A stretch of 64,000 bases of DNA from IMG/VR virus record IMGVR_UViG_3300009151_004315, positions 1 through 64,000 of that record; one strand, written 5' to 3'. Of this stretch, positions 1 through 64,000 are shown one piece after another; the stretch's first letter is position 1, and every line of letters begins with the position of its first letter. This stretch comes from a virus. Both the position numbers and the translations under genes were made by a program. The notes under the pieces are model-generated. The model saw nothing but the letters and a program-made list of their open reading frames with translations. It ran no database searches and was not told where the DNA came from.

Positions 1-2919
1 ACCATTTCCTATGTTGCCATTCCAATATAATTGTGCAAATCTGGTGTTCCCACCGGCATTCAAACTTGCGACATTACTAGAGTCCGAAATAGTGGCATCA
101 TTTGGTAATGTTAAGTTACCATCTCCGCCAAATGTCCAAACACCACCTTGAGTATTAGTATTAACATCCCAAGACTGTATATAAACATTGCCGTCCCAAC
201 TTGTCATTACATTAGATTGCTCGTCTTTACCTAATATAAGATTTGCACTTGCGCTAGCAACAAGGTGAATGTCTGGACCAGATGATATGAAGATATCTAA
301 ATATGAACCAGCGTTAGCAGGATCTGGTTGTAAGTTTAAGTTACCTGTGCCAATGATATTAATGTCATTGAATGTGATATTACCTGTGTTAGCATTGCCA
401 CCACCGCCATATGGACTACCATTAGCGTAATTGATACTTGATGTATTACTTGGTAATGTTAGATTGCCGTCACCGCCAAATGTCCAAGCATTACCGTTTG
501 AAATAATAGATGAATTGTTTGCTATGGTTCCAATATAAAGTGCTTCAGCAAGTGTACCTGAATTTGCAACTTGTAGCAACAACTCTGTGCCCGGAATTAA
601 AGTTAGTGGATCAGTACTTGGTGTAAAGTTACCAGTGTAAACTGCTGTACCAACAACATAACGCATATTTGTTATTAAACCAACGTACTGCGAATTTATA
701 CTTTCAGTACCTGTTGTACCATCTACTGTTGGGCTACCGATGCTTAGGAAATAACCGTTTGCAGGATCGTAAGCAATATCATCTGGTATGGAAACAGAAT
801 TAAATGCTACACCGTCCTGATAGATAGTTACTGTACCTGATGAACGAACTACAGCAATATGTTGCCAAACGTTTAATGTATTATTCCAACCAGAGAAGGG
901 ATTATAACCAGATTGTGTCTGTATTGCTATATTGTTAGAGCCACCTTCAAATAACCCCACTAACAAACTATTAATGTTACCACAGCAAATACCAAGACTG
1001 AATGGTCTTGGATATCCATGACCATCGCTAGTTACATATTGATACCATTCAATGGTAAAGTCACCTGTGCCAGGAGCAAATCTTGCTTCATTGGGTACTA
1101 CTAAGAAATGATTTAATTCGTCACCTGCGAATTCTAAACTACCACCACTACTTAATGGAGAAGCACTATTATAGGCAACGTTGCCTATATTGTTCATTGT
1201 GACAGATATATTTCCTGTAGTACTAGAATAAGGTAATGTTAGGTTACCATCTGTGCCAAATGCCCATTGATTGCTGTTAGTTCTGTCACTGACAACAAAA
1301 TTATTATCACCATTTCCAAGAATACCAAAATCCCATTGTTGGGTAGCATTGGATTGATCTTGCACTGACAAGTAAGCACTGCGTGGTGTGTTATAAAAAA
1401 CGTTGTCTGCATATCCAGTTATTTGAATAGCGGGCCCAGCAACAATTCCAAAGTCAGTGCTTTCTACTCTAGGTGCAAGTATTTGCATGTAAGGTGAGTA
1501 ATCAACCCGTTGTTGATATGCGTTAGTTCCATTCAATGTTGGCATTCCATTGCTGTCAAACTGTAGTGTACTATAGGTATCTCCGGGTGTGCCGCCTTGA
1601 TTAGAGAAATTTCCTTGCCAGTTGAACTGTGCTGCACCAGAACTTCCAGCCGGAGTACCTAATGGTACTTGTGTACCGTTGGCATAGTTAACAGCAAATG
1701 TATTAGCAGGTAATGTTAAGTTACCATCAGCATCAAATGTCCATGTATGTGAGTTAGCACTATAATTTGTACCAATATATGCATTGCTAGCATCTACCCA
1801 CATCCAAGTGTTTTCGGGGTTACCACTGTTTGGACCAATTGTGATACCAGTATAATTTAACTCACCGGTACCAGGTACACCCCGTAGAGTTGATCCATTG
1901 ATAATACTTTGATCGGGGAGATGAAGAACACCGTTTGTATCTAAGTTTAAGGTATAGTGTTGAGTAGGTTGAGTAAGATTTGTACTGTACAAGTTACTTG
2001 TACTGACTTGATTGTTGCTGTTAAGTACAAAACCATTGCCCAAAGCCATAATACCCGGTGTTGAGTTATTTGCAATGGGAACATTTTCACCTAATTGTAC
2101 AGGATCACCGTTAGCATAATTGACAGCAAATGTATTGCTTGGCAATGTTAAATTACCACTAGCACTAAAATTCCATGTCTGTACATTTTGACTATTGCCA
2201 ATATTACCTGCTAATAAAGTGATATCGCCATATGTATTATATAATGATACTGCGTTACCGTCACCTTGTATAGGAATACTCATCCCTGCAGTTTGACCAT
2301 TACCTAAATCTGAATTGTTTACAACAACACCGCCGTTAGAATAAATGACATTGTTATCAAATCCTATGTTACCTAGACCAGGGCCACTTGAGACATTAGA
2401 CCAAACTAATGCTCCTGAACCATTAGTACTTAACACTTGTCCATTTGTACCACCTTCAATGTGAACATTGGAAACATCACCTAAATTAGTAGCACCTATT
2501 ACATTTAAATTGCCTGCACTTAAATCACCATCATATGATGTTAAAAAGTCTGCAACATTACTATTACCATATGAATTATTATTTGTAACTTTGTAATTGT
2601 TAATTGTTTGATTGACAGCACTAACAGAAATTTGTTTTTCAGTATTATATACTGTTACAATGTCATTGGAATCATTATTATTTGAAGATACAATAAACAG
2701 TTCAGTACCTGAACTAGCTTGTGTAGCTTGATTGTATGTTGTTGTATCTCCGGACGTTTTGGGAGCAATACCCCTAGTTACCGTACCACCAGTACTTGTT
2801 GCTGTACCATTAGCAGAAACTGTAGGGGGAGATGTTCTTGCTACTGAAGGTGTTTGATTTTCAAATGATTTTGCTAGTGCCGGATCAGCAGGTCCAACTA
2901 GTTTTGGTGATGTAGCCAT
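1..2919 (-). CDS. Large tail-fibre/virion adhesin with LamG-like domain, 3' end outside the window
   Basis: This minus-strand reading frame starts with ATG at 2919 after an AAAGGA ribosome-binding site and stays open for 973 codons to the window edge, so its C-terminus is missing. It is rich in Gly, Asn, Thr and Ser. The short motif DGNLTLP (preceded by W-x-F) recurs about five times, as in repeat-built phage fibres. A LamG/concanavalin-like domain lies at about residues 590-770, with motifs such as GTGDFTIEW, WQHIAVVRSSGTV and NMRYVVGTAVY. The same domain forms most of the protein at 8391-9143. A role in tail-fibre structure and carbohydrate binding is inferred from composition, domain and neighbours. 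Confidence 0.85.
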   Translation of the reverse strand, partial: MATSPKLVGPADPALAKSFENQTPSVARTSPPTVSANGTATSTGGTVTRGIAPKTSGDTTTYNQATQASSGTELFIVSSNNNDSNDIVTVYNTEKQISVSAVNQTINNYKVTNNNSYGNSNVADFLTSYDGDLSAGNLNVIGATNLGDVSNVHIEGGTNGQVLSTNGSGALVWSNVSSGPGLGNIGFDNNVIYSNGGVVVNNSDLGNGQTAGMSIPIQGDGNAVSLYNTYGDITLLAGNIGNSQNVQTWNFSASGNLTLPSNTFAVNYANGDPVQLGENVPIANNSTPGIMALGNGFVLNSNNQVSTSNLYSTNLTQPTQHYTLNLDTNGVLHLPDQSIINGSTLRGVPGTGELNYTGITIGPNSGNPENTWMWVDASNAYIGTNYSANSHTWTFDADGNLTLPANTFAVNYANGTQVPLGTPAGSSGAAQFNWQGNFSNQGGTPGDTYSTLQFDSNGMPTLNGTNAYQQRVDYSPYMQILAPRVESTDFGIVAGPAIQITGYADNVFYNTPRSAYLSVQDQSNATQQWDFGILGNGDNNFVVSDRTNSNQWAFGTDGNLTLPYSSTTGNISVTMNNIGNVAYNSASPLSSGGSLEFAGDELNHFLVVPNEARFAPGTGDFTIEWYQYVTSDGHGYPRPFSLGICCGNINSLLVGLFEGGSNNIAIQTQSGYNPFSGWNNTLNVWQHIAVVRSSGTVTIYQDGVAFNSVSIPDDIAYDPANGYFLSIGSPTVDGTTGTESINSQYVGLITNMRYVVGTAVYTGNFTPSTDPLTLIPGTELLLQVANSGTLAEALYIGTIANNSSIISNGNAWTFGGDGNLTLPSNTSSINYANGSPYGGGGNANTGNITFNDINIIGTGNLNLQPDPANAGSYLDIFISSGPDIHLVASASANLILGKDEQSNVMTSWDGNVYIQSWDVNTNTQGGVWTFGGDGNLTLPNDATISDSSNVASLNAGGNTRFAQLYWNGNIGNG

Positions 2920-2944
2920 TGAAGGGTCCTTTGTTATTATAGTA

Positions 2945-2952
2945 GTATTTAG
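2945..2952 (-). promoter_or_regulatory. Possible T4-like late promoter box (weak)
   Basis: The minus strand reads CTAAATAC about 25 nt before the fibre gene start at 2919. It differs from the TATAAATA late consensus at the first positions, so it is a weak call supported mainly by its place. Confidence 0.35.
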
Positions 2953-2998
2953 TCTAACTATAATAAAGTTAGTCTGCTAATACTATAATAAAGACGGT

Positions 2999-4771
2999 TT
3001 ATGCGAACACTGTGCCGTTATTTCCTATGCAGAACCATTTGCTATTTACATATTGTAGTGTACATGCACTACCCACAACACTGAAAGTCATTGTGCCAGC
3101 GCCACCCCATCCTGGATTGGTAACTGTAATAACCATATCCCCACCGTAGCCGTTCATCATAAATGTTTTAATTTGACCCGGTGCACCGGCAGCGAGTGTA
3201 GCGGTTTCAGCGGCTACTGTTGTAAAATAACTAGCTGTAACTAATAGATTTGCGGCTGCGGCATTTGCTAAATCTTCACCGCTGTTTAATAATAATATAC
3301 CTGTAGTATTTAAATTACCACCGGTGATGTTACCAGTAGCAGTAATTACACCTGTACCAATGTTACCAACATTAGCATTACCTGATACACTTAAACTAGT
3401 TAATGTACCTGTACTTGTTATATTTGATTGTGCGGCTGTTGTTAATGAACCGGCTACTGTTGTAAACACACCTGCTGTTGCACCAATATTACCCACAGAT
3501 ATATTACCTGTAGTTGTAATTGTGTTACTTCCATAACTATTTAAAAATGTAGCAACTTGACTATTACCATACGCACCTGTAATATTACCGGCATTGATAT
3601 TAGTTAACCCAGCACCGTTACCAACAAATACACCACTAGTGGATGTAATGTTACCAGTAGCAACAATTAATCCACCGGTACCAATGTTACCTACGTTTGC
3701 ATTACCAGTTACACTTAAACTGGTTAGTGTACCAACTGACGTTATATTAGCTTGAGCCGCTGTAGTTAATAAACCTGCAATATTGGTAGCACTTAGTGTA
3801 TTGGTAGTTGTGTTAAATGTTAAATTAGCACTAGCACCAAAATCATTTGCACTGTTAAATTGAATCTGTGTATTGGATCCTGCAGGTTGTTGCATATCTA
3901 ATGGCGTACCATTAGCATAATAATAATTATTAGTTTTGATTCCACCAACAACTGCATTGCCTGTAGTGATTAAATTACCACCAGTAATATTACCTGTTAC
4001 TGATACAGTATTTGCTAAATCAACTGTTATAACACCAGACGATGTAATAGTTCCGCCCGTAACTGTTAATGTATTACTTGTAATTGTAATTCCAGTAACA
4101 GTACCGCCTGATGCTGTAGTAGAAACAGTAACGTTGCCGTTACTACCGCTGACACTTATACCTGTACCGGCTGCAATTCTAGTAACACCCGTATTGGTAA
4201 CAGTAATAGAACCTGCACTGGTAATTGGACTATTGGTAACTAATATACCAGATCCAGGAGTAATACCTACACTTGTAACAGTTCCGGCAACTGTATTATT
4301 CGACACAGTAGTTACTCTACCGTATGAATCTAATGTAACTGTGGGGTTAGTATAAGTACCAGGAGTGATTCCAGTTGCAGTAAGATTAAGAACAATATTA
4401 CCTGCGCTTAATATAGGACTATTACTAACTGTTAATGTGCTAGAAGAAACACCTACACTGCTTACTCCGCCCCCATTTCCACCACCGGTTGCAGTAATTA
4501 ATATATTACCATTTGAACCAGTTAAGTTAATACTGCTATCACCTGCAGTTAAACTTAGTACACCGGTATTGGTAATAGTTATTGTATTAGTATTTGAATT
4601 GGTATTTGCGTCAATACCAGCATTGCCAATAAATGTGTTGTACGGGCTGGCACATGCAAATAATGTTGCAAAATTGTCTACTGTTTTATTGAATGCGGTG
4701 TATAATGAATCGCTGTTAGCGGATTCGTTTTGCAATCCCACCGCTATTATTTGTTGTCCGGAAATTGCCAT
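2999..4771 (-). CDS. Repetitive virion/tail-fibre protein
   Basis: A 590-residue protein made almost entirely of Gly/Thr/Asn/Val-rich beta-type repeats such as GNANVGNIGTG, VATGNITS and LTTAAQSNITS. The N-terminus (MAISGQQIIAVGL) is different and may be the virion-docking end. The C-terminal ~90 residues, starting near LLLNSGEDLANAAAANLL, are not repetitive and may form a globular tip. It follows the iscA-like gene on the same strand and has an AAGGA site before its ATG; a late-type box overlaps the end of the upstream gene. It is most likely a late structural gene. No enzymatic domain is recognised. Long open frames on the opposite strand here are shadows of the repeats. Confidence 0.85.
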   Translation of the reverse strand: MAISGQQIIAVGLQNESANSDSLYTAFNKTVDNFATLFACASPYNTFIGNAGIDANTNSNTNTITITNTGVLSLTAGDSSINLTGSNGNILITATGGGNGGGVSSVGVSSSTLTVSNSPILSAGNIVLNLTATGITPGTYTNPTVTLDSYGRVTTVSNNTVAGTVTSVGITPGSGILVTNSPITSAGSITVTNTGVTRIAAGTGISVSGSNGNVTVSTTASGGTVTGITITSNTLTVTGGTITSSGVITVDLANTVSVTGNITGGNLITTGNAVVGGIKTNNYYYANGTPLDMQQPAGSNTQIQFNSANDFGASANLTFNTTTNTLSATNIAGLLTTAAQANITSVGTLTSLSVTGNANVGNIGTGGLIVATGNITSTSGVFVGNGAGLTNINAGNITGAYGNSQVATFLNSYGSNTITTTGNISVGNIGATAGVFTTVAGSLTTAAQSNITSTGTLTSLSVSGNANVGNIGTGVITATGNITGGNLNTTGILLLNSGEDLANAAAANLLVTASYFTTVAAETATLAAGAPGQIKTFMMNGYGGDMVITVTNPGWGGAGTMTFSVVGSACTLQYVNSKWFCIGNNGTVFA

Positions 4772-4789
4772 TTTTTAATCCTTATTGTG

Positions 4790-4797
4790 TATTTATC
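4790..4797 (-). promoter_or_regulatory. T4-like late promoter box (GATAAATA)
   Basis: GATAAATA on the minus strand, 18 nt before the ATG of the repetitive fibre gene at 4771, overlapping the stop of the iscA-like gene. The leader it would give contains an AAGGA ribosome-binding site. Confidence 0.6.
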
Positions 4798-5122
4798 AAT
4801 TAGGACTAAAGGAACTCCCGCAACCACAGGTTGTTGCCGCATTTGGGTTAGATATTTTAAACTGTGATCCAGATAAATCTTCAACATAATCAATATTTGC
4901 ATTAGTTAAATATTGTGCGGAAATACTATCAACTAGTACGCTCATTGAGCCAGCTGGTATTTCAAAATCATCTTCGTTCTGTTCTTCATCAATAGTGAAA
5001 CCATATTGCATTCCACTACATCCACCACCTTGAACAAATACACGTATTTTAGCTTTAGGATTGTTCTCCTCAGCTAAGATATCGGATATTTTTGTTGTTG
5101 CGTTTTCAGTTATTGTTATCAT
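4796..5122 (-). CDS. A-type iron-sulfur carrier (IscA/ErpA/HesB family)
   Basis: A 108-residue protein with the family's three conserved cysteines: C35 in [11 protein letters not shown] and C99/C101 in the CGCG tail. A-type carriers accept an Fe-S cluster or iron from the ISC/SUF scaffold and pass it to target proteins in the cytoplasm. Length and spacing fit ErpA/IscA well, so it should be able to bind a cluster. Homologues occur in several large aquatic phages. A 7Fe ferredoxin in this window is a possible client. There is no ribosome-binding site: a late-type box ends 5 nt before the ATG, predicting a leaderless mRNA. ErpA, IscA and SufA cannot be told apart by eye. Confidence 0.93.
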
Positions 5123-5127
5123 GTAGA

Positions 5128-5135
5128 TATTTATG
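5128..5135 (-). promoter_or_regulatory. T4-like late promoter box 5 nt before the iscA-like ATG
   Basis: The minus strand reads CATAAATA, then five bases (TCTAC), then ATG. If transcription starts at the usual T4 late distance, the first base of the mRNA is the A of the start codon or next to it. Confidence 0.6.
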
Positions 5136-5150
5136 CGTTTTCACAAAAAA

Positions 5151-5158
5151 CATAAATA
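5151..5158 (+). promoter_or_regulatory. T4-like late promoter box (CATAAATA) for the plus-strand endonuclease gene
   Basis: CATAAATA lies 27 nt before the ATG at 5186 and is followed by TTATAAGGAG, which supplies a ribosome-binding site. It forms a divergent pair with the iscA-like promoter. Confidence 0.5.
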
Positions 5159-5185
5159 AATTATAAGGAGTAAAGTCTAACTATT

Positions 5186-5956
5186 ATGGATAAAAAGTAT
5201 AAATTTAGGGGTGAAAGAATTTCTGAAGCCAAAAGAATGAAACAATCAGAATTTTTAGACAGAGCCATTGCAGTGCATGGAAGTATATATGATTATTCTA
5301 ACTCATTTTATGTGAATGCACATACCAAAATAAAAATTGGTTGTTCATACCACGGAATATTTGAACAACGTCCGCACGATCATGTTAAGGGTAAAAATGG
5401 ATGTCCGGCATGCGGTACAATTAATAGAAGAAAAAACCATTCAAAACAAGCATTTGATAAATTTTTAATATTGGCAAAAAAAATACATCAAAACAAATAT
5501 CAATACATTACTGAATCATATACCGGAATAAAAGATTTGATGGAAATAGTTTGTCCAATACATGGCGTATTTAAACAAAGTGCGGATGTTCATAAAAGAG
5601 GAAATGGTTGCCAAAGATGTGGCTCTGGTCCTATTTCAAATATGTCACGCCGGTGGCTTGATTCTTTGAATGTAATAGATCGAGAATACTGGATAATAAT
5701 TAATGGAAAAAGATATAAAGTGGATGGGTATGATATTAATTCAAATACTATTTACGAATTTTTAGGTGATTATTGGCATGGAAATCCAAAAGTACATCAT
5801 CCGGAAAAAATTAATTCTCATAATAAACATACCTTTAAGGAACTTTATGAAGGTACTATTCTAAGATTAGAAACTTTTAAAAAAGCAGGATATAATTTAA
5901 TTTTTGTATGGGAGAATGATTATTTAAACCCGCCTAACAATTCTTCCCTTGGATAA
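5186..5956 (+). CDS. Homing-endonuclease-like protein with two zinc-binding repeats
   Basis: A 256-residue protein with two copies of a ~55-residue repeat (about residues 20-77 and 88-145). Each has an HG.Y.Y start, a C..HG.F.Q centre and a CP/QxCG zinc-ribbon end. This layout is typical of DUF723-type DNA-binding repeats of phage free-standing endonucleases. The C-terminal ~100 residues ([35 protein letters not shown]) resemble the Vsr-like (EDxHD/PD-D/E-XK) nuclease fold of phage homing enzymes. It is the only plus-strand gene here, and its end overlaps the end of infA by 33 nt. This fits a mobile insert between iscA and infA. The family is clear; mobility is inferred. Confidence 0.8.
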
Positions 5957-6139
5957 ATCATACGGTGAAAATTCTATTGAAACTGTATCACCTAATAGAA
6001 TTTTAATGTCGTGCTGTCGCATTTTACCCGAAATATAACCAGTGACTGTGGATCCACTATTTAATTTAACTCTAAAAACAGCATTAGGTAATACGTCTAT
6101 TACCTTGCCATCTATTCTAATACCTTCTTCTTTTGCCAT
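5924..6139 (-). CDS. infA: Translation initiation factor IF-1
   Basis: At 71 residues it has the full length of bacterial IF-1 and the family's signature stretches: [21 protein letters not shown] and [13 protein letters not shown]-1 is an OB-fold protein that sits in the A site of the 30S subunit during initiation. A phage copy is uncommon and could bias initiation on phage mRNAs, all the more since this genome also carries bS21. It follows the unknown gene at 6141 by one base and shares its sigma-70 promoter at 6566, so it is probably made early. Its 3' end overlaps the convergent homing-endonuclease-like gene, but the reading frame is intact. Confidence 0.96.
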
Positions 6140-6140
6140 T

Positions 6141-6533
6141 CTACCTTCTCATTTTTGATATATCAATCGCTTCTTCTCTACTAAATACCGGAACTGCATT
6201 ACTTTTATGTAATGTAGAAATCCCAACAATGGCATTGCCTGTATATTGTGGAATATCTTTTGTGCGAACAGCACCTGAGTGACCTGTGTCACGGCTGGCA
6301 ATACGTACAGCCTCACGACCTGCAGGTGCGGACAATGTATATTGTAATGGCTCAGCCGCTAGTGCCCGTTTACGCTTTTTGTCATCAGCGTCAACTTCCC
6401 ATTTTTTCTGTAGTTCTTTCCAGTCAGCTTCAAGTTGCCTAGCTTTTTGTGCCTCTGCGCTATTGCGAAACTTAACTTTACCTTTGCGTTTGCCGCCAGT
6501 ACTGAGCCAGGGGCCTTCTAAGTGCATGGTCAT
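6141..6533 (-). CDS. Conserved phage protein of unknown function
   Basis: A 130-residue basic protein opening with [17 protein letters not shown]. The middle is rich in Lys, Arg and Glu and probably helical (residues ~20-60); no catalytic motif is seen. It is the first gene after a perfect sigma-70 promoter (6566-6594) and is followed directly by infA, so the two form an early operon. The N-terminal pattern is one I associate with unnamed proteins of T4-like aquatic phages, but I cannot give a function. Confidence 0.75.
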
Positions 6534-6565
6534 AATGTGTATGTCATAGTTATTAAACAGTTTCT

Positions 6566-6594
6566 ATTATAGCAGAGTATCTATTATTTGTCAA
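6566..6594 (-). promoter_or_regulatory. Perfect sigma-70 promoter for the 6141 gene and infA
   Basis: On the minus strand TTGACA (6594-6589) and TATAAT (6571-6566) are separated by exactly 17 bp. The leader before the ATG at 6533 is about 26 nt. Confidence 0.85.
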
Positions 6595-6597
6595 ATT

Positions 6598-7074
6598 TTA
6601 CTTCTTTAGTATTGACCAAACCTTCTCTTTTTCAATGATTTCTTGTTCTAATTCTTTATAGCGTTTGCCCAATTCTTTTAACTCATCCCACTTATCTTCT
6701 AGTTTAGGATTTGGGTGAAGAATTGCTAATCGTTCTTCAATCTTATCTAACATGTCAGTAAGGCTTTTGCCCTTGATAGTTACATCACCTTCAAAATCAG
6801 CATCACCTTTAACACTAAGTGTGCTTCCCTGTAAATCAGGATCAGCTAATGATATATTAGACCAACTGCCACCTGTTGTATTTGTAGTATATACTTGCCC
6901 AGAACTGCCGCTATTTACTCCCCAATATATACCACTTGAACCGGTTGAAGTGCCGGATATATTACTAACAGTATATGTAGGTGAACTACTCGAACCGGTT
7001 AAGGTAATCGTATCTATGGAGTCGCTAGACATTATTGCGCTAGCCATCATTGTATCATTACTAGGAATTGTCAT
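6598..7074 (-). CDS. Probable virion-associated protein with coiled-coil tail
   Basis: A 158-residue protein with a Ser/Thr/Gly-rich beta-type N-terminal half (residues 1-80, for example YTTNTTGGSW) of the kind seen in phage fibre and decoration proteins. A linker (LSVKGDADFEGDVTIKGKSL) follows, then a charged helical C-terminus (residues ~105-158) likely to form a coiled coil. It overlaps the AbrB-like gene by 4 nt, so translation is probably coupled. The structural role is inferred from composition and neighbours; I know no named family for it. Confidence 0.7.
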   Translation of the reverse strand: MTIPSNDTMMASAIMSSDSIDTITLTGSSSSPTYTVSNISGTSTGSSGIYWGVNSGSSGQVYTTNTTGGSWSNISLADPDLQGSTLSVKGDADFEGDVTIKGKSLTDMLDKIEERLAILHPNPKLEDKWDELKELGKRYKELEQEIIEKEKVWSILKK

Positions 7075-7256
7075 AGTTTTTTAAGTATAATTCTGCCTTT
7101 ATCATCAATTGAAAAGTCAATATCATCTCCCTCTTTCCAACCCAATTGTTTTAATAAACTTGGTGGAATAGGTATAAGCATGTCGCCAGTGTCTGGATCT
7201 TCTTGTGTGATAACTTCATAGCTATCATAACTCTGTGCTGGATTTTTTTTAGGCAT
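7071..7256 (-). CDS. AbrB/MazE-like DNA-binding protein
   Basis: A 61-residue protein. Its C-terminal ~45 residues match a SpoVT-AbrB swapped-hairpin domain: IPIPPSLLKQLGWKEGDDIDFSIDDKG, then RIILKK. Such domains bind DNA as dimers, as transition-state regulators or antitoxins. No toxin gene lies beside it: the neighbours are a HAD nucleotidase-like gene 3 nt upstream and the 6598 structural-type gene overlapping downstream. A phage transcription regulator is therefore likelier than an antitoxin. Confidence 0.75.
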   Translation of the reverse strand: MPKKNPAQSYDSYEVITQEDPDTGDMLIPIPPSLLKQLGWKEGDDIDFSIDDKGRIILKKL

Positions 7257-7259
7257 ATA

Positions 7260-7820
7260 TTACTTATTCTGTAGATAGGGTCTGTAAATCTTTTCTAATT
7301 CATTAATGGTATGTTGCGTATTGCCATCTTCATGTTTAACTGCAATACCACCTGCGTTACTCCAAAGATTCAAATACTTACCATAGTCATCTACCAATAC
7401 ATTTGGCTCACCATTACTCAATGCGTATTTGTGTTTATGTTGTGTAAAGATAGCATCACGTGTAGCACTAGGATTGTGTTCATCTAACCAGTCTTTTTTA
7501 GCCTCTACACTGGCTTTGGCATATGGTCCACGTAATGGTGCACTTAATACTGTATACGGAATGTTATTTTGATTTAACCATTGTACTACTTTGTTTCCAC
7601 CTTCTAGAGGTTTAAGTTCTCTAAAAAACTTATATACTTCTTCAGGGCTACTCGTAGCTAACTCATTGATTGATGTTTCAGTATCAGGAATCTCTTTGTA
7701 ATTACCAACATTATGTTTTGCCGCCCAAGCTCCAAAAAAGTCAGCCTGTACTCCATCCATATCTAAGTATAGATGTGGCATTTTTTTGTTTGTATCTTCC
7801 ATCAATTCATTAAGTTTCAT
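7260..7820 (-). CDS. HAD-family 5'-nucleotidase-like protein
   Basis: A 186-residue protein with the HAD motif I YLDMDGVQADF (nucleophile and acid/base Asp) near residue 20, a motif II-like VLSAP near residue 95, and a motif IV-like NVLVDDYGKYL near residue 140. The arrangement fits small deoxyribonucleotidase/phosphatase enzymes that act on nucleoside monophosphates, a known phage accessory activity. The substrate cannot be read from sequence. The N-terminus MKLNELMEDT resembles the capsid-targeting peptides of T4 internal proteins (LxE near residue 8), so packaging in the head is possible. It lies 7 nt after the DUF4337-like gene. Confidence 0.75.
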   Translation of the reverse strand: MKLNELMEDTNKKMPHLYLDMDGVQADFFGAWAAKHNVGNYKEIPDTETSINELATSSPEEVYKFFRELKPLEGGNKVVQWLNQNNIPYTVLSAPLRGPYAKASVEAKKDWLDEHNPSATRDAIFTQHKHKYALSNGEPNVLVDDYGKYLNLWSNAGGIAVKHEDGNTQHTINELEKIYRPYLQNK

Positions 7821-7827
7821 TTAGTTA

Positions 7828-8364
7828 TTATATCACAAATGGTAGAATAAGCCAAATGCCTTGGGTCAATAGTATTGTTCCAAAAATACTAACACCAATG
7901 CTTCCCCAAAACATACGCTTACTCACAGCCAGTATACTAGCGGAAAGTAATACAATAGCTAACTGAAATGCCATACCAGCAAATGTTAACCATGGTGTAT
8001 GTTTTTTGGCATCATCACGTTCACTTTCAATCTGTAATGCTTTAGCCATTAATTCTTTCTTACCTTCACCTTTAGCAGGGTCACTTTCATAGCGGTCAAT
8101 TTTAGCTTGTAATTGTTCTCTACGCTTTGAGTCTTTAGCATCTTCTAATTGCCCTTCAGCAATACTTTGCTTGATACTTTTAGCTTGATAAAAGTTCCAA
8201 GTGTCATTTGCTTTGATAGTATTGGTTAGTATCTTGCTACTATATCCATTGGCTACATATGTTGTTACTGCTAATAATAATGCTATGACAGTAATGACCC
8301 ATCCTGCTCTATCTTTGATTTGTGCCTCACGTTCACTGCGTGACAGTGGTTTTACTTCTACCAT
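7828..8364 (-). CDS. Membrane protein, DUF4337-like
   Basis: A 178-residue protein with one membrane helix near residues 20-40 (WVITVIALLLAVTTYVANG) and two near the C-terminus (about 125-145 and 152-176). Between them is a charged helical loop rich in Lys/Glu/Asp. The order helix, NDTWNFYQAKSIKQ, coiled region, two helices matches DUF4337 inner-membrane proteins of proteobacteria. Function is unknown. It has its own late-type box with a short AAGGA-containing leader. Capture from a bacterial host is plausible. Confidence 0.75.
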   Translation of the reverse strand: MVEVKPLSRSEREAQIKDRAGWVITVIALLLAVTTYVANGYSSKILTNTIKANDTWNFYQAKSIKQSIAEGQLEDAKDSKRREQLQAKIDRYESDPAKGEGKKELMAKALQIESERDDAKKHTPWLTFAGMAFQLAIVLLSASILAVSKRMFWGSIGVSIFGTILLTQGIWLILPFVI

Positions 8365-8380
8365 TTTATTTCCTTTTGAA

Positions 8381-8388
8381 TATTTATA
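8381..8388 (-). promoter_or_regulatory. T4-like late promoter box, exact TATAAATA
   Basis: TATAAATA on the minus strand, 16 nt before the ATG at 8364, followed by an AAGGA ribosome-binding site. Confidence 0.65.
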
Positions 8389-8390
8389 GT

Positions 8391-9143
8391 TTATGGGTGC
8401 AAGGTGCTATAGGTAACTGCACCAGCGTTTGTAACTGTGAGAGCATTATTACTCGTATCAGTTATATAAGTACCAGCAGATGCAACTGCTAACAATAATT
8501 GAGTTGAAGTGCCTGTGATTGTCGCACTAGGTGAACCGTTGATATTGGCGCTTTGTGTAGCAGTTAGAGGCGTAGTTGACGGTGTAAAGTTTGAAGTATA
8601 AACTGCCAGCCCCTTAACAATTCTCATGCTGGTCATGTAACCATTGAATGGGTTATTGTTTTGATTGGCACTCCATCCAATTTCTAAACTTCTATTGGTG
8701 TTGGAATTATACACACTGGTAGAAGTCAATACCGAGATGCCACCCACATACACTGTGACTGTGCCACTGGCCCTAACCAAAGCAACATGTTGCCATATTC
8801 CTGCTGTGACAACTCCATCGGAACTACCAGGGTATGCACTGCCACTATAATAATTGAGTTTGCCATTATTGTTGAGATCAAGATTGTCACTATTGGATCC
8901 AAACCACCATAATCTTTGACTTACAGTGACTGACGTAGGATTTATCCAAGTTTCTACGGTATAATCACCGGTGCCAAAAGCAAATGCAGACCCTGCTGTA
9001 ACAGAAGAAATTACTAATTCATTATTGGCACCTGCGTTAGTTCCATTAAAAAATAAACTGCCGGTAAATGAAGAAATACTATCAGTAGTTAATGAAATGC
9101 CTGGTCCAATGTTAATTCCTCCACCAATTTGTATTCCTGCCAT
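8391..9143 (-). CDS. LamG/concanavalin-like virion protein
   Basis: A 250-residue protein with a short Gly/Ile-rich N-terminus (MAGIQIGGGINIGPGIS) and then one LamG-type jelly-roll domain (about residues 30-225). Motifs are FGTGDYTVETWI, WQHVALVRASGTVTVYV and YMTSMRIVKGLAVYTSNFTPST. The domain is paralogous to the one in the large fibre protein at 1-2919, so this may be a short adhesin or decoration protein that binds surface glycans. It has an AAGGAAA site and an exact TATAAATA box upstream. The Gly-rich start recalls the first residues of the kelch-like proteins across the divergent promoter region. Confidence 0.8.
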   Translation of the reverse strand: MAGIQIGGGINIGPGISLTTDSISSFTGSLFFNGTNAGANNELVISSVTAGSAFAFGTGDYTVETWINPTSVTVSQRLWWFGSNSDNLDLNNNGKLNYYSGSAYPGSSDGVVTAGIWQHVALVRASGTVTVYVGGISVLTSTSVYNSNTNRSLEIGWSANQNNNPFNGYMTSMRIVKGLAVYTSNFTPSTTPLTATQSANINGSPSATITGTSTQLLLAVASAGTYITDTSNNALTVTNAGAVTYSTLHP

Positions 9144-9172
9144 TTTATTTCCTTTGTTATGACTTATGCTAT

Positions 9173-9190
9173 TTGATTAAACTTAATCAA
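9173..9190. repeat. Perfect 8-bp palindrome in the divergent promoter region
   Basis: TTGATTAA, two bases (AC), TTAATCAA. It lies between the minus-strand LamG gene and the plus-strand gene at 9230, next to an AT-rich late-promoter area. It could be a protein-binding site or a small hairpin. Confidence 0.5.
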
Positions 9191-9199
9191 TTAAATATA

Positions 9200-9207
9200 T
9201 ATTTATA
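9200..9207 (-). promoter_or_regulatory. T4-like late promoter box for the LamG gene
   Basis: Exact TATAAATA on the minus strand, about 57 nt before the ATG at 9143. The region is very AT-rich, so a chance match is possible. Confidence 0.45.
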
Positions 9208-9229
9208 CACAATCAAAAGGAGCATACCA

Positions 9230-9391
9230 ATGAGTTGGTTCAAGCACAAACCCAGAACAAAAACACCCCCAAAATTACATGTATATCATACAAGTCCTAT
9301 AGCAGAAAAACTATTAAAAGAGACAAAACTTGAAGTCACTGGTGTAAAAGCCAAGTTAGCAGAAGTAGAGAAAAAGAAAAATGAACGGTAG
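9230..9391 (+). CDS. Small basic protein of unknown function
   Basis: A 53-residue protein beginning MSWFKHKPRTKTPPKLH. The start at 9230 is chosen because AAAGGAG lies 8 nt before it; a longer in-frame start further upstream has no such site. It is very basic at the N-terminus and ends in a charged helix (VKAKLAEVEKKKNER). It overlaps the next gene by 11 nt and begins the plus-strand virion block. Function unknown. Confidence 0.65.
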   Translation: MSWFKHKPRTKTPPKLHVYHTSPIAEKLLKETKLEVTGVKAKLAEVEKKKNER

Positions 9392-9554
9392 AGAACTACA
9401 ACAAATGTATCAACAATGGTGTCAAGGAAATGATGATTACAATTTTCGTTGGTTAGATTTTGTTGAGATGGCCGCAAGACAGTTTCAGCAACCTGAAAGT
9501 GAAGTCATTAGAGAGTTACAGAAACATTATTGGTTTGTAAAAAACAATAAGTAG
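9381..9554 (+). CDS. Small unknown protein overlapping the preceding gene
   Basis: A 57-residue frame starting MNGRELQQMYQQW and ending at TAG 9552-9554. It starts inside the last codons of the 9230 gene, a layout common for coupled phage genes. It is rich in Gln and aromatic residues and contains a single Cys. No domain is recognised. It is called because the gap would otherwise be empty and the overlap with an upstream phage gene favours real translation. Confidence 0.55.
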   Translation: MNGRELQQMYQQWCQGNDDYNFRWLDFVEMAARQFQQPESEVIRELQKHYWFVKNNK

Positions 9555-9561
9555 ATTTATT

Positions 9562-9569
9562 GATAAATA
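9562..9569 (+). promoter_or_regulatory. T4-like late promoter box (GATAAATA)
   Basis: GATAAATA 24 nt before the ATG of the first kelch-like gene at 9594; the leader contains TAGGA. Confidence 0.6.
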
Positions 9570-9593
9570 CTACTATATTATAGGATTAACATT

Positions 9594-10499
9594 ATGGAAT
9601 TCAGTGGAATGACAATAAGTGGTGGGGTTTCTATTGTGCCTCCCCCTCCCTCAAATAAGGCTATATTTGGTTATGGTTATCCCACCTATTCAATAACTAA
9701 CTTAGTATCAATCACAGGTGTAGTTGCTACTAATACAACTGGTGTTGGTACCGGTAGACATGGTTTAGCAGCCGCAACTTATGGTACTGATAAAGCTATA
9801 TTTGGTTATGGTAATGACACTAATATCAGGCTATCAATGACCAATCTTGTATCAAATACAGGTGTAGTTGCTACAGATACAACAGGTGTTGGTACTGCTA
9901 GAAATAATTTAGCAGCCACAGGTTATGGCACTGATAAAGCTATTTTTGGTTATGGATATATTGGCTCAGCTACATCAATAACTAATCTAGTAAGTAATGC
10001 AGGTGTAGTAGCAACTGATACTGCAGGTGTTGGCACTGCTAGGTACGCAAGAGCAGCCACAACTTATGGCAGTTCTGGACAAGCTATATTTGGATATGGT
10101 AATGGTCCTGTATCAGTAACCAATCTAGTATCAAGTACAGGTATAGTAGCTACTGATACAACCGGTGTTGGTACCGCTAGATCCGACCTTGCTGCCGCAG
10201 GGTATGGTACCGATAAAGCTATTTTTGGATATGGCGCCACTAGCAGTAATACTGCAATAACTAATCTAGTAAGTAACACCGGCGTAGTCGCAACTGACAC
10301 AACAGGTGTAGGCACTGCTAGGAGTAGTCTAGCAGCCGCGGGGTATAGTAGTGATAAAGCTATTTTTGGATATGGTGATAATTCAGGTGCTTTATCAATG
10401 ACCAATCTAGTAAGTAATACCGGTGTTGTTGCTACTGATACTGCAGGTGTCGGTACTGCTAGATTGGCGTTAGCAGCCGCAAGTTACGGCCTCAGTTAA
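9594..10499 (+). CDS. Six-repeat kelch-like adhesin (copy 1)
   Basis: A 301-residue protein with a short docking-type N-terminus (MEFSGMTISGGVSIVPPPP) and then six repeats of about 46 residues. Each repeat runs (K/Q)AIFGYG, a variable loop of about 5-12 residues, (S/A)xTNLVSNTGVVAT(D/N)T.GVGTAR, then xxLAAAGYGTD. The order resembles the kelch motif of beta-propeller blades (T-x-R, then small residues, then a Gly-rich strand). Six units would close a six-blade propeller. The loops after GYG vary strongly while the frame is almost constant, as expected for a receptor-binding face. A paralogue with six units lies at 10779 and a two-unit one at 12537. An adhesin/tail-tip role is inferred. Confidence 0.8.
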   Translation: MEFSGMTISGGVSIVPPPPSNKAIFGYGYPTYSITNLVSITGVVATNTTGVGTGRHGLAAATYGTDKAIFGYGNDTNIRLSMTNLVSNTGVVATDTTGVGTARNNLAATGYGTDKAIFGYGYIGSATSITNLVSNAGVVATDTAGVGTARYARAATTYGSSGQAIFGYGNGPVSVTNLVSSTGIVATDTTGVGTARSDLAAAGYGTDKAIFGYGATSSNTAITNLVSNTGVVATDTTGVGTARSSLAAAGYSSDKAIFGYGDNSGALSMTNLVSNTGVVATDTAGVGTARLALAAASYGLS

Positions 10500-10526
10500 A
10501 AATACAATTAACTTATTAGAGTTAGA

Positions 10527-10534
10527 GATAAATA
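10527..10534 (+). promoter_or_regulatory. T4-like late promoter box (GATAAATA)
   Basis: GATAAATA 23 nt before the ATG at 10557, followed by a strong AAAGGAG ribosome-binding site. Confidence 0.6.
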
Positions 10535-10556
10535 CATTATCATAAAGGAGAATATA

Positions 10557-10772
10557 ATGATAGACTTAGAAAACATGCCTGCTCCAACACAAGAGCAAAT
10601 CGCAGAAGCAAGAGAAAACGCATTCAATGCAGAGCATCCAGCATCATGGACATGGAATGAAGAAGCAACTTCATATGTTGCTCCAGTAAGTGTTCCAAAT
10701 GATGGCTATCCTTATTTATGGGATGAAGCTACAACTAATTGGACACCATTTCCAGATTATCCTAGAGAGTAA
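10557..10772 (+). CDS. Small acidic virion-associated or chaperone-like protein
   Basis: A 71-residue acidic protein with two Trp-rich segments, HPASWTWNEEATSYVAP and YLWDEATTNWTPFPDYP, that look like two copies of one short motif (W-N/D-E-A-T-x-x-W/Y). Similar segments occur near the fibre genes of T4-like aquatic phages. It sits between two kelch-like adhesin genes, 6 nt before the second, so a role in fibre assembly or as a fibre cap is possible. Function unproven. Confidence 0.6.
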   Translation: MIDLENMPAPTQEQIAEARENAFNAEHPASWTWNEEATSYVAPVSVPNDGYPYLWDEATTNWTPFPDYPRE

Positions 10773-10778
10773 TCTTTA

Positions 10779-11726
10779 ATGCAATTCAGTGGAATGACAA
10801 TATCGGGTGGGATAACGGTAGTTTATATCCCTCCTCCCTCAAACAAGGCTATATTTGGATACGGCGTCAATAATGCCGATAGTATGGTTTCAATTACAAA
10901 CCTAGTATCAAACACTGGTGTTGTTGCGACTGATACTGCAGGTGTCGGTACTGGTAGGCGAAACCTAGGCGGTGCAGGTTATGGTACTGATAAAGCTATC
11001 TTTGGATATGGGCAAACTAGTAGTTTATTATTCTCACTGACCAATCTTGTAAGTAATACAGGAGTAGTTGCCACAGATACAGCAGGTGTTGGTACTGCTA
11101 GAAGTAATCTTGCGGCTGCTGGGTATGGTGGTGATAAAGCTATATTTGGATATGGGGCAAATCTCAATCAAGATGTGATGTATTCATTAACTAATTTGGT
11201 ATCAAACACTGGTGTAGTTGCTACAGATACTACAGGCGTTGGTACTAGTAGATTCCAACTGGCAGCCGCAGGTTATGGTACTGATAAAGCTATCTTTGGA
11301 TATGGGTACAATAGTAGTTTTACTCCACTTTCAATTACTAACCTAATAAGTAATACCGGTGTAGTTGGTAATGATGTTACTGGTGTTGGAACTGCTAGAA
11401 CTGCACTAGCGGCTACTGGATATGGCACTGATAAAGCTATTTTTGGATACGGATACGCAGGAGGCGTTCAATCAATAACTAACCTAGTATCAAATACAGG
11501 CGTAGTGGCCAGTAATACAACAGGTGTAGGTACTGCTAGATATAACCTTGCGGCCGCAGGTTATGGTGTTGATACTGCTATTTTTGGATATGGAGTTGGT
11601 CCTGCAAGTCCACCGTATCTATCAATGACCAACCTAGTATCAAACACAGGGATAGTCGCAACAGATACCACAGGTGTAGGTACTGCTAGATACGGATTGG
11701 CAGCCGCTAGTTACGGGTTATCATAA
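10779..11726 (+). CDS. Six-repeat kelch-like adhesin (copy 2)
   Basis: A 315-residue paralogue of the 9594 protein. It has the same type of start (MQFSGMTISGGITVVYIPPP) followed by six (K/T)AIFGYG repeats with the TNLVSNTGVVATDT and GVGTAR core. The loops after GYG again differ in length and sequence (VNNADSMV, QTSSLLF, ANLNQDVMY, YNSSFTPL, YAGGVQ, VGPASPPYL). The constant parts are also alike at the DNA level, which would allow recombination between blades or between copies. It follows the 10557 gene by 6 nt and may be co-transcribed. A six-blade propeller adhesin is inferred; the fold needs modelling. Confidence 0.8.
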   Translation: MQFSGMTISGGITVVYIPPPSNKAIFGYGVNNADSMVSITNLVSNTGVVATDTAGVGTGRRNLGGAGYGTDKAIFGYGQTSSLLFSLTNLVSNTGVVATDTAGVGTARSNLAAAGYGGDKAIFGYGANLNQDVMYSLTNLVSNTGVVATDTTGVGTSRFQLAAAGYGTDKAIFGYGYNSSFTPLSITNLISNTGVVGNDVTGVGTARTALAATGYGTDKAIFGYGYAGGVQSITNLVSNTGVVASNTTGVGTARYNLAAAGYGVDTAIFGYGVGPASPPYLSMTNLVSNTGIVATDTTGVGTARYGLAAASYGLS

Positions 11727-11758
11727 ACCCTAAAAATTTTTACTCACACAAATTAGCT

Positions 11759-11766
11759 AATAAATA
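11759..11766 (+). promoter_or_regulatory. Late-type promoter box (AATAAATA)
   Basis: AATAAATA 29 nt before the ATG at 11796; the leader carries an AGAGAG purine run rather than a full ribosome-binding site. Confidence 0.45.
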
Positions 11767-11795
11767 TCTCTATACACAACCTATAGAGAGAAAAA

Positions 11796-12464
11796 ATGGC
11801 ATCAAATCTAAATTCAGAATTTAACTACCGTTACCAGGTGATCGGTTCAACACCCTGGGAAAAAATCAAAACACTTCAAGGCTTCTATGTAGGTCGCAAA
11901 CGAGCGGCCGTACTAGAAGAAGTGGCTGAATTAAAATATCAAGCTAAACTTGAAGAACTAAAACATCTAAAAACAGTTCCAGCACTACCGCATATTATGC
12001 TTAATCTACAAGCAGAAATCATTGAGTTGGAATCACACTTGGATGACCAAAAACATGCTTTCGAACTTAATCGCAAAGAGATTAAAATATTAGAAAAATA
12101 CATGGCTGAACTTTATGCTGAAGTTGAACCAACAAGACTTAAGCATCCAGATGGTACACCGTATACCGATGATGAGATGTTTGAAGCTAATGCTAACTAT
12201 GAATTCACAGTCACAGTTGGTCGTGAGATTCAATCGGAAATCATTGCAATGGGTAGACCTAGTCCAGCTAAACTACTCAATGCTATGAGTAATCCACAAA
12301 CATTAAATTCATTAATGCAAATTGGTCTTGTACCACAAGGTACTATATTACTAGAGCAGAAAGATATTATGTTAGAATTAACTAATCAATCAACTACAAC
12401 AGTAATGGATGCACCAAAAGAATTAGAAAGTAACACTTCTAAGAAGAAAACAAAGAAAAAGTAA
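11796..12464 (+). CDS. Coiled-coil protein of unknown function
   Basis: A 222-residue, mostly helical, charged protein. Residues ~40-115 have heptad-like Leu/Ile spacing (KYQAKLEELKHLK, ELESHLDDQKHAFELNRKEIKILEKYMAEL) suggesting a coiled coil. It ends in a poly-basic tail (KKKTKKK). A Gly-poor middle segment has PDGTPYTDDEMFEANANYEFTVTV. A clear terminator follows. Its place among virion genes suggests a structural or assembly role such as a scaffold or fibre chaperone, but no named family is recognised. Confidence 0.7.
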   Translation: MASNLNSEFNYRYQVIGSTPWEKIKTLQGFYVGRKRAAVLEEVAELKYQAKLEELKHLKTVPALPHIMLNLQAEIIELESHLDDQKHAFELNRKEIKILEKYMAELYAEVEPTRLKHPDGTPYTDDEMFEANANYEFTVTVGREIQSEIIAMGRPSPAKLLNAMSNPQTLNSLMQIGLVPQGTILLEQKDIMLELTNQSTTTVMDAPKELESNTSKKKTKKK

Positions 12465-12485
12465 TAGTATAATACTTACAGAAAA

Positions 12486-12509
12486 GAGGCTCACTATGAG
12501 CCTTTTTTT
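12486..12509 (+). terminator. Rho-independent terminator
   Basis: Stem GGCTCA / TGAGCC with the loop CTA, followed by seven T on the plus strand, 22 nt after the stop of the 11796 gene. Confidence 0.9.
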
Positions 12510-12517
12510 GATAAATA
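12510..12517 (+). promoter_or_regulatory. T4-like late promoter box (GATAAATA)
   Basis: GATAAATA directly after the terminator U-tract and 19 nt before the ATG at 12537; AAGGAAG lies in the leader. Confidence 0.6.
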
Positions 12518-12536
12518 AGTTGAAGGAAGATATATT

Positions 12537-12908
12537 ATGTCAATAACGATAACAGGTGGTTTTACATTGGCTGGTGGTGGATGGACTGTTGCTCCCGCAC
12601 CACCTACAGGTAATAAAGCTATCTTTGGATACGGTAGCAATGGATCTAATGTGTCAATGACTAACCTAGTAAGTAATGCAGGTATTGTTGCTGCTGACAC
12701 TACTGGAGTAGGTACTGCTAGACGTTATCTAGCAGCCGCAGGTTATGGTACTGATAAAGCTATATTTGGTTATGGAACTATTGCTGGTAATCTTGGGGAT
12801 ACCTATTCACTAACTAACCTAGTATCAAACACGGGTGTAGTAGCTACAAATACTGCTGGTGTAGGTACTGCCAGATACAGCCCTTCGGCTGCAGCCTACA
12901 GCTCATAA
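12537..12908 (+). CDS. Two-repeat kelch-like protein (copy 3)
   Basis: A 123-residue member of the kelch-like family of 9594 and 10779. It has a Gly-rich start (MSITITGGFTLAGGGW), a Pro-rich link, and only two KAIFGYG repeats with loops SNGSNV and TIAGNLGDTY. Two blades cannot close a propeller alone. Three copies could make six blades, as known for two-blade bacterial lectins that trimerise (RSL/BambL type), and phage fibres are often trimeric. It could also be a deletion remnant or a sequence donor for the larger copies. The frame is intact with its own late-type box and ribosome-binding site, which favours a working gene. Confidence 0.75.
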   Translation: MSITITGGFTLAGGGWTVAPAPPTGNKAIFGYGSNGSNVSMTNLVSNAGIVAADTTGVGTARRYLAAAGYGTDKAIFGYGTIAGNLGDTYSLTNLVSNTGVVATNTAGVGTARYSPSAAAYSS

Positions 12909-12955
12909 CCTAACAAACCAAAGGGTAAATCAAACTAGCATTTACCTACACATTC

Positions 12956-12964
12956 TGTTATAAT
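12956..12964 (+). promoter_or_regulatory. Extended -10 sigma-70 promoter
   Basis: TGTTATAAT (a TG-n-TATAAT extended -10) 18 nt before the ATG at 12983. No good -35 is seen. It would drive the secreted pair at 12983-14031. Confidence 0.55.
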
Positions 12965-12982
12965 CAAACGAATAGGATAAAA

Positions 12983-13297
12983 ATGAAATATCTACTACTC
13001 GCCGTATCCTTAGGAATAACAAACATCTCCTATTCGCAAAAACTAGAACAAACAATAAAAGCTGAATTACCTTGTTATGATACAACAGAACTCTTTAAAA
13101 GTCTTAGAGAGAAATTCAAAGAACTACCTTTACTAACAGGCAAAGCAGATGATGAAGCAAACTCAACAATGAGTCTTTGGTTGAATCCTGTTGATAACAA
13201 TTGGACAATAATCGCAACTAAGAAAGAACTAAGTTGTGTTGTTGGAGCTGGAACTGATATGAAAATTATCTCAACCAGAAAAGGAACAAATGTATGA
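12983..13297 (+). CDS. Secreted small protein of unknown function
   Basis: A 104-residue protein with a signal peptide (KYLLLAVSLGITNISYS, predicted cut before QKLEQ). The mature part is ~86 residues with two Cys (LPCYD and LSCVV) that could form a disulfide in the periplasm. It overlaps the D,D-peptidase gene by 4 nt (ATGA), so the two are translated together and probably act on the same process at the cell wall. No domain is recognised. A peptidase regulator is one possibility. Confidence 0.7.
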   Translation: MKYLLLAVSLGITNISYSQKLEQTIKAELPCYDTTELFKSLREKFKELPLLTGKADDEANSTMSLWLNPVDNNWTIIATKKELSCVVGAGTDMKIISTRKGTNV

Positions 13298-14031
13298 TTA
13301 AAAAACTGTTAGTAATATTAACACTGGTAACAAGTTCTGTATATGCTGACCAAACATTAACAGCACAAGCTTGGCTAGTAGCCGATCACAATGGAAAAAT
13401 ACTTGAAGGTTCCAACACAACAGAAATTCGTAGTATAGCAAGTATCACTAAACTAATGACTTCAATGGTTGTACTAGATGCAGGACAATCACTCACAGAA
13501 ATCATTCCAAAAAAATTATACAACAAGCAACTAACCAGAGAAACACTAATTGATTTGGCAATTGTAAAATCAGACAACAATGCTGCCAAACTATTATGTG
13601 ATTACTATCCGGGAGGATATGACAGTTGTATCATAGCAATGAATAACAAAGCACATTCATTACAAATGAATCAATCAACATTTACTGATCCAACTGGCAG
13701 GATGCATACAAATGTAAGTACTGCGGAAGATTTGATTAAGTTAGTATTTGCGGCAAGTACATACCCACTCATAGTTCAAGCAAGTAATATGGATGCAGTA
13801 CGTTGGAACGTCAATAAGAAGAAAAATGTTGAGTTAAGAAACACTAACACTTTAGTAGGACATGGTTATAAATTCCTAGTCAGTAAGACAGGATTTATCA
13901 ACAAAGCAGGTGGATGTATCGTTATGATGATTGATACTGTATATGGTATCAGAACAGTTGTATTGTTAGGAAGTAAAAATACAAAGACCCGTATCCCTGA
14001 AGCACAGATGCTATCGCAGGTTATTCGATAA
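13294..14031 (+). CDS. D-alanyl-D-alanine carboxypeptidase/endopeptidase (S11, PBP7-like)
   Basis: A 245-residue serine peptidase of the penicillin-binding S11 family. It has a signal peptide (~residues 1-18), the catalytic SITK tetrad at S50-K53, SDN at 93-95 and KTG at 198-200. These enzymes cut D-Ala-D-Ala or D-Ala-mDAP links in peptidoglycan on the periplasmic side. The short length without a C-terminal beta domain fits PBP7/8-type endopeptidases. All motifs are intact. In a phage it may help lysis, open the wall, or remodel crosslinks. The gene is coupled to the secreted protein before it; its last 11 nt overlap a convergent gene. Confidence 0.92.
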   Translation: MIKKLLVILTLVTSSVYADQTLTAQAWLVADHNGKILEGSNTTEIRSIASITKLMTSMVVLDAGQSLTEIIPKKLYNKQLTRETLIDLAIVKSDNNAAKLLCDYYPGGYDSCIIAMNNKAHSLQMNQSTFTDPTGRMHTNVSTAEDLIKLVFAASTYPLIVQASNMDAVRWNVNKKKNVELRNTNTLVGHGYKFLVSKTGFINKAGGCIVMMIDTVYGIRTVVLLGSKNTKTRIPEAQMLSQVIR

Positions 14032-14290
14032 TCTTTTTGTATTGACTAGCATCACGCTTTGGGATGTAATCAACTCCGGGTACAGGACTGAAATCTCTCA
14101 CAAGTTCTTGCTTCATCTCATCACCATACTTCAATGTAATATAGCTGAATGACTGTTCATGCTTATCATTCATACCAATAATTAAATATTGATACCAACG
14201 GAATCTTTCATCAATTATTTTTTTGACAATGGTATCATTGAGTATATCATCAAAGTTATTGTTTTCACGGTAAAAGGTATAGTATTTCAT
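14021..14290 (-). CDS. Small unknown phage protein
   Basis: An 89-residue protein from the ATG at 14290 (MKYYTFYRENNNFDDI). This start makes an ATGA overlap with the upstream stop; a TTG nine bases upstream is less likely. It is charged and aromatic and has no known motif. It closes a long minus-strand operon and overlaps the end of the D,D-peptidase gene by 11 nt. Confidence 0.65.
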   Translation of the reverse strand: MKYYTFYRENNNFDDILNDTIVKKIIDERFRWYQYLIIGMNDKHEQSFSYITLKYGDEMKQELVRDFSPVPGVDYIPKRDASQYKKIIE

Positions 14291-14487
14291 TTTTTCCAAA
14301 GTATAAAGTTTATGTAATCGGATTCAGTTTCAAAATAGAAATCATATAATCCACCATCACGTCCAGCTGGTACTACACAATCATAGCCCCAATCATTAAC
14401 ACAGTTTCGCTGACACCAATCGATGACGGGTTTTAGTTCCCCATAACCAATTGTGATTCTAGTCTTGTATTGAGTATTTGGTGACAT
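14287..14487 (-). CDS. Small unknown phage protein
   Basis: A 66-residue protein with the pattern [32 protein letters not shown] and YDFYFETESDYINFILWKK. The closing motif (F-E/D-x-E-x-DYI-x-F) also ends the 54644 gene product, so the two may share a small alpha/beta fold. It starts 29 nt inside the dCMP deaminase gene and is coupled to the next gene by ATGA. Function unknown. Confidence 0.65.
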   Translation of the reverse strand: MSPNTQYKTRITIGYGELKPVIDWCQRNCVNDWGYDCVVPAGRDGGLYDFYFETESDYINFILWKK

Positions 14488-14959
14488 TCACACCGCCTTG
14501 TTCTAAAAATTCTAATCCTCTACTATCTCTATATGCATCACGATAATAAATCTGTTTGATACCAGATTGATATATAGCTTTTGCACAATGGATACAAGGA
14601 GCATGTGTCACAAATAATGTAGCACCATCACTAGATTCAGTACTTGCGGACACTTTTGAAATTACATTCATTTCTGCGTGGAGTACCTCATCCTTAGTAA
14701 CTAGTCGATATCTACGATTACTTTCTACAGTAATATCATATTCTTCAAATGGATATAGTTGTCCGTCCCAATTATCACCGGGCATGTATTCTTTATATTC
14801 ACATTCGTTAGTCCATCCAGTTGGCATACCATTGTATCCTGTACCTAGAATTTTGTTACCTTTAACAATAACAGCACCGACATTTAATCTAATAGCACTA
14901 CTTAACTTACTAGTTAGTTCAGCTATATCCATGTAATAATTTATAAATTTTTGTTTCAT
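14459..14959 (-). CDS. Deoxycytidylate (dCMP) deaminase
   Basis: A 166-residue zinc deaminase. The signature His-Ala-Glu (LHAEMNVIS) supplies a zinc ligand and the catalytic Glu, and PCIHCAKAI supplies the two zinc cysteines. GYNGMPTGW near residue 45 is typical of the dCMP deaminase branch. It turns dCMP into dUMP, feeding dTTP synthesis for phage DNA replication, as the T4 cd gene does. It overlaps the ferredoxin gene by 4 nt, so the two are coupled. Length and motifs are complete. Confidence 0.93.
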
Positions 14960-15285
14960 TCAATAATTTCAATGCGTTTGTTTGGTATACCATCATATTC
15001 ACTTGCATCAGGTAATGGTGATTTCTTTTTAGTAATGACTGACCATTTATTACTAAGTCGTACATTAACATCGAACCAATATTGATTTTCAACTGGATCT
15101 TTAATATCTTCCTGTGCTACAATAGCATTGACCGGACATTCAGGGATGCATACTGCACAATCAATGCACTCATCAGGATTAATTACAAGGAAGTTAGGTC
15201 CTTCATAAAAACAATCTACTGGGCAAACATCAACACAGTCTGTGTGTTTACATTTGATACAATTCTCTGTAACTAAGTGTGTCAT
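14956..15285 (-). CDS. fdxA: 7Fe ferredoxin (FdxA type, 3Fe-4S/4Fe-4S)
   Basis: A 109-residue protein whose N-terminal ~60 residues hold the two cluster motifs of Azotobacter-type ferredoxin [18 protein letters not shown] and [31 protein letters not shown] is almost diagnostic. Residues 60-109 form the usual FdxA tail ([17 protein letters not shown]). It carries electrons in the cytoplasm; its partner here is unknown but could be a phage radical-SAM or reductive enzyme such as QueE. It is coupled by 4-nt overlaps on both sides. Phage ferredoxins are rare outside cyanophages, and this is the proteobacterial 7Fe form. Confidence 0.94.
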
Positions 15286-15515
15286 TCTAAATACTGTTCC
15301 TCTATTAATTCTCTTGCTAAATCTTCATCAAATAAACATTTTAATACTGTGTCGTTGATATCAAATTTTTTACAAAAAGCTTTTCCAAATTTCACACCTC
15401 TGATATGTTCGAAAATATACTCTTTGCAAAAGATTTCATAATCAGTTTTACTTATTTTGTATTTAGGTGAATTCAAATTCTCTAACGTGTTAATCATACT
15501 GCTAAAACAATTCAT
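15282..15515 (-). CDS. Small unknown phage protein
   Basis: A 77-residue protein from the ATG at 15515 ([14 protein letters not shown]), one base after the stop of the 15517 gene. A longer in-frame version would start deep inside that gene and is less likely. It is basic in the middle ([14 protein letters not shown]) and acidic at the end. It overlaps the ferredoxin gene by 4 nt. No family is recognised. Confidence 0.6.
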
Positions 15516-15516
15516 C

Positions 15517-16056
15517 TTAATCCCACAAACTTCTATAATACTTACCAAACAATTCGAGTCCTTCTTGAATTCGATCTTCATGTAGTTGATGCCCTTCACT
15601 ATCATACCAATGTTTATCAGGGTTTTTATCAACCATTTTATATGTTGATTCTACTTTACCTGTTATAGGGTTGGGGAATGTTTTATCACTTTTAACCCAA
15701 TCATACTCACTAGTACCATGATGATATTTGTTACTATAATCATCTACTGTAAGTTGTTGGAAACTCCAAATCATTTTATCTAGTATTTCATCCCACTTTT
15801 TTGATGCTATCTCCCAAGCTTCATCATGTGTTTCTTTATAGAAATCAAAACTCTGCTGATCCACATAATCTTCACCACCTACATTTTCTACTATTCCACC
15901 TGGCACGCCATTCTTTGAAGCTTTAAGCTGTAGTAATCCTGGGTAAATGATATGAGCAAGAGTGTGGTCAAAACTCCATGTATCAAACTTATCAATTTGT
16001 ATATCAATTTTTCTTCTATTGCCCTTTTTAGGAAAGGGCCCAATTTTAACTTTCAT
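15517..16056 (-). CDS. Conserved phage protein of unknown function
   Basis: A 179-residue protein from the ATG at 16056, chosen for the AAGGA site 8 nt upstream. It begins MKVKIGPFPKKG followed by RKIDIQIDKFDTWSFDHTLAHIIYPGLLQLK, a pattern I associate with unnamed proteins of T4-like aquatic phages. A Trp/Tyr-rich, acidic C-terminus ends in LFGKYYRSLWD. The variable middle (QSFDFYKETHDEAWEIASKKWDEI) is helical. No catalytic motif is seen. It overlaps the membrane protein gene at 16046 by 11 nt. Confidence 0.7.
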   Translation of the reverse strand: MKVKIGPFPKKGNRRKIDIQIDKFDTWSFDHTLAHIIYPGLLQLKASKNGVPGGIVENVGGEDYVDQQSFDFYKETHDEAWEIASKKWDEILDKMIWSFQQLTVDDYSNKYHHGTSEYDWVKSDKTFPNPITGKVESTYKMVDKNPDKHWYDSEGHQLHEDRIQEGLELFGKYYRSLWD

Positions 16057-16402
16057 TTTTTTCCTTAACACTACCATCAACAAATACTAACATTTCTTTA
16101 TTATGTTCTACTATGGCGTATTGTATGTTCTTATATTTTTGTGCCAATTTTGCCAACTCACCTAATGTTTTACCCTGACATATAAACGTATTTTTTTCAT
16201 ATTCATATAGATACATTATATCATTATTATATTCAACAAACAGTTTATCAATAGTTGGCTTAGCTTCTTCATCTAAATCAATAAGAATACCTTGCAATTT
16301 AGCTTCCTTATAAATCAAATGACGTATACGATATGCAAATATCGACTCACCTACATAAAAGCCAATAGCAAACACGACCAACAGTATAATAATTTCGAAC
16401 AT
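16046..16402 (-). CDS. Membrane-anchored unknown protein
   Basis: A 118-residue protein with one N-terminal membrane helix (IIILLVVFAIGFYVGESIFA) and a ~95-residue cytoplasmic alpha/beta part (YEYEKNTFICQGKTLGELAKLAQKYKNIQYAIVEH). It lies 3 nt after the MazG-like gene and overlaps the next one. Function unknown. Confidence 0.65.
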   Translation of the reverse strand: MFEIIILLVVFAIGFYVGESIFAYRIRHLIYKEAKLQGILIDLDEEAKPTIDKLFVEYNNDIMYLYEYEKNTFICQGKTLGELAKLAQKYKNIQYAIVEHNKEMLVFVDGSVKEKNES

Positions 16403-16405
16403 AGC

Positions 16406-16687
16406 TTATTTAGTAATAGTTAGATTAGACCATTGTTTCAGTTTTTTAAACTTTGCTTTTTTGGCTTCTTTAAGACCCTGTGTAGTGACACCTACCTTAT
16501 TATCAATAAGTAACTCAATCATTGCTTGCAAGTCTCCTATTTCTTTTTGTAATCGTTCCATATTAGTAACGTTCATGCCTTCCATCATTTGGTCTGGACC
16601 AAATCTAAAACATTTGCTAACCTCTACAATAACCTCAGCACATTCTTCTTGTAGAATGGTTAGTATTTCTTTTGTGTCATCATTCAT
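16406..16687 (-). CDS. MazG-like nucleotide pyrophosphohydrolase
   Basis: A 93-residue all-alpha protein with the metal-binding pattern of the MazG/dUTPase-like superfamily: EECAEVIVEVSK (EExxE type) near residue 14 and RLQKEIGDLQAMIELL (E..D type) near residue 45. Such enzymes hydrolyse (d)NTPs, or ppGpp in some proposals, and are common in phages, where they may balance nucleotide pools or dampen the stringent response. The short length fits single-domain phage versions. Substrate unknown. Confidence 0.8.
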   Translation of the reverse strand: MNDDTKEILTILQEECAEVIVEVSKCFRFGPDQMMEGMNVTNMERLQKEIGDLQAMIELLIDNKVGVTTQGLKEAKKAKFKKLKQWSNLTITK

Positions 16688-16688
16688 A

Positions 16689-16850
16689 TTAAACTCCTAA
16701 CTTATCGGTTATATATAAAAAAACAATTGCAAAATTAACTGCAAACACAATTCCGTCCATGTAATACATCCATTTTGGATTAAGTGTGTAATCTTTGGTA
16801 GCAAGTAAACGACCAAAAAATAACACAACACCTATATTTATTAATATCAT
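16689..16850 (-). CDS. Small two-helix membrane protein
   Basis: A 53-residue frame, MILINIGVVLFFGRLL at the start, with two likely membrane helices (residues ~2-16 and 30-48) joined by a short loop containing NPKWMYYMDG. Its ATG overlaps the stop of the cupin gene (ATGA) and it ends 1 nt before the MazG-like gene. The tight fit on both sides supports a real gene. Function unknown. Confidence 0.65.
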   Translation of the reverse strand: MILINIGVVLFFGRLLATKDYTLNPKWMYYMDGIVFAVNFAIVFLYITDKLGV

Positions 16851-17362
16851 TTTTCTTTCCTAGTTGCTTTACTCATAACATATTTTTCGTGATAGGGTTT
16901 CCAATCAGTTAAGTAATGTTCGCTTTTAACCCAACGATCTCGTCCTGTTCTTGTTTTAGTCAAGAAACCCCATTCACGTTGTTGAGGTCCCATAAAAAAC
17001 AATGTAGTAGCAGTAGTACCTTCTTCTAATTCAAGCCAATGATACTCACCTGCACTACGCTTGATGATACTACCAGGACCACGCCATGTTTGAAATTCAG
17101 TAATCATTTTACCATCATTGTCAAACACTGGGGTATGCTCCCAATAACCACCACTCAATATAATTGTCATATAAGCCCAAGGATGATCGTGCATGATTGG
17201 ATCATCACTGCGTACAATTTTATGTAGTGTGACATTGAATGGGAACCAAGTACGGTCTTTGAGAAATAAGTAGTATCGATGCATGTAATCTAGACCTGTT
17301 CTACGGTCGGGAATCAAACGATAACGACCTAATTTATTCATAATTTTGTGAAATAAACTCAT
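16847..17362 (-). CDS. Cupin-fold phage protein
   Basis: A 171-residue protein with a cupin-like core. MHDHPWAYMTIILSGGYWE supplies the HxH and later Glu of cupin motif 1, and GPGSIIKRSAGEYHWLEL supplies the His of motif 2. Metal binding is therefore possible. Homologues of this length are known from phages without an assigned reaction. It is the first gene after a promoter (17387-17415), with an AGGAGT ribosome-binding site, and leads the operon running down to 14021. Confidence 0.75.
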   Translation of the reverse strand: MSLFHKIMNKLGRYRLIPDRRTGLDYMHRYYLFLKDRTWFPFNVTLHKIVRSDDPIMHDHPWAYMTIILSGGYWEHTPVFDNDGKMITEFQTWRGPGSIIKRSAGEYHWLELEEGTTATTLFFMGPQQREWGFLTKTRTGRDRWVKSEHYLTDWKPYHEKYVMSKATRKEK

Positions 17363-17386
17363 TGGAAACTCCTATTGCGATGTATC

Positions 17387-17415
17387 ATTATAGCATACTA
17401 TTGAATTAAATGCAA
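17387..17415 (-). promoter_or_regulatory. Sigma-70 promoter for the cupin operon
   Basis: TTGCAT and TATAAT on the minus strand, 17 bp apart. It drives the 16847 cupin gene and probably all genes down to 14021. Confidence 0.65.
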
Positions 17416-17430
17416 GATATAGATGTGGTA

Positions 17431-17452
17431 AAAGGGTGACGAATCACCCTTT
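17431..17452 (-). terminator. Rho-independent terminator with UUCG loop
   Basis: On the minus strand GGGTGA-TTCG-TCACCC is followed by TTTT, 22 nt after the stop of the winged-helix gene. A short A/T extension makes it partly symmetrical, so it may work both ways. Confidence 0.75.
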
Positions 17453-17474
17453 TTGTTTTATCTCAATACAGAGA

Positions 17475-17735
17475 TTAAACTAGACCAAGTGCCATTGCAC
17501 GATAGCCTGCGGCTACCACTGCACGTGCTGGTGTACCCAAACGATACTTAGTGAATGTCTCACCACGCTTGTTTGTACGCTTGTTAGCGTAAACAGCAAA
17601 ACCACCGCGGATGCGAAGGTCGCTTACGGTTGCTGTTGGATTAGCAATACCGAATCGTGCGGTGATTTGCTTTGCAGTGAGTTCTTCACCGTTCTTTAGT
17701 GCCTCGAGTAAGGCTGTTTGCTTAGTTACGTTCAT
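17475..17735 (-). CDS. Winged-helix-like DNA-binding protein
   Basis: An 86-residue protein from the ATG at 17735 (AAGGA 8 nt before it). Residues 1-50 read as a helix-turn-helix: MNVTKQTALLEALKNGEELTAKQ, then ITARFGIANPTATVSDLRIRG. A basic beta-wing follows (YANKRTNKRGETFTKYRLG). It is probably a transcription regulator. A perfect hairpin/inverted repeat covers the predicted transcription start of its own gene, which suggests feedback control. Terminator and promoter make it a single-gene unit. Confidence 0.75.
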   Translation of the reverse strand: MNVTKQTALLEALKNGEELTAKQITARFGIANPTATVSDLRIRGGFAVYANKRTNKRGETFTKYRLGTPARAVVAAGYRAMALGLV

Positions 17736-17755
17736 TTTATTTTCCTTAAAAATTT

Positions 17756-17771
17756 CGTTGTTCTCACAACG
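17756..17771. repeat. Inverted repeat at the start of the winged-helix mRNA
   Basis: CGTTGT, four bases, ACAACG. It lies between the -10 box at 17779 and the ribosome-binding site, right at the predicted transcription start. It could be an operator or a 5' hairpin. Confidence 0.55.
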
Positions 17772-17778
17772 TGTATAG

Positions 17779-17807
17779 ATTATACGATATATTCTACTAT
17801 CGTACAA
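17779..17807 (-). promoter_or_regulatory. Sigma-70 promoter for the winged-helix gene
   Basis: TATAAT (17784-17779) with a weaker -35 TTGTAC 17 bp upstream, on the minus strand. Confidence 0.5.
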
Positions 17808-17831
17808 GATATTCTGGACACCTTGTTTCAT

Positions 17832-18674
17832 TTAGATGTCCAAAAACTTTAACTCAAACACATCGGCTTGAGGATCATGGCCCTTATAACCACGAGGATT
17901 ACATACCACTCTGGTTGAGCCAATAGTATAATCAAATGGATCATGCATATGACCATGAGTCCATAATACAATCTCTGGATGATCCATAATAAATTCATCT
18001 AAGTCACTGCGATAACCACCATTCATGTGTGTCTCGTATTGATATCTAGGATGTGTACTCTTTGCAGAAGGACCGTGATGGCCTACAAACACAACCTTCT
18101 TATCCTTCATGTCGGGCAATACTGCTTTGAGATAACTCATTGTTTGATGATGACGTTTTATTGTACTATCAGGATGCAATCTAGCAAACTCATGTTCATC
18201 GTTGCGAATAACACGATAATCATTCATCATGCCATTCAATGTCAATATGGTTAATCTATCGTTTCTATTACAGTCAGTCCATAGTGTAGCACCAATAAAG
18301 GACACTTCATTGATAACCTTGATATCACGTTCTAAAAAGTAAATATTTGGATATCTGTCACATTCAGTGCGTAGATGGTCTAAACTTTGGTTCCATCTGC
18401 CGTGATAGAATTCATGGTTACCCGCAACATAAACAACATGAGGAAACTCGTTACTTACTCTATTTAAAAAAGCACGGAACTTTTGTGCGGTTTTTTGTCG
18501 TTTACTCAATTCAGCATATGGAGCATACGGATTTGTTACAGTAGGAGGATGACTATGTAAATCTGCCGCCAACATAATATCACCCGATAATATAAGGACC
18601 TCAGCACCTTCTGTATTTTTGAGGTTAATATCTTCAAATTCTAAATGCAGGTCACTACATAATGCTATTTTCAT
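17832..18674 (-). CDS. Calcineurin-like metallophosphoesterase
   Basis: A 280-residue protein with all metal-binding blocks of the family in order: CSDLHLEF (D8, H10), LSGDIM, VAGNHEFYHGRW, VGHHGPS and THGHMHDPFDY. The di-metal centre is complete, so it should be active. Members act on nucleic acids, cyclic nucleotides or phosphoproteins; the substrate cannot be told. A second, degenerate member is encoded at 25934. Confidence 0.9.
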   Translation of the reverse strand: MKIALCSDLHLEFEDINLKNTEGAEVLILSGDIMLAADLHSHPPTVTNPYAPYAELSKRQKTAQKFRAFLNRVSNEFPHVVYVAGNHEFYHGRWNQSLDHLRTECDRYPNIYFLERDIKVINEVSFIGATLWTDCNRNDRLTILTLNGMMNDYRVIRNDEHEFARLHPDSTIKRHHQTMSYLKAVLPDMKDKKVVFVGHHGPSAKSTHPRYQYETHMNGGYRSDLDEFIMDHPEIVLWTHGHMHDPFDYTIGSTRVVCNPRGYKGHDPQADVFELKFLDI

Positions 18675-18679
18675 TTTAT

Positions 18680-18922
18680 TTAACTATGTTTCAAAACAAA
18701 GAATACCTCATCTGTATTGATTTGTATTCTACTCAAAGAACCTTTTTTATCCAATATATATTCAATATCGTAATTGTATTTGTTCTTTAGTAAATTTTTT
18801 ACTAGGGGTCTAAACTCTCCCTGAATATACCTAGTATCTTTTGTTGCTTCTCCAATTAAATTACAAACAGCAATTGCAACATTTCCGTGTTTCCAAGGAT
18901 CAGTCATGTCAATGTCAATCAT
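18680..18922 (-). CDS. Small unknown protein
   Basis: An 80-residue protein (MIDIDMTDPWKHGNVAIAVCNLIGE) overlapping the SWIM-type gene by 4 nt (ATGA) and ending 5 nt before the phosphoesterase. No motif recognised. Confidence 0.6.
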   Translation of the reverse strand: MIDIDMTDPWKHGNVAIAVCNLIGEATKDTRYIQGEFRPLVKNLLKNKYNYDIEYILDKKGSLSRIQINTDEVFFVLKHS

Positions 18923-19248
18923 ACTAACTCCGCAATATGTTTACATGTACCACGATACATGTAGCCGGGGCATGTACATGTTTTGTCTTCGGTATCGATG
19001 GAATAGACATTACCTTTACTACCGGACACTTTAACGATTGTACTCTTTTCCTTAACTGCCTTGAAAGGATTGGGTTTTACTGTAGTAAACTTACGACCAC
19101 GCTTGTCAATTGTGATCGGGGTTTTGAAATAGACAGGAGTAGTAGAACCAACCTTGATGTATGCAACCATTTTGGTTCCATCAAGTAAGTATGTGTGATT
19201 AGCAAGGTTGCTATCATTCCAAACAGTTGTTTCTACTACTGCTTCCAT
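18919..19248 (-). CDS. SWIM zinc-finger protein
   Basis: A 109-residue protein ending in a SWIM motif, CTCPGYMYRGTCKHI (CxC ... CxH), a zinc site used for DNA or protein binding. The N-terminal ~80 residues are basic, with KVKP/KEKS-like beta segments (VKVSGSKGNVYSIDTEDKTC). It begins one base before the 19250 gene stop. A nucleic-acid-binding role is suggested by the finger; nothing more can be said. Confidence 0.8.
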   Translation of the reverse strand: MEAVVETTVWNDSNLANHTYLLDGTKMVAYIKVGSTTPVYFKTPITIDKRGRKFTTVKPNPFKAVKEKSTIVKVSGSKGNVYSIDTEDKTCTCPGYMYRGTCKHIAELV

Positions 19249-19249
19249 A

Positions 19250-19720
19250 TTAAGCTACCTCTAATTCTGCTTCTTTGGCAATTGCCTCTGTCAACAACTT
19301 AAAGTCTCCACCATGATCGGATACGAACCAAGTAGCAACACCATCGATGTTTCGCAAAAGATAATCGTATTCTTCTTCTTGACCATCAACTAAAAAATGT
19401 AGATAATCGTTATAGTATGTTGCATCGGATTGGCCTTCACCACGATCACGACCATAGAATGTACACATGTCACGATACAGGTTAACGTATTCATCCTGTG
19501 TCATGTTTGCTTCAAACATACTGAAGGGATGTTTTGTACCAATTGTTGGGTGCAAGCTAGACAAGCTACCGAGGTCGATCAAATCACGCAAGATAAAGGG
19601 ATTAGAATAATACTCTTGCAACATTTTACCGTTGTGAGACAAGTAACCATCCCAGTGACAATACACTTGACCGATAGTACCATCTGCAAATTCGAGAGCG
19701 ATTGTTGAACGTGTAGCCAT
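19250..19720 (-). CDS. Conserved phage protein of unknown function
   Basis: A 156-residue acidic protein opening with MATRSTIALEFADGTIGQVYCHWDGYLSHNG, a start I associate with a widespread unnamed phage family. It has many aromatic residues and ends in an acidic helix. No catalytic motif is evident. It follows the 19736 gene by 15 nt in the early region. Confidence 0.75.
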   Translation of the reverse strand: MATRSTIALEFADGTIGQVYCHWDGYLSHNGKMLQEYYSNPFILRDLIDLGSLSSLHPTIGTKHPFSMFEANMTQDEYVNLYRDMCTFYGRDRGEGQSDATYYNDYLHFLVDGQEEEYDYLLRNIDGVATWFVSDHGGDFKLLTEAIAKEAELEVA

Positions 19721-19735
19721 TTTGTTTATCCTATA

Positions 19736-19981
19736 TTAGAAAAAAATTACTTCTGTGGTAACAACAACTGTTAAGTCTGTTCTGGAAGTTTGATATGATG
19801 ACATATGCCCGGGGGTACCGTATACGTTCATGTATGAAGATTGGTGCTTTGCACGATTTTCTGTTGACAGTGATTTGACAATCTCAGGTACCTGAGATTT
19901 AATGTCAACACCATCAACCCATTTGTAAACTTCCCAACGATTGTCAGTCTTGCTAAGACCATAAGTGAAAAAATTGCTCAT
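19736..19981 (-). CDS. Small early protein of unknown function
   Basis: An 81-residue protein (MSNFFTYGLSKTDNRWEVYKWVDG) directly behind a perfect sigma-70 promoter and an AGGAG site. It is probably beta-rich. No family is recognised; the promoter suggests a host take-over role. Confidence 0.65.
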   Translation of the reverse strand: MSNFFTYGLSKTDNRWEVYKWVDGVDIKSQVPEIVKSLSTENRAKHQSSYMNVYGTPGHMSSYQTSRTDLTVVVTTEVIFF

Positions 19982-20015
19982 TTATTTCTCCTGTTGTTTA
20001 ACTGTTTAAGATTCT

Positions 20016-20044
20016 ATTATATACTCAAATCCATTTATTGTCAA
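20016..20044 (-). promoter_or_regulatory. Perfect sigma-70 promoter
   Basis: TTGACA-17-TATAAT on the minus strand before the 19736 gene. The promoter plus leader is nearly identical to that at 40591. Confidence 0.9.
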
Positions 20045-20047
20045 ATT

Positions 20048-20320
20048 TTACACCAAGTCAACTTGGACTTGTTTACCACGGATTGTATGACCTAGGCCTG
20101 TAGGAACTTCCTCATTTTTACGTTTTGCTTCATAACGCAAATAAGACAATTTAATTAGTGCATCCCAGCAAGTAGCACGGGCGTTTACCGTAGCAAACAT
20201 TTCCGTCATTTGCTGGACCGTCATATACATACCGATATCGTTTTCGGATCCGTCACCCTTGAAAATTACACGGAATTTTTGTGAGTTATTAAATCCGTCA
20301 ATGATAGTTTTTGTACGCAT
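20048..20320 (-). CDS. Small early protein of unknown function
   Basis: A 90-residue basic protein (MRTKTIIDGFNNSQKFRVIFKGDGSENDIGMYMTVQQ) with a likely beta N-terminus and a helical, Lys/Arg-rich C-terminus. It stands behind its own sigma-70 promoter. No motif recognised. Confidence 0.65.
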   Translation of the reverse strand: MRTKTIIDGFNNSQKFRVIFKGDGSENDIGMYMTVQQMTEMFATVNARATCWDALIKLSYLRYEAKRKNEEVPTGLGHTIRGKQVQVDLV

Positions 20321-20336
20321 TTTCTAGTCCTTTTCT

Positions 20337-20558
20337 TTATTGTCTAGATTCTATTGTAACAGAAACACCATTTATTGTCAAGTTTTGGTCAAGTTTAAAG
20401 TCCTCAAAATCTATCTCATTTTCCACATCGGAGATAACATTGCTAAGGTTGATGGACATGTCAAAAGCCTCGTCCGCATCACCAAATATTTCCTCAATGA
20501 GATCCTGAGCCTCGTTGAGCAAACTCAACAATTCCTGGAGGTTTTCAAATTTAGTCAT
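20337..20558 (-). CDS. Small very acidic protein
   Basis: A 73-residue protein with many Asp and Glu (FENLQELLSLLNEAQDLIEEIFGDADEAF). The first half is a likely amphipathic helix. The promoter of the next gene (20353-20381) lies within its 3' end. It follows the 20572 gene by 13 nt and shares that gene's promoter. Small acidic early phage proteins often bind or mimic DNA-binding surfaces, but that is only a possibility here. Confidence 0.6.
   Translation of the reverse strand: MTKFENLQELLSLLNEAQDLIEEIFGDADEAFDMSINLSNVISDVENEIDFEDFKLDQNLTINGVSVTIESRQ
20353..20381 (-). promoter_or_regulatory. Sigma-70 promoter (TTGACA-17-TACAAT)
   Basis: Lies inside the 3' end of the 20337 gene on the minus strand and drives the gene at 20048. 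Confidence 0.8.
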
Positions 20559-20571
20559 TTAGTATTACCTT

Positions 20572-20793
20572 TTAGATATAGAATTCAGTATCAAAATTCA
20601 AAGCGGTATAGACACATTCACGGACTTCTGTATCCATTGCTTCACCGAACAATTCATAGTCGCTGTCGGCCAAGTCACGCAAATTTTGATAGACAACGGG
20701 CCAAGTGCTTTTCTGCATTTTGTGGAATTCAATAATATCGGCAATTTGTTTGTTACCGTTTTCGCTAAACATTCCGTATGATACTGTAGTCAT
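20572..20793 (-). CDS. Small early protein of unknown function
   Basis: A 73-residue acidic protein (MTTVSYGMFSENGNKQIADII ... DSDYELFGEAMDTEVREC) behind a perfect sigma-70 promoter. Mostly helical, one Cys. Function unknown. Confidence 0.6.
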   Translation of the reverse strand: MTTVSYGMFSENGNKQIADIIEFHKMQKSTWPVVYQNLRDLADSDYELFGEAMDTEVRECVYTALNFDTEFYI

Positions 20794-20826
20794 TTCTAAG
20801 TCCTTTTCTTTACTGTCTAAGATTCT

Positions 20827-20855
20827 ATTATATACCCAAACCCATTTATTGTCAA
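20827..20855 (-). promoter_or_regulatory. Perfect sigma-70 promoter
   Basis: TTGACA-17-TATAAT on the minus strand before the 20572 gene; its spacer shares the ATAAATGG...TTTGGGTA pattern with other promoters of this set. Confidence 0.9.
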
Positions 20856-20859
20856 ATTT

Positions 20860-21120
20860 TTACATTGACCAATAAGTCTCTGTTGCAGGATTACAACAGT
20901 GTGGGGTGTCGGCATCAATTTCTATTTCCTTACCGGACATGAGATTTTTAACTGTTTTCTTGGGGAAAACGAATCCAGGGTTAAGAACCTTGAAAGCTTC
21001 CAAAGTCTTAGCAGTTTGTGCTAACGGGTTAGTTTCAATGAATTTAATCATTGACAGAAAAGTCATACCCAAAAATTCTGCGTCTTTTTGAATAACTTTG
21101 ATTGCTGTAACTTGTTTCAT
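20860..21120 (-). CDS. Small early protein of unknown function
   Basis: An 86-residue protein (MKQVTAIKVIQKDAEFLGMTFLSMIKFIETNPLAQ) with an N-terminal beta/alpha part and a C-terminus with two adjacent Cys (TPHCCNPATETYW). Own perfect promoter. No family recognised. Confidence 0.6.
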   Translation of the reverse strand: MKQVTAIKVIQKDAEFLGMTFLSMIKFIETNPLAQTAKTLEAFKVLNPGFVFPKKTVKNLMSGKEIEIDADTPHCCNPATETYWSM

Positions 21121-21151
21121 TTGTGTCCTTTAGTTGACTGTCTAAGATTCT

Positions 21152-21180
21152 ATTATATACCCAAAACCATTTATTGTCAA
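21152..21180 (-). promoter_or_regulatory. Perfect sigma-70 promoter
   Basis: TTGACA-17-TATAAT on the minus strand before the 20860 gene. Confidence 0.9.
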
Positions 21181-21184
21181 CCTT

Positions 21185-21475
21185 TTATCGTTTGTCGCAA
21201 TACTCAAAAAGTATCCATTTTGCACGATTGAGGGCTTGACGGGCATCTTCGGCTCGCATATAGTCAATTTCACCATATTCGGTGTTAATCATCTCTTGGG
21301 CATCACTCATCAAACTAGCGGCCATCATTGCAGGACCCGAATGACGAAAAGTAATACTTTGTTCTACAGCCTCACGCATTTGGGCTTCTGTGCAACCATA
21401 CATGCGGATCTCACGTTTTTCTTGCATATCACGGTTAACAGCATTGACGATAGAAGAACGAAAATCAACTGTCAT
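21185..21475 (-). CDS. Small early protein of unknown function
   Basis: A 96-residue, mainly helical protein (MTVDFRSSIVNAVNRDMQEKREIRMYGCTEAQMREAVEQS) with a Met-rich centre (SGPAMMAASLMSDAQEM). It has its own perfect promoter and an AGGAG site. No named family. Confidence 0.6.
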   Translation of the reverse strand: MTVDFRSSIVNAVNRDMQEKREIRMYGCTEAQMREAVEQSITFRHSGPAMMAASLMSDAQEMINTEYGEIDYMRAEDARQALNRAKWILFEYCDKR

Positions 21476-21507
21476 AAAAACTCCTTTAATTAACTTACTA
21501 AGACTCT

Positions 21508-21536
21508 ATTATATACCCAAAACTATTTATTGTCAA
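21508..21536 (-). promoter_or_regulatory. Perfect sigma-70 promoter
   Basis: TTGACA-17-TATAAT on the minus strand before the 21185 gene, just after the clpP terminator. Confidence 0.9.
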
Positions 21537-21550
21537 ATTTTGGTAACCGT

Positions 21551-21572
21551 AAAAAAGCCCCGTTTCCAGGGC
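21551..21572 (-). terminator. Rho-independent terminator after clpP
   Basis: On the minus strand a GCCC ... GGGC stem with an A/C-rich loop is followed by TTTTTT, 15 nt after the clpP stop. Confidence 0.85.
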
Positions 21573-21587
21573 AAAACGTAATATTTT

Positions 21588-22175
21588 TTATTCTCGTTTT
21601 TCGATAATTTTATCAATCAATCCATAGTCTAATGCTTGTTTGGCTGACATAAAGTTATCACGTTCCATATCAAGTGTAAGTTGTTCAAACGTTTTACCTG
21701 CACTGTTATGTTTGACATATATTTCAGTAAGGTTCTTTTTCATTGCTAGAATTTCTTCTACTTGAATCAACATATCAGTTGCCTGACCACGTGCGCCACC
21801 ACTAGGTTGATGAATCATATGTCGTGCATTTGGCAACATAAAACGTTTGTCTTTGGCACCTGCTGTTGCCAATAGACTGCCCATACTACAAGCCTGACCC
21901 ATAACGATTGTTTGCACATCAGGTTTGATGAATTGCATACAATCATAGATGGCCATACCAGCAGTTACGCTACCACCTGGACTATTGATATACATTGAGA
22001 TATCTTTCTCACCCTCTGATTCTAAAAATAATAGCTGGGCAACGATTAGATTTGCCATTTGGTCGTGTACTTCACCTTCAAGCAAAATAACACGGTCACG
22101 CAATAGACGGCTGTAGATATCGTAACTACGCTCGCCTTTAGCGGTTTGTTCAATAACGATTGGGACTAGACTCAT
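21588..22175 (-). CDS. clpP: ATP-dependent Clp protease proteolytic subunit ClpP
   Basis: A 195-residue serine peptidase of full ClpP length, without the usual long propeptide. The triad is in place: S97 in GQACSMGS, H122 in MIHQPSGG, and the Asp in MERDNFMSA near 173. [14 protein letters not shown] is also typical. ClpP forms a two-ring 14-mer that degrades proteins fed to it by ClpX or ClpA. This phage also encodes ClpX (29731) and the adaptor ClpS (26632), so it may run its own targeted proteolysis or hijack the host machine. It has a perfect sigma-70 promoter, so it is made early, whereas clpX has a late-type box. Confidence 0.97.
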
Positions 22176-22203
22176 AAACTTCCTTTATAAAAATATTTCT
22201 ATT

Positions 22204-22232
22204 ATTATAACAAGAGTTTATGCTGTTGTCAA
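22204..22232 (-). promoter_or_regulatory. Perfect sigma-70 promoter of clpP
   Basis: TTGACA-17-TATAAT on the minus strand, 29 nt before the clpP ATG. Confidence 0.9.
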
Positions 22233-22245
22233 ATGTTTTTGGTAA

Positions 22246-22653
22246 TTAACGTGTCTTACGTTTTTTACGACCTGCACCACCCGTATCAGTATCAACGGGT
22301 TCAATTGTTCTAGGTTCTTTCCTACGTTTTGGATCAACAATATCAGCCGCCGCAACAGTTACGTCATCGCCGTATTCATCAGATTGAACTACATCACCTG
22401 TAGCACCATCTGGACCTGGATCTTCATAGTCTTGTGCATTTCTACCCAATTTGAAACTGAACCCTGCACTACTTGGTTGTTTTGCACTAGATTTGTTTTC
22501 TAATGTAACAACACCTTCTAGCTTAGATGGCCATTGGGTTGCAAAGGTCAATTCACCGTTAGCATGATAATCAGTGTATTGTTGAATGAAGTTCATTTCC
22601 AAAACTTGTAAGATAGTATCAGCAAACTCAGGTATTGCATTATCTTCATTCAC
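22246..22653 (-). CDS. C-terminal part of a frameshift-split protein
   Basis: As called from a GTG at 22653, this frame gives 135 residues (NEDNAIPEFADTILQVLEMNF ... GAGRKKRKTR) and ends in a basic tail. The same frame stays open upstream through codons such as SPKVLQQSIDSI and LVYLIKKTISRAV, back to the run of five T at 22822-22826. There it meets the 22770 frame in the -1 register. The two frames were almost certainly one ~520-residue protein. Either a programmed -1 shift joins them, or one T was lost (in the genome or the assembly). No promoter or ribosome-binding site supports independent translation. Confidence 0.6.
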   Translation of the reverse strand: MNEDNAIPEFADTILQVLEMNFIQQYTDYHANGELTFATQWPSKLEGVVTLENKSSAKQPSSAGFSFKLGRNAQDYEDPGPDGATGDVVQSDEYGDDVTVAAADIVDPKRRKEPRTIEPVDTDTGGAGRKKRKTR

Positions 22654-22769
22654 CGCACGTGATATTGTTTTCTTAATTAGATATACTAATTTACCACCTT
22701 CTGTAGCAACCTCACTATTAACAGTTGCAAGTAAAGGTTGATATGATGCTGGTAATCTAGAGCCATTGT

Positions 22770-23813
22770 TTATACTATCAATACTTTGTTGTAATACTTT
22801 AGGTGATGTGGTTTCAATGGTAAAAACTTATGCCATACTTTAGGAATGCTATTCGGATTTACTTTGAATAAAAAATCCATAATCTTAAATGCTTGAACGA
22901 TAGTACTTGGCCCGGTTTCGTCTTTTCCTGCCTGACACAACTCAATAAGTTTAACTGCGTTTTTTAGTTTACCATTACGCTTGATATCATCACTAACCTT
23001 TAAGCCTGATACAGCAGGAGCCGCTCCTCCTCCGGTGCCTTTACTTGAAATGTTTAAGCTATGACTTGTTCCTGGATTAGTAATAGTAGCATAACTATCA
23101 GCAATATTATTGTTAGCCGCACTCGGAAAGTTTAATACTAGTGAACCCATATCACCGCCTAGCCATTCTAGGAATTGACGTTTTCTAGGGAAGCGAGTAC
23201 GGTCATATAATAATGCTAGTACACCTAAGTATTCACCGGCATAATCAACAATGGCCTTACGTTCTTTTTCTTTTTCTTTTGTTACGTAGTTTTCAGGTAG
23301 TTGAACATATTCACCTGACACAATATAAGTAGCAAGTTGTTGTACTACTTGTCCGTAATCTGTACTAGCTAATACTTGATTGTTCTCAATAGTATCGTAT
23401 AAGTCTGATGCTGGGATATTTCTATCTGTGATTTTAATCAATGATGGTTTTAATAAAACAGATTCTTTTGTACTACCACCAAATTCTTCATTCTTAGCTA
23501 ACTGTGCCATTGGGATTTCTCTACCATCTTTGGTTATAATAGTAATCTTTTCACCGATAAAATCACCTGAATCTTTAAGTTGAGTTAACCGATTTACTTC
23601 GCTAGCTTTGATATAAATATCTTCACCGGTATAGTTATCAACAAATGGTTTATTAGTTTTTATTTTATTGATTAACAAATTCCATCTTTCAGGTTTTTTA
23701 TTAATCTGTGTTGGAGTTAAACCGTTAGCAAACAAAGTAGAAGGAGCGTTAGGATCCTTCTTTTTAGCTTCATCCATAGCTAAGTTTTCAAGTAATGTTA
23801 ATAAATCACGCAT
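22770..23813 (-). CDS. N-terminal part of a frameshift-split, probably packaged phage protein
   Basis: This frame gives 347 residues. The start MRDLLTLLENLAMDEAKKK carries an LLE at residues 7-9 and resembles T4 capsid-targeting peptides. The middle contains a Gly/Ser segment (LNISSKGTGGGAAPAVS) and several charged helices. The last ~14 residues (after KVWHKF) look out of frame: the -1 frame continues with better coding sequence into the 22246 frame. No named domain is recognised. Its ATG lies 6 nt after a late-type box, with no ribosome-binding site. Confidence 0.7.
   Translation of the reverse strand: MRDLLTLLENLAMDEAKKKDPNAPSTLFANGLTPTQINKKPERWNLLINKIKTNKPFVDNYTGEDIYIKASEVNRLTQLKDSGDFIGEKITIITKDGREIPMAQLAKNEEFGGSTKESVLLKPSLIKITDRNIPASDLYDTIENNQVLASTDYGQVVQQLATYIVSGEYVQLPENYVTKEKEKERKAIVDYAGEYLGVLALLYDRTRFPRKRQFLEWLGGDMGSLVLNFPSAANNNIADSYATITNPGTSHSLNISSKGTGGGAAPAVSGLKVSDDIKRNGKLKNAVKLIELCQAGKDETGPSTIVQAFKIMDFLFKVNPNSIPKVWHKFLPLKPHHLKYYNKVLIV
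22821..22830 (-). other. Frameshift point between the 22770 and 22246 frames
   Basis: The minus strand reads TAAGTTTTTA. A -1 slip here, or one extra T, joins the two frames into one protein reading KVWHKF then TIETTSPKVL. Confidence 0.6.
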
Positions 23814-23819
23814 AATGAG

Positions 23820-23827
23820 TATTTATG
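23820..23827 (-). promoter_or_regulatory. T4-like late promoter box 6 nt before ATG
   Basis: CATAAATA, six bases, then the ATG at 23813. Predicts a leaderless mRNA. Confidence 0.6.
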
Positions 23828-23874
23828 CTTTTAAACAGATTTTGATATTTAAACCATTGCCTAATAGGCAAGTG

Positions 23875-25014
23875 TTAACTCAACATGAGGTTAGCCTCAC
23901 GGCTAACATAATTGTCATAGTCTTTTGCAAGTAATAACACCGTATCATGTGGTGTGTTAATATTCCTTGCTACACGGGCTCTAACATACTTGCTTACATT
24001 TTTTGCAAGTAACATCAATGTTTCAGGTGGAGTGCTTCGATTTGATGCTACATTCATTTGAACATCTACGACTGGGTCTTTTGCAAGTAACATCAATGTT
24101 TTAGGTGGGGTGCTTGGATTTGATGCTACTAACTCTCTAACATCTATATCCTTATCTTTTGCTAGCAACATCAATTGTTCGGATGGAACTTCTTCCCGAT
24201 CGGCAATTAATTTTTTTGTTTTTAATGGCATTTTAGATACATCAATTTTAGAGAAGTCGTAATGTGCTCTAATAGCTGATTGTGTATCCAAATAACTGCT
24301 ACTACGTAGACGATAGTTGCCTTCAGGACTATTAGAATTTGCAAACTTACAAAATTTATCAACTACTTCTCTAAAGCCAGCTACATTAGTTCCGTACGCA
24401 TTATCTGGAAAAAGTACCATATGATTTTTGTAATAATATGGCTTTATCAATATTCGAGCCAATGGGTTATCAATATTTTTATCATTTTCTCTAATCAAGT
24501 ATGCAATGATTGCTCCGTTTTTAATGTCTGCTGGTATATATTTATTATTAACAGTCGGACCGTCATCTAAATCCATACATGAAACCCAACCACGGTCTGT
24601 ACTCATACCTGCAATATCAATCGGATCTCTTGAAAACACCACCTCAAGTGGAGAAGCCTGCCGTGTCGCGGCCCTAATTGGGTCATTTGCAAATTTATTT
24701 AATAACTTTTTATCCTTGATTAATTTTCCAATTTTTATTTTTTTACTTGGATCACTAGATTTTTTTGCCAATCCATGCTTATAGTCATCAATTTCATACC
24801 CAAGATTAGAAATTGCATTTTGTAGTTCTTTTTGAGTGGATGAAATTTCTTTACCTGAATCGGAAGATTGTACTTCTAGAGGTGCATAAATCCGAGATTT
24901 TCCATTAAACACATTATCGTGTATATTAGCATCGTACTCTGACCCTAAATCTTTGTATAATTTTGCAATTTGTTCAGGTGTTAGTGCTTCAATTAAAAAT
25001 TCTGTGGCTCTCAT
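23875..25014 (-). CDS. Packaged-type phage protein with leucine-rich-variant (LRV) repeats
   Basis: A 379-residue protein. The first residues MRATEFLIEALTPEQ resemble T4 capsid-targeting peptides (EF-I/L-x-E-A). The middle (about 110-270) has IDIAGMSTDRGWVSCMDL and GAIIAYLIREND, a pattern I associate with unnamed phage proteins. The C-terminal ~110 residues are four to five alpha-helical repeats of the type VASNPSTPPKTLMLLAKD, matching the LRV repeat. LRV/HEAT-type repeats bind proteins or nucleic acid. An internal head protein injected with the DNA is a reasonable guess. A late-type box (CATAAGTA) ends 5 nt before the ATG. Confidence 0.75.
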   Translation of the reverse strand: MRATEFLIEALTPEQIAKLYKDLGSEYDANIHDNVFNGKSRIYAPLEVQSSDSGKEISSTQKELQNAISNLGYEIDDYKHGLAKKSSDPSKKIKIGKLIKDKKLLNKFANDPIRAATRQASPLEVVFSRDPIDIAGMSTDRGWVSCMDLDDGPTVNNKYIPADIKNGAIIAYLIRENDKNIDNPLARILIKPYYYKNHMVLFPDNAYGTNVAGFREVVDKFCKFANSNSPEGNYRLRSSSYLDTQSAIRAHYDFSKIDVSKMPLKTKKLIADREEVPSEQLMLLAKDKDIDVRELVASNPSTPPKTLMLLAKDPVVDVQMNVASNRSTPPETLMLLAKNVSKYVRARVARNINTPHDTVLLLAKDYDNYVSREANLMLS

Positions 25015-25019
25015 ATTAG

Positions 25020-25027
25020 TACTTATG
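25020..25027 (-). promoter_or_regulatory. Late-type box (CATAAGTA) 5 nt before ATG
   Basis: CATAAGTA, five bases, then the ATG at 25014; G replaces the sixth A of the consensus. Predicts a leaderless mRNA. Confidence 0.5.
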
Positions 25028-25514
25028 CTTTAAACAAATCCTGGTGCTTAAACCACTTGCGCTTACTGTGAGCACCTTTTAATGAAATTCTATGTTTCTT
25101 TAATTTATCTCGGAATACAAAGAAGCTAGGACCATGACTCATTAGAGGTTGTTTACCTCGTTGAAGTCTTTCCATTCCTTGAATATCCCATTGATATTGA
25201 TGGCACATTTCGTGTGCTAATACTGTGATAAGCCACTGCTTACAGTACCACTTGTCCATCACTCTTATTTTACAGTAGCTCTTAGTCCTACTAGGCATTT
25301 CTAATGAACCGTAACACATGCCCCAATATTTTCTACAACGTGGCATAACTTCAATCTCAGGCATTATTAGCTTGTTATTAAATATTGTTTTATTCAGCAT
25401 CCTATAAAGTGATATAACTTCATCACGGTTGGTTCTATAACAAAGACGTTTTTGATATGTGATTGGTGGCAATTCCTCACGCATAAGGTCGATAATAGAA
25501 GTTTTTTTGAACAT
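25023..25514 (-). CDS. SprT-like zinc metalloprotease
   Basis: A 163-residue protein with the zinc-protease motif HEMCH at residues 101-105 (VLAHEMCHQYQW) and a likely third ligand in MSHGPSF near 127. The N-terminal LYRMLNKTIFNNKLIMPEIEV fits the SprT/Spartan family, whose members cut proteins crosslinked to DNA. A phage version could process DNA-protein complexes or host proteins. The C-terminal basic segment (AHSKRKWFKHQ) lacks the four-Cys zinc ribbon of bacterial SprT. A late-type box ends 4 nt before the ATG. Confidence 0.82.
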   Translation of the reverse strand: MFKKTSIIDLMREELPPITYQKRLCYRTNRDEVISLYRMLNKTIFNNKLIMPEIEVMPRCRKYWGMCYGSLEMPSRTKSYCKIRVMDKWYCKQWLITVLAHEMCHQYQWDIQGMERLQRGKQPLMSHGPSFFVFRDKLKKHRISLKGAHSKRKWFKHQDLFKA

Positions 25515-25518
25515 AATG

Positions 25519-25526
25519 TATTTATG
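25519..25526 (-). promoter_or_regulatory. T4-like late promoter box 4 nt before ATG
   Basis: CATAAATA, four bases (CATT), then the ATG at 25514. Predicts a leaderless mRNA. Confidence 0.6.
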
Positions 25527-25613
25527 ATACTATTTAAATACGAATAATACACATATTACGGAAAAAATATATAACTTCTCTATCCGATTAAATATATGTT
25601 TAGGAGAAATCAA

Positions 25614-25934
25614 ATGGAAATTATTATAGGATTGGTCATTTTGGCCGGAGTAGCTTGGTTCTTTTTCATGCGTAATGATAAGAAATCAGATGAGGTAGTC
25701 ACATCTGCTACAGATAACGTCACTGCCCCGTACAAAGTACCAGAACCATCCGCTACTACACCAATACCGTTGGTCGCAGAAGTTATCCCAGCTGGTACGG
25801 AAGCTACAATGGCTGCACCAACTAAAGCTAAAGCACCAGCAAAGCCAAAGGCGCCGGCTAAGCCAAAAGCAACAACTGCTAAAGTTTCGGCAAAAGCTAA
25901 AGCACCTGCAAAGCCAAAAGCACCAAAAGCTTAA
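25614..25934 (+). CDS. Membrane-anchored protein with Lys/Ala/Pro repeats
   Basis: A 106-residue protein from the ATG at 25614, 8 nt after TAGGAG. One N-terminal membrane helix (EIIIGLVILAGVAWFFFM) is followed by a Thr/Pro linker. The last ~45 residues repeat KAPAKPKAPAKPKA, like the tail of H1-type histones. The repeat is very basic and probably disordered; it could bind DNA, RNA or the acidic cell surface. The stop overlaps the next start by 1 nt (TAATG). Function unknown. Confidence 0.65.
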   Translation: MEIIIGLVILAGVAWFFFMRNDKKSDEVVTSATDNVTAPYKVPEPSATTPIPLVAEVIPAGTEATMAAPTKAKAPAKPKAPAKPKATTAKVSAKAKAPAKPKAPKA

Positions 25935-26635
25935 TGAATATAGGGTTTGATGTTATTAGCGACCTTAATCTGGCCGCTGAAGATAGCTTTGATTGGGAAG
26001 ATAAGGCAACAAGCCTATACCTAATTATAGCAGGAAATATAAGCAATGATTTGCGAGTAATACATCAAACACTGGTTCATCTATCAAAATTTTATCAGGG
26101 TATCTTTTATATGCCCGGATCGTTAGAACACGATTCAATGCACCTTATAAAAAACAGATACAGAGAAATAGTAGAACTCTGTAGACCATTGAAAAAAGTA
26201 GCATGTCTATATAGATATGTAGTTATCATCAATGGTGTTGCCGTTCTAGGAGCAAATGGATGGTACGGTAATAAAAATGATTTGACCGACTCTTTAGAGA
26301 AGCTACATCTACATTCACAGCAAGTAGAAGATGTAACTTATCTGGGTGCTAGTTTAGAAAGACTTCAACTACATCTGGACGTTAAGAAAATAATTGTAGT
26401 TACACATAGTTCCCCTAGTCCCGAGTTGTTCTTTAAAGAAAATCCACCCGATCTTGATGTTCAAATTCCAATGATGCAAGTATTAGGAAATGATTCAGAA
26501 AATAAAGTAGTTACTTGGGTTTATGGTAGCTACAACAAAAATGTTGAAACTACTATCAATAACATAAATTATGTAAACAATTCATGTTATGATAAAAATC
26601 CTTATTGGCCTAAAAGAATTGATGTAGAAGTTTAA
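25934..26635 (+). CDS. Degenerate calcineurin-like phosphoesterase
   Basis: A 233-residue protein with the outline of a metallophosphoesterase but altered metal sites. DLN replaces DxH in ISDLNLAAED, GN replaces GD in IIAGNISNDL, and GSLEH replaces GNHE in YMPGSLEHDS. Only THSSPSPE keeps a His. It is therefore likely non-catalytic or changed in activity. The intact family member of this genome is at 17832. It is coupled to the membrane protein gene before it. Conservation of the N-terminal strand pattern suggests a retained fold used for binding. Confidence 0.65.
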   Translation: MNIGFDVISDLNLAAEDSFDWEDKATSLYLIIAGNISNDLRVIHQTLVHLSKFYQGIFYMPGSLEHDSMHLIKNRYREIVELCRPLKKVACLYRYVVIINGVAVLGANGWYGNKNDLTDSLEKLHLHSQQVEDVTYLGASLERLQLHLDVKKIIVVTHSSPSPELFFKENPPDLDVQIPMMQVLGNDSENKVVTWVYGSYNKNVETTINNINYVNNSCYDKNPYWPKRIDVEV

Positions 26636-26940
26636 TTAACATCAGCTTCAACTTTAACCTGTAGAGGGAATCCCTGACTACGTGCATCAAGTGTAACTTC
26701 AATCCCGCGCTGTTCTGCAATCTCATATGGTAATACAGCAACTATAGCACTACCCTGTTGATGAATATTTTCAGTTAGTGATGTAGCAGTATCTTGATTA
26801 TAATTAAAATACCCGATTAAACTGTTAACCACAAAATTCATACTGGTAACTTCATCGTTCATATAAATGACTCTATAGAGTGGTGGTTCAGCAAGATTTA
26901 TGTTTGGGCTGATTTTAATTTTAATATCTGTTTTGGACAT
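26632..26940 (-). CDS. clpS: Clp protease adaptor ClpS
   Basis: A 102-residue protein with the ClpS core: PPLYRVIYMNDEVTSMNFVV (the N-D pair binds the free N-terminus of N-degron substrates), ENIHQQGSAIVAV with the conserved His, and a C-terminal hydrophobic strand. In bacteria ClpS hands N-end-rule substrates to ClpA-ClpP. The phage also has clpP and clpX but no clpA in this window, so this adaptor may redirect host ClpAP or have changed partner. It overlaps the convergent 25934 gene by 4 nt. A hairpin and an exact TATAAATA box lie upstream. Confidence 0.93.
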   Translation of the reverse strand: MSKTDIKIKISPNINLAEPPLYRVIYMNDEVTSMNFVVNSLIGYFNYNQDTATSLTENIHQQGSAIVAVLPYEIAEQRGIEVTLDARSQGFPLQVKVEADVN

Positions 26941-26959
26941 AGTGTTAAGTTAGTTATAT

Positions 26960-26979
26960 GTGCGAGTGTTACCCCGCAC
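26960..26979 (-). other. Hairpin in the clpS leader
   Basis: GTGCG and CGCAC arms with a 10-nt loop, at the predicted 5' end of the clpS mRNA. Confidence 0.4.
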
Positions 26980-26982
26980 ATT

Positions 26983-26990
26983 TATTTATA
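26983..26990 (-). promoter_or_regulatory. T4-like late promoter box, exact TATAAATA, for clpS
   Basis: TATAAATA on the minus strand, 42 nt before the clpS ATG. The sequence around it is AT-rich. Confidence 0.5.
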
Positions 26991-27004
26991 TAAAATTTAT
27001 TATA

Positions 27005-27454
27005 TTACTTAGTGTAATTTATTGCAATAGATTTCGGCTTCTTTTCTTCAGGAACTTTACGTTCTAAAAAGATAGAAAGAATTCCATTCTTTACTTCAGC
27101 ATGTATAACCTCCACATGTTCAGCTAATGGGAATGTCTGTGTGAAATCTCTACTGCTTAGTCCTCGATGTAAATATTCATAATTAATTACTTCTTCACGT
27201 ACCCTAGATCCAGATACAATTAGTGCATTGTTATCTAATTTAACATCTAATTCATCTTCACCAAACCCGGCTACTGCAATTTCAATGGTTACAGTTTCCT
27301 CACCTGTTTTAATTACATTGTGTGGTGGATAATTAGTATTAGTTTGTCCAGCTGTTAAACGCATTAGTTCGTCTAACATAGAATCAAATCCGATTCCAAA
27401 TTTGTGTATAGATGGAATATCTATAGCACGAAGGGTTAAAGTTTTTGTTGTCAT
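27005..27454 (-). CDS. Small heat-shock protein (Hsp20/IbpA family)
   Basis: A 149-residue protein with an alpha-crystallin domain (about residues 40-135): NVIKTGEETVTIEIAVAGF, ELDVKLDNNALIVSG, YLHRGLSSRDFTQTFPLAEHVEV and the closing GILSIFLERKVPE. The RxFxxxFxL pattern is diagnostic. Such proteins hold unfolding proteins for refolding by DnaK, encoded just upstream. It sits 70 nt after dnaK, and its leader has a hairpin and a TTGCT-AATAGGAG stretch shared with the dnaK leader. T4-like aquatic phages often carry hsp20, and here it joins a full chaperone set. Confidence 0.94.
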   Translation of the reverse strand: MTTKTLTLRAIDIPSIHKFGIGFDSMLDELMRLTAGQTNTNYPPHNVIKTGEETVTIEIAVAGFGEDELDVKLDNNALIVSGSRVREEVINYEYLHRGLSSRDFTQTFPLAEHVEVIHAEVKNGILSIFLERKVPEEKKPKSIAINYTK

Positions 27455-27484
27455 GTTTTTCTCCTATTAAGCAAGTTTATGACT

Positions 27485-27512
27485 ATCGGGCCCGCAGAAT
27501 GCGGCACCCGAT
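27485..27512 (-). other. Hairpin between dnaK and hsp20
   Basis: ATCGGG...CCCGAT outer arms and CCGCA-GAA-TGCGG inner arms. The T-run is on the plus-strand side only, so on the minus strand this looks like a leader hairpin of hsp20 rather than a terminator. Confidence 0.55.
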
Positions 27513-27524
27513 TTTTTATCTAAT

Positions 27525-29420
27525 TTAATTAGATTCTTTTACTTCCGCATCAACTACATTGTCATTAGCATTCTTTGCTTCTGTAGCTTCTTTGGCTTTT
27601 TGTTCCTCATCATATTTGATTTTTGTGATGGGACTAATTGCTTCGTATAAGTCTTTGATTTTGTTTTCAATTTCTTCTACGTCTGTTCCAGCTAATGCAA
27701 CTTCCAATGCATCAATGCTATTAGATGCTTTTTCTTTTTCTTCTGCTGTAACACTATCTCCGTGCTTCTCGTAGTCTTTACGGAAACTGTTCAATGTTGA
27801 TTCGCCGTTATTTTTTGCTTGAATAAATTTAACTTGTTTGGCATCAGATTCAGCATTTGCTTCAGCATCATTAACCATTTGTTGAATTTCTCTTTCAGTT
27901 AGTCCTGAATCAGATTTGATAGTAATCTTATTCTCTTTGCCTGTACCTTTATCTTTGGCACTTACATTAAGAATACCATTTGCATCAATATCTAACGTGA
28001 CTTCAATTTGAGGAACACCACGCATTGATGGAGGAATGCCCTCTAAATTAAATTCACCTAATATCTTATTGTATGTAAACAAATCACGTTCACCTTGTGC
28101 AACCTTAATAGTTACTGCAGGTTGATTGTCTTCCGCTGTACTAAACACTTGACTATGCTTAGTTGGGATAGTTGTATTCTTCTTAATCAATTTAGTGAAT
28201 ACACCGCCACTTGTTTCAATACCCAAACTCAGTGGTGTCACATCCAATAACAATACGTCAGTGCGTTCACCGGCTAATACACTACCTTGAAGTGCCGCAC
28301 CTGCCGCCACTGCTTCATCAGGATTAACATCTTTGCGTGGTGCCTGACCAAACAACTTCTCAACTGTTTCTTGTACTTTGGGCATACGTGTCATACCACC
28401 AACAAGAATAACCTCATCAATGTCAGCAATTTTAACACCGGCATCTTGTATAGCTTGTTGACATGGTTTGATACTACGTTGAATCAATTCATCAACTAAC
28501 AATTCTAATTTAGCACGACTTAATTTAACATTTAAGTGTTTAGGTCCACTAACATCGGCTGTGATATATGGCAAGTTAACATCTGTTTGAGCACTACTAC
28601 TTAACTCAATCTTTGCTTTCTCAGCCGCATCTTTCATCCGTTGCAATGCCAATACATCTTTGGTTAAGTCAATACCGTTGTCTTTCTTAAACTCATCAAC
28701 TAAGAAGTCCATGATACGTTGGTCAAAGTCTTCGCCACCTAAGAACGTATCACCATTTGTTGATAATACTTCAATTTGTGTTTCACCATCAACATCTGCT
28801 AATTCAATAATACTTACATCAAATGTACCACCACCTAAGTCATAAACAGCAATCTTACGGTCCGTTTTATCTTTTTTATCTACACCATATGCTAGTGCAG
28901 CCGCAGTAGGTTCGTTGATAATACGCAATACTTCTAGTCCTGCAATACGTCCTGCGTCTTTAGTTGCTTGACGTTGGCTATCATTGAAGTAAGCTGGAAC
29001 TGTAATAACTGCTTGAGTAACTGTTGTACCCAAATAGTCTTCAGCAGTCTTTTTCATCTTACGTAATACTTCAGCACTGATTTGCGGTGGTGCTAATTTT
29101 TGCCCATTAGACTCAACCCATGCATCGCCATTGTCTGCCTTAATGATTTTGTATGGCATCAAGTCAATATCTTTTTGAACCGCTTGTTCTGTGAACTTAC
29201 GACCAATCAATCGCTTGGCAGCATAGATTGTATTCTTTGGGTTTGTAACTGATTGACGTTTGGCACTTGCACCTACTAATATCTCATCATTGGCATAGGC
29301 AACGATTGAGGGTGTAGTTCTTGCACCTTCACTGTTTTCAATTATTTTGGGGATTCCGTTTTCAATAACGGCTACGCAGGAATTTGTGGTTCCGAGGTCT
29401 ATTCCAATTACTTTGCTCAT
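27525..29420 (-). CDS. dnaK: Molecular chaperone DnaK (Hsp70)
   Basis: A 631-residue full-length Hsp70 from the ATG at 29420, 8 nt after AAAGGAG. The ATPase domain has [47 protein letters not shown] and [12 protein letters not shown]. The substrate domain has [14 protein letters not shown], and the helical lid and acidic tail ([11 protein letters not shown]) are present. It folds proteins with DnaJ and GrpE, neither of which is in this window, so host co-chaperones are probably used. A complete dnaK is unusual for a phage. The leader starts with a strong hairpin right after a late-type box. Neighbours are rpsU and clpX upstream and hsp20 downstream. Confidence 0.98.
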
Positions 29421-29451
29421 TTTTTCTCCTTTATAAAGCAAGATTCTAATT

Positions 29452-29475
29452 TCAGACCCGATAATCGGCATCTGA
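29452..29475 (-). other. 5' hairpin of the dnaK mRNA
   Basis: TCAGA...TCTGA outer arms with an inner CCGA-TTA-TCGG. The first base lies 6 nt after the late-type box, so the hairpin would start at the first base of the mRNA. Confidence 0.6.
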
Positions 29476-29480
29476 GTACA

Positions 29481-29488
29481 TATTTATC
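29481..29488 (-). promoter_or_regulatory. T4-like late promoter box (GATAAATA) for dnaK
   Basis: GATAAATA on the minus strand, about 60 nt before the dnaK ATG and 5 nt before the hairpin. Confidence 0.55.
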
Positions 29489-29518
29489 ATATTGATAATA
29501 CGTAAAAAATTCTATTAT

Positions 29519-29734
29519 TTAAAAGTCTTTCTTAGGAAGACTTTGGTCTCTTAAAAATTTCTGCCACCTACGTTTAGCTTGACTTTTTGCTAGTTTACGT
29601 TTGATAGTAGGTTTTACGAATTCTTGACGGTCACGTACCTCTTGTAAGGTGCCGTAGTCTGCGATAACTTTTTTAAATTTCCGCAATGCTTTGTCTACGT
29701 TTCCATCCTGAACTAAAACTTTCCTACCTCTCAT
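29519..29734 (-). CDS. rpsU: 30S ribosomal protein bS21
   Basis: A 71-residue basic protein with the bS21 pattern: VLVQDGNVDKALRKFKKVI, then YGTLQEVRDRQEFVKPTIKRKLAK and QAKRRWQKF. bS21 sits on the 30S platform next to the anti-Shine-Dalgarno sequence and affects mRNA selection. Phage bS21 proteins are known in some large aquatic phages and are thought to replace the host copy. With the phage IF-1 this points to control of initiation. Its ATG overlaps the clpX stop (ATGA), so it is co-translated with clpX. Confidence 0.96.
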   Translation of the reverse strand: MRGRKVLVQDGNVDKALRKFKKVIADYGTLQEVRDRQEFVKPTIKRKLAKSQAKRRWQKFLRDQSLPKKDF

Positions 29735-30933
29735 ACTATAACTGTTGGCTCCAAAATTTGTTTTCTATCTATATTTATGTTTAGTACATTATTATCACGG
29801 TACTTTTTAGTGTAGAACATGTGAGGCATCAATACACGCTCAATTTCAGTATGCAATCCACGTGCCCCTGTCTTAAGTGACAATGTATTCTCTGCTAATT
29901 GGTCTAGTGCATCTACCGTAAAGCTTAAATCAATGTTGTCCAAGCTTAACAAGTACTTGTATTGGTCAATATAGTTATTTTTGATTCCGGTCAATACTGT
30001 GATTAACTCATCTTTTGTCAAATCTTCCACATTGACTGTTGTAGTAAAACGACCAATGAACTCGGGAATCATACCAAATTTAACTAAGTCATCTGGACTA
30101 ACATTACTTAAATTACCATCAGTGTTGGCGTTTTTAATTTGAGCGCCAAATCCAATACTTGTACCGTTTTCACGATTGCTAACAATACCCTTTAATCCAA
30201 CAAATGCACCGCCAGCAATGAATAAGATATTCTTAGTATTGATTTCAATCATATCTCCACCGGGATGTTTACGTCCACCACCAGCTGGAATACGACAAAC
30301 AGTACCTTCAACCAGTTTAAGTAATGCTTGTTGAACACCTTCACCTGACACATCACGTGTGATATTAGCACTTTCACCTTTACGGGCAATCTTGTCAATC
30401 TCGTCAATGAATACAATGCCACGCTCGGCTAGTTTAACGTCACCACCTGCGGCATTGAGTAGCATACTAATCATTGATTCAACATCATCACCTACATAAC
30501 CTGCTTCTGTAATACTTGTTGCATCTGCTACGATGAAGGGCACTTTAAGATATTTTGCTACTGTTTTAGCAAGTAAGGTTTTACCTGAACCAGTTGGTCC
30601 TACTAGTAATACATTACCTTTAGAAATCTCTAAGTCTTTAGGTGGTTTGTTGATACGTTTATAGTGATTAGCAATAGCCACACTTAATACTTTTTTAGCA
30701 TTGTGTTGACCAACTACATGAGTATCAAGGAAATCTTTAATAGACTCTGGATCATATGATACTGCATCTTCTATTACAAATTCGTTCTTGGATTCATCGT
30801 CTACCATTAATGTATTGCATAATTCTACGCAATCACTACAGATAGCTACTTCTTCACTTACAATCAATTTTTTTACATTGTCTTTGTGGTTATCACAAAA
30901 GGAACAACGGTTGAGTTTATTTTCTGTTGACAT
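29731..30933 (-). CDS. clpX: ATP-dependent Clp protease ATPase subunit ClpX
   Basis: A 400-residue, complete ClpX. The N-terminal four-Cys zinc domain ([19 protein letters not shown]) is followed by Walker A GPTGSGKT, the pore loop [11 protein letters not shown], Walker B VFIDEIDK, the RKH loop GGRKHPGGD, the ClpP-docking IGF loop (TSIGFGAQ), and sensor 2 [10 protein letters not shown]. Because the IGF loop is kept, it should dock to ClpP, probably the phage's own (21588) as well as the host's. It unfolds tagged proteins. A late-type box (GATAAGTA) ends 5 nt before the ATG and there is no ribosome-binding site, so it may be leaderless and later than clpP. Confidence 0.98.
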
Positions 30934-30938
30934 ATTAA

Positions 30939-30946
30939 TACTTATC
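30939..30946 (-). promoter_or_regulatory. Late-type box (GATAAGTA) 5 nt before the clpX ATG
   Basis: GATAAGTA, five bases (TTAAT), then ATG. Predicts a leaderless clpX-rpsU mRNA. Confidence 0.5.
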
Positions 30947-30970
30947 TACAATTTATTGTTTAAATGATTT

Positions 30971-31939
30971 TTATGGACAACTACTGTCATCTACTACTGA
31001 CAACTCAATATTGTGAATATATTTTATTGCCTCTTCCATATTGGTTAGTCTTAATTCTATTAAGTTTTTTTCTGTTTGATTTCCGTATACTACTAGTGTA
31101 GAACCCAAATCATAAAAAGCTGGCTTCTTACCTACAACAGAATCTGGCACATAACATTGCTTAAACGTTATAGTATTCTTAAAATCTTTAATAGTTAACA
31201 AAATGTTAGGTTTATTTCTTTGCATTTTATCTCTAATAGTCGATGTAATAATCATATCGTTAAACTTATATTGATTTTTACTACCAATAACCCAATCTTT
31301 AGGATCCTTTGCCATTACAGTAACATTGCTCGGGCTGGGTGTTAACAATCCATTACTGCCATCCTCTAATATCTTCAATGCTTCATTAAATGAAACAATG
31401 TAGTTATAGTTCCATTTCAATTCTAATGGAATTTCAATGATACCATTGCGATAGCTATCCACTTTAAATTGATGAACCCCTTGAGTAACAGTAAATGCTT
31501 TTTTGGGATAGTCATTTAATACTTGGTTTAACAATCTATCTGCGTTAGCTTTTACTTGTAGAAATGTTTTATATTGGTTAGAGTGTTTATCAGTATCAAA
31601 GTTTTTAACTTCTTTACCCACTCCTAATATTCTATCGGATAACTTACTACTGGCTACTTGAACATCAACAATAACTTGAATATGATTTCCCAATTTAAAT
31701 GTGTTAATGATTTTGTAATCAGTTACATAACCGGCACTATAAACTAAAATTTCATCTTTAACTAGTTTATAGTTGACAGATTCACGTTCTGTGGTTACGA
31801 CTGAGCCAGCAACAATCTCAATCGCTGTTCTAAAAGCATTTAGTTTAGCTTCCTCGAACGTAGATCCTTGACCACTAACCTGCAATGCGTTAGCAAAAGG
31901 TGCTACCAGACATAATAACACTAATAATAGTCTTTTCAT
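30971..31939 (-). CDS. Secreted protein with FlgT/LPP20-like N-terminal domain
   Basis: A 322-residue protein with a signal peptide (KRLLLVLLCLVAPFANA). Next comes a domain like the FlgT N-terminus or LPP20 fold: VSGQGSTFEEAKLNAFRTAIEIVAGSVV, then KILVYSAGYVTDYKIIN-type strands and IQVIVDVQVASSKL. The rest (residues ~120-322) is beta-rich with two Cys and not recognised. It is predicted periplasmic. Its ATG overlaps the stop of the lipoprotein gene, which carries a related domain, so the two probably work together at the envelope, for example in superinfection exclusion or release. The function is unproven. Confidence 0.75.
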   Translation of the reverse strand: MKRLLLVLLCLVAPFANALQVSGQGSTFEEAKLNAFRTAIEIVAGSVVTTERESVNYKLVKDEILVYSAGYVTDYKIINTFKLGNHIQVIVDVQVASSKLSDRILGVGKEVKNFDTDKHSNQYKTFLQVKANADRLLNQVLNDYPKKAFTVTQGVHQFKVDSYRNGIIEIPLELKWNYNYIVSFNEALKILEDGSNGLLTPSPSNVTVMAKDPKDWVIGSKNQYKFNDMIITSTIRDKMQRNKPNILLTIKDFKNTITFKQCYVPDSVVGKKPAFYDLGSTLVVYGNQTEKNLIELRLTNMEEAIKYIHNIELSVVDDSSCP

Positions 31940-32607
31940 TATTGACCAAAGCGTTTACGCATATACATTGCGGCACGTTCAGTATCATGGTCCCAACGAA
32001 TAACTGCCTTAACAGTTTGTCTATCTACGATTTCAGCATCTTTAAGTAATGCACCACGTAGTTTACCTTCAGCATTGTTACGAATGCTTTCACTCAGTGT
32101 ACGAACAACCTCGTTATTGTTTTCACGTACAGCAAAGTTTGTGTCTTTGCTTGCATCTTGGTCACTCATTTCAACTGCTTCATCGGCACTGATACGATTT
32201 TTAATACGATCCTGAGCCTTCTCTACATTCTTTGTAACAGTATTAGAAAAGTTGTTTGAACTAACACCCTCATTCATAAAACGAATTAGTCTTGCCTTCG
32301 CATCCATCTCTGCGGCAATAAATGCACGTTCACGTAATGCTTCACTATTGCCAAAACTATTTGCATAGCCGGTAACTTCAATAGATTGGATTTCACCCTT
32401 GACACACAATGCATCAGTAACACCAAACATACCTGTGCCAAATGCACAAGACCATTCAATCTTGATACCCTGTCGTTTAAAACTAGAGGTAAGTTTTTGT
32501 GTATTAATTGCAGTAATGGGCGCAGATTCTACACTTGCTTTTTTACTGGTTGACGAACATCCAGCTAGCACCAATGCTACTGAAATTGCTACTAGTTTGA
32601 GTTTCAT
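31939..32607 (-). CDS. Lipoprotein with LPP20-like domain
   Basis: A 222-residue protein from the ATG at 32607, chosen for the GGAG site and because it starts a clean lipoprotein signal (KLKLVAISVALVLAGC, lipobox LAGC). The mature part has a LPP20/FlgT-like segment (SIEVTGYANSFGNSEALRERAFIAAEMDAKARLIRF), a helical charged middle and a closing beta strand (VKAVIRWDHD). Anchoring to the outer membrane is likely. It comes from a sigma-70 promoter and leads the two-gene unit with 30971. Confidence 0.78.
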   Translation of the reverse strand: MKLKLVAISVALVLAGCSSTSKKASVESAPITAINTQKLTSSFKRQGIKIEWSCAFGTGMFGVTDALCVKGEIQSIEVTGYANSFGNSEALRERAFIAAEMDAKARLIRFMNEGVSSNNFSNTVTKNVEKAQDRIKNRISADEAVEMSDQDASKDTNFAVRENNNEVVRTLSESIRNNAEGKLRGALLKDAEIVDRQTVKAVIRWDHDTERAAMYMRKRFGQ

Positions 32608-32637
32608 ATATACTCCGATTTTGTTAAAGATGTGTTT

Positions 32638-32666
32638 ATTATACACTACTTTTAACTAAACGTCAA
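32638..32666 (-). promoter_or_regulatory. Sigma-70 promoter (TTGACG-17-TATAAT)
   Basis: Minus-strand promoter for the lipoprotein pair; the -35 overlaps the last codons of the 32663 gene. Confidence 0.8.
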
Positions 32667-34198
32667 CTATTTTGGTTACCCTTTTGAATTTTAATGTAAT
32701 CTTCAATTTGGTAACGCTCATTGTCTGACAACAATTCTGGGTCATACTCGCCCTTTGCAATCATATCAATAAGGTAATCAATGTATTTGGTATTGTACAA
32801 GTATGTATTGCTAGAAGTTTTGGCAATTTCAATCCAATTTTGTCCATCAAATTTGTAAACTTTATTGGGTAATACATCTACACGGGTGAACACATCACCT
32901 TTATCCGAGGAATCAGGAAACTTTGGTCCAAACCCACTGGTAATCTGTTTACCCGAATCTACTGAGATTTTTAAGAATTCCGGATGCATACTGAATAATG
33001 CTTCTTTTTGCATATGTTTACCTTCGTATGCAACATATCCGCCTGGTAATTCTTTAAACGGTAAATCCTGTTTTACCAACATAGTGTGATCCTCATCTGC
33101 TGTGAGTTCAACATCAGGTTCTTTTGTAGCAACCATTGGCTTAGTATCAAAATGAACGAATGGTTTATTCAAATATGGATGTTGTTTTAGTATTGATTCT
33201 TCTTCAAAAGGACCATCACTAACGTCACATAATTTATTTGGGCAAAATAGACCGATGCCAGTAGCATTTATCAATTCAGTACCACACATATAACAGTTGA
33301 TTGGTTCATTAACCGATTCTTTAATCTGTACAATTTGGCCATCTGTTAATGGCCCATCATCAGGTTCATATGCTGGTTCTGTGACAGTGGGAGTTGATAC
33401 TGGTTCAGTCCCTAGAGGGCTGTCACCCTCCTCATCCCATTCTTTACTTGCATTGGCAGCTAATACTAAAGCAATAGCTAAAGGATCAAATACAATAACA
33501 AGTAAAATAATAACCCAACGCACTGATGCCTCTAACATATTGGTATCAGCGTTGTCACCATATATCAACGCGGCAATGTATTTTATCGGACCGACTTCTG
33601 CCTCAACCTTGCGTACCTCGGAAGCAATAGGGGCTCGTTCTTCATTAAGTATTGTAATTTTTTTCTGTTCGGCTTCAATCTCAGCAAGGAGACGCCCACG
33701 TTCCTTTTGTTGACCCCTACGTACAGCCACGGCCTTATCTGCACCCGTTTCTGTTGTACTTCGACCCATAATTTGGTCCACTGCCTCATCCATTTGTTTG
33801 AGAGCTTTGCGATTAACATCTATATTTTCCTTTGATATTTTAATCTTCTCATCGTATAATGCAATCTTAGATTGTACATCACCTGAGGTAACACCTTGTT
33901 CCATGTGTGCTTTGCTTAAGAAGCCAAAGATACCCATGCTTGTTAATAGTGCAAGTGCAATAACAGCAGGTACAAGATATAGTTTAAGTAAGAAGCCGGC
34001 ACGATTCCAATACTTACGTAGCCAAACAGTTGTGGTAATCTTACCTATTTCAAGGATACCGCCCATGATGATAACAGGAACAACCGCACCTGCAAAGATG
34101 GCGGTTAATCCAATGATACTATACCAGGCTGCGACTGAGCTAAGTGCAAGAGCAACCAATAGTGTAAGATTTGAGAATGATAGAAATTTTAAGCGCAT
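32663..34198 (-). CDS. Large membrane protein with coiled-coil loop and zinc-ribbon C-terminus
   Basis: A 511-residue protein. Three to four membrane helices lie near residues 8-28, 33-52, 75-95 and 225-245. Between the last two is a long charged coiled coil (IALYDEKIKISKENIDVNRKA ... EAEQKKITILNEERAPI). After the final helix a ~260-residue soluble part holds a zinc-ribbon-like CYMCGTELINATG...FCPNKLC and an acidic region. I associate the N-terminal half with unnamed membrane proteins of T4-like aquatic phages. Function unknown; an inner-membrane scaffold is possible. It follows the 34206 gene by 7 nt. Confidence 0.75.
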   Translation of the reverse strand: MRLKFLSFSNLTLLVALALSSVAAWYSIIGLTAIFAGAVVPVIIMGGILEIGKITTTVWLRKYWNRAGFLLKLYLVPAVIALALLTSMGIFGFLSKAHMEQGVTSGDVQSKIALYDEKIKISKENIDVNRKALKQMDEAVDQIMGRSTTETGADKAVAVRRGQQKERGRLLAEIEAEQKKITILNEERAPIASEVRKVEAEVGPIKYIAALIYGDNADTNMLEASVRWVIILLVIVFDPLAIALVLAANASKEWDEEGDSPLGTEPVSTPTVTEPAYEPDDGPLTDGQIVQIKESVNEPINCYMCGTELINATGIGLFCPNKLCDVSDGPFEEESILKQHPYLNKPFVHFDTKPMVATKEPDVELTADEDHTMLVKQDLPFKELPGGYVAYEGKHMQKEALFSMHPEFLKISVDSGKQITSGFGPKFPDSSDKGDVFTRVDVLPNKVYKFDGQNWIEIAKTSSNTYLYNTKYIDYLIDMIAKGEYDPELLSDNERYQIEDYIKIQKGNQNS

Positions 34199-34205
34199 CT
34201 AATAT

Positions 34206-34412
34206 TTAGTCTTTAAATAGGTAGCCATAAGTGTTGATAAATTCCTCTACTCCCATTACATATCTGACAGGTATACCAGGTCCTGTTTTAGTCATATAAG
34301 TGACCCAGTATATCCCTTCATCACGTAATTTAATTTGTGTGACAGTGATTGTAGCACCATCTTCAAATACAAAAGATTTACCAACTAGCTTTTCTAGTTC
34401 TGGTGGAATCAT
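34206..34412 (-). CDS. Small conserved phage protein
   Basis: A 68-residue protein (MIPPELEKLVGKSFVFEDGATITVTQIKL) with a likely five-strand beta fold and the ending VEEFINTYGYLFKD. It is coupled to the acidic protein gene by ATGA. No function known. Confidence 0.65.
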   Translation of the reverse strand: MIPPELEKLVGKSFVFEDGATITVTQIKLRDEGIYWVTYMTKTGPGIPVRYVMGVEEFINTYGYLFKD

Positions 34413-35734
34413 TTTGCATTATGATACACATCAAACTGTGACCACTGACCTCGCCAGTTTTCATGTTCACTATCCATACCTTCATCACCAAGTTCTTCAC
34501 CATCATATACTAATCGTGTGACTACGCTTGTGCCTTGAATATCCCAGTTGAATACTTTCAGTTTCTTAGGTTCAAATGCACCTTCAATACTTGTTTGAAT
34601 ACAACTGCCCTTACCACCTTGTGTCCACATCAACCAGTAACCTTTACCTAGATGTTCTGGATAGAGTTCTTCTACTTCTTCTGATGCTTCCCAACGGCTA
34701 TCTTCTTCTCCGTGTGCGTCACTAAAGAATGATTCAATGTCGCCGTCATAGATTGTCTCGCCTGCACTATTTTCAATGGTCATACGGGTATCGTCTTGGT
34801 CAAAGCCCCAGAATGAATGTTTACCTTGATACTCATAATAAGGCAAATCAAATCGTGCCGCCTTAGGAGTTTTGTTCTCATCGTAGTCATAATTCTCGTT
34901 AAGTGCATCACTCAAGTCATCTTCGTGATCCTCATTACTCCAGTAATCATATTGTTGTTTCTTAATCTTATGTACGCCAATCTCACGTGTACGACCCCAG
35001 ATACGAATTGTATATGTATCTTCAGGATAAATTTCTTTTAATGAATCATCATCCTCAACTACAATATTTTCAAAGGGCCATTCAGCAGTTTCTACGAAAT
35101 TACTATCTGGAGTGGGCCATTGTGTAGTAGGAGTATCCACTATTAATTTTTCAAACTCCAGTTTGAGTTCTTCTAATCCTGCTTCTAACTCAGCAGTATC
35201 TACATGTTCTTCTTCCTCTTCATCAAGGGCTTCTTTAGCCCAACGTGCTTCACGTTCTGCTTTTTCTTGTTCTTCTTTAACACCGGCTTCTGTTAATACG
35301 AGATTGCTATCACACATTGGACAAATCTTAACAGCCTCATCTAATTGTTTGCCACCTTTATATACCCAAGACATTTCAGCATCATAACTTTGACCAACCC
35401 ATTTACAATTACTACATTTGTGCGTGGGTTTTGGTGGCTCGGGTTCAACATGCCAACTAGATTTGTCACCTAATTCATATGTAACTTCGTAACCACCTTT
35501 GCGGTCAGTCCAACAGTCATCATATTGAAATTCCCATTCAATGTCAACATCATTTTCGTTGGCATCGTCAAGCACTTCTTCATAATCAATTTCACCTGCC
35601 TCGAGGTCTGCGAGTTTTTGTGCAATCTCATCTTCATCTAAGTCAGGATAGATTTCACTTAATAGTGCTTCATCAATTTCAATAGCATATTGTCTATCGT
35701 GTTGATGCCATTCATGTTTTACGACTGTTACCAT
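34409..35734 (-). CDS. Large acidic protein with zinc ribbon
   Basis: A 441-residue, strongly acidic protein. It has a four-Cys zinc ribbon around residues 100-145 (CSNCKWVG ... CPMCDSN), a Glu-rich helical stretch (ALDEEEEEHVDTAELEAGLEEL), and several beta-type W/Y-rich blocks towards the C-terminus. The segment FVETAEWPFENI resembles FVATTAWPF at the end of the 37630 protein, so the two may share a domain. Strong acidity suggests a possible DNA-mimic or ribosome/RNA-polymerase-binding role, but that is speculation. AGGAGG precedes the ATG. Confidence 0.7.
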   Translation of the reverse strand: MVTVVKHEWHQHDRQYAIEIDEALLSEIYPDLDEDEIAQKLADLEAGEIDYEEVLDDANENDVDIEWEFQYDDCWTDRKGGYEVTYELGDKSSWHVEPEPPKPTHKCSNCKWVGQSYDAEMSWVYKGGKQLDEAVKICPMCDSNLVLTEAGVKEEQEKAEREARWAKEALDEEEEEHVDTAELEAGLEELKLEFEKLIVDTPTTQWPTPDSNFVETAEWPFENIVVEDDDSLKEIYPEDTYTIRIWGRTREIGVHKIKKQQYDYWSNEDHEDDLSDALNENYDYDENKTPKAARFDLPYYEYQGKHSFWGFDQDDTRMTIENSAGETIYDGDIESFFSDAHGEEDSRWEASEEVEELYPEHLGKGYWLMWTQGGKGSCIQTSIEGAFEPKKLKVFNWDIQGTSVVTRLVYDGEELGDEGMDSEHENWRGQWSQFDVYHNAK

Positions 35735-35849
35735 TTTGTGCCTCCTTAGCGTTCTGGTAAATTTTCTTTAATATATCTACTATTGGACGAACTATCCATC
35801 CACCCCAAACTATACCACAAATAAAATAAATCCATTCATTGAAAGTCAT
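35712..35849 (-). CDS. Small membrane protein
   Basis: A 45-residue frame beginning MTFNEWIYFICGIVWGGWIV, a single membrane helix followed by a basic tail. It starts 13 nt after the ligase gene and overlaps the acidic-protein gene by 23 nt. No clear ribosome-binding site. Called because it fills the gap and has the typical shape of small phage membrane proteins. Confidence 0.5.
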   Translation of the reverse strand: MTFNEWIYFICGIVWGGWIVRPIVDILKKIYQNAKEAQNGNSRKT

Positions 35850-35861
35850 AATGTCATTGTA

Positions 35862-37196
35862 TCACTTATCGTCACGGAAACGAACAAATCTGGGGAAACG
35901 CAAACTATATGTACCATCTTGGTTCTGTGTAATTACATCACATAAGACTTCACAAGTGCGACCAATGACCAAATTACGGTTAGTGTAATAATCATCTCTA
36001 TCAACATCACTAAAGCCACTACCCACATTGACTGTAATTTCTTTCCCGTCGTCAACTCCATGACAAACCAGTGCTCCAAGTCTTCCCAAGTTTCTACCAG
36101 TACCTTCTTCAACACCTACGACCTCCAAATCTACAGTTAATGTTGGCTTCCATTTCATCCAATCAGTGCTACGTTTACAGATATATGGAGCTTCTAATTC
36201 TTTAATCATAATGCCTTCAAACCCTGCATTGACATTGTCCTTAGCATAACGCATCAATTGATCCTTACCTGCGGCTGTATCTAAGTCAACCATGATGTGT
36301 GGTAATAGTTCAACATTGGGCATAGTGTCAACCACGTGCCGAATGTGTTCAAGGATATCGATACGTTTACGCAGTTGACTATTCCAATGTCCTTCACGGA
36401 AATCACTCAATGGAATAATATCAAAGATATTAAACACACTGTCATCAGCCTGCACGTTGTCTTTTCTACGTGCTTGTCGCATCAGTTCTTGGAATGTATT
36501 ACCGATCACTTCACCGTCTAATACGAACCCGTTAATCAATGCGTTCTGATGTCCTCTAGCAATTTTAATCCAGTTCTCACGCACCTGTTCTTCAATGTGA
36601 CCAAAGTTGTCAAACTGTTTGCCGTTACGACTGAAACAGATAGTAGTCACATCACCAAAGTCACTTGGGATAACCATTAGTAACACACGAACACCATCAA
36701 GCTTTGGCTCAAGACGTTTAACACCTTTCATCTCAGGACGACCCTCGCTATTAGTTGCTAGTTGACAACCAAAGATTGGGATCTCGTAATCAGTTTTTTT
36801 ACAGATTTTATTAACTGTCTTATCGCTGATACCTGCACGTAAGTCTCTACGCAATACAGGTGCTAAGAATGTATTCCATTCACTACTATCAAAACGCTCT
36901 GCCATTTCCTGAATAGCATCACGTGCGGCATGACCTGTCAATCTACGTTGGCTAAGTTGTAACATCAATTCATTAAACTCTTCCCAGGGATTTTCTGCAT
37001 CACTAATACCTACTGTGTCTGGTACTTGGCGAACACCAAACGTAACGTAAGGATTGTAACACGCTTTTACAAAAGACAAGAAATTGATAGCGTTTGTACT
37101 ACCTAGGACACTTGCCTCTAATGCTCGTTTGATAACGTCTTCCTTGTGTAGGCGACTATCTGATTCGTTTAGTTTATTAATCCAACTTGCACTCAT
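35862..37196 (-). CDS. ATP-dependent DNA ligase (T4 gp30-like)
   Basis: A 444-residue ligase with an N-terminal helical DNA-binding domain (1-150) and the nucleotidyltransferase core. Motif I is EPKLDGVRVL with the lysine that takes AMP, motif III is VLDGEVIG, motif IV is FEGIMIK and motif V is WMKWKP. An OB domain follows. It seals nicks in DNA during replication and repair, as T4 gene 30 does. It is co-translated with a 49-residue gene before it (ATGA). Complete and probably active. Confidence 0.95.
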   Translation of the reverse strand: MSASWINKLNESDSRLHKEDVIKRALEASVLGSTNAINFLSFVKACYNPYVTFGVRQVPDTVGISDAENPWEEFNELMLQLSQRRLTGHAARDAIQEMAERFDSSEWNTFLAPVLRRDLRAGISDKTVNKICKKTDYEIPIFGCQLATNSEGRPEMKGVKRLEPKLDGVRVLLMVIPSDFGDVTTICFSRNGKQFDNFGHIEEQVRENWIKIARGHQNALINGFVLDGEVIGNTFQELMRQARRKDNVQADDSVFNIFDIIPLSDFREGHWNSQLRKRIDILEHIRHVVDTMPNVELLPHIMVDLDTAAGKDQLMRYAKDNVNAGFEGIMIKELEAPYICKRSTDWMKWKPTLTVDLEVVGVEEGTGRNLGRLGALVCHGVDDGKEITVNVGSGFSDVDRDDYYTNRNLVIGRTCEVLCDVITQNQDGTYSLRFPRFVRFRDDK

Positions 37197-37342
37197 TTTT
37201 CACTCCATTCACAGGTACAGTATTGAAACTCATGTCGGGTTTCATCTATAGGTAGATAATCAAACTCAGGGCAATAGTGTGCCTTCTCACCAGTCAATAT
37301 CTTACCGTGTATTTGTAAGCAATCTTTTTCAAACTCGGTCAT
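37193..37342 (-). CDS. Small Cys-containing protein before the ligase
   Basis: A 49-residue frame (MTEFEKDCLQIHGKI ... HYCPEFDYLPIDETRHEFQYCTCEWSEK) with four Cys, two as CTC near the end. It is joined by ATGA overlaps to the gene before it (37339) and to the ligase after it, which is good evidence that it is real. Function unknown; zinc binding is possible. Confidence 0.65.
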   Translation of the reverse strand: MTEFEKDCLQIHGKILTGEKAHYCPEFDYLPIDETRHEFQYCTCEWSEK

Positions 37343-37626
37343 TCTGTAACTCCAAAATGTTGTTTAATCAAATTCGAAGCAAGGAATGGTTCCGCAGTAT
37401 CAGCAATCTCGGCGCATTTAAGAACAATCAACTCAGCGAACTTTTCATATACTGTGTCGTCGGGCATTGTTACATATTTTACGCCCGCCTGTTCAAGTAG
37501 TTCTCTAATTCGTTCGTTCTTTTTAAGTTTTAGTTTAGGAGCATACGGACCTCTACTACAAACGTGTGCAACATCAAAGTCTGGGTAAGTGCCTGCACAA
37601 TGCTGGCAAACAAATCGCTTATTCAT
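37339..37626 (-). CDS. FAELIV-family small protein with Cys motif
   Basis: A 95-residue protein. Residues 1-30 hold Cys pairs (FVCQHC ... HVCSRG) that may bind zinc. The rest (ERIRELLEQAGV, VYEKFAELIVLKCAEIADTAEPFLASNLIKQHFG) belongs to a small helical family with at least four more members here (39122, 39345, 45600, 56370). Function unknown. Confidence 0.7.
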   Translation of the reverse strand: MNKRFVCQHCAGTYPDFDVAHVCSRGPYAPKLKLKKNERIRELLEQAGVKYVTMPDDTVYEKFAELIVLKCAEIADTAEPFLASNLIKQHFGVTE

Positions 37627-37629
37627 ATA

Positions 37630-38115
37630 TTATCCTGAGAATGGCCACGCTGTCGTTGCGACAAAAGGTGGACGGGGTTTAAGTTCTATTGTTTCAATAG
37701 TCTCATTATACACGTCCTCGTCAATTTTGTCAACAGTAAACGGACCCAAAATAGTAATAGTATCCTCTTCAACTTCCCAATTATGTTCACCATCATAGAG
37801 CCAACCTGCACCACCGTCTGCCCAAAGTTGTTCAATTTCTTCTTTTTCTTCTTCGGTGAAACTGTCATCAAACTCAAAATCTACTGCACAAAGGTCCTCA
37901 AGTTCACAGCCCCAACCAATAGTAGGATCGACACAATGGTATCTGTCATCACTAAAGGGTAGTTCATCTTCATCTTCTACAAATCCTTGACCCCAACGAT
38001 ATAGTTCAGTAACACTCCAACCACGGATATTACCTTGTTCATCTTTGCTGTAAACATCATAGTATGCCTCAACGGATTTTTTATCTTGTGGTTTAATTCT
38101 GTATAGTATATTCAT
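37630..38115 (-). CDS. Acidic phage protein
   Basis: A 161-residue, strongly acidic protein from the ATG at 38115, chosen for AAGGAG 7 nt upstream. It contains W/Y-rich turns (GWSVTELYRWGQGF, GGAGWLYDGEHNWEVEED) and ends FVATTAWPFSG, similar to FVETAEWPF in the 34409 protein. It overlaps the cyclotransferase-like gene by 23 nt. No enzyme motif. DNA mimicry is a speculative role. Confidence 0.65.
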   Translation of the reverse strand: MNILYRIKPQDKKSVEAYYDVYSKDEQGNIRGWSVTELYRWGQGFVEDEDELPFSDDRYHCVDPTIGWGCELEDLCAVDFEFDDSFTEEEKEEIEQLWADGGAGWLYDGEHNWEVEEDTITILGPFTVDKIDEDVYNETIETIELKPRPPFVATTAWPFSG

Positions 38116-38533
38116 TATATTCTCCTTGTAAAAGCATATCAATATGCGCTGTTAAATTATCTACATCCAAACCATGTGCCAGATAACCTTCATATAAACA
38201 GTTATCATAACCCACACTTGGTGCAATTTCTGGACCTTTACTATTCATAATATAAGCCATAGCAACTGAACCATCAAGTAATACTACATCAATCTTATTA
38301 TAATAATAAGGATAACCTTCTAATCTATCTAATGATTTTTCACACTCAGGTGTAATCTCCCACAATACACCTTCCATTGCACTACCGGGAACAAGGTCAA
38401 TATCGGCGTGGTGTCTAAACTTTAACTCAAAGTTAGGCAATACACAACGACCGAGACTAACCGCTTTTGGACAACGATTATTCATCTCGGCAATATTTGT
38501 ATTCATACCATATGCAAAATAATATCTGTTCAT
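38093..38533 (-). CDS. Gamma-glutamylcyclotransferase-like protein
   Basis: A 146-residue protein with the GGCT/AIG2 fold pattern: YYFAYGMNTN (substrate loop, usually YGSN), GVLWEITPECEKSLDRLEGYP with the catalytic Glu region, and a closing GYLAHGL-type segment. Such enzymes release 5-oxoproline from gamma-glutamyl compounds; phage copies exist without a known role. It shares its last base with the next gene start. Activity on glutathione or gamma-glutamylamines is inferred from the family only. Confidence 0.82.
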   Translation of the reverse strand: MNRYYFAYGMNTNIAEMNNRCPKAVSLGRCVLPNFELKFRHHADIDLVPGSAMEGVLWEITPECEKSLDRLEGYPYYYNKIDVVLLDGSVAMAYIMNSKGPEIAPSVGYDNCLYEGYLAHGLDVDNLTAHIDMLLQGEYNEYTIQN

Positions 38534-38961
38534 TACCAGCTACTGTTATAAAATACTTTCAATCCTAAGAACACTTCTGCCTTAGCGTTATTTACAAACT
38601 CAAGGTCTTGTTCATAGTAATGACTGTCAGCGGGATTACCAAAGAAGAAACCTTGTGTATCTGGAAGTTGACTATGCCGAATCGCTCGTTCAAGTTCATC
38701 CAAATCATCCCAAGTTAGTTCAAGTTCAATGCCATTGAATGTAGCATCACTATTACCTGTACCGGGCATACCCTTGCTTCGCCAAAGACGTTCCATCCAA
38801 CCATGCAAGTTAGGATGTTTACGCCAATAAGCAATTTCGTATGGCTTAGTAACAGTTGTACTTACAAATTCATTAACTGTTTTATCAAACTCGGCAGTTT
38901 CATAATAATCATTGTATTGCCCTTTCTTGTTGGCAACATATGCATACATATCTAGTCCCAT
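38533..38961 (-). CDS. Conserved phage protein of unknown function
   Basis: A 142-residue protein from the ATG at 38961, after GGAGGAG. It starts MGLDMYAYVANKK and contains YWRKHPNLHGWMERLWRSKG, a block I associate with a widespread unnamed phage family. The middle is acidic and helical (IELELTWDDLDELERAIRHSQLP). It binds no recognised cofactor. Confidence 0.72.
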   Translation of the reverse strand: MGLDMYAYVANKKGQYNDYYETAEFDKTVNEFVSTTVTKPYEIAYWRKHPNLHGWMERLWRSKGMPGTGNSDATFNGIELELTWDDLDELERAIRHSQLPDTQGFFFGNPADSHYYEQDLEFVNNAKAEVFLGLKVFYNSSW

Positions 38962-38990
38962 AATCTCCTCCACCTTTTTACGTTTATATT

Positions 38991-39119
38991 TCACTTTGTT
39001 TGTTCAATAGTCACTTCTTTAACCTTGTCTATGCTTTTATCAGCCATCTTAGCAATACCACTAAAGCCAACTGTTGAGACAACGATACCAAGAACAAAGC
39101 CTACTAATAAATTTATCAT
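38991..39119 (-). CDS. Small membrane protein
   Basis: A 42-residue protein from the ATG at 39119 (GGAG 10 nt before it), with one membrane helix (INLLVGFVLGIVVSTVGF) and a short basic tail. Longer starts would run through the upstream gene. Function unknown. Confidence 0.6.
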   Translation of the reverse strand: MINLLVGFVLGIVVSTVGFSGIAKMADKSIDKVKEVTIEQTK

Positions 39120-39121
39120 TT

Positions 39122-39355
39122 TCAAATCTCCGGAAATTCTAATTTTTGCCAATCTTCGGCATACTCTGTTTTTAACACAGTTGCCGCATCTGTATAGCCA
39201 TGATTGACTAATGTTTGAATACACTTTTCTACAATCAAACTAGCAAAAGCATCAGGATCAAAATCATATGTATATGTAGAACGATTACCTTCACCGTCTA
39301 CTTCAACATAACCTTTGGCTTCTTTAAAAAGTTTTTCGATATCTTTATTCATCAT
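39122..39355 (-). CDS. FAELIV-family small protein
   Basis: A 77-residue protein (NKDIEKLFKEAKGY ... FDPDAFASLIVEKCIQTLVNHGYTDAATVLK). It shares the F-A-x-L-I-V-x-x-C helix with the paralogues at 37339, 39345, 45600 and 56370. Two adjacent ATGs could start it. It overlaps the 39345 gene by 11 nt. Unknown role. Confidence 0.65.
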   Translation of the reverse strand: MMNKDIEKLFKEAKGYVEVDGEGNRSTYTYDFDPDAFASLIVEKCIQTLVNHGYTDAATVLKTEYAEDWQKLEFPEI

Positions 39356-39551
39356 TCAACTCCACCATTCCAAAATGTATAAGTAAATCTCTACCCAATA
39401 ACGGACCATGTTCCCATGCACTACATGCATAACGATTACATTCCTGAACAATCAACTCGGCAAACTTTTCCATATTATTCGGCAATCCAATTTCCAAAAA
39501 GTCTTTTGAGTAACCAGCCTGTTCAGCAAATTCTTTAAATAGAATGTTCAT
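39345..39551 (-). CDS. FAELIV-family small protein
   Basis: A 68-residue paralogue (FKEFAEQAGYSKDFLE, MEKFAELIVQECNRYACSAWEHGPLLGRDLLIHFGM). Coupled by ATGA to the OB-fold-like gene before it and overlapping the next family member. Function unknown. Confidence 0.65.
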   Translation of the reverse strand: MNILFKEFAEQAGYSKDFLEIGLPNNMEKFAELIVQECNRYACSAWEHGPLLGRDLLIHFGMVELNDE

Positions 39552-40288
39552 ACAATAACCTTCACACGATTAAGTTGGGTACTATTGTCTCTATAACCTT
39601 TAACAGTACCATAAATGTCATACATCTTTCCTACGTCTAATTCACTCTTGTAAGCAAAGAATACAACTTGGTCATCACTAGTGATACCAGTAATAAAATT
39701 TACATTGTAAGTTTGCGAATATGCCGATCTTAATACTTCAACACTCGTTGATATTTTATTACCAACTTGACCAATAAAACCACCAGTAGAAAAGTTAATA
39801 CGCTGGTCTACTGTTTGACGTTTTACACCACGCTCATAGCAACTTGGCAAACTTGCAATTACTGCCAAATCATAAGTACCAGTGATAACCTCACGATTGG
39901 CAATCAACATAGCATTGTTATCAAACTCACTTAGTTGTTTACCTTGTAGTATTTTGAAAGTAAATGCCTGATAGAAAGCACGAACCTTTTTACCCTGTTC
40001 ACGGTCTTCGTCAGTAATCAATGTAGTATCAACCAACAAACTTTCAACAATCTGACGATTGGATAGTTTGTTTTGGCTCTTGTCGTCCTCGGTCAATACA
40101 CTCAGTTTAACATACGCACCATTTGTACGTTGTGCCTGACAGGCCGCGGCCCATACATCATCGGCATTAAGATTCAACACAACTTTTTTAGTGTTAGACC
40201 TTGCACGATATGGAGTAGTGTCATCAGCATGACCCATGCGTTGGATCTGACGACTAGTCATATTTGATACGTTAGCAAATCCGTACAT
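39548..40288 (-). CDS. Phage protein with predicted OB-fold C-terminus
   Basis: A 246-residue protein. The last ~80 residues (FIGQVGNKISTSVEVLRSAYSQTYNVNFITGITSDDQVVFFAYKSEL, GKMYDIYGTVKGYRDNSTQLNRVKVIV) show the strand order and G-x-V pattern of an OB fold, as in single-strand-binding modules. The N-terminal part is basic and includes NTKKVVLNLNADDVWAAACQAQ. A nucleic-acid-binding role is inferred. It follows the 40299 gene by 10 nt. Confidence 0.6.
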   Translation of the reverse strand: MYGFANVSNMTSRQIQRMGHADDTTPYRARSNTKKVVLNLNADDVWAAACQAQRTNGAYVKLSVLTEDDKSQNKLSNRQIVESLLVDTTLITDEDREQGKKVRAFYQAFTFKILQGKQLSEFDNNAMLIANREVITGTYDLAVIASLPSCYERGVKRQTVDQRINFSTGGFIGQVGNKISTSVEVLRSAYSQTYNVNFITGITSDDQVVFFAYKSELDVGKMYDIYGTVKGYRDNSTQLNRVKVIV

Positions 40289-40298
40289 AATTGTCTCC

Positions 40299-40556
40299 TT
40301 AAACGAATTCGTAAAACTTAACAGATGGGTCTAACTTTTGCAATTCTTTAGCCGCCATTGTCAATTCCTTGTAGCGTTTCTGAACCAGACTACGGGGCAG
40401 TTCACCATCACAAGTCAAATTCTCGGGACTCAAATCACTATCGATTGAATCGGCAATCTTTTGACGGTCAGTAGCATTGTCTAATGTAAGTTCTTTGGCA
40501 CCAAAGATTGTAGCGTAAGCGTTCTTGCGAACCAGATATGTTTTTAATGCTGACAT
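40299..40556 (-). CDS. Small early protein of unknown function
   Basis: An 85-residue helical protein (MSALKTYLVRKNAYATIFGAKELTLDN) behind a sigma-70 promoter whose sequence and leader almost repeat those at 20016. No motif recognised. Confidence 0.65.
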   Translation of the reverse strand: MSALKTYLVRKNAYATIFGAKELTLDNATDRQKIADSIDSDLSPENLTCDGELPRSLVQKRYKELTMAAKELQKLDPSVKFYEFV

Positions 40557-40590
40557 TTTTAACTCCTGTTGTTTAACTGTTTAAGATTCT

Positions 40591-40619
40591 ATTATATACC
40601 CAAAACCATTTATCGTCAA
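40591..40619 (-). promoter_or_regulatory. Sigma-70 promoter (TTGACG-17-TATAAT)
   Basis: Minus-strand promoter before the 40299 gene; the leader (GTTTAACAACAGGAG type) copies the one at 20016. Confidence 0.85.
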
Positions 40620-40623
40620 CCTT

Positions 40624-40848
40624 TTAGCCACGAATTTCAAATGCAAATTCAGTGCCGGATCTAGTGACATAAATCTTACGGCCATAGACCGTGATATAAC
40701 CCCACTCACCGTCTTGGTAAATGTCGTGCGGGTCCTTTTCAATAGTGACATTACGGACTATTTCACAGAAACCATTGCGCCATGTAGGCAGTTTCTGCTT
40801 AAAATACTTATCGTTGTCACGTTGAACAATGAAGATTTTTGATTTCAT
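40624..40848 (-). CDS. Small early protein, probably from a leaderless mRNA
   Basis: A 74-residue basic protein from the ATG at 40848 (MKSKIFIVQRDNDKYFKQKLPTWRNGF). An upstream in-frame start would lie before the promoter and is unlikely. TATAAT ends 6 nt before this ATG, so transcription should begin at or next to the start codon. No ribosome-binding site. Function unknown. Confidence 0.65.
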   Translation of the reverse strand: MKSKIFIVQRDNDKYFKQKLPTWRNGFCEIVRNVTIEKDPHDIYQDGEWGYITVYGRKIYVTRSGTEFAFEIRG

Positions 40849-40854
40849 AAATGT

Positions 40855-40883
40855 ATTATACACCCAAATCCATTTATTGTCAA
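40855..40883 (-). promoter_or_regulatory. Perfect sigma-70 promoter, 6 nt before ATG
   Basis: TTGACA-17-TATAAT on the minus strand; six bases (ACATTT) separate TATAAT from the ATG at 40848. Confidence 0.85.
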
Positions 40884-41146
40884 ATTTTGTATGAGCAATA
40901 ACCACGGATTTTGCTTTGCTTATTGGTAAAACTCTCATTGAATTTTACTTCATAACCCTTGGATTTAAGAGCCGTCATCAGTGTTGACAGGTCACAGTCT
41001 TCCTCAAGGAAAGCATTAGTACCATTTTGGTAACTGTAAGGGGTGATTTTATCAGCGATACCAAGACTGACCAACTTAGCTTTGGGGAAGCGAGCCCAGG
41101 CGTGTCCGGGGTCACCAAATACTTTGATAGAGATTTTCTTTGTCAT
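40880..41146 (-). CDS. Small early phage protein
   Basis: An 88-residue protein (ISIKVFGDPGHAWARFPKAKLVSLGIADKITPYSYQNG) with an acidic loop (AFLEEDCDLS) and basic end. The GDPGHAWA motif is one I associate with unnamed proteins of several phages. It stands behind its own perfect promoter. Function unknown. Confidence 0.7.
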   Translation of the reverse strand: MTKKISIKVFGDPGHAWARFPKAKLVSLGIADKITPYSYQNGTNAFLEEDCDLSTLMTALKSKGYEVKFNESFTNKQSKIRGYCSYKI

Positions 41147-41179
41147 TTCATAGTCCTTTATTTAACTGTCTAAGACTCT

Positions 41180-41208
41180 ATTATAGCACAGTGTCCATTT
41201 AATGTCAA
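41180..41208 (-). promoter_or_regulatory. Perfect sigma-70 promoter
   Basis: TTGACA-17-TATAAT on the minus strand before the 40880 gene. Confidence 0.9.
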
Positions 41209-41217
41209 ATTTTAGGT

Positions 41218-41245
41218 AAAAAAAGCCCCAAAAACAGGGGCATTT
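41218..41245 (-). terminator. Rho-independent terminator
   Basis: On the minus strand GCCCC-TGTTTTT-GGGGC followed by seven T, 16 nt after the stop of the 41262 gene. Confidence 0.9.
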
Positions 41246-41261
41246 TTATGAACTAAAAGTA

Positions 41262-41531
41262 TTACTTTTTAGTAGTACCTTGGTTTACAAAACCGTACAT
41301 CTTTTCAGCAGTTTCAAGGATCTTGTCTAGACCAGGAAACTCTGGCATGTTTACTTTGTTAACAATTTGTCCGGTCTTCTCATCACGTTCGGCACTGACT
41401 TCCCAGCCCATGTATTTGGCATGATACTCTTGACCTACTAAGTCTTTAGCCATTGATAAAATATCGGTACGAATTTCGTAGCCATTTTTATTGAATTTAA
41501 CTTCTGGTAGTTTTGGTGTGTAGTCTGTCAT
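41262..41531 (-). CDS. Conserved small phage protein
   Basis: An 89-residue protein (EVKFNKNGYEIRTDILSMAKDLVGQEYHAKYMGWEVSAERDEKTG) with an alpha/beta pattern I associate with unnamed T4-like phage proteins. It is a single-gene unit with a sigma-70 promoter (41558) and a strong terminator. Function unknown. Confidence 0.72.
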   Translation of the reverse strand: MTDYTPKLPEVKFNKNGYEIRTDILSMAKDLVGQEYHAKYMGWEVSAERDEKTGQIVNKVNMPEFPGLDKILETAEKMYGFVNQGTTKK

Positions 41532-41554
41532 TTTATTTCCTTAAAAAGTGTGTG

Positions 41555-41656
41555 TTAATTGTAGTTTGTTTTGACTGGAATGTCAACGGGTTTTGGTAAT
41601 GTACCATGATTAACCCACTCCCAGTCTTCGTCAGTCATAGGTTGCCATTGATTCAT
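41555..41656 (-). CDS. Micro-protein, fourth of a coupled chain
   Basis: A 33-residue frame (MNQWQPMTDEDWEWVNHG), acidic and Trp-rich. Its ATG overlaps the stop of the 41653 frame (ATGA). Its end lies inside the promoter of the 41262 gene. It is supported mainly by the unbroken chain of overlaps. Confidence 0.45.
   Translation of the reverse strand: MNQWQPMTDEDWEWVNHGTLPKPVDIPVKTNYN
41558..41586 (-). promoter_or_regulatory. Sigma-70 promoter (TTGACA-17-TACAAT)
   Basis: Minus-strand promoter for the 41262 gene, inside the end of a micro-ORF. Confidence 0.8.
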
Positions 41657-41751
41657 ATCCAACCTTTAAATTCATTGTCAATGATTGGATGTACTTCCCA
41701 ACCTTCATTAGCCCATTTGAATAGCATGATTAGGTCGTTGATACATCTCAT
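41653..41751 (-). CDS. Micro-protein, third of a coupled chain
   Basis: A 32-residue frame (MRCINDLIMLFKWANEGWEV) joined to both neighbours by ATGA overlaps. One amphipathic helix is likely. Function unknown. Confidence 0.45.
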   Translation of the reverse strand: MRCINDLIMLFKWANEGWEVHPIIDNEFKGWI

Positions 41752-41831
41752 TTTACTTTGCCCGCTTTGTATACTTTAAAGTCTCGGACTGTTTGTACTA
41801 TTGATAATAGTAGTTGTTTGATTTTGTTCAT
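41748..41831 (-). CDS. Micro-protein, second of a coupled chain
   Basis: A 27-residue basic frame (MNKIKQLLLSIVQTVRDFKV) that could form a membrane-binding helix. ATGA overlaps with both neighbours. Confidence 0.45.
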   Translation of the reverse strand: MNKIKQLLLSIVQTVRDFKVYKAGKVK

Positions 41832-42022
41832 AGATACCTCTGTTGTGATTTTCTTTCAAATTCATTAGTCAACCGTTCAATATCACCAATATCCTTGGGA
41901 TTTTTACTATTGATATATTGCTCCAATTGACTACCATATGATTGGTTAGATAGCAATCCCAATAAAGGAATTGCTATGCCAATCACAGTCATTGTAATGA
42001 TTGTGAGTAATACTGATATCAT
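41828..42022 (-). CDS. Small membrane protein, first of a coupled chain
   Basis: A 64-residue protein from the ATG at 42022, just after the 42024 gene. One membrane helix (VLLTIITMTVIGIAIPLLGLL) precedes a charged tail. An ATGA overlap links it to the micro-ORFs downstream. Confidence 0.62.
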   Translation of the reverse strand: MISVLLTIITMTVIGIAIPLLGLLSNQSYGSQLEQYINSKNPKDIGDIERLTNEFERKSQQRYL

Positions 42023-42023
42023 A

Positions 42024-42293
42024 TTACTTAGATTTTTTTGTATTGAAAGCAGGAACCATTGCTTTGAATTGGTCACTCATTTCTGTGTAGAAATCTTTGC
42101 TTGTGAAAATCATACCCATAGCCATCATAGATTGCATTCCTGCATCTGCGGCTTGTTTTGTATATTTTGATTGTGCATCAACAAATGTAATCATTGCTGA
42201 TTTGATGCCGTCGTGTTGAACTGTTTGTTCTACGAATTTCTTTTTAAAGTCTGAAACGCCGTCAATAAAGGCGTAAGTTGCTGTGTTAAACAT
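42024..42293 (-). CDS. Helical protein, possibly phasin-like
   Basis: An 89-residue all-helical, Met- and Lys-rich protein (FNTATYAFIDGVSDFKKKFVEQTVQHDGIKSAMITFVDAQSKYTKQAADAG). The pattern F-V-D-A-Q-x-x-Y/F-T-K-Q recalls phasins, which coat polyester granules in proteobacteria, but the match is by eye and weak. A late-type box (42356) and GGAG precede it. Other coiled structural roles are as likely. Confidence 0.6.
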   Translation of the reverse strand: MFNTATYAFIDGVSDFKKKFVEQTVQHDGIKSAMITFVDAQSKYTKQAADAGMQSMMAMGMIFTSKDFYTEMSDQFKAMVPAFNTKKSK

Positions 42294-42355
42294 TTTATAT
42301 CTCCTATGTGTGTGTTTAAAATTGAGTTTTTATGAAGAACTCGTAACTTCATATA

Positions 42356-42363
42356 TATTTATG
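42356..42363 (-). promoter_or_regulatory. T4-like late promoter box (CATAAATA)
   Basis: CATAAATA on the minus strand, about 62 nt before the ATG at 42293; it overlaps the stop of the 42365 gene. Confidence 0.45.
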
Positions 42364-42364
42364 C

Positions 42365-42670
42365 CTAGTCATATATTTCTCTATATTTCGACATAGCCAT
42401 TTCTCTAGCCAGAAACAATCTTAATTGTACATAATCACTTAATTCCTCATCGTCATGTAAAGACGTTTCAATCTTTAATATGATACGACGGGAATTAACT
42501 AATATGTCCTCATCATCAATTAGAACCTGATTTGGATCAAGTCCCCAAGTCCTAATTGCTATGAGTCTATATGGATTACTTCTTAGGAGCTTCGGCTTTT
42601 TTATCTTCGGCTTTTGCTGGGGCTGGACTAGCAGGCTTTGCGTCACTTTTAGTGTCTGCCTTGGGAGCAT
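42365..42670 (-). CDS. Unknown protein with unclear start
   Basis: The longest frame is 101 residues, but its only ATG (42670) lies deep inside the 42576 gene in another frame. The convincing coding part is the last ~60 residues (IRTWGLDPNQVLIDDEDILVNSRRIILKIETSLHDDEELSDYVQLRLFLAREMAMSKYREIYD), and no ATG, GTG or TTG starts it there. It may use a rare start such as ATT/ATA just after the 42576 stop, be fused by frameshift, or have lost its start. Function unknown. Confidence 0.45.
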   Translation of the reverse strand: MLPRQTLKVTQSLLVQPQQKPKIKKPKLLRSNPYRLIAIRTWGLDPNQVLIDDEDILVNSRRIILKIETSLHDDEELSDYVQLRLFLAREMAMSKYREIYD

Positions 42671-42845
42671 CCTTTTTCTTAGCTAATTTCATTTCAGCTT
42701 TTGGAGCTTCTGTTTTAGCAGGTGCAGCCGGTGCTACTGCTGCCGGAGTAGTAGTTGCTGGGGCTGTAGTTGCTTTTGCTGGCTCAGCGGCAAAAGCTGT
42801 TGCTACTGATAATGTTGTGATTAGGGCGATTGCTAATGTTTTCAT
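42576..42845 (-). CDS. Secreted Ala/Pro/Lys-rich protein
   Basis: An 89-residue protein with a signal peptide (KTLAIALITTLSVATAFA, cut before AEPAK). The mature part is a low-complexity chain of Ala, Pro, Thr, then Lys/Glu (AAPAKTEAPKAEMKLAKKKDAPK) and is probably disordered in the periplasm. It recalls periplasmic filler or linker proteins of bacteria. AAAGGAAAC precedes the ATG. Function unknown. Confidence 0.68.
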   Translation of the reverse strand: MKTLAIALITTLSVATAFAAEPAKATTAPATTTPAAVAPAAPAKTEAPKAEMKLAKKKDAPKADTKSDAKPASPAPAKAEDKKAEAPKK

Positions 42846-42922
42846 TTTAAGTTTCCTTTAAGTTAATGAAGTAGATTTATGTGTCTACATATATATAACG
42901 CAGTAGCTATTGATTCCGTTGA

Positions 42923-42930
42923 CATAAATA
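42923..42930 (+). promoter_or_regulatory. T4-like late promoter box 6 nt before ATG
   Basis: CATAAATA, six bases (CATATT), then the ATG at 42937 on the plus strand. Predicts a leaderless mRNA. Confidence 0.6.
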
Positions 42931-42936
42931 CATATT

Positions 42937-43428
42937 ATGTTATATATATCTTATCAAGGAATCTACGATGGCCAAGACTATGAAAGTGCCAATACTCCCA
43001 AACAAATAAACAAAGCATTGGGTAAAGGCTATAGTTGTTTAATAGACGTTTGGAGAGTAGACAACAAATTGTATGTAGGAAATGGTCAACCGTTAATTGA
43101 AGTAACCGAGAAATATATACAGGGTAATAGATTTTGGATTAATGCTGTAAACACTGATATGCAAGATTGGATAGCTACACAATCAAGTACATTGTATCCA
43201 AACTACTTTAATTTTGCGGCAAGTACCCCGCCCCCACCATATGCTACTGCTAGTAATGGGAAACTGATTACTCCCGGAACTGTACCTATCAATAGTAATA
43301 GTGTTATGTTTTTACCAGAGATAAACGACCGTAGCTTATATACTATGGTTAAGGTAAAAAGCTACGGAATATGTAGCGGATTTTTAACCCTTATTAAACG
43401 TATGCGTAATGAAGGTGTTTGGTATTAA
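42937..43428 (+). CDS. PLC/GDPD-like barrel-start protein of unknown function
   Basis: A 163-residue protein. The opening LYISYQGIYDGQDYESANTPKQINKALGKGYSCLIDVWRVDNKLYVGNGQP follows the order of a phosphodiesterase (PLC/GDPD-like) barrel start: HRG-type strand, N-T-P, then x-D-V-W and YxGH. The catalytic His residues are replaced (YQG for HRG, YVGNG for the usual YLGHD). The family is known from phages and some bacteria; this copy is probably inactive or altered. The second half is Pro/Asn-rich and unknown. It is the only plus-strand gene between 26.6 and 51.2 kb. Confidence 0.6.
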   Translation: MLYISYQGIYDGQDYESANTPKQINKALGKGYSCLIDVWRVDNKLYVGNGQPLIEVTEKYIQGNRFWINAVNTDMQDWIATQSSTLYPNYFNFAASTPPPPYATASNGKLITPGTVPINSNSVMFLPEINDRSLYTMVKVKSYGICSGFLTLIKRMRNEGVWY

Positions 43429-43589
43429 CCACCACGCCCAGTACGTCTAACTACGCTAGCACCACCAAATCCTTTGCTAGGTTTGGGTGATTTTTGTTCT
43501 GTTTTCTTTCCATTAATCATTGGTGCATTTTTCTTTTTAGCTTCATTGGCTAAATTAATGAATGGATTTGGGTTTTTCTTTTCTGTCAT
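43425..43589 (-). CDS. Small basic protein
   Basis: A 54-residue frame (MTEKKNPNPFINLANEAKKKNAP ... SVVRRTGRGG), very basic and probably disordered. Its ATG overlaps the 43586 stop (ATGA), with AAAGGTAAG before it. It ends 4 nt inside the convergent 42937 gene. Function unknown; nucleic-acid binding is possible from charge. Confidence 0.6.
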   Translation of the reverse strand: MTEKKNPNPFINLANEAKKKNAPMINGKKTEQKSPKPSKGFGGASVVRRTGRGG

Positions 43590-43990
43590 TTTCTTACCTT
43601 TATTGAATCTAAGTAACTTACTATATCACCATATAGTTCAATCATCATAGCAATTTTGCTATCATATAATCTTATGTATGGTTTCTTTTTCTTACCTTCA
43701 ATCTTATTTACACCCAAGTAGAAGGGGCATTTGATTTTTTTATTAATCTCCATAACATAAGCATGTTCACTAGTTCCCTCTCTAAGTTTAAAATCAGATT
43801 GATAATATTCAATCTCTGCCATTCTAAAAATGAAATCTCCATATTCTGTTAGTCGTAATCCATCTTGTCTACCACTGATCCATATACGCATCATTAAATT
43901 ATCCGCAGTGGAATCAATGCTTTTATTAGCAGGTAGTTCGGCCAATACGGCTTCGGTTATAATTTGTTTGATTGACTTACGATTAGTCAT
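43586..43990 (-). CDS. Conserved phage protein of unknown function
   Basis: A 134-residue basic protein (SIKQIITEAVLAELPANKS ... SGRQDGLRLTEYGDFIFRMAEIEYYQSDF). The GLRLTxxG block looks like the wing-side of a small helical DNA-binding unit and recurs in phages. It ends in IRLYDSKIAMMIELYGDIVSYLD. It overlaps the 43983 gene by 8 nt. Role unknown. Confidence 0.65.
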   Translation of the reverse strand: MTNRKSIKQIITEAVLAELPANKSIDSTADNLMMRIWISGRQDGLRLTEYGDFIFRMAEIEYYQSDFKLREGTSEHAYVMEINKKIKCPFYLGVNKIEGKKKKPYIRLYDSKIAMMIELYGDIVSYLDSIKVRK

Positions 43991-44276
43991 CTGGATAAAC
44001 TTTTTGGCCGTTGTTCATAAAAACGACACTAAATTTATCAGTTTTGAATTGTGCGTTTAATTTACGACACAGGTTCCTAGCGTGACCAGGATTGCTGAAG
44101 CTAGTTTTTTTATATTTTGGAGTTGCATCCGGATCTTGATAATGTTGGCTTTTTAAATTGATAGGTTGGTTATCATAGAAGACAGCCCAAATTCCTGCAG
44201 CCTCAACAATTTGATCGCACTTGTATGTATTCTTATCTACGATTTCTAACAAAATCTTTGGTTGTGTCCTAGACAT
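43983..44276 (-). CDS. Small unknown protein
   Basis: A 97-residue basic alpha/beta protein (PKILLEIVDKNTYKCDQIVEAAGIWAVFYDNQPINLKS ... NPGHARNLCRKLNAQF). It shares one base with the 44276 gene. No known motif. Confidence 0.62.
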   Translation of the reverse strand: MSRTQPKILLEIVDKNTYKCDQIVEAAGIWAVFYDNQPINLKSQHYQDPDATPKYKKTSFSNPGHARNLCRKLNAQFKTDKFSVVFMNNGQKVYPDD

Positions 44277-44470
44277 TAAAATCTACCGCCGTTAATTTCT
44301 AGTTGAATAACATTATCATCGGTTGCTTTTTTGGTATTAAGTAACTCATAATTTTCTGCTATTAACTTAGCTATCTCATCACGCAATGTTCTAGCCTCAT
44401 CTATGGGCAAAACTAAATTAGTCCCCTTAGTGGCTGAAACCTTGTCAATGAAACGCTTTATAATAATCAT
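44276..44470 (-). CDS. Small conserved phage protein
   Basis: A 64-residue protein (IKRFIDKVSATKGTNLVLPIDEARTLRDEIAKLIAENYELL) with a beta start and a coiled helix. A GATAAATA box ends 4 nt before its ATG, but this overlaps the end of the 44467 gene and may be chance. Function unknown. Confidence 0.65.
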   Translation of the reverse strand: MIIIKRFIDKVSATKGTNLVLPIDEARTLRDEIAKLIAENYELLNTKKATDDNVIQLEINGGRF

Positions 44471-44934
44471 ACATTATTTATCAAGGCCTCAGCTTCTTCT
44501 TCAGTTTTAAACGGACCTTGATACTGATAACGCTGGATAAAGATGTATTTAGGGCAAAAAATTGATTTTTCTTCACTACCTTGCTTAAATGTGTACCATC
44601 CTGCGGCATGATAGCACTTACTTTTGGGAGTTTTAGTAAACAAATGTAATTTGCGTTTGATATCTAATACTGAATTATATACCTTATTTGTTGTGGGATA
44701 TTCATTGAATGGTACTTCTTTCTTATCACTACTAAATTTACTGAAGGTTAGAAATTCAATATTTGCTATTTTTTTAATAGTTTTTGTATTTTTGTAATGT
44801 GTTTTATTTCCGTTAAGTTTTACCTCAAATCCAGATCCATCAGCAAGTACATTGCCGACTTTCTCTGTACCATCAGTAACAATCCAGAATTGATTTTTAA
44901 CTACAGGTTTTGCAATTAATGTTTTATTAGTCAT
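44467..44934 (-). CDS. Conserved phage protein of unknown function
   Basis: A 155-residue basic protein starting MTNKTLIAKPVVKNQFWIVTDGTEKVGNVLADGSGFEVKLNG, a beta-rich pattern I associate with T4-like aquatic phages. The second half has HAAGWYTFKQGSEEKSIFCPKYIFIQRYQYQGPF. Both ends overlap neighbours by 4 nt. No enzyme motif. Confidence 0.7.
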   Translation of the reverse strand: MTNKTLIAKPVVKNQFWIVTDGTEKVGNVLADGSGFEVKLNGNKTHYKNTKTIKKIANIEFLTFSKFSSDKKEVPFNEYPTTNKVYNSVLDIKRKLHLFTKTPKSKCYHAAGWYTFKQGSEEKSIFCPKYIFIQRYQYQGPFKTEEEAEALINNV

Positions 44935-45209
44935 TTTTTTCTTTTCTTTGTTTCAGGTTCATCGTCAAAATTTGTTAATCGTGTGACACCCTTATGCGTA
45001 CATATTAACACATTTGTATATCTATTGTCAACCTTTAAAGGTAAATCTAAATGAATATGTAATTCAGGACCTCGAACTTCACTAATTACAGTATCATTGC
45101 CCACACTACCTATCCAACGTATTTTACCATACATCCCGGTCACTCTAGCCATAAATTCATATTTAGGCTTATATCTATGTTGTTCGAAATATTCAGCTAG
45201 ACTTGCCAT
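44931..45209 (-). CDS. Small beta-rich unknown protein
   Basis: A 92-residue protein (YEFMARVTGMYGKIRWIGSVGNDTVISEVRGPELHIHLDLPL) with the strand density of a small beta barrel and a KKRKK tail. It overlaps neighbours on both sides. Function unknown. Confidence 0.62.
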   Translation of the reverse strand: MASLAEYFEQHRYKPKYEFMARVTGMYGKIRWIGSVGNDTVISEVRGPELHIHLDLPLKVDNRYTNVLICTHKGVTRLTNFDDEPETKKRKK

Positions 45210-45393
45210 TTTTTAATTCCATAACAGGTGCAATATTATTATCAAAAATCTGAGCCATTGTCTTATACAATCCTTTACGCTCGTCCGGCGTCATTCCTGC
45301 TACCCAGGGAGGACCATTTGGATCTTTATCTAATCCATAATCATGTCGATATGTATAACACATATCAGTAATGACTTCTTCCCGTGATTTCAT
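45193..45393 (-). CDS. Small unknown protein
   Basis: A 66-residue protein (REEVITDMCYTYRHDYGLDKDPNGPPWVAGMTPDERKGLYKTMAQIFDNN), helical, with a Pro/Gly turn. It shares one base with the 45393 gene. No family known. Confidence 0.6.
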   Translation of the reverse strand: MKSREEVITDMCYTYRHDYGLDKDPNGPPWVAGMTPDERKGLYKTMAQIFDNNIAPVMELKNGKSS

Positions 45394-45590
45394 TATAGTT
45401 GAAACTTTTTCAAGTACTCTTTAGCCAAATTATAATCTTCTACAACTGGCTCATCTAACATTTTTCTGTATTCAATAATGATTTCCATAGCATAGGCCTG
45501 ATCCTCATCTTCTAATGAGTACCACCACTCTTGTAATTCTTCCGGTGTTTTGTTTAAAATATATTGTAAGTTGTTGTAATCTCTACTCAT
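45393..45590 (-). CDS. Small acidic helical protein
   Basis: A 65-residue acidic protein (DYNNLQYILNKTPEELQEWWYSLEDEDQAYAMEIIIEYRKML). Two to three helices; no known motif. Confidence 0.6.
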   Translation of the reverse strand: MSRDYNNLQYILNKTPEELQEWWYSLEDEDQAYAMEIIIEYRKMLDEPVVEDYNLAKEYLKKFQL

Positions 45591-45599
45591 ATTATTCTC

Positions 45600-45794
45600 C
45601 TAGTTTTCCCAAGTTTCAAATCCAAAATGTTTTTTAATCAAATCATTAGCCTTGTACGGTTCTGCATTATCAGCAATATCAGCACATTCCTTGACAATCA
45701 ACTCGGCTAACTTTCCTACATTGTCAACATTCATCCATTTGCCACTAACGTCGGTTCCCACTTGTGTAATCAATTCTTTAATTCGTTCACTCAT
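45600..45794 (-). CDS. FAELIV-family small protein
   Basis: A 64-residue paralogue (SERIKELITQVGTDVSGK, VGKLAELIVKECADIADNAEPYKANDLIKKHFGF). It is nearly identical in pattern to the C-terminal part of the 37339 protein, including ADNAEP and DLIKKHFG. Coupled by ATGA to the FEN nuclease gene. Function unknown. Confidence 0.7.
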   Translation of the reverse strand: MSERIKELITQVGTDVSGKWMNVDNVGKLAELIVKECADIADNAEPYKANDLIKKHFGFETWEN

Positions 45795-46792
45795 ACTAAA
45801 CTTCCCTTATATGGACTGTTCAACCATTTCGAATATATTTCCGCTTGTGCGCTAATTTTTTGTAAATCATACTTGCCACAGAATTTTAGAAAGTGTAGAC
45901 CCACTTGAGGAATAGTCTCAACTCGGACACTTTCACGAATACGTTGATCCACAGCATCTTTAATTTCTTGGGGCTGTGCAGTCAAGTCAATGAGGGTTTT
46001 GTTGCGCTCAAATGCATCTTTAACTCGCACCTCAACATTATTGTGATCGACAAAACGTTGCAACATAAAATTATTATAATTAAAGCCCATTTTATTTCGA
46101 TCCTCAAATGCTTCACGAATACCAACTTTATTCTTAGTGCCTTTTTCTCTGGCCCCGGGGTACGCCGCAAATACGTTGTCGCTTGAATCACCTCTGACCA
46201 ATTTTTTAAATAATCCGTACTCGGGATCTTCTAAGAGTTTTGGTTCTTTAGTTTTCTTATCAATGACTGGTTTACCATTTTCTTTGAGATATCCATTAGT
46301 AGTTACAAGTTCATTGCCTACGCCATTATATCTAGAAACTTTGTCTGTAATGAGTTGGTCGTAATCCGTGTCTGTGGAAATTATGTAGTGCCGATCTGAT
46401 GGATGCAATGCGATGAAGCGGGCAATCATGTCATCTGCCTCAGCACGTTCGTGTCGCAGGACACTTACGTTGGTCTTGGATTGAATGTATTCTGTAAATT
46501 TTGAATACGTGTCCCAAAACATTTTTGATTCTTCAGCCTCTTCCTCAGTAATAGACATAGCATCTACTACACGATTTTTTTTATATGGAGCATATAAATC
46601 TTTGCGAAAGCTACGGCCTTCGAGACAGAAAACGCAGTGGTCAATTCCAAAACGTTTTACTGCTTGATTCACACTTGCTAGTGTAAGGTGCAAGGCCATG
46701 CCTATCTTCTCTTCCAAGGTACTAGAACGTGATGCCACGTGTCTAGCACGGAAGAAAGTATTTGCAGTATCGATGAGAGCGTATTTTGTCAT
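45791..46792 (-). CDS. 5'-3' exonuclease / RNase H (T4 rnh-like, FEN/PIN fold)
   Basis: A 333-residue nuclease with the acidic clusters of the FEN family: YALIDTANTFFRA near residue 8, HERAEADDMIARF near 115, STDTDYDQLI near 140, and LVRGDSSDNVFA. It removes RNA primers and flaps from Okazaki fragments, as T4 RNase H does. The C-terminal helical domain is present and the length is close to T4's. The ATG lies 6 nt after a perfect TATAAT with no ribosome-binding site, so a leaderless mRNA is likely. Confidence 0.92.
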   Translation of the reverse strand: MTKYALIDTANTFFRARHVASRSSTLEEKIGMALHLTLASVNQAVKRFGIDHCVFCLEGRSFRKDLYAPYKKNRVVDAMSITEEEAEESKMFWDTYSKFTEYIQSKTNVSVLRHERAEADDMIARFIALHPSDRHYIISTDTDYDQLITDKVSRYNGVGNELVTTNGYLKENGKPVIDKKTKEPKLLEDPEYGLFKKLVRGDSSDNVFAAYPGAREKGTKNKVGIREAFEDRNKMGFNYNNFMLQRFVDHNNVEVRVKDAFERNKTLIDLTAQPQEIKDAVDQRIRESVRVETIPQVGLHFLKFCGKYDLQKISAQAEIYSKWLNSPYKGSLV

Positions 46793-46798
46793 GTGTCT

Positions 46799-46827
46799 AT
46801 TATATACTACTATTTAGATGTTGTCAA
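46799..46827 (-). promoter_or_regulatory. Perfect sigma-70 promoter, 6 nt before ATG
   Basis: TTGACA-17-TATAAT on the minus strand, then six bases (AGACAC) to the ATG of the FEN nuclease gene. Confidence 0.85.
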
Positions 46828-46830
46828 GAT

Positions 46831-47262
46831 TTAAAACCCTTCAAGATACTTTTCTGGGTGCTTTAATGCGGTCTTCATAAAATCTTTAAGATTTGGTGTC
46901 TCTCTGGTTAATGGTAAATGTTTCTTTTTAACAATGAAGATACCAGGAATACGTGCGATTTTAGAACGATAATATTCTTCTAAAATATCCACTGTAATTC
47001 CAGTGTCCTTTATGCTAATGTATTCTGTGCGGTTGTAACCATTGAATTTAGAAAAGTGTTTTTTGAAGTAAGCTTTTCCATCTTCTTCTAGAGTACGAAT
47101 CTTACCCTCAAGCCCGGGCCGTGCGATACATGCAAAGTGAATGATAACTTGATTACCTCCTTTTGAATATCCACCGATACGAGAACCAAAATCCTCTGTA
47201 ATCCCGGGCTTTGAGTACAATTCTTTACCCTGCACTTCAGCAATGTAAAGTCCCTGTGTCAT
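46831..47262 (-). CDS. Possible GIY-YIG-like protein
   Basis: A 143-residue protein opening with GLYIAEVQGKELYSKPGITEDFGSRIGGYSKGG. The order Y-I ... KPGIT-x-D ... R-x-x-x-Y follows the first part of GIY-YIG/T5orf172 nuclease domains, and a later Arg/Tyr/Glu region could supply the rest. The match is by eye and partial. It is coupled to the DGQHR protein gene (shared base at 47262), which supports a DNA-related job. Alternative: a structural protein of unknown fold. Confidence 0.5.
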   Translation of the reverse strand: MTQGLYIAEVQGKELYSKPGITEDFGSRIGGYSKGGNQVIIHFACIARPGLEGKIRTLEEDGKAYFKKHFSKFNGYNRTEYISIKDTGITVDILEEYYRSKIARIPGIFIVKKKHLPLTRETPNLKDFMKTALKHPEKYLEGF

Positions 47263-48563
47263 TATCCCACCAAATCTTGTGTTTCTTGGGGTAATGCATC
47301 AAACAATGTATAATCATTATCATCGTAGTCTTCCAAGAATGTCCTAGATATATTCTTAAATGTACCACCGTGTTTGTAATATATTTGCAATAACAGTGCT
47401 AAAGATGCATCAGCAGGTGTACTTGGTATCTTCTCATCTGGATTAGATTCCTTGTGCCAAGTTCTGAACGTGCCTTCAGCAAGTCGACGGAACTCTGCCG
47501 GAGAACCTGAAATGTTACGAATGATATTACCTAATGACATTACAAATTCTTTAATATCTTTTGATTTCAAAGACTTGTTACCTTTGATTTTATTACGCAA
47601 GTTAATCATAGGAATAACTTCAATAGAGTCAACACTCCGATAGTCCCAATTCCACTGATGAATTTGACACCACCAGTGTACTTCTTCGTCTGTCAAGTCT
47701 TTTAACAAGTCAACACGAACAAACGCACCCGGCAAATCTTTATTGTCATCATCTTCTTCATGTACCGGGACAATGCCATATGATTCCATGATAATCTGTT
47801 TAGCAAATGCTTCTTCGTATAATTCCTTAGTAACAGTATTTGGATTGTCTTGTCGCTTACACAAAACATAGTTCTTCCATTTATCAAAGTAAACCAGTCT
47901 ACGCTTGTCCTCGCCGTTAATACCCAAGAAGTGTTCACGTGCAAAAGTAAAATTGTGAAACTCAATCACTTGACATTTGATTTCAACATCAAGCCAATTG
48001 TCAGCAGAAATACCATCATCAGCAAAGTGACCCCATTTAGACAATACACCATATGATACTGCGGTATGTTGACCGTCAATGATGTAGTAATGATATTTGT
48101 TTTTAACTTTGATTTTAAGAATGTTAACGTATTGCACTTTCTTGGGATCAAAGTTCTCTACGATTTTCTTAATGTGACCATGAATTAATGGACGTTGAAC
48201 AGCAAGTGCGCTCAACAACTCACGCAATGGTATTGCTTCATAGTACGGTAAATTCTTGTAAGAAACTACCTTCTTACTTGTATTACGTTTTGCAATACCT
48301 GAAAGTTTATCATTCATAAATCCTTCAACCAATGCTTCAACAGTTTTAGCATCATGTTCATTGGGCTTCTTATCTAAAACGTTTACAGCACGTTCAGATG
48401 GGCTAATTGTATGGATATCTGCATCATCAAATGCAAACAAATCAATCGGTGTAGTGAGAATAGCCTTCATAAGTGCCTTTTTTACTTTCTTTGCGCTAGG
48501 TTTTCTTACTGGATCTTCTTTCGAAAGTTTTGCAGATTGTGTTTTTTTAGCTATAGTTACCAT
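47262..48563 (-). CDS. DGQHR/ParB-like domain protein
   Basis: A 433-residue protein. Residues ~100-230 hold a ParB/DGQHR-type module: YYEAIPLRELLSAL, ILKIKVKNKYHYYIIDGQHTAVSYG (DGQHT at 163-167), then CQVIEFHNF and FLGINGEDKRRLVYF. DGQHR proteins include DndB-type regulators and ATP/CTP-binding ParB relatives. The C-terminal half is helical and unknown. It has a basic N-terminal tail and a perfect sigma-70 promoter. It lies between a GIY-YIG-like gene and a nuclease-methyltransferase fusion, so a DNA modification, defence or counter-defence role is inferred. Confidence 0.75.
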   Translation of the reverse strand: MVTIAKKTQSAKLSKEDPVRKPSAKKVKKALMKAILTTPIDLFAFDDADIHTISPSERAVNVLDKKPNEHDAKTVEALVEGFMNDKLSGIAKRNTSKKVVSYKNLPYYEAIPLRELLSALAVQRPLIHGHIKKIVENFDPKKVQYVNILKIKVKNKYHYYIIDGQHTAVSYGVLSKWGHFADDGISADNWLDVEIKCQVIEFHNFTFAREHFLGINGEDKRRLVYFDKWKNYVLCKRQDNPNTVTKELYEEAFAKQIIMESYGIVPVHEEDDDNKDLPGAFVRVDLLKDLTDEEVHWWCQIHQWNWDYRSVDSIEVIPMINLRNKIKGNKSLKSKDIKEFVMSLGNIIRNISGSPAEFRRLAEGTFRTWHKESNPDEKIPSTPADASLALLLQIYYKHGGTFKNISRTFLEDYDDNDYTLFDALPQETQDLVG

Positions 48564-48597
48564 GAAAAATTCCTATGAGTCAAGTTGATAAGTCTCT

Positions 48598-48626
48598 ATT
48601 ATAGACCCAAACGGATTAATTGTCAA
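48598..48626 (-). promoter_or_regulatory. Perfect sigma-70 promoter
   Basis: TTGACA-17-TATAAT on the minus strand before the DGQHR gene; its -35 overlaps the stop codon of the fusion gene. Confidence 0.9.
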
Positions 48627-49684
48627 GTTTTATCTAATTTGTATCCGGTTACAATAAGCCCATATTGTGAAAATTCACGGTAAAATGCATCGATATCATT
48701 ACCATAATATAGGAAACATTGTCCTCGGGTATTTACACTACTTTTTTTACCATCTACTGCAATAAAACTAATTCTATGGTCAGTGAAGCAAAGAGCATTA
48801 GCTGTATCTGCTAGTTTTTTAAACCAACCTGTGTCGGTTGAATTGTTACACAAAATGATAGCTTGTTCAAAATTAGATTTTTCTAGCTCGGTCAAAAACT
48901 TATTTACTGCTACTTTCATAAGAGGACCATATGGTGGATTTAACCATACTGATTTGGCATTCCAATCCTTTGAACACCCATCATCTTTTTCTGTGAATAT
49001 TCTTGAGGCTTTTACAGTTTCGTTTGCTTTGACACTACTAAACGGGTCCAAATCAATAGTTCCACCAAATACGTTACGTGCAGAATTTGTGTATTTTTCA
49101 GGTGTGTACCAGCTATCGCTGTCTCTATCTTTAGTATATGCTACGGGTGAAGAACCTACATATGCAATATTAACTTTTTTAGTGACCTTTTTCATTTGAT
49201 TATTTATCACTTGGTCAATTTTAGTACAAGTACCTTCATAATCAAGCGCAACAAATTTGTTGTTTTTTATGCGAGAGGCTTCTAAATTTATTGCTTCTAT
49301 AATAAGTTTCCCTCGCTTTTCTTTCCAATGCTTACCCATAGTTGCACACAAGTATTCTTGAAATATGCTTTTATTAGCATGAAATAATACACCAAGCATT
49401 TTTTCATCAACACTACCCGGTACCTCTTGTGTTTTCACTTCAATCCCTAATAAGGGAACAGTACCTTTAAACAAACCAAAATCGATTCTTCCAGGAGCAC
49501 CAAACCAATTAGTATATGGATATTGTTTAACTGCAACGATTTTATCTTTTGGAATTATAGAATTTTGAAATGCACTATATGATTCATAAATTGTAATTCC
49601 GCTTTTTATTAAATGAGCGGCAACTAATGAATCCCCTGCTTTACCTGAATCCTGTGCCAATGTGCCCTGACTGTGTTTAATCAT
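48623..49684 (-). CDS. Nuclease-like domain fused to Dam-family adenine methyltransferase
   Basis: A 353-residue two-part protein. Residues 1-~160 look like a PD-(D/E)XK nuclease: SGKAGDSLVAAHLIKSGI (helix 1), GAPGRIDFGLF with D68, then PLLGIEVKTQ with E82 and K84. Residues ~185-353 match the phage DNA N6-adenine methyltransferase (Dam, PF05869-type): DSWYTPEKYTNSARNVFGG, IDLDPFSS, and VWLNPPYGP with the NPPY catalytic motif at 249-252. It could methylate adenine in phage DNA and cut unmethylated host DNA, like a very small one-chain R-M enzyme, or the first part may only bind DNA. Both parts are inferred by motif. Confidence 0.78.
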   Translation of the reverse strand: MIKHSQGTLAQDSGKAGDSLVAAHLIKSGITIYESYSAFQNSIIPKDKIVAVKQYPYTNWFGAPGRIDFGLFKGTVPLLGIEVKTQEVPGSVDEKMLGVLFHANKSIFQEYLCATMGKHWKEKRGKLIIEAINLEASRIKNNKFVALDYEGTCTKIDQVINNQMKKVTKKVNIAYVGSSPVAYTKDRDSDSWYTPEKYTNSARNVFGGTIDLDPFSSVKANETVKASRIFTEKDDGCSKDWNAKSVWLNPPYGPLMKVAVNKFLTELEKSNFEQAIILCNNSTDTGWFKKLADTANALCFTDHRISFIAVDGKKSSVNTRGQCFLYYGNDIDAFYREFSQYGLIVTGYKLDKT

Positions 49685-49714
49685 TACTTGTGTCCTATAA
49701 TATTTTTGAATAAA

Positions 49715-50134
49715 TTAACTAACCTCAGTACGGCCTTCGCCTAAGTTTTTAGTGCGTACCATTCGTAAGTCACGGTTCGTTGGATCGGCCTGTTGTTGTT
49801 CATAGACCTCGAGTGCAATATTTCTACAAATTGTTTGAAACCAACGATCTACTAACACGTTATCTGTATCAGTATCTTTTTGTTTATAACCTGCACGAAT
49901 TAAATTTACAATAAACTTCTCATTCCAGTCAAGTTCAAATGCACCATTGTTAACATCATTGGGGTCAAGCTCCAAACTTAGAATGTTAATATACGGCTCA
50001 CCTGCTGCCGTTGCTTTTTCTTTAGCAGTAAGTTCAGGTACTACTGGTGCAATTTTCTTTTCCTTAACTTTTTTAGGTTCGGGTTCAGATTTAACTTCTG
50101 GCTTTTTAAATAAATTCTTTATTTTTTCAAACAT
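49715..50134 (-). CDS. Conserved phage protein of unknown function
   Basis: A 139-residue protein with a basic, low-complexity N-terminus (IKNLFKKPEVKSEPEPKKVKEKK) and a conserved second half: GEPYINILSLELDPNDVNNGAFELDWNEKFIVNLIRAGY, then DRWFQTICRNIALEVYEQQ. This block is one I associate with T4-like aquatic phages, without known function. It overlaps uvsE by 16 nt. Confidence 0.72.
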   Translation of the reverse strand: MFEKIKNLFKKPEVKSEPEPKKVKEKKIAPVVPELTAKEKATAAGEPYINILSLELDPNDVNNGAFELDWNEKFIVNLIRAGYKQKDTDTDNVLVDRWFQTICRNIALEVYEQQQADPTNRDLRMVRTKNLGEGRTEVS

Positions 50135-51144
50135 TTGTATCTCTCTAGTAATTTAAAGCTGGCTAAGTTTTTAGCTTTGCTTTCGCACATCATATCAAAA
50201 TTATCAATGAATGTCAATGCCCAATCGTTCACCGCTTCGTTCCAATAGTAATCACTATGTGCCCTAAGCTTCTGTTTACTGTATCCCGCTTCAATCAACG
50301 CACCATGAGAGGGTAATTGTGATCCGGAATGTCCGACAAGTACATCTTCACGGCTGACGGAGTAATGTAGAGTAGGCCTAACACCACGCCAGCTATCAAT
50401 AACCATTTTAACACGGTCGTCAGTAGGTTGAATATATTCACCTTCCCTAATCCAATTATGGTGAATGTCCATGACCGTAGGTACGAGGTCAGATAATGAT
50501 AAGCAGTCTGTAAGTCCATGTGTGTATTCCTCATTTTCTAGTGTTAGTGTGTTTCTTGCTTCGGGGCTGAGTCTTCCGTAGACTTCTCTGATTCCTTGGG
50601 GACCTCTTCGTCCTGAGATGTGGACGTTGGTTTTAAAGTCCTGAAACTGTTTGCCGAAACCCATCCATCGAACCATGTCTGCATGATACTCAAACTCCTC
50701 TATACTCTTATTTACTACCTCATCACGGTCACTTGCTAAAACTACAAACTGATCCGGATGAAATGATAACCGAACATCATTAGCTCTAGCTGTTTCACCG
50801 ATAGGTGCAAACCATCGTTGTAAACTATTTTGTACATCGGTTGATTGCCAAAATTCTTTGTAGCCATCCATAGTATAAAAACTAAGCATATCACTAGTAA
50901 GACGAACCATACGCAATTCGGGTTCTAATGTGGCAACACGCTTAACAAGTGCGTGAGTATTCATAATATTGCGTTTAGCAACATCCATAATCTTTTCTTC
51001 TACTACATTACGGTTATTACGCTTTGCCCACGCTTGTGTAGTACCACCTGTGTTAAGACCCTCGGCTGAAACAAGCTCACCTTTGTGATTGATTTCCGCC
51101 CATTTACAAGCAAAGCCGATGCGTTTGATAGATTGATTTGTCAA
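50119..51144 (-). CDS. uvsE: UV damage endonuclease UvsE/UvdE
   Basis: A 341-residue TIM-barrel endonuclease. Recognised blocks are RIGFACKWAEI, VRLTSDMLSFYTMDG, LSFHPDQFVVLAS, NVHISGRRG, NTLTLENEEY, PTVMDIHHNWI and HYSVSRE. The His, Glu and Asp residues form the three-metal site. The enzyme nicks DNA 5' of UV photoproducts, starting repair by a route independent of UvrABC. This suits a phage in sunlit water. All metal motifs are present, and the TTGACT-17-TACACT promoter lies upstream. Confidence 0.94.
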   Translation of the reverse strand: MTNQSIKRIGFACKWAEINHKGELVSAEGLNTGGTTQAWAKRNNRNVVEEKIMDVAKRNIMNTHALVKRVATLEPELRMVRLTSDMLSFYTMDGYKEFWQSTDVQNSLQRWFAPIGETARANDVRLSFHPDQFVVLASDRDEVVNKSIEEFEYHADMVRWMGFGKQFQDFKTNVHISGRRGPQGIREVYGRLSPEARNTLTLENEEYTHGLTDCLSLSDLVPTVMDIHHNWIREGEYIQPTDDRVKMVIDSWRGVRPTLHYSVSREDVLVGHSGSQLPSHGALIEAGYSKQKLRAHSDYYWNEAVNDWALTFIDNFDMMCESKAKNLASFKLLERYKCLKK

Positions 51145-51177
51145 AGTAATAGTCCAAAGTGATAAATAATAAGATAC

Positions 51178-51206
51178 AGTGTAACATATTTACGCAATAA
51201 AGTCAA
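51178..51206 (-). promoter_or_regulatory. Sigma-70-like promoter for uvsE (TTGACT-17-TACACT)
   Basis: Minus-strand promoter, 34 nt before the uvsE ATG, in the gap shared with the plus-strand 51225 gene. Confidence 0.55.
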
Positions 51207-51224
51207 CTATTTACGGATACCACT

Positions 51225-52100
51225 ATGAGAATTAACGAATTTATAACAGAGTCTAGTAAGATTTGCCCACAATGTGGAATGAGAGGTTGCACGTGCAAAC
51301 CTGGAAAATGTAATTGCAAACCAAAGCCTGGTTATCCAAAACAGGTTGATGAAGCCGCTAATCCAGCACAACAAGCCGCTATAGCTATTGCTATGAAAAA
51401 AGCTGGTAAAAAGCCAAAAAATATGCATGAAGAAGATGAGGGTATGTTTGGTAGATCCAAAAACGATAAACGATATTTAGATAAATTTGATCCAACTGAA
51501 GTTATGAATATCAGTGATGATCCTAGTAAGGCACATAAAACAACGGGCAAGGGTTCATTAAGAACATCTAAGAAAGATTTAGAATTTGCATTTGGACCAC
51601 CCGGAGAAGATGATACATGGGTTTTAGAATTTAAGAATGGTTTAATTGCCACTATATACCCACAATCTAACAGTGGTGGCATGGATTGGATCATAGGTGG
51701 TAATCATACAAACACTGAAGATTTTGTACATATGGCTTATTCAGCCGCACTTGATGAAAAACTTGAAGAGGATTGGAACAAGGTCAACCAGAAAGACAAA
51801 ACATCTGGTATGAGCCGTAAGGCAGTAAAAGCATATCGTAGAGAAAATCCAGGTAGCAAATTACAAACAGCAGTTACTACTAAACCTAGTAAATTAAAGC
51901 CTGGATCAAAAGCTGCCAAACGCCGTAAGAGTTTTTGTGCTAGAATGAGTGGTAACAAAGGTCCTATGAAAAAGCCTAATGGTAAACCTACTCCCAAAGC
52001 ATTAGCACTACGTAGATGGAATTGTGAGAGTGTAGAGCAAATGGAAGAATTGGTAATGTTAGCAGAACAATTTATCCGCAATCACAAGACTAAACTTTAA
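51225..52100 (+). CDS. DUF6321-type phage protein with capsid-targeting-like start
   Basis: A 291-residue protein. The start MRINEFITESSKI is close to T4 capsid-targeting peptides (xxxEFI-x-E-S/A). A Cys-rich block follows (ICPQCGMRGCTCKPGKCNCKPKPG, likely zinc-binding), then a middle alpha/beta domain (KDLEFAFGPPGEDDTWVLEF ... IIGGNHTNTEDFVHMAY). The C-terminal module DKTSGMSRKAVKAYRRENPGSKLQTAVT ... AAKRRKSFCARMSG ... ALALRRWNC matches DUF6321 of phages. A basic protein packaged with DNA is a plausible role. It is on the plus strand, alone between minus-strand genes, and overlaps the epimerase gene end by 11 nt. Confidence 0.78.
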   Translation: MRINEFITESSKICPQCGMRGCTCKPGKCNCKPKPGYPKQVDEAANPAQQAAIAIAMKKAGKKPKNMHEEDEGMFGRSKNDKRYLDKFDPTEVMNISDDPSKAHKTTGKGSLRTSKKDLEFAFGPPGEDDTWVLEFKNGLIATIYPQSNSGGMDWIIGGNHTNTEDFVHMAYSAALDEKLEEDWNKVNQKDKTSGMSRKAVKAYRRENPGSKLQTAVTTKPSKLKPGSKAAKRRKSFCARMSGNKGPMKKPNGKPTPKALALRRWNCESVEQMEELVMLAEQFIRNHKTKL

Positions 52101-52917
52101 GTAGTTCTTCTAAAGTATATAAGTTCTTCATATAGGGTGATACATTTTCTAGTACACTACTAGCAATGTCGCCCTTCCTTCTTGGGCCGTATTTCACGTT
52201 GAAGCTAACATCATTGACTTTTTGAAACTCATCAACAATCTCACTAACAGTATATCCTACTCCGTGACCTAAACATTCTACACTATTGCTAGGTTTCTCA
52301 ATAGCTTGTTTTAATGAATCACATATCTCATTTACGTGTACATAGTCACGTACACAAGTACCATCAGGTGATACATCATAATCATTACCAAAAATTGTAA
52401 ACTCTTTTGATTGCATGGCCATTATTAAATTATACATTAATCCATCGGGGTTAGTGGGAGCAAAGCCTTCGCTTCCAATAACATTATAAAATCTAAAGAT
52501 TGTATATGGGGTTGCTCGATGGGTTGTACAATATTCTCTTACCACATCTTCTGCCGCACGTTTGCTGATACCATAAGCACTACAACAATCTTGTGCGGCA
52601 CCGGTGCTTGCAAAGATAAAGTTCTTTGTCTTAATCTTATTCAATACATTCATTGTACCATTCAAGTTAGTTATATAATATTGAATAGGTTTCTGCTCAC
52701 TTTCACCCACATTAACTAACGCGGCCAAATGAATAACACAATCAAACTCATCTTCTAAACTAAAAGGTCGATTGATATCACAATGATAGAATGTATGCGG
52801 CGACTCTTGTGGTTCTACTTTATCTAAACCATACACTTGATATTCACCCTTCAATATCTTAGTAAGATGTGAACCAATGTAACCGCTATTACCTGTTATT
52901 AAAACTTTTTTTACCAC
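52090..52917 (-). CDS. NAD-dependent nucleotide-sugar epimerase/dehydratase (GalE-like)
   Basis: A 275-residue extended short-chain dehydrogenase with NAD-binding GNSGYIGSHL at the start, the Y-x-x-x-K pair in SAYGISKRAAED, and RFYNVIG and CVRDYVHVNEI typical of UDP-glucose 4-epimerase relatives. It changes a sugar attached to a nucleotide, supplying donors for glycosyltransferases such as the one encoded directly upstream (7-nt overlap). The exact sugar is not readable. The short length is within the family range. Confidence 0.9.
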   Translation of the reverse strand: MVKKVLITGNSGYIGSHLTKILKGEYQVYGLDKVEPQESPHTFYHCDINRPFSLEDEFDCVIHLAALVNVGESEQKPIQYYITNLNGTMNVLNKIKTKNFIFASTGAAQDCCSAYGISKRAAEDVVREYCTTHRATPYTIFRFYNVIGSEGFAPTNPDGLMYNLIMAMQSKEFTIFGNDYDVSPDGTCVRDYVHVNEICDSLKQAIEKPSNSVECLGHGVGYTVSEIVDEFQKVNDVSFNVKYGPRRKGDIASSVLENVSPYMKNLYTLEELLKV

Positions 52918-54242
52918 TGAAATAATTCCTCACTAGTTTCTAATGCTGGTTCAAAGATCGGATCTTTGGTTAAATATGTGTCATTGTCTGTATAGATAAC
53001 TCTAAATTTATGTTTGTTAGTCAACACACTGCGAACATCATCAATACAAATTACATTACGTCCTAAATTCTTAATGAAGTCAGTATGTGTAATAGTTGTT
53101 TCATTGCAAATTTTGGCTGTATTAGTGTTAGATTTTTTACTATCAAACTCATTAAAACAATTATTCCACTTATGAAACACAGTAGCTTCTTGTTCTTGTG
53201 CATGTTGTAATGATCCTAAGTTATACCATCTTTCTGCTTTTTCAAAAATATCATATAACTCTTTTGCTTTACTTGCCATGTCTTTCTTTGTGCATTTGTA
53301 AAAGAAATTATCATTGAAGTTTTTAGTCCAGCGTTGATTTTCTAATACCAGTGTGGGCAATTGAATATGTTGTTCATAGAAAGCCATACCATAACTCTCA
53401 ACAACACTAGGATTAAACGCAATACGACTAGACTTAATAAAATCTACTTTCTCTTGTCCAACAATACTAGCACGAACATCATACATGACTCCTAGTTTAG
53501 ACAATCTATCTTCAAACTTCTTTACACCATTAGGACTAGTCATAACCTTAACCGGTAGTTTAGTCTGCTCAATCAATTCAATAAACAACTCAGGATTCTT
53601 ACCTTCTTCCCATCGACCAACAAACAGTATCCCCTCACGTTCACCTGTGTACACAGTTAATAAGTCTGGTTCAGTAATAGGTATAGGAAGATGATAGGAT
53701 GATTCATTTAAATGTAGTTGATTGAATTTACTTTGAGTTCCTATATCAATGTTTGTTGTGCTTAATTGTTGGCGCATCATCACATTGGTGTTGTGTAAGA
53801 ATGGATTCTTAGTGTCTTTGAATATCTGGCTTTCTAAGTGAGTGTAGGCAATGATTTGAATACAATCCTCAAGACCCATAGTACTAGCTACTTGCACAGT
53901 TTCATATGTATTACATACAAACGCATCGTATAAGTTATTCTCTAACGCTTTGATAATACTATTACGGAAATTAGCCATGCGTTCATAACAGAATGTATCA
54001 CCATACATAAAGATGTTGCTATGCTCAGTATAACGTAATGAATCAGCAGGCGATATGATATTAGCCGGAATAGATTTGATAAACTCATTATCTTGCGGTT
54101 CTTTGTCAGTAATGATATCAACTTTAACATTATGACTATCCATTAACTCACAAAAACTTTTTGTAAATTGTCCTATGCCACCATGTGGTATTAATGTTTG
54201 ATAGCTTACTAAAAAGCCAATTCGTTTATCGTATGTTCTCAT
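52911..54242 (-). CDS. Glycosyltransferase (GT-B, GT4-like)
   Basis: A 443-residue protein. The N-terminal half begins RIGFLVSYQTLIPHGGIGQFTKSF, with the Gly-rich acceptor loop of GT4 enzymes. The C-terminal half has FVGRWEEGKNPELFIELI and the E-x7-E donor motif in VVESYGMAFYEQ. A tail of ~110 residues (after KWNNCFNEF) is unique. It transfers a sugar from a nucleotide donor, either to phage DNA, a virion glycan or a host surface structure. It is coupled to the 54239 gene before it and the epimerase after it. Confidence 0.88.
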   Translation of the reverse strand: MRTYDKRIGFLVSYQTLIPHGGIGQFTKSFCELMDSHNVKVDIITDKEPQDNEFIKSIPANIISPADSLRYTEHSNIFMYGDTFCYERMANFRNSIIKALENNLYDAFVCNTYETVQVASTMGLEDCIQIIAYTHLESQIFKDTKNPFLHNTNVMMRQQLSTTNIDIGTQSKFNQLHLNESSYHLPIPITEPDLLTVYTGEREGILFVGRWEEGKNPELFIELIEQTKLPVKVMTSPNGVKKFEDRLSKLGVMYDVRASIVGQEKVDFIKSSRIAFNPSVVESYGMAFYEQHIQLPTLVLENQRWTKNFNDNFFYKCTKKDMASKAKELYDIFEKAERWYNLGSLQHAQEQEATVFHKWNNCFNEFDSKKSNTNTAKICNETTITHTDFIKNLGRNVICIDDVRSVLTNKHKFRVIYTDNDTYLTKDPIFEPALETSEELFQW

Positions 54243-54412
54243 TTATCTTCTATAGTAGGTACATCTTGCCATTCAGTATATTCACGCTTTTTAGTAAAAC
54301 TACCTTGAATAGTAGTTGTACTATAATCAGTTACTTCAATTTGTGTTCTATATTGTAACACTTTTTCAGGTCCGTCCCAACCGCTTCGGACAAGATATCT
54401 TAATTCATACAT
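54239..54412 (-). CDS. Small unknown protein
   Basis: A 57-residue frame (MYELRYLVRSGWDGPEKVLQYRTQIEVTDYSTTTIQ) with a three-strand beta pattern. It overlaps the glycosyltransferase start by ATGA, supporting real translation. Function unknown. Confidence 0.62.
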   Translation of the reverse strand: MYELRYLVRSGWDGPEKVLQYRTQIEVTDYSTTTIQGSFTKKREYTEWQDVPTIEDK

Positions 54413-54416
54413 ATAT

Positions 54417-54641
54417 TTACCTTTTTAACAACCACATAATATGGGCATTTTTATCGTGCCAACTGTGTTCTAAACTAATTTCACTTGGTCCAGCATAGAT
54501 ACTGGTTAGTCTATAAGCCCACTTTAACCAAATACATTTACCTGACAAATCACAAGTTTCAGGCAACCATGCAAACTTTAAATCTGCACCCAAGTATTTG
54601 TTACGATAGGAGTCATTGATACCCATACTATCTAGTGGCAT
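54417..54641 (-). CDS. Small unknown protein
   Basis: A 74-residue protein from the ATG at 54641, 6 nt after GGAG (MPLDSMGINDSYRNKYLGADLKFAW). It ends ISLEHSWHDKNAHIMWLLKR, similar in shape to the ends of the 54644 and 14287 products. Function unknown. Confidence 0.58.
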   Translation of the reverse strand: MPLDSMGINDSYRNKYLGADLKFAWLPETCDLSGKCIWLKWAYRLTSIYAGPSEISLEHSWHDKNAHIMWLLKR

Positions 54642-54643
54642 AA

Positions 54644-54886
54644 CTATCTCCATCGTAACATAAAATGAATATAATCTTTCTCATCTGTGAATTTGAACGT
54701 AGTTTCAAATCCATCATCTTGTGTATCTTTATATTCATACGTCCACCTAGATTTTGTTCTACCAGGACCAAAAGTATCAACACACCAATCTAATGGATTA
54801 TTTTTATCTCTTATAGAACCGTCTGGTCCCATATAGTGTTTCCAATAATCCCAAGATAATAAAGCAATGTGTTGATATTTTTTCAT
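54644..54886 (-). CDS. Small unknown protein
   Basis: An 80-residue protein from the ATG at 54886 (MKKYQHIALLSWDYWKHYMGPDG), chosen for its ATGA overlap with queE; a GTG start nine bases upstream is less likely. The ending TFKFTDEKDYIHFMLRWR resembles the end of the 14287 protein. Function unknown. Confidence 0.6.
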   Translation of the reverse strand: MKKYQHIALLSWDYWKHYMGPDGSIRDKNNPLDWCVDTFGPGRTKSRWTYEYKDTQDDGFETTFKFTDEKDYIHFMLRWR

Positions 54887-55731
54887 GTGCCCCACTCGTT
54901 TTTGAAAAGAGGTACTTGAAGTCTATCACTGTACCGATAACCACGATTCATTGCTTCAATAGCAACATTCTTAGCATTTAAGTTATACAATGATTCTACA
55001 CCACCGCAAGGCATGAAGTATACAGGGCCTCTGAATCCACCATTACGAAATTCTAGTACAGCTTTGTCTGCTTCAATTGCATCTTCACTAGTAGCAATAA
55101 CAAACTTAAGATACACAAAGCCAATACTTTCATATTGACGAATGATGTTAGGACAAATTGCTTCACTCCACTTCTCGCCACTGATACTTAGTTTAGGACT
55201 AACACTAAATGTTAATGCATTCTTTTCTCTGTTAATCTTCCATTGTTGTAGATAGATTGATAGGTCTTGACTTAGTTCTTGTGTACCATTAGTTTCAAAA
55301 GTAATCTCTTTGAGACCTCTCATTTTTTCGTTTGAAAGTAATTCTGGATATGCTCTTTGCCATCCAAGAAGAGGTTCACCACCAGTGATAACAAGGTGCT
55401 CATCCATCCAGCGACCGTGAGGAAGGATAGTAAGAATAGAGTCAACAATAGAAACGGTACTGAGCATAGGACTAAGATGCTTAAATCTAGAGTCCCACGA
55501 GGCGTAGGAATCGCAACCTGTACTGACAAGCGGTAAGGATTTATAATCTGTATAATCTTGTGCTTTAATCGCAATAACATCTCTTTCACTACTCAATTCT
55601 CCTTTATTCATGCCGAAGCCACCACACGTAAAATTGCATCCATATGTTCTAAGGAAAATACTTGGTACTCCGATATATCGGCCTTCTCCTTGTATACTAT
55701 AAAAAAGTTCACTTACTTTTATGCTTGTCAT
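54883..55731 (-). CDS. queE: 7-carboxy-7-deazaguanine synthase QueE (radical SAM), phage form with insert
   Basis: A 282-residue radical-SAM enzyme. Recognised: VSELFYSIQGEGRYIGVPSIF (CPH4/SAM entry), cluster cysteines C32 and C36 in GCNFTCGGFG, and a third Cys (C73) in STGCDSYASW after an insert of about 34 residues. VITGGEPLLG and ITFETNGTQ follow. It makes CDG from CPH4 in the preQ0 pathway, with FolE and QueD encoded nearby. The wide gap between the second and third Cys departs from the usual close CxxxCxxC spacing. The first ~17 codons encode the same peptide as a stump at 56320-56373, with different codons. The start lies inside the HNH gene end. Confidence 0.9.
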   Translation of the reverse strand: MTSIKVSELFYSIQGEGRYIGVPSIFLRTYGCNFTCGGFGMNKGELSSERDVIAIKAQDYTDYKSLPLVSTGCDSYASWDSRFKHLSPMLSTVSIVDSILTILPHGRWMDEHLVITGGEPLLGWQRAYPELLSNEKMRGLKEITFETNGTQELSQDLSIYLQQWKINREKNALTFSVSPKLSISGEKWSEAICPNIIRQYESIGFVYLKFVIATSEDAIEADKAVLEFRNGGFRGPVYFMPCGGVESLYNLNAKNVAIEAMNRGYRYSDRLQVPLFKNEWGT

Positions 55732-56272
55732 TAATATGTTCTTTCAAATCATTCATTGATATATAGAGTTTTTCACAAATGAAGCCCTCTTTCTTTCGTT
55801 TACTATCGGATAAGCACCATCCCCTAATAGTTGTCTCATGTACATCGTAATATTTAGCCGCATGCCCCATTGAAGGGAATATACCATCAGGCGTAGTCAC
55901 CATCATTTTCCAATTAGGTCTATCATTGTGAATTATACGTTCAATTGAATCTAAAACTGCAGGTACCTTATAGTCTCTTTTTAAGTATTCTACTGCATTT
56001 AACAGATTTTGTAAATCATCTTGGAACTTCCCGAGAGCCATATTACAGTTGGTGCAAAGTAAACCTCTTACTTTTTTTGTAACATGACAATGATCCACTG
56101 CTAAATCCCTATTACATATATCAAGTTTATTACAAATCGCACAGCCATGATTTTGTTCTACCAACATTGCTTCGTACTGGTCGGCATTAATTCCAAAATC
56201 TTTCATCAAATCTGACCTTTTTCGGCGTTTGTTAGTTCGTTCTTTACTATTGAGTGTTTTTTGCTTAATCAT
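55709..56272 (-). CDS. HNH/endonuclease-VII-type homing endonuclease inserted at queE
   Basis: A 187-residue protein. A basic N-terminus (NKRRKRSDLMKDFG) is followed by an endonuclease VII-type core: YEAMLVEQNHGCAICNK, LAVDHCHVTKKVRGLLCTNCNMALGKF, with zinc cysteines and catalytic D-H. Residues ~125-165 (VTTPDGIFPSMGHAAKYYDVHETTIRGWC) form a NUMOD-type helix-turn-helix used by homing endonucleases to bind their site. Its stop lies 23 nt inside the present queE start. Upstream, after a late-type box, lies a stump of the original queE start. This is the pattern of a free-standing homing endonuclease that entered queE. Confidence 0.9.
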   Translation of the reverse strand: MIKQKTLNSKERTNKRRKRSDLMKDFGINADQYEAMLVEQNHGCAICNKLDICNRDLAVDHCHVTKKVRGLLCTNCNMALGKFQDDLQNLLNAVEYLKRDYKVPAVLDSIERIIHNDRPNWKMMVTTPDGIFPSMGHAAKYYDVHETTIRGWCLSDSKRKKEGFICEKLYISMNDLKEHINDKHKSK

Positions 56273-56289
56273 TATTATCTCCTTATATG

Positions 56290-56297
56290 TATTTATA
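56290..56297 (-). promoter_or_regulatory. T4-like late promoter box, exact TATAAATA, for the HNH gene
   Basis: TATAAATA on the minus strand, followed 9 nt later by AAGGAG and the ATG at 56272. The promoter came with, or was formed by, the insertion. Confidence 0.6.
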
Positions 56298-56319
56298 CAA
56301 GGTGACGGTAGAGTAAGAT

Positions 56320-56373
56320 TTAACCCTCTCCTTGGATGCTATAAAATAATTCTGATACTTTTAAATGATTCAT
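56320..56373 (-). pseudogene. Stump of the original queE 5' end
   Basis: ATG plus 16 codons and a stop encode MNHLKVSELFYSIQGEG, the same KVSELFYSIQGEG that begins the intact queE. Six of those 13 codons differ, all silently. The ATG overlaps the stop of the 56370 gene (ATGA), as expected for the native queE position in the operon. The insertion point is therefore after the GEG codon. Confidence 0.88.
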
Positions 56374-56588
56374 TTGATTTTTAAATTGTAATTTTTTAAA
56401 ATAACTTCAGCGTATGTACCGCCACCTTGTTTATAAACACCATTAACTTGCTTTGCACAATCCCTGATTAATAGTTCAGCAAACTTTTCAATACTTTCTT
56501 CATCATCAGTTTGACCTGCGACAGATGCTCGTTTGAGCGCCCAGTCAAAACCTGCTTCTTTTGCCAGGTCTTCTATTTTTTTATTCAT
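56370..56588 (-). CDS. FAELIV-family small protein
   Basis: A 72-residue paralogue (KKIEDLAKEAGFDWALKRASVAGQ, SIEKFAELLIRDCAKQVNGVYKQGGGTYAEVILKNYNLKIK). It shares the F-A-E-L-(I/L)-x-x-C helix with four other small proteins in the window. Its stop overlaps the queE stump. Function unknown. Confidence 0.68.
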   Translation of the reverse strand: MNKKIEDLAKEAGFDWALKRASVAGQTDDEESIEKFAELLIRDCAKQVNGVYKQGGGTYAEVILKNYNLKIK

Positions 56589-56591
56589 ATA

Positions 56592-56783
56592 TTACCAATG
56601 ATGTAAAGTGTTTGCTATGATGAAACAACATGTTATCACATGTAGCACCACCCAGAAAGTTTTTAGGAACAATGCGATTTTTGCTTCACCTAATGTAAGA
56701 ATAGGTACATCAGGCCTGTCATCATCGGTATTACCCATTAGATGACCGGTTGCTCTTGCCCATATTTTTTCTAAGCTATTCAT
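56592..56783 (-). CDS. Small membrane protein
   Basis: A 63-residue protein with a soluble N-terminus (NSLEKIWARATGHLMGNTDDDRPDVPILTLGEAK) and one C-terminal membrane helix (FLKTFWVVLHVITCCFIIANTL). It shares one base with the psiE-like gene. Function unknown. Confidence 0.62.
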   Translation of the reverse strand: MNSLEKIWARATGHLMGNTDDDRPDVPILTLGEAKIALFLKTFWVVLHVITCCFIIANTLHHW

Positions 56784-57199
56784 TAAGCTACCTCGTCTTT
56801 ATTGTTGTTAGGATATTTTGCACTAGTATATCTAATAACTAATACGCTTATTGCGATAACAAATGTAGAGCCGGCTACAGCTAACATTTCAATAACATTG
56901 ATTGGCTGATGACTCATTATATCTACCATATGCCGTGTCAGTGCTGTTATTGCAATGTATAGCAGGAACCTGACAGGCATATGATTGGTCTTGAAATAAA
57001 TGCCCACCATTGCACCTATTTCCAAATAGATAAACATTAATAACAAGTCACCGACTGTTGCGTGATGTTTTTGAAACATTTCAGCGAAGGTCCAACCGGC
57101 AGCCCATACTGTTGCGGCACCGATACCAAACAATGCAAGCCTATGAAATATGTCTACTAAGGTATGTCCTACCTTATCTACCATTTCTGTTTTCAACAT
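56783..57199 (-). CDS. PsiE-family membrane protein (phosphate-starvation-inducible E)
   Basis: A 138-residue protein with four membrane helices. The PsiE signature DLLLMFIYLEIGAMVGIYFKTNHMPVRFLLYIAITALTRHMVD lies in the middle, and the helices run near residues 20-40, 48-68, 78-95 and 104-125. PsiE is made by bacteria under phosphate limitation; its activity is unknown. Phages in low-phosphate waters often carry pho-regulon genes. It shares one base with queD and another with the next gene. The role here is inferred from the family only. Confidence 0.88.
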   Translation of the reverse strand: MLKTEMVDKVGHTLVDIFHRLALFGIGAATVWAAGWTFAEMFQKHHATVGDLLLMFIYLEIGAMVGIYFKTNHMPVRFLLYIAITALTRHMVDIMSHQPINVIEMLAVAGSTFVIAISVLVIRYTSAKYPNNNKDEVA

Positions 57200-57681
57200 T
57201 ATTCAAACTCTCTATCTTCACGATGACCGCCACGTCCTGCCATGTTGCTATCAGTCTCACGTACCTCTACTCTACAGCACCATACACGTTTAGCTTCTTC
57301 GCTACCACAGTTGGGTAAGAAGATTGTGTTGATGTATTCATATAAAAAGTCAGCAATACCTTCACAACCAGTGCGTTCTACTTCTGTGATCTTTGCTAGT
57401 TTCAATCTACCTAGTTCTAATAGATGTTCACGCATTGGGTCATCTTGTGCGACTAATAATGTATGGTCAAACCATTCTTCTAGTTTATCTTTGAGTGGGC
57501 GTAGTCCACCAAAATCAGTTACCCAGTTACGGGCATCCAATGTATCAGCTTCAAACTCAAAGTGAAAACTCATAGCATAGCCATGAATTAAATTACAATG
57601 ACTGTCAGCACGCCATTGACGATATGCGACAGGACCTATTTGTCTGTATGTCTTTGTTGAAAAGAATTTTTTGTTTGCCAT
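57199..57681 (-). CDS. queD: 6-carboxytetrahydropterin synthase QueD
   Basis: A 160-residue T-fold enzyme. Recognised: RQWRADSHCNLIHGYAMSFHFEFEA (catalytic Cys region and zinc site), VTDFGGLRPLK, FDHTLLV, GCEGIADFLYEYINTIF and CRVEVRETDSNMAG. It turns dihydroneopterin triphosphate, the FolE product, into 6-carboxytetrahydropterin for QueE. The usual H-G-H zinc motif reads H-G-Y, a variation to note. A sigma-70 promoter (TTTACA-17-TATAAT) lies just upstream. The enzyme is otherwise complete. Confidence 0.93.
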   Translation of the reverse strand: MANKKFFSTKTYRQIGPVAYRQWRADSHCNLIHGYAMSFHFEFEADTLDARNWVTDFGGLRPLKDKLEEWFDHTLLVAQDDPMREHLLELGRLKLAKITEVERTGCEGIADFLYEYINTIFLPNCGSEEAKRVWCCRVEVRETDSNMAGRGGHREDREFE

Positions 57682-57698
57682 GTTTTCTCCTATGTTGT

Positions 57699-57727
57699 AT
57701 TATAGCATAGGCGGCAGAGTTTGTAAA
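57699..57727 (-). promoter_or_regulatory. Sigma-70 promoter for queD (TTTACA-17-TATAAT)
   Basis: Minus-strand promoter overlapping the 3' end of the sulfotransferase-like gene, 18 nt before the queD ATG. Confidence 0.75.
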
Positions 57728-58461
57728 GCGGGAGTGACGCCAAGACCGCTACTTTTATTTAACAAAAAACCCATAACCTCTTCTTTATTAAGAATTAAAT
57801 TAAATGGATCAGTTTTAATAGATTTTTCTCCTAAATATTTGAATTTTGTATTGTAGATTTTTTCCATGTCTGAATAGATAGATTCATATTTTACTTTTTT
57901 ATATTCAATATTGTGTAATATTATAGACAAATTCTTTTCCCATAATAGGTGACTATTATAAATTTCAGTTAATCCATTATTCAGACGATTAATATCAATT
58001 GTTGCAGGTTCATTGATTTCACTATTGATTCCAAATACGTTTTTTAGGTTGTTAGCATATGAGCGGGCAATCATAAAACTTAACAATTGTTCTTTAATAT
58101 CTCTTGTCAATGTGATAAATTCAAAACCTATATTTTTTAACTCTATTATTATTTTAGATAATGTTTCCTTATCATAATGATCCATCAAAAAAATTCTTAC
58201 AGTTAATGATTGGTTTATATTTGTATTTTTTAATAAATTAAGTCGTTCTTCAAATCCTTCAAATATTTTAAAGTTTGAAGGAATGCTAGCAAAATTCTTT
58301 AATCTTATATTATTGTCATCATCAGTCACATATTCACTGCGATTCCAATTTTCAAAATACTCGCCCAATTGAAAGCTTGATTTTATTTCTCCGGATAATT
58401 TTTCACACAATTGACTACCTGTTCTGGGTAAACAAATAATACATGTTCTGTTGCCGTTCAT
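57700..58461 (-). CDS. Sulfotransferase-like P-loop protein
   Basis: A 253-residue protein that opens with TCIICLPRTGSQLCEKLSGEI, a PAPS-binding P-loop of the sulfotransferase type (x-x-P-R-T/S-G-S/T). Later blocks (TLTRDIKEQLLSFMIARSYANN) fit the 3'-phosphate site R...S. It would move a sulfate group to a sugar or other acceptor, or the fold may be reused. It is coupled to the nucleotidyltransferase at 58458, and an APS-kinase-like gene (58803), whose family makes PAPS, is next. The substrate is unknown. Confidence 0.75.
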   Translation of the reverse strand: MNGNRTCIICLPRTGSQLCEKLSGEIKSSFQLGEYFENWNRSEYVTDDDNNIRLKNFASIPSNFKIFEGFEERLNLLKNTNINQSLTVRIFLMDHYDKETLSKIIIELKNIGFEFITLTRDIKEQLLSFMIARSYANNLKNVFGINSEINEPATIDINRLNNGLTEIYNSHLLWEKNLSIILHNIEYKKVKYESIYSDMEKIYNTKFKYLGEKSIKTDPFNLILNKEEVMGFLLNKSSGLGVTPALQTLPPML

Positions 58462-58784
58462 TTTAATCCTAAATTTTTCCTAATTTTAGTTGCACTGATA
58501 TTATGTGTAGCATCATCAAATATTTCTTGCTCAATCTTATAACCAACATCACGACCGTATGTAATATTCACAATGTTTGGTACAATTTGAATTTCGTATT
58601 GACCTTGATATAACATATCTAAGTCACGTTTAATAAAACTTTTAACTTGTTCGATGGCAAATGGATTACTTCCTTGCCAACCTTGACAGTCACGTATTTG
58701 TATAACTACTTGCCCAGTCTTAGCAATAGCCCGTTCAAACAACTTACGATGTCCTTCATGCCATGGTTGCCAACGACCTAGCAT
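58458..58784 (-). CDS. Nucleotidyltransferase (HxGH type)
   Basis: A 108-residue short nucleotidyltransferase: GRWQPWHEGHRKLF with the HxGH motif at residues 9-12 and a closing THNISATKIRKNLGLK like the ISSTxxR motif. PNIVNITYGRDVGYKIE lies between. It transfers a nucleotide to a phosphate-bearing compound. Such proteins occur beside APS-kinase-like genes in cyanophage-type genomes. The acceptor is unknown. Confidence 0.82.
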   Translation of the reverse strand: MLGRWQPWHEGHRKLFERAIAKTGQVVIQIRDCQGWQGSNPFAIEQVKSFIKRDLDMLYQGQYEIQIVPNIVNITYGRDVGYKIEQEIFDDATHNISATKIRKNLGLK

Positions 58785-58802
58785 CTGTACTGTTTCTTTC
58801 TG

Positions 58803-59252
58803 CTAATCAAACACTGGTCTGCGTCTATTATCTAATATGTGTGCGGCAATAAACTCACCCCACTTTTCACCTTTTTGTTCAGTAATTCTAAAGTCATATA
58901 CTTCTGGTGGGATAAATGCTTTGTTAGTATCGTCAAATCTACCTTTATCAATAGTATCAACCCATACAGTCCAATCTGCTTTAAAGTTATTACGCATTTC
59001 AACTAATGGTGCAACAAAGTCACATATAACATAATCACATTCAATCATATTATCTGCTAGTTCACGCATACGTAAACTTTGACGAACACGACCTTCTGTG
59101 CTAAAGTCCCAATCGTTATACTTTTTTCGTACATCGTCAGCATTTAGCCAACCTACTTTTTTCTTATCCGCTTGTAGGTGCTCTACAATATGTTGTGCTA
59201 TATAAGTTTTACCTGCGCCAGGCAGGCCCATTACTAATATTCTTTTAGGCAT
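58803..59252 (-). CDS. APS-kinase-like P-loop kinase
   Basis: A 149-residue kinase with Walker A GLPGAGKTYIAQHIVEHL, then VGWLNADDVRKKYNDWDFSTEGRVRQSLRMRELAD, close to adenylylsulfate kinase (CysC), and CDYVICDFVAPLVEMRNNF. APS kinases make PAPS, the donor for sulfotransferases; other family members phosphorylate small metabolites. A role in PAPS supply fits the sulfotransferase-like gene two genes downstream, but a sugar/polyol kinase is possible. It overlaps the cytidylyltransferase gene by 8 nt. Confidence 0.82.
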   Translation of the reverse strand: MPKRILVMGLPGAGKTYIAQHIVEHLQADKKKVGWLNADDVRKKYNDWDFSTEGRVRQSLRMRELADNMIECDYVICDFVAPLVEMRNNFKADWTVWVDTIDKGRFDDTNKAFIPPEVYDFRITEQKGEKWGEFIAAHILDNRRRPVFD

Positions 59253-59730
59253 TTTTGTTTTTCTCCGCTTCTGCTACACGTTTGCGTAGACTTGAACTGC
59301 TAAAACTATGGTCACGTTTGTTAAATATAACCTGTACACCACGGCCTGCACCCTCATTACGTCCGGTAAAATTCTTATCCTCATACTCTGTACCCAAAAT
59401 ACGAACATCTAACGGTAGAATCAATAACAAGTCAATTAAGTCTTGTTCAGTTTGATATACCACTACTTCATCAACATAGCGACAAGCCGCAAGTTGAATC
59501 TGTCGTTCTACAATACTTTGAATAGGTTTATTCTTAGTATCAGGTCTATCAATGGTTGGATCGGTTTGTAGCCCACAAATCAAGTAATCACAATGATTTT
59601 TTGCTTCACTTAACATAGCAACGTGACCTGCATGAAGCATATCAAATGTGCTAAAAGTAATACCAATCTTTTTACCCTGTGCTTTTAATTCTTTAATATG
59701 ATTGAAAATCATTTTGAAAGTGTTCTCCAC
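59245..59730 (-). CDS. Glycerol-3-phosphate cytidylyltransferase-like (TagD/RfaE-C family)
   Basis: A 161-residue nucleotidyltransferase with GITFSTFDMLHAGHVAMLSEAK (HxGH motif), ICGLQTDPTIDRPDTKNKPIQSIVERQIQLAACRYVDEVVVY, and RDHSFSSSSLRKRV near the end. Relatives activate glycerol-3-phosphate, heptose-phosphate or ethanolamine-phosphate with CTP. With the kinase and second nucleotidyltransferase it forms an activation cassette. It overlaps the 59709 gene by 22 nt. The substrate is not readable. Confidence 0.88.
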   Translation of the reverse strand: MENTFKMIFNHIKELKAQGKKIGITFSTFDMLHAGHVAMLSEAKNHCDYLICGLQTDPTIDRPDTKNKPIQSIVERQIQLAACRYVDEVVVYQTEQDLIDLLLILPLDVRILGTEYEDKNFTGRNEGAGRGVQVIFNKRDHSFSSSSLRKRVAEAEKNKNA

Positions 59731-59945
59731 ATTTTAGTTTGTTCATGTTCTTTTAAGAATTCATCCTCACCCGTAAATGTAGGTGCATCATTCATAATCT
59801 CATCCAATAACCATTTCAATTTATGTAAATCTTTTTTGATTTCAAATGTAGTAAATCCATCGTTATACGGACTGTGAAGTTCTACACCTGCAATGTAGAT
59901 TTGATGATGTACACTATTATAATCCATTGGTTTTTTAAATCCCAT
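59709..59945 (-). CDS. Small unknown protein
   Basis: A 78-residue protein from the ATG at 59945, which overlaps the folE stop (TAATG). It has GFKKPMDYNSVHHQIYIAGVELHSPYNDGFTTFEIKKDL and an acidic helical end. The direct coupling to folE may mean a link to deazaguanine metabolism, but no motif supports it. Confidence 0.6.
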   Translation of the reverse strand: MGFKKPMDYNSVHHQIYIAGVELHSPYNDGFTTFEIKKDLHKLKWLLDEIMNDAPTFTGEDEFLKEHEQTKMWRTLSK

Positions 59946-60625
59946 TATTTGCAACCTTTATTTGCAATCTGCAAAAACTCTTGTCTTGCGGCTGGATCTG
60001 TTTTGAATCCACCACCTAGACGGCAGGTAGTTGTACTTGAACCAGTATCTTCTACACCTCGGGCCGCAACACAATAATGCCTGGCATCAATCATTACAGC
60101 TACATCTTCTGTTTCTAGTATATAACATAGTGAATGAAAAATTTGTTCAGTTAATCGTTCTTGTATTTGCGGGCGCTTACTGAAATATTCTACTATACGG
60201 TTGATTTTACTAAGGCCTAGTACCTTATCCTTTGGTACATAAGCAACGGTAGCCAAACCCGCAATAGTAATAAAATGATGTTCACATGAACTTTGTACAT
60301 TGACATTGCGTTCAACAACCATTTCATTATATTTCATTTTATTTTCTACAGTAGTACATTTTGGAAATGCTTCATAATCTAGTCCGTAGAAAATTTCATT
60401 TACATACATCTTAGCAACACGCTTGGGTGTCTCAATTAGACTATCATCAGATAAATCTAAACCAAGATATTGCATAATAATAGTGAAGTGTTCTTCAATA
60501 CGATCAATCTTATCTTTTCTGTCTAAGTTGTTTGGCAATGTAGGAGTCTCAACTCCCATTTTGACTAAGTGCTGATGCACTTGTTGACCCAACTCTGGAT
60601 CTGTTTTTGTTTTATTATAACTCAT
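59945..60625 (-). CDS. folE: GTP cyclohydrolase I FolE
   Basis: A 226-residue protein from the ATG at 60625, 8 nt after AAAGGAAGG. It contains the type-I signature: [35 protein letters not shown] (zinc Cys and His), [30 protein letters not shown], and [12 protein letters not shown] with the second zinc Cys. It opens GTP to dihydroneopterin triphosphate, the start of both folate and preQ0 pathways. With QueD and QueE here, preQ0 for DNA or tRNA modification is the likely aim. A perfect 9-bp palindrome and a late-type box lie upstream. Confidence 0.96.
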
Positions 60626-60660
60626 AGATAACCTTCCTTTGTGATGGTTTTGTTTTGATA

Positions 60661-60684
60661 TTGTGTTACCATTGTGTAACACAA
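60661..60684. repeat. Perfect 9-bp inverted repeat upstream of folE
   Basis: TTGTGTTAC, six bases, GTAACACAA, between a GATAAATA box and the folE start. As DNA it is an operator-like palindrome; as RNA it is a stable 9-bp hairpin near the 5' end of the folE mRNA. Confidence 0.75.
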
Positions 60685-60685
60685 G

Positions 60686-60693
60686 TATTTATC
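60686..60693 (-). promoter_or_regulatory. T4-like late promoter box (GATAAATA) upstream of folE
   Basis: GATAAATA on the minus strand, overlapping the stop of the 60692 gene, about 60 nt before the folE ATG. Confidence 0.5.
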
Positions 60694-60904
60694 ACTTTGT
60701 TTTAGCAACTGATTTTTTTGATTTAGCCTTAACTGCAGGCTTCATATTAGCTAATTCTACACTAGCACAAGCTTCACGCACCTCATTAACTAATGCGTCC
60801 CAATCCCATTTTAATTCAGTACGACCATCAGGAAAAGTAGTCACAGTTAAGTGACTACCTTTAACTACTGTTGGTTCTGCAGGTTGAATTTTCTTGCGAG
60901 CCAT
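60692..60904 (-). CDS. Small basic protein
   Basis: A 70-residue protein (ARKKIQPAEPTVVKGSHLTVTTFPDGRTELKWDWDALVNEVREACASVEL) with a Lys-rich tail (VKAKSKKSVAK). It has a beta-hairpin then a helix. It follows the histone-like gene by 2 nt and may share its nucleic-acid context. Function unknown. Confidence 0.62.
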   Translation of the reverse strand: MARKKIQPAEPTVVKGSHLTVTTFPDGRTELKWDWDALVNEVREACASVELANMKPAVKAKSKKSVAKTK

Positions 60905-60906
60905 GG

Positions 60907-61101
60907 TTAAGCCTTAGCTTTTGCTTCTGCTCTTGCGGCTTTTTCTGCTGTAATTTCATTACGGCGAGCCTTAACTGCTTTAGCTAGTTCTGCTAATGCT
61001 TTACGTGCCCTAGTACCGGCGGCTGCATTACCCTTGTTAAATTTATCGTTCTCAGCATTGTATGCTTCTAAACTATTTTCAATATCATTTTGTGCGCTCA
61101 T
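60907..61101 (-). CDS. Histone H1-like (Hc1-type) protein
   Basis: A 64-residue protein from the ATG at 61101 (AAGGAG before it). A helical, Lys/Ala-rich second half (GNAAAGTRARKALAELAKAVKARRNEITAEKAARAEAKAKA) has the GTRARKAL-LxKxxKxxRxEI pattern of Hc1 chromatin proteins. Such proteins bind and compact DNA; phage copies may coat phage or host DNA. It lies 10 nt after the glycosyltransferase gene. Confidence 0.72.
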   Translation of the reverse strand: MSAQNDIENSLEAYNAENDKFNKGNAAAGTRARKALAELAKAVKARRNEITAEKAARAEAKAKA

Positions 61102-61111
61102 AATTTTCTCC

Positions 61112-62311
61112 TTAATATTTTGCTTCACGGGTGTGTTTGCGATAATCACTATCCATACGCAACCATTGTTGTCCGTTACCTTCTAGGATATCACAAATTC
61201 TATCGATTGTACTGTCAGTCCAATCACTAATCTTTCCTTGATTTACATGCGGTTGATGTAACATATTATATAACTTAATTGTTGCATCTTCAACACTCCA
61301 GGGCGTATACAGTCTTGTATAGTCATTCGCAAATGTTTCTGGGAAACTGCGATATGCCGGATACAATACATTGCAACCCAAACTATCTGCTTCACTGACT
61401 GTGTTACTCACCCAGTCTTGTAATGCACAATTAAACAATACTCTTGTATCATTTAATAACTCATAGTATGCGTTCTTATCTAGGTCTTGATATACTTTTA
61501 ATAGTCCACGATTTTGCATATCTTGTGTACGTTTCATGTAACTATCGTTATTGCTTTTTAGTTTACTACCGCTGAACACACAGAATTCTACACCACGATA
61601 TACACCATGACGATCCTTCTCACCGTACCGGTTATAGAATTCTTCAATCACATCCATGTAGAAGTCAGGTTGCTTTTCTTGATCCCATCTAGCACTAAAT
61701 GCAATACGCATTGTACGTTCATTGAATGGCTTGATGACATTATTTACACGGCTACGAACTTCTTCTTTGCCAAATGCTAAGCCTGAGATATTGTAGATCG
61801 GTGCCTTCCAACCCGCAATCTTCATATGCATTACCATTTCTTCATTACTAGCAAGTACACCATCAACGAATGAATCAACCATCTTTTCATAGTGACCCAT
61901 GAACTCACTCATGCCCCATACATGTACGAAATCATCCGGATCGATTGACTGAGCAAGACAACGGACAAATATACGAGGACGGAGATTAATAGGAACTTGC
62001 TTAAGTATATAAGGAAGACTTTCAATGCCCGGCTGAAACATATCTTCAAAGTATACAATATCTTCATAACTACACTCACCTTTTTTCATCATCTTTACTA
62101 GATTCATTAATTGACTCATACCAAAGTATGTACGTCCATGAGCATCTAATACTTGTCCGGTAACAATAGCTTGGTCATCACTTAATGTTTCGCCGGGAAC
62201 GATAACATAGTTAATGCCTCTACGTTTGAATACACGTTCATTCCAGTCTTGTAACTGTAGTGTGTATCTTGCTTTGTAAGGCTCTAGGCCCATATAAAAT
62301 AACTTATGCAT
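61112..62311 (-). CDS. Glycosyltransferase (GT-B type, phage family)
   Basis: A 399-residue protein. The C-terminal half contains the GT-B donor domain: MRIAFSARWDQEKQPDFYMDVIEEF, LLKVYQDLDKNAYYELLNDTRVLFNCALQDWVSNTVSEADSLGCNVLYPAYRSFPE (E-x-x-S/A-x-G type). The N-terminal half (YMGLEPYKARYTLQLQDWNERVF, EDMFQPGIESLPYIL) is conserved in similar phage enzymes. It overlaps the cytidylyltransferase-cupin gene by 8 nt, so the two are coupled. The sugar and acceptor are unknown: DNA, virion or host glycan. Confidence 0.82.
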   Translation of the reverse strand: MHKLFYMGLEPYKARYTLQLQDWNERVFKRRGINYVIVPGETLSDDQAIVTGQVLDAHGRTYFGMSQLMNLVKMMKKGECSYEDIVYFEDMFQPGIESLPYILKQVPINLRPRIFVRCLAQSIDPDDFVHVWGMSEFMGHYEKMVDSFVDGVLASNEEMVMHMKIAGWKAPIYNISGLAFGKEEVRSRVNNVIKPFNERTMRIAFSARWDQEKQPDFYMDVIEEFYNRYGEKDRHGVYRGVEFCVFSGSKLKSNNDSYMKRTQDMQNRGLLKVYQDLDKNAYYELLNDTRVLFNCALQDWVSNTVSEADSLGCNVLYPAYRSFPETFANDYTRLYTPWSVEDATIKLYNMLHQPHVNQGKISDWTDSTIDRICDILEGNGQQWLRMDSDYRKHTREAKY

Positions 62312-63062
62312 TTTCTCTTTCTATATCTAGTTCATCACATTCTTCACCATACTGTATTTCTACAATACGACATGGTGTATCATATGGATTACTTAGTTGA
62401 TGCCAATCACCTTGTGAAATTTTTACTTGACCAAACGTTGACAATTCAATTGGAAGTAAACTGTAACCACTTGACAATTTTGTATATAGTATACACTTAC
62501 CTTCTGTAACATGCCAAAATTCACTTCGTTTAAAATGCCGTTGCATACTTAAACTTTGACCCGGCTCTACTGTTAGTTCTTTTACTTTACATCCACTTAC
62601 ATCATGTAGTATACGATAGTATCCCCACTGACGCAATGTTTTAGGTTGTTTCCATTCACGTAGTATCCAACTACTACTGTTCTTTTTGTCATCCCCACCC
62701 ACACCAAATACAAATTCTACATCATCAAATATCATTTCGGGAATGTTATCTTTAGTTCTATCTCCCCCATTAGCAAATATAATATTTGTTTTTGGGTACA
62801 TTTCTTTGACTTTGCGAATGGCATCAATGGCGGTATCATCACTATCATCAAACTCTATTACTTTATGCACTTGATGTAAATTTTCAATGATTATTTTACG
62901 TTCTTGAATAGGCATAAAAGGTTGACCTTTTTTACGGGTCAACCATGCGTCACTATTAACTCCTACTATCAGTAAGAAACCTAAATGCTTAGCGGAATTG
63001 AAATATTCAATATGGCCACTATGCAAGGGGTCAAAGCCCCCAGTGACTAACACTATCTTCAT
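62304..63062 (-). CDS. Cytidylyltransferase-cupin fusion (RfaE-C-like plus ManC-C-like)
   Basis: A 252-residue two-domain protein from the ATG at 63062, which overlaps the stop before it. Residues 1-~138 are a nucleotidyltransferase (VTGGFDPLHSGHIEYFNSAK with HxGH, GVNSDAWLTRKKG, ANGGDRTKDNIPE). Residues ~142-250 are a cupin like the C-terminus of bifunctional mannose-6-phosphate isomerase/guanylyltransferase: WGYYRILHDVSGCKVKELTVEPGQSLSMQRHFKRSEFWHVTEG, GDWHQLSNPYDTPCRIVEIQYG and DIER. It probably activates a sugar-phosphate and isomerises or binds it for the glycosyltransferase next to it. Confidence 0.88.
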   Translation of the reverse strand: MKIVLVTGGFDPLHSGHIEYFNSAKHLGFLLIVGVNSDAWLTRKKGQPFMPIQERKIIIENLHQVHKVIEFDDSDDTAIDAIRKVKEMYPKTNIIFANGGDRTKDNIPEMIFDDVEFVFGVGGDDKKNSSSWILREWKQPKTLRQWGYYRILHDVSGCKVKELTVEPGQSLSMQRHFKRSEFWHVTEGKCILYTKLSSGYSLLPIELSTFGQVKISQGDWHQLSNPYDTPCRIVEIQYGEECDELDIERENA

Positions 63063-63265
63063 GGACGCATATCCTCTTGCCATTGATCCTTAGCCCATTT
63101 GCCGGCAATTTGTTTTTGATGTTGACGGTATGCGAAACTCCGCATGTCATACAATGATGTTTCATCAAACTTGTACCCAAAGTCCTGACAGAATTCAAGG
63201 TACTTTTCAAGATCCTCAAAAATCTGATTGATACGTGGGTTAGGTTGATATTGTTGTTTTGCCAT
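63059..63265 (-). CDS. Small conserved phage protein
   Basis: A 68-residue protein (PNPRINQIFEDLEKYLEFCQDFGYKFDETSLYDMRSFAYRQHQKQIAGK), helical, with a pattern I associate with T4-like aquatic phages. It is coupled to the cytidylyltransferase-cupin gene by ATGA. Function unknown. Confidence 0.68.
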   Translation of the reverse strand: MAKQQYQPNPRINQIFEDLEKYLEFCQDFGYKFDETSLYDMRSFAYRQHQKQIAGKWAKDQWQEDMRP

Positions 63266-63276
63266 TTTTAATTCCT

Positions 63277-63732
63277 TTAAATAGCGAGTTGTTGATAAGG
63301 TTTGTTTGTGTTATAGACAATAGTAGCCCCGTTCTCATTATCTTCTGATACTTGAATAGCAATATTACGATCTGGATATCGAGTTGCAATGACTTCATAG
63401 AGGTCATCACTAATCATTTCACAACTTTTGTAATCCAACGCAAGAATGCCTTGAGAATATTGATTCTCTAACCATCTTTTAAACTGAATAAACTCAATAT
63501 CACGGTCGTTGTGAAATACTTCAATAGACACTTCAAAGTGAAAGATGTGTCTATGTGGAGTAGCTAAAAAGCTAACATCATACTCATCACCTGTTGCCAA
63601 GTTAGGGTCTGTTGCCGCCGCTGGGTATTTATGAATACCTTCTTTTTGAAAACGCACAAAAATTGTACGTAATGCATGTTGTTTGATACGTACACGTTTC
63701 TCGGTCAATGCCTGTATATGTTGTTCTTGCAT
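63277..63732 (-). CDS. Conserved phage protein, possibly T-fold (QueD-like)
   Basis: A 151-residue protein with FVRFQKEGIHKYPAAATDP, VSFLATPHRHIFHFEVSIEVFHNDRDIEFIQFKRWLENQY, LDYKSCEMISDDLYEVIATRYPDRNIAIQVSEDNENGATI. The order of a His-rich strand pair, the helix with SCE-M-x-x-D/L, and the closing V-x-E-D-x-E-N-G-A strand recalls the T-fold of QueD (compare VEVRETDSNMAG in the phage QueD). It could be a QueD relative with changed activity. The match is by eye only; the family is common in phages. Confidence 0.65.
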   Translation of the reverse strand: MQEQHIQALTEKRVRIKQHALRTIFVRFQKEGIHKYPAAATDPNLATGDEYDVSFLATPHRHIFHFEVSIEVFHNDRDIEFIQFKRWLENQYSQGILALDYKSCEMISDDLYEVIATRYPDRNIAIQVSEDNENGATIVYNTNKPYQQLAI

Positions 63733-63733
63733 A

Positions 63734-64000
63734 TTATTCTCCTAGTACTTTTGAAATTTCATCATCACTATCTTCAATAGCTTCTTCAACTTCCGGTTCA
63801 CTATCAGTTACGTCAAACAATTGGTCAAACATTGTCATAGCATTCATTGCTTTCTTGCCACTTAAACCCTGACTACCTGACTTCATCTGCATCCAGAAGC
63901 TACTATGTGATTCTATCATATCTAGGCTCTTTTGTCTATCTTTTTGTGCAAATATCTTATCAACAATTTCACCAAAATGCTCATCATCAAACTTGCTCAT
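63734..64000 (-). CDS. Conserved phage protein at the window edge
   Basis: An 88-residue acidic protein (FDDEHFGEIVDKIFAQKDRQKSLDMIESHSSFWMQMKSGSQG ... ISKVLGE). Its ATG is exactly the last three bases of the window, so the true start could lie further out. A pattern I associate with T4-like aquatic phages; no function known. Confidence 0.65.
   Translation of the reverse strand: MSKFDDEHFGEIVDKIFAQKDRQKSLDMIESHSSFWMQMKSGSQGLSGKKAMNAMTMFDQLFDVTDSEPEVEEAIEDSDDEISKVLGE

Follow-up and report, generated by a model that had tools for sequence, protein, structure and literature searches.

Mobile endonuclease genes that occupy conserved coding sequences are known in several forms. In fungal mitochondria, mobile ORFs at atp6, atp9, cox2, and nad3 of Glomus sp. 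and at atp6 of Allomyces macrogynus combine a LAGLIDADG or GIY-YIG endonuclease with a divergent duplicate of the 3' end of a gene, and the native end is left as debris (PMC3630166). In T4-type phages, mobE lies within nrdA of Aeh1 and mobA lies within gene 60, and both halves of these split genes are used as separate polypeptides (PMC2988022). F-CphI from cyanophage S-PM2 is a free-standing enzyme with the DHHRN motif of the endonuclease VII (Endo VII) type. It spares the target gene of its own phage because a group I intron in psbA acts as a shield, an arrangement called "collaborative homing" (PMC6083498). Engineered home-and-rescue and cleave-and-rescue drives carry a nuclease along with a re-coded copy of the gene that is cut (PMC7968924; PMC7951863); in the HomeR drive, the nuclease is Cas9, the hosts are insects, and the 3' end is re-coded (PMC7968924).

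In this study, we analyzed a locus in a 64,000-nucleotide stretch of DNA (hereafter, the window), which belongs to a virus record of 78.3 kb. Its features are as follows.

56370..56588, minus strand: 72-aa gene upstream of the stump, no Pfam match
56320..56373, minus strand: stump consisting of resident queE codons 1-17 and TAA, which marks the insertion point and differs from the uninterrupted alleles L012 and L013 at 3 of 51 nt
56277..56306, minus strand: possible hairpin over the Shine-Dalgarno sequence before the endonuclease start, containing TATAAATA at 56290-56297
55709..56272, minus strand: homing endonuclease of the Endo VII (DHHRN) type, 187 aa; its C-terminal part, approximately residues 117-181, is conserved
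55709..55731, minus strand: last codons of the endonuclease within the replacement queE start, 23-nt overlap
55648..55731, minus strand: recoded replacement queE 5' end, nt 1 to approximately 84, which appears to travel with the endonuclease
54883..55731, minus strand: full-length queE-like gene, 282 aa, with the resident body from approximately nt 85

The order on the minus strand is thus the 72-aa gene, stump, endonuclease, and queE. The stump is an ATG followed by 16 codons, encodes MNHLKVSELFYSIQGEG, and ends with TAA. Its ATG overlaps the stop codon of the 72-aa gene, and 47 nt separate its own stop codon from the start of the endonuclease gene. The new queE start, inside which the endonuclease gene stops, again encodes KVSELFYSIQGEG; six of the 13 codons differ from those of the stump, all silently (9 of 39 nt). 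A preliminary description of the locus had reported the stump, the overlap of its ATG, the six silently different codons, and the endonuclease stop inside the new queE start, and all were confirmed. It had also described queE as split. This term calls for caution, because a full-length queE persists downstream: the resident gene has lost its start, and the cassette supplies a new one. The queE product belongs to the radical SAM, 7-carboxy-7-deazaguanine synthase family, as indicated by a sub-threshold match to Pfam Radical_SAM and tblastn matches to phage queE genes. The window also encodes a PsiE-family membrane protein (56783-57199, minus strand; Pfam PF06146, E 3.7e-22) between a queD-like gene and queE. 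From the sequence comparisons described below, we consider it probable that the endonuclease and the recoded first 27 or so codons of its target form a natural homing cassette of a "recoded rescue" kind.

The element works like the fungal mobile ORFs, in which an endonuclease is likewise accompanied by a divergent duplicate of a gene end, but it is not filed among them because the gene end and the enzyme class differ. Here, the 5' end is duplicated, the enzyme is of the Endo VII type, the carriers are phages, and the stop codon of the nuclease gene overlaps the start of the new gene (compare PMC3630166). The endonuclease is free-standing and has the Endo VII motif, as in F-CphI; in contrast to the intron shield of that system, no Rfam family was matched at E <= 1, and the shield would be the recoding itself. 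The location within a conserved phage gene resembles that of mobE and mobA, whereas one full-length gene and a 17-codon stump are found here instead of two functional halves. The pairing of a nuclease with a re-coded copy of its target recalls the engineered drives, except that the present element is natural, protein-guided, found in phages, and recoded at the 5' end. A search of open-access PMC, covering titles and the beginnings of abstracts, found no phage case with the stump, endonuclease, and recoded-start layout among the entries listed. Three other known arrangements were considered and rejected: a group I intron, on account of the 47-nt spacing, the duplicated queE start, and the lack of an Rfam match at the above threshold; an intein, as the endonuclease has its own start and stop codons and the stump closes with TAA; and a split gene of the Aeh1 nrdA/mobE type, in which both fragments are needed, as the downstream queE is full length.

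The endonuclease matched Pfam Endonuclease_7 (E 6.6e-22), and its PHROG matches were all annotated as "endonuclease VII". The preliminary description had named it an HNH homing endonuclease; the enzyme is of the Endo VII/DHHRN type and not a canonical HNH. Residues C44/C47, D60, H61, H63, R69, C73/C76, and N77 are invariant in 15 aligned homologs and constitute the DHHRN motif (CX2-4C, D-H-x-H, R, CX2C-N) as defined in PMC6083498. A C-terminal part of approximately 65 residues is also conserved in the homologs. The dN/dS ratio was 0.036-0.131 in seven of nine pairs, and dS was saturated in the other two. The endonuclease is therefore maintained under purifying selection. An AlphaFold model had a mean pLDDT of 81 and a pTM of 0.56, and a structure search of the PDB with this model gave nothing at E <= 0.001, the best match being a weak one to Hpy99I (E 0.08, prob 0.91). 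The predicted model and this match are consistent with the Endo VII type but not decisive. In the 524.6-kb relative described below, there is no Endo VII copy besides the one adjacent to queE.

Sites without the endonuclease were found among queE loci. Our search yielded 60 loci with a queE relative, 56 of which included the start of the gene (L048, L055, L059, and L060 have no queE start and were omitted). The endonuclease is present in four of these 56 loci (L001, L002, L028, and L047) and is thus an optional gene at one site; in the others, other sequence directly precedes the queE start. In L006, L007, L008, L012, L013, L018, and L046, among others, an uninterrupted queE comes immediately after a homolog of the upstream gene; this queE begins with the start seen in the stump and continues through the GEG codons, as the preliminary description had predicted for relatives lacking the endonuclease. 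Scans starting from the endonuclease gave no endonuclease-less queE record among the matches listed (the best 80 of 523 confirmed stretches in one scan). A pattern search of genome contigs gave 44 pattern matches and no confirmed relative, and a search with the pattern of the 5' border gave five records, none beyond those already known.

A comparison of 40 distinct alleles indicated that queE in the window is a mosaic. In the body of the gene (nt 88-400), the nearest nuclease-less alleles are L006 for the window (21 differences in 313 nt), L029 for L028 (29 in 313), and L043 for L047 (18 in 313). In the 5' tract (nt 10-81), the window, L028, and L047 differ from these same alleles at 20, 22, and 21 of 72 nt, whereas they differ from one another at only 1, 3, and 4 of 72 nt. 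Between the tract and the nearest-body allele, 12-13 silent and three conservative changes were counted over codons 4-28. The window and L047, which account for the single tract difference, have zero differences from nt 9 to nt 80 and many thereafter. The new 5' end therefore comes from a lineage other than that of the gene body, an origin that had been put forward for checking in the preliminary description. For comparison, the median tract distance was 0.194 in 378 control pairs of nuclease-less alleles whose body distance was 0.13-0.22; the tract distance was <= 0.014 in none of them and <= 0.056 in seven, including two between hybrid alleles (see below), compared with 0.014, 0.042, and 0.056 in the trio. 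The mean tract distance from the window to 28 non-hybrid nuclease-less alleles was 0.303, and that among the 28 was 0.170 (the seven hybrids L022, L032, L033, L037, L038, L040, and L049 were omitted). Because the tract is nearly identical in three phages whose queE bodies all differ, the endonuclease and the recoded start have evidently been transferred as a unit into different queE genes. The sequence comparison thus gives good support to the view that the endonuclease and the first 80 or so nucleotides of queE behave as one cassette. Mantel correlations over the whole family (r 0.68 between nuclease and tract, and 0.73 between nuclease and body) do not discriminate. At this depth, the nuclease follows the body of queE no less than it follows the tract, and the argument for a cassette is therefore based on the close trio.

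The same layout is present at other genes. We surveyed 85 Endo VII loci after omitting the duplicates L066 and L082-L084, with one scan contributing the best 80 of 523 confirmed stretches. L127 and L131, which have short flanks, were omitted from stump scoring. The ungapped protein match between the stump and the new start scores 71 in L061, which has the same sequence as the window. In a control, 1000 re-paired upstream and downstream flanks of other Endo VII loci scored 53 at most, with 29 as the median; the match is thus better than expected by chance. An earlier control of 300 pairs had reached 80, most likely due to two related terL loci in its pool, which were omitted from the 1000-pair control. 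Three of the 68 other Endo VII loci with sufficient flanks exceeded the control maximum, two at terL and one at thyX. The enzymes of the terL loci (L116 and L104) are identical at 155 of 177 aa and occur in two different upstream contexts. Their stumps differ from uninterrupted terL alleles at 1 and 4 of 48 nt and from their own replacement starts at 11 and 13 of 48 nt, respectively. This comparison involved 79 nuclease-less loci, several of which have little upstream DNA, and the absence of an endonuclease applies to that DNA only. Two nuclease-less terL alleles, L173 and L197, differ from the L116 replacement start at 1 and 2 of 48 nt, respectively, and are possible hybrids, similar to those at queE.

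The thyX locus, L144, is the sole enzyme-bearing locus among 79 thyX loci. Its stump is a 62-codon ORF, the first 50 or so codons of which match resident thyX (82-85% identity to L303 over 120 nt). Identity between the replacement and resident alleles is 55-70% in the first 180 nt and mostly 73-97% thereafter; it drops to 42% in one 60-nt bin past the replaced part, which counts against our interpretation. Among the 12 named-phage regions scored, one contained a stump, that of pncB in the Leptolyngbya boryana phage Lbo-JY46 (L331). The stump MSFKINSLYLADGYKK ends in a stop codon; the enzyme gene comes next and shares its last 11 nt with the start MSFKINSLYWVDGYKT. The stump and replacement start differ at 14 of 45 nt and at only 2 of 15 residues. 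No empty-site relative was found for this locus, and the evidence for this case is the stump/replacement pair. Another named-phage region, L338 (score 50), was not counted because the match contains a stop codon. By eye, the terL, thyX, and pncB enzymes differ from the queE enzymes in having a cysteine-rich N-terminus ahead of the nuclease domain, and the layout may therefore have arisen more than once.

Related overlaps were seen in two further named phages. In Synechococcus phage S-CREM2 (L092, 2336-2821), an Endo VII gene overlaps the start of a gp47-like exonuclease gene by 20 nt, with no stump. In Rhodococcus phage Weasels2 (L340, 975-1508), an HNH gene of another kind shares 11 nt with the start of a nicotinamide phosphoribosyltransferase gene, and no stump was seen by eye; the blastn matches in Grayson and Peregrin span 76% of the Weasels2 query and fall into two pieces, which is compatible with these phages lacking the HNH gene.

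We infer a homing pathway, including cleavage, the cut site, the repair route, immunity, and the role of the stump, from these sequences. The nuclease would cut uninterrupted queE near codons 15-20 in a co-infecting phage. Repair would then copy the cassette in, with pairing at the upstream gene or stump on the left and at queE beyond approximately nt 84 on the right. The resident start would remain upstream as the stump, closed by a stop codon, and may serve as the left homology arm for an incoming break. The cassette would supply a new start, with its ATG inside the last codons of the nuclease gene, leaving the encoded QueE protein whole. Because this start restores continuous coding across the insertion point, protection must come from nucleotide differences, if the enzyme recognizes this region. 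The recoded start is probably no longer cut and would thereby protect the element from its own nuclease. Silent recoding has been shown to block another phage enzyme, the HNH enzyme PhiPA3 gp210, with 17 silent changes (PMC11620839). The differences between the stump and the new start should also hinder recombination between them, which would delete the nuclease gene.

Alternatively, the element could be an ordinary free-standing homing endonuclease with plain co-conversion, the divergent 5' end being passive baggage from another lineage with no protective role. Co-conversion of flanks is standard in T4 homing (PMC2988022), and the thyX replacement looks foreign at the protein level too; however, the intact replacement start restores the insertion-point sequence, and without divergence the element would cut itself. 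As the divergence between stump and replacement is also found again at four genes, we consider passive co-conversion unlikely.

Some nuclease-less queE alleles bear traces of the recoded tract. Judged from 14 diagnostic sites, five of 35 (L022, L032, L037, L038, and L049) are recoded in the 3' part of the tract and mostly resident in its 5' part, and three more hybrids (L073, L077, and L080) were found by pattern. The hybrids occur in several genomic contexts. An AGT serine codon and similar recoded codons are also present in the nuclease-less L027 and L073. These alleles look like products of nuclease loss or short-cut repair, with ordinary recombination as the alternative. They might form by recombination between stump and replacement or by repair limited to the queE side of the donor, and they should resist the endonuclease. 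In engineered drives, recombination between re-coded and wild-type copies similarly yields resistant alleles (PMC7968924). With regard to the wider family, we see an even chance that several Endo VII lineages reached the same design, namely, to cut a conserved 5' end (queE, terL, thyX, or pncB), to bring along a recoded 5' end, which rescues the gene while preventing self-cutting and short-cut repair, to keep the stump as a homology arm, and to leave resistant nuclease-less hybrids when lost.

The endonuclease adjoins queE in 15 loci of the survey. Seven of them (L061, L081, L085, L093, L095, L096, and L097) have an intact stump and replacement, with enzyme identity down to 58-59%. The stump is decayed in L062 and L094 and probably also in L063-L065, where perhaps ten bases are left, and no stump was found in L098, L099, and L100. 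The enzyme gene stops inside the queE start, with an overlap of 14-23 nt in the window and the compared loci and of a single base in L100, whereas L099 has no such overlap; the L085 endonuclease ORF is without the usual stop codon and reads on into queE, and its computed overlap of 26 nt is not its true end. In Rhizobium phage RHph_I1_18 (L091), a full-length relative of the enzyme (38-41% identity) lies just upstream of queE, again with no stump. The layout is therefore not obligatory. The queE gene of this phage (L091, 2950-3902) seems to be annotated with a late start, as the FFTIQGEG frame opens upstream toward the Endo VII gene, with no obvious ATG. The decay or loss of the stump in these relatives, and its identity with the sequence of the resident target gene, make it very improbable that the stump has no link to homing and is instead a short gene maintained in its own right or a leader peptide with a role in translational coupling or regulation, even though its start overlaps the upstream stop codon and the stop codon of the thyX stump overlaps the nuclease start. 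The preliminary description had raised a separate conserved short gene, together with an assembly artefact, as possible objections to its reading. A tandem duplication of the queE start upon insertion, followed by drift of one copy, would explain why the same 17 codons are found on either side of the nuclease gene, but it is hardly credible, given that the stump resembles resident alleles and the new start resembles other nuclease-bearing phages, and not each other. Although the records are metagenomic, an assembly artefact or strain mixture can practically be dismissed, since L001 (26.8 kb) and L002 (524.6 kb) have queE and endonuclease genes 100% identical to those of the window and also contain the stump, which makes a single faulty assembly unlikely, and since other genes, including one in the named phage Lbo-JY46, provide independent cases.

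A late promoter and a ribosome-site hairpin before an endonuclease gene resemble the control of I-TevI. The sequence [CT]ATAAATA, which is similar to the T4 late promoter, is present within 60 nt upstream of 13 of the 15 queE-adjacent enzymes and of none of the four terL, thyX, and pncB enzymes, against a background of eight in 74 window ORFs of at least 100 aa and six in 341 ORFs in L001-L060. TATAAATA itself is not enriched in the window (five in 64 kb) and occurs once in three portal-gene loci. The hairpin at 56277-56306 has a z score of -1.19, 24 of 200 shuffles fold as well, and the alignment contains no consensus pairs. A T4-type late promoter with a hairpin was thus set aside as a feature of the element, being missing at terL, thyX, and pncB, with a weak hairpin. 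T4-type portal genes are present in three of five related records (524.6, 352.0, and 348.7 kb). Together with the occurrence of the locus in records of 26.8, 524.6, and 78.3 kb, this suggests that the carriers are very large T4-related phages.

These elements also affect annotation. A gene phylogeny that includes the replacement tract is misleading, and annotation overlooks or absorbs the stumps, e.g., at queE of RHph_I1_18 with its late start. Free-standing homing endonucleases in coding sequences must neither break the target gene nor cut their own chromosome. One short cassette appears to solve both problems by a recoded gene start, a principle later built into synthetic home-and-rescue drives. 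If this is true, the element would be a natural counterpart of these drives, with resistance alleles visible in wild populations, and the wild stumps, full cassettes, decayed stumps, and hybrids would be a natural record of its spread, resistance, and loss.
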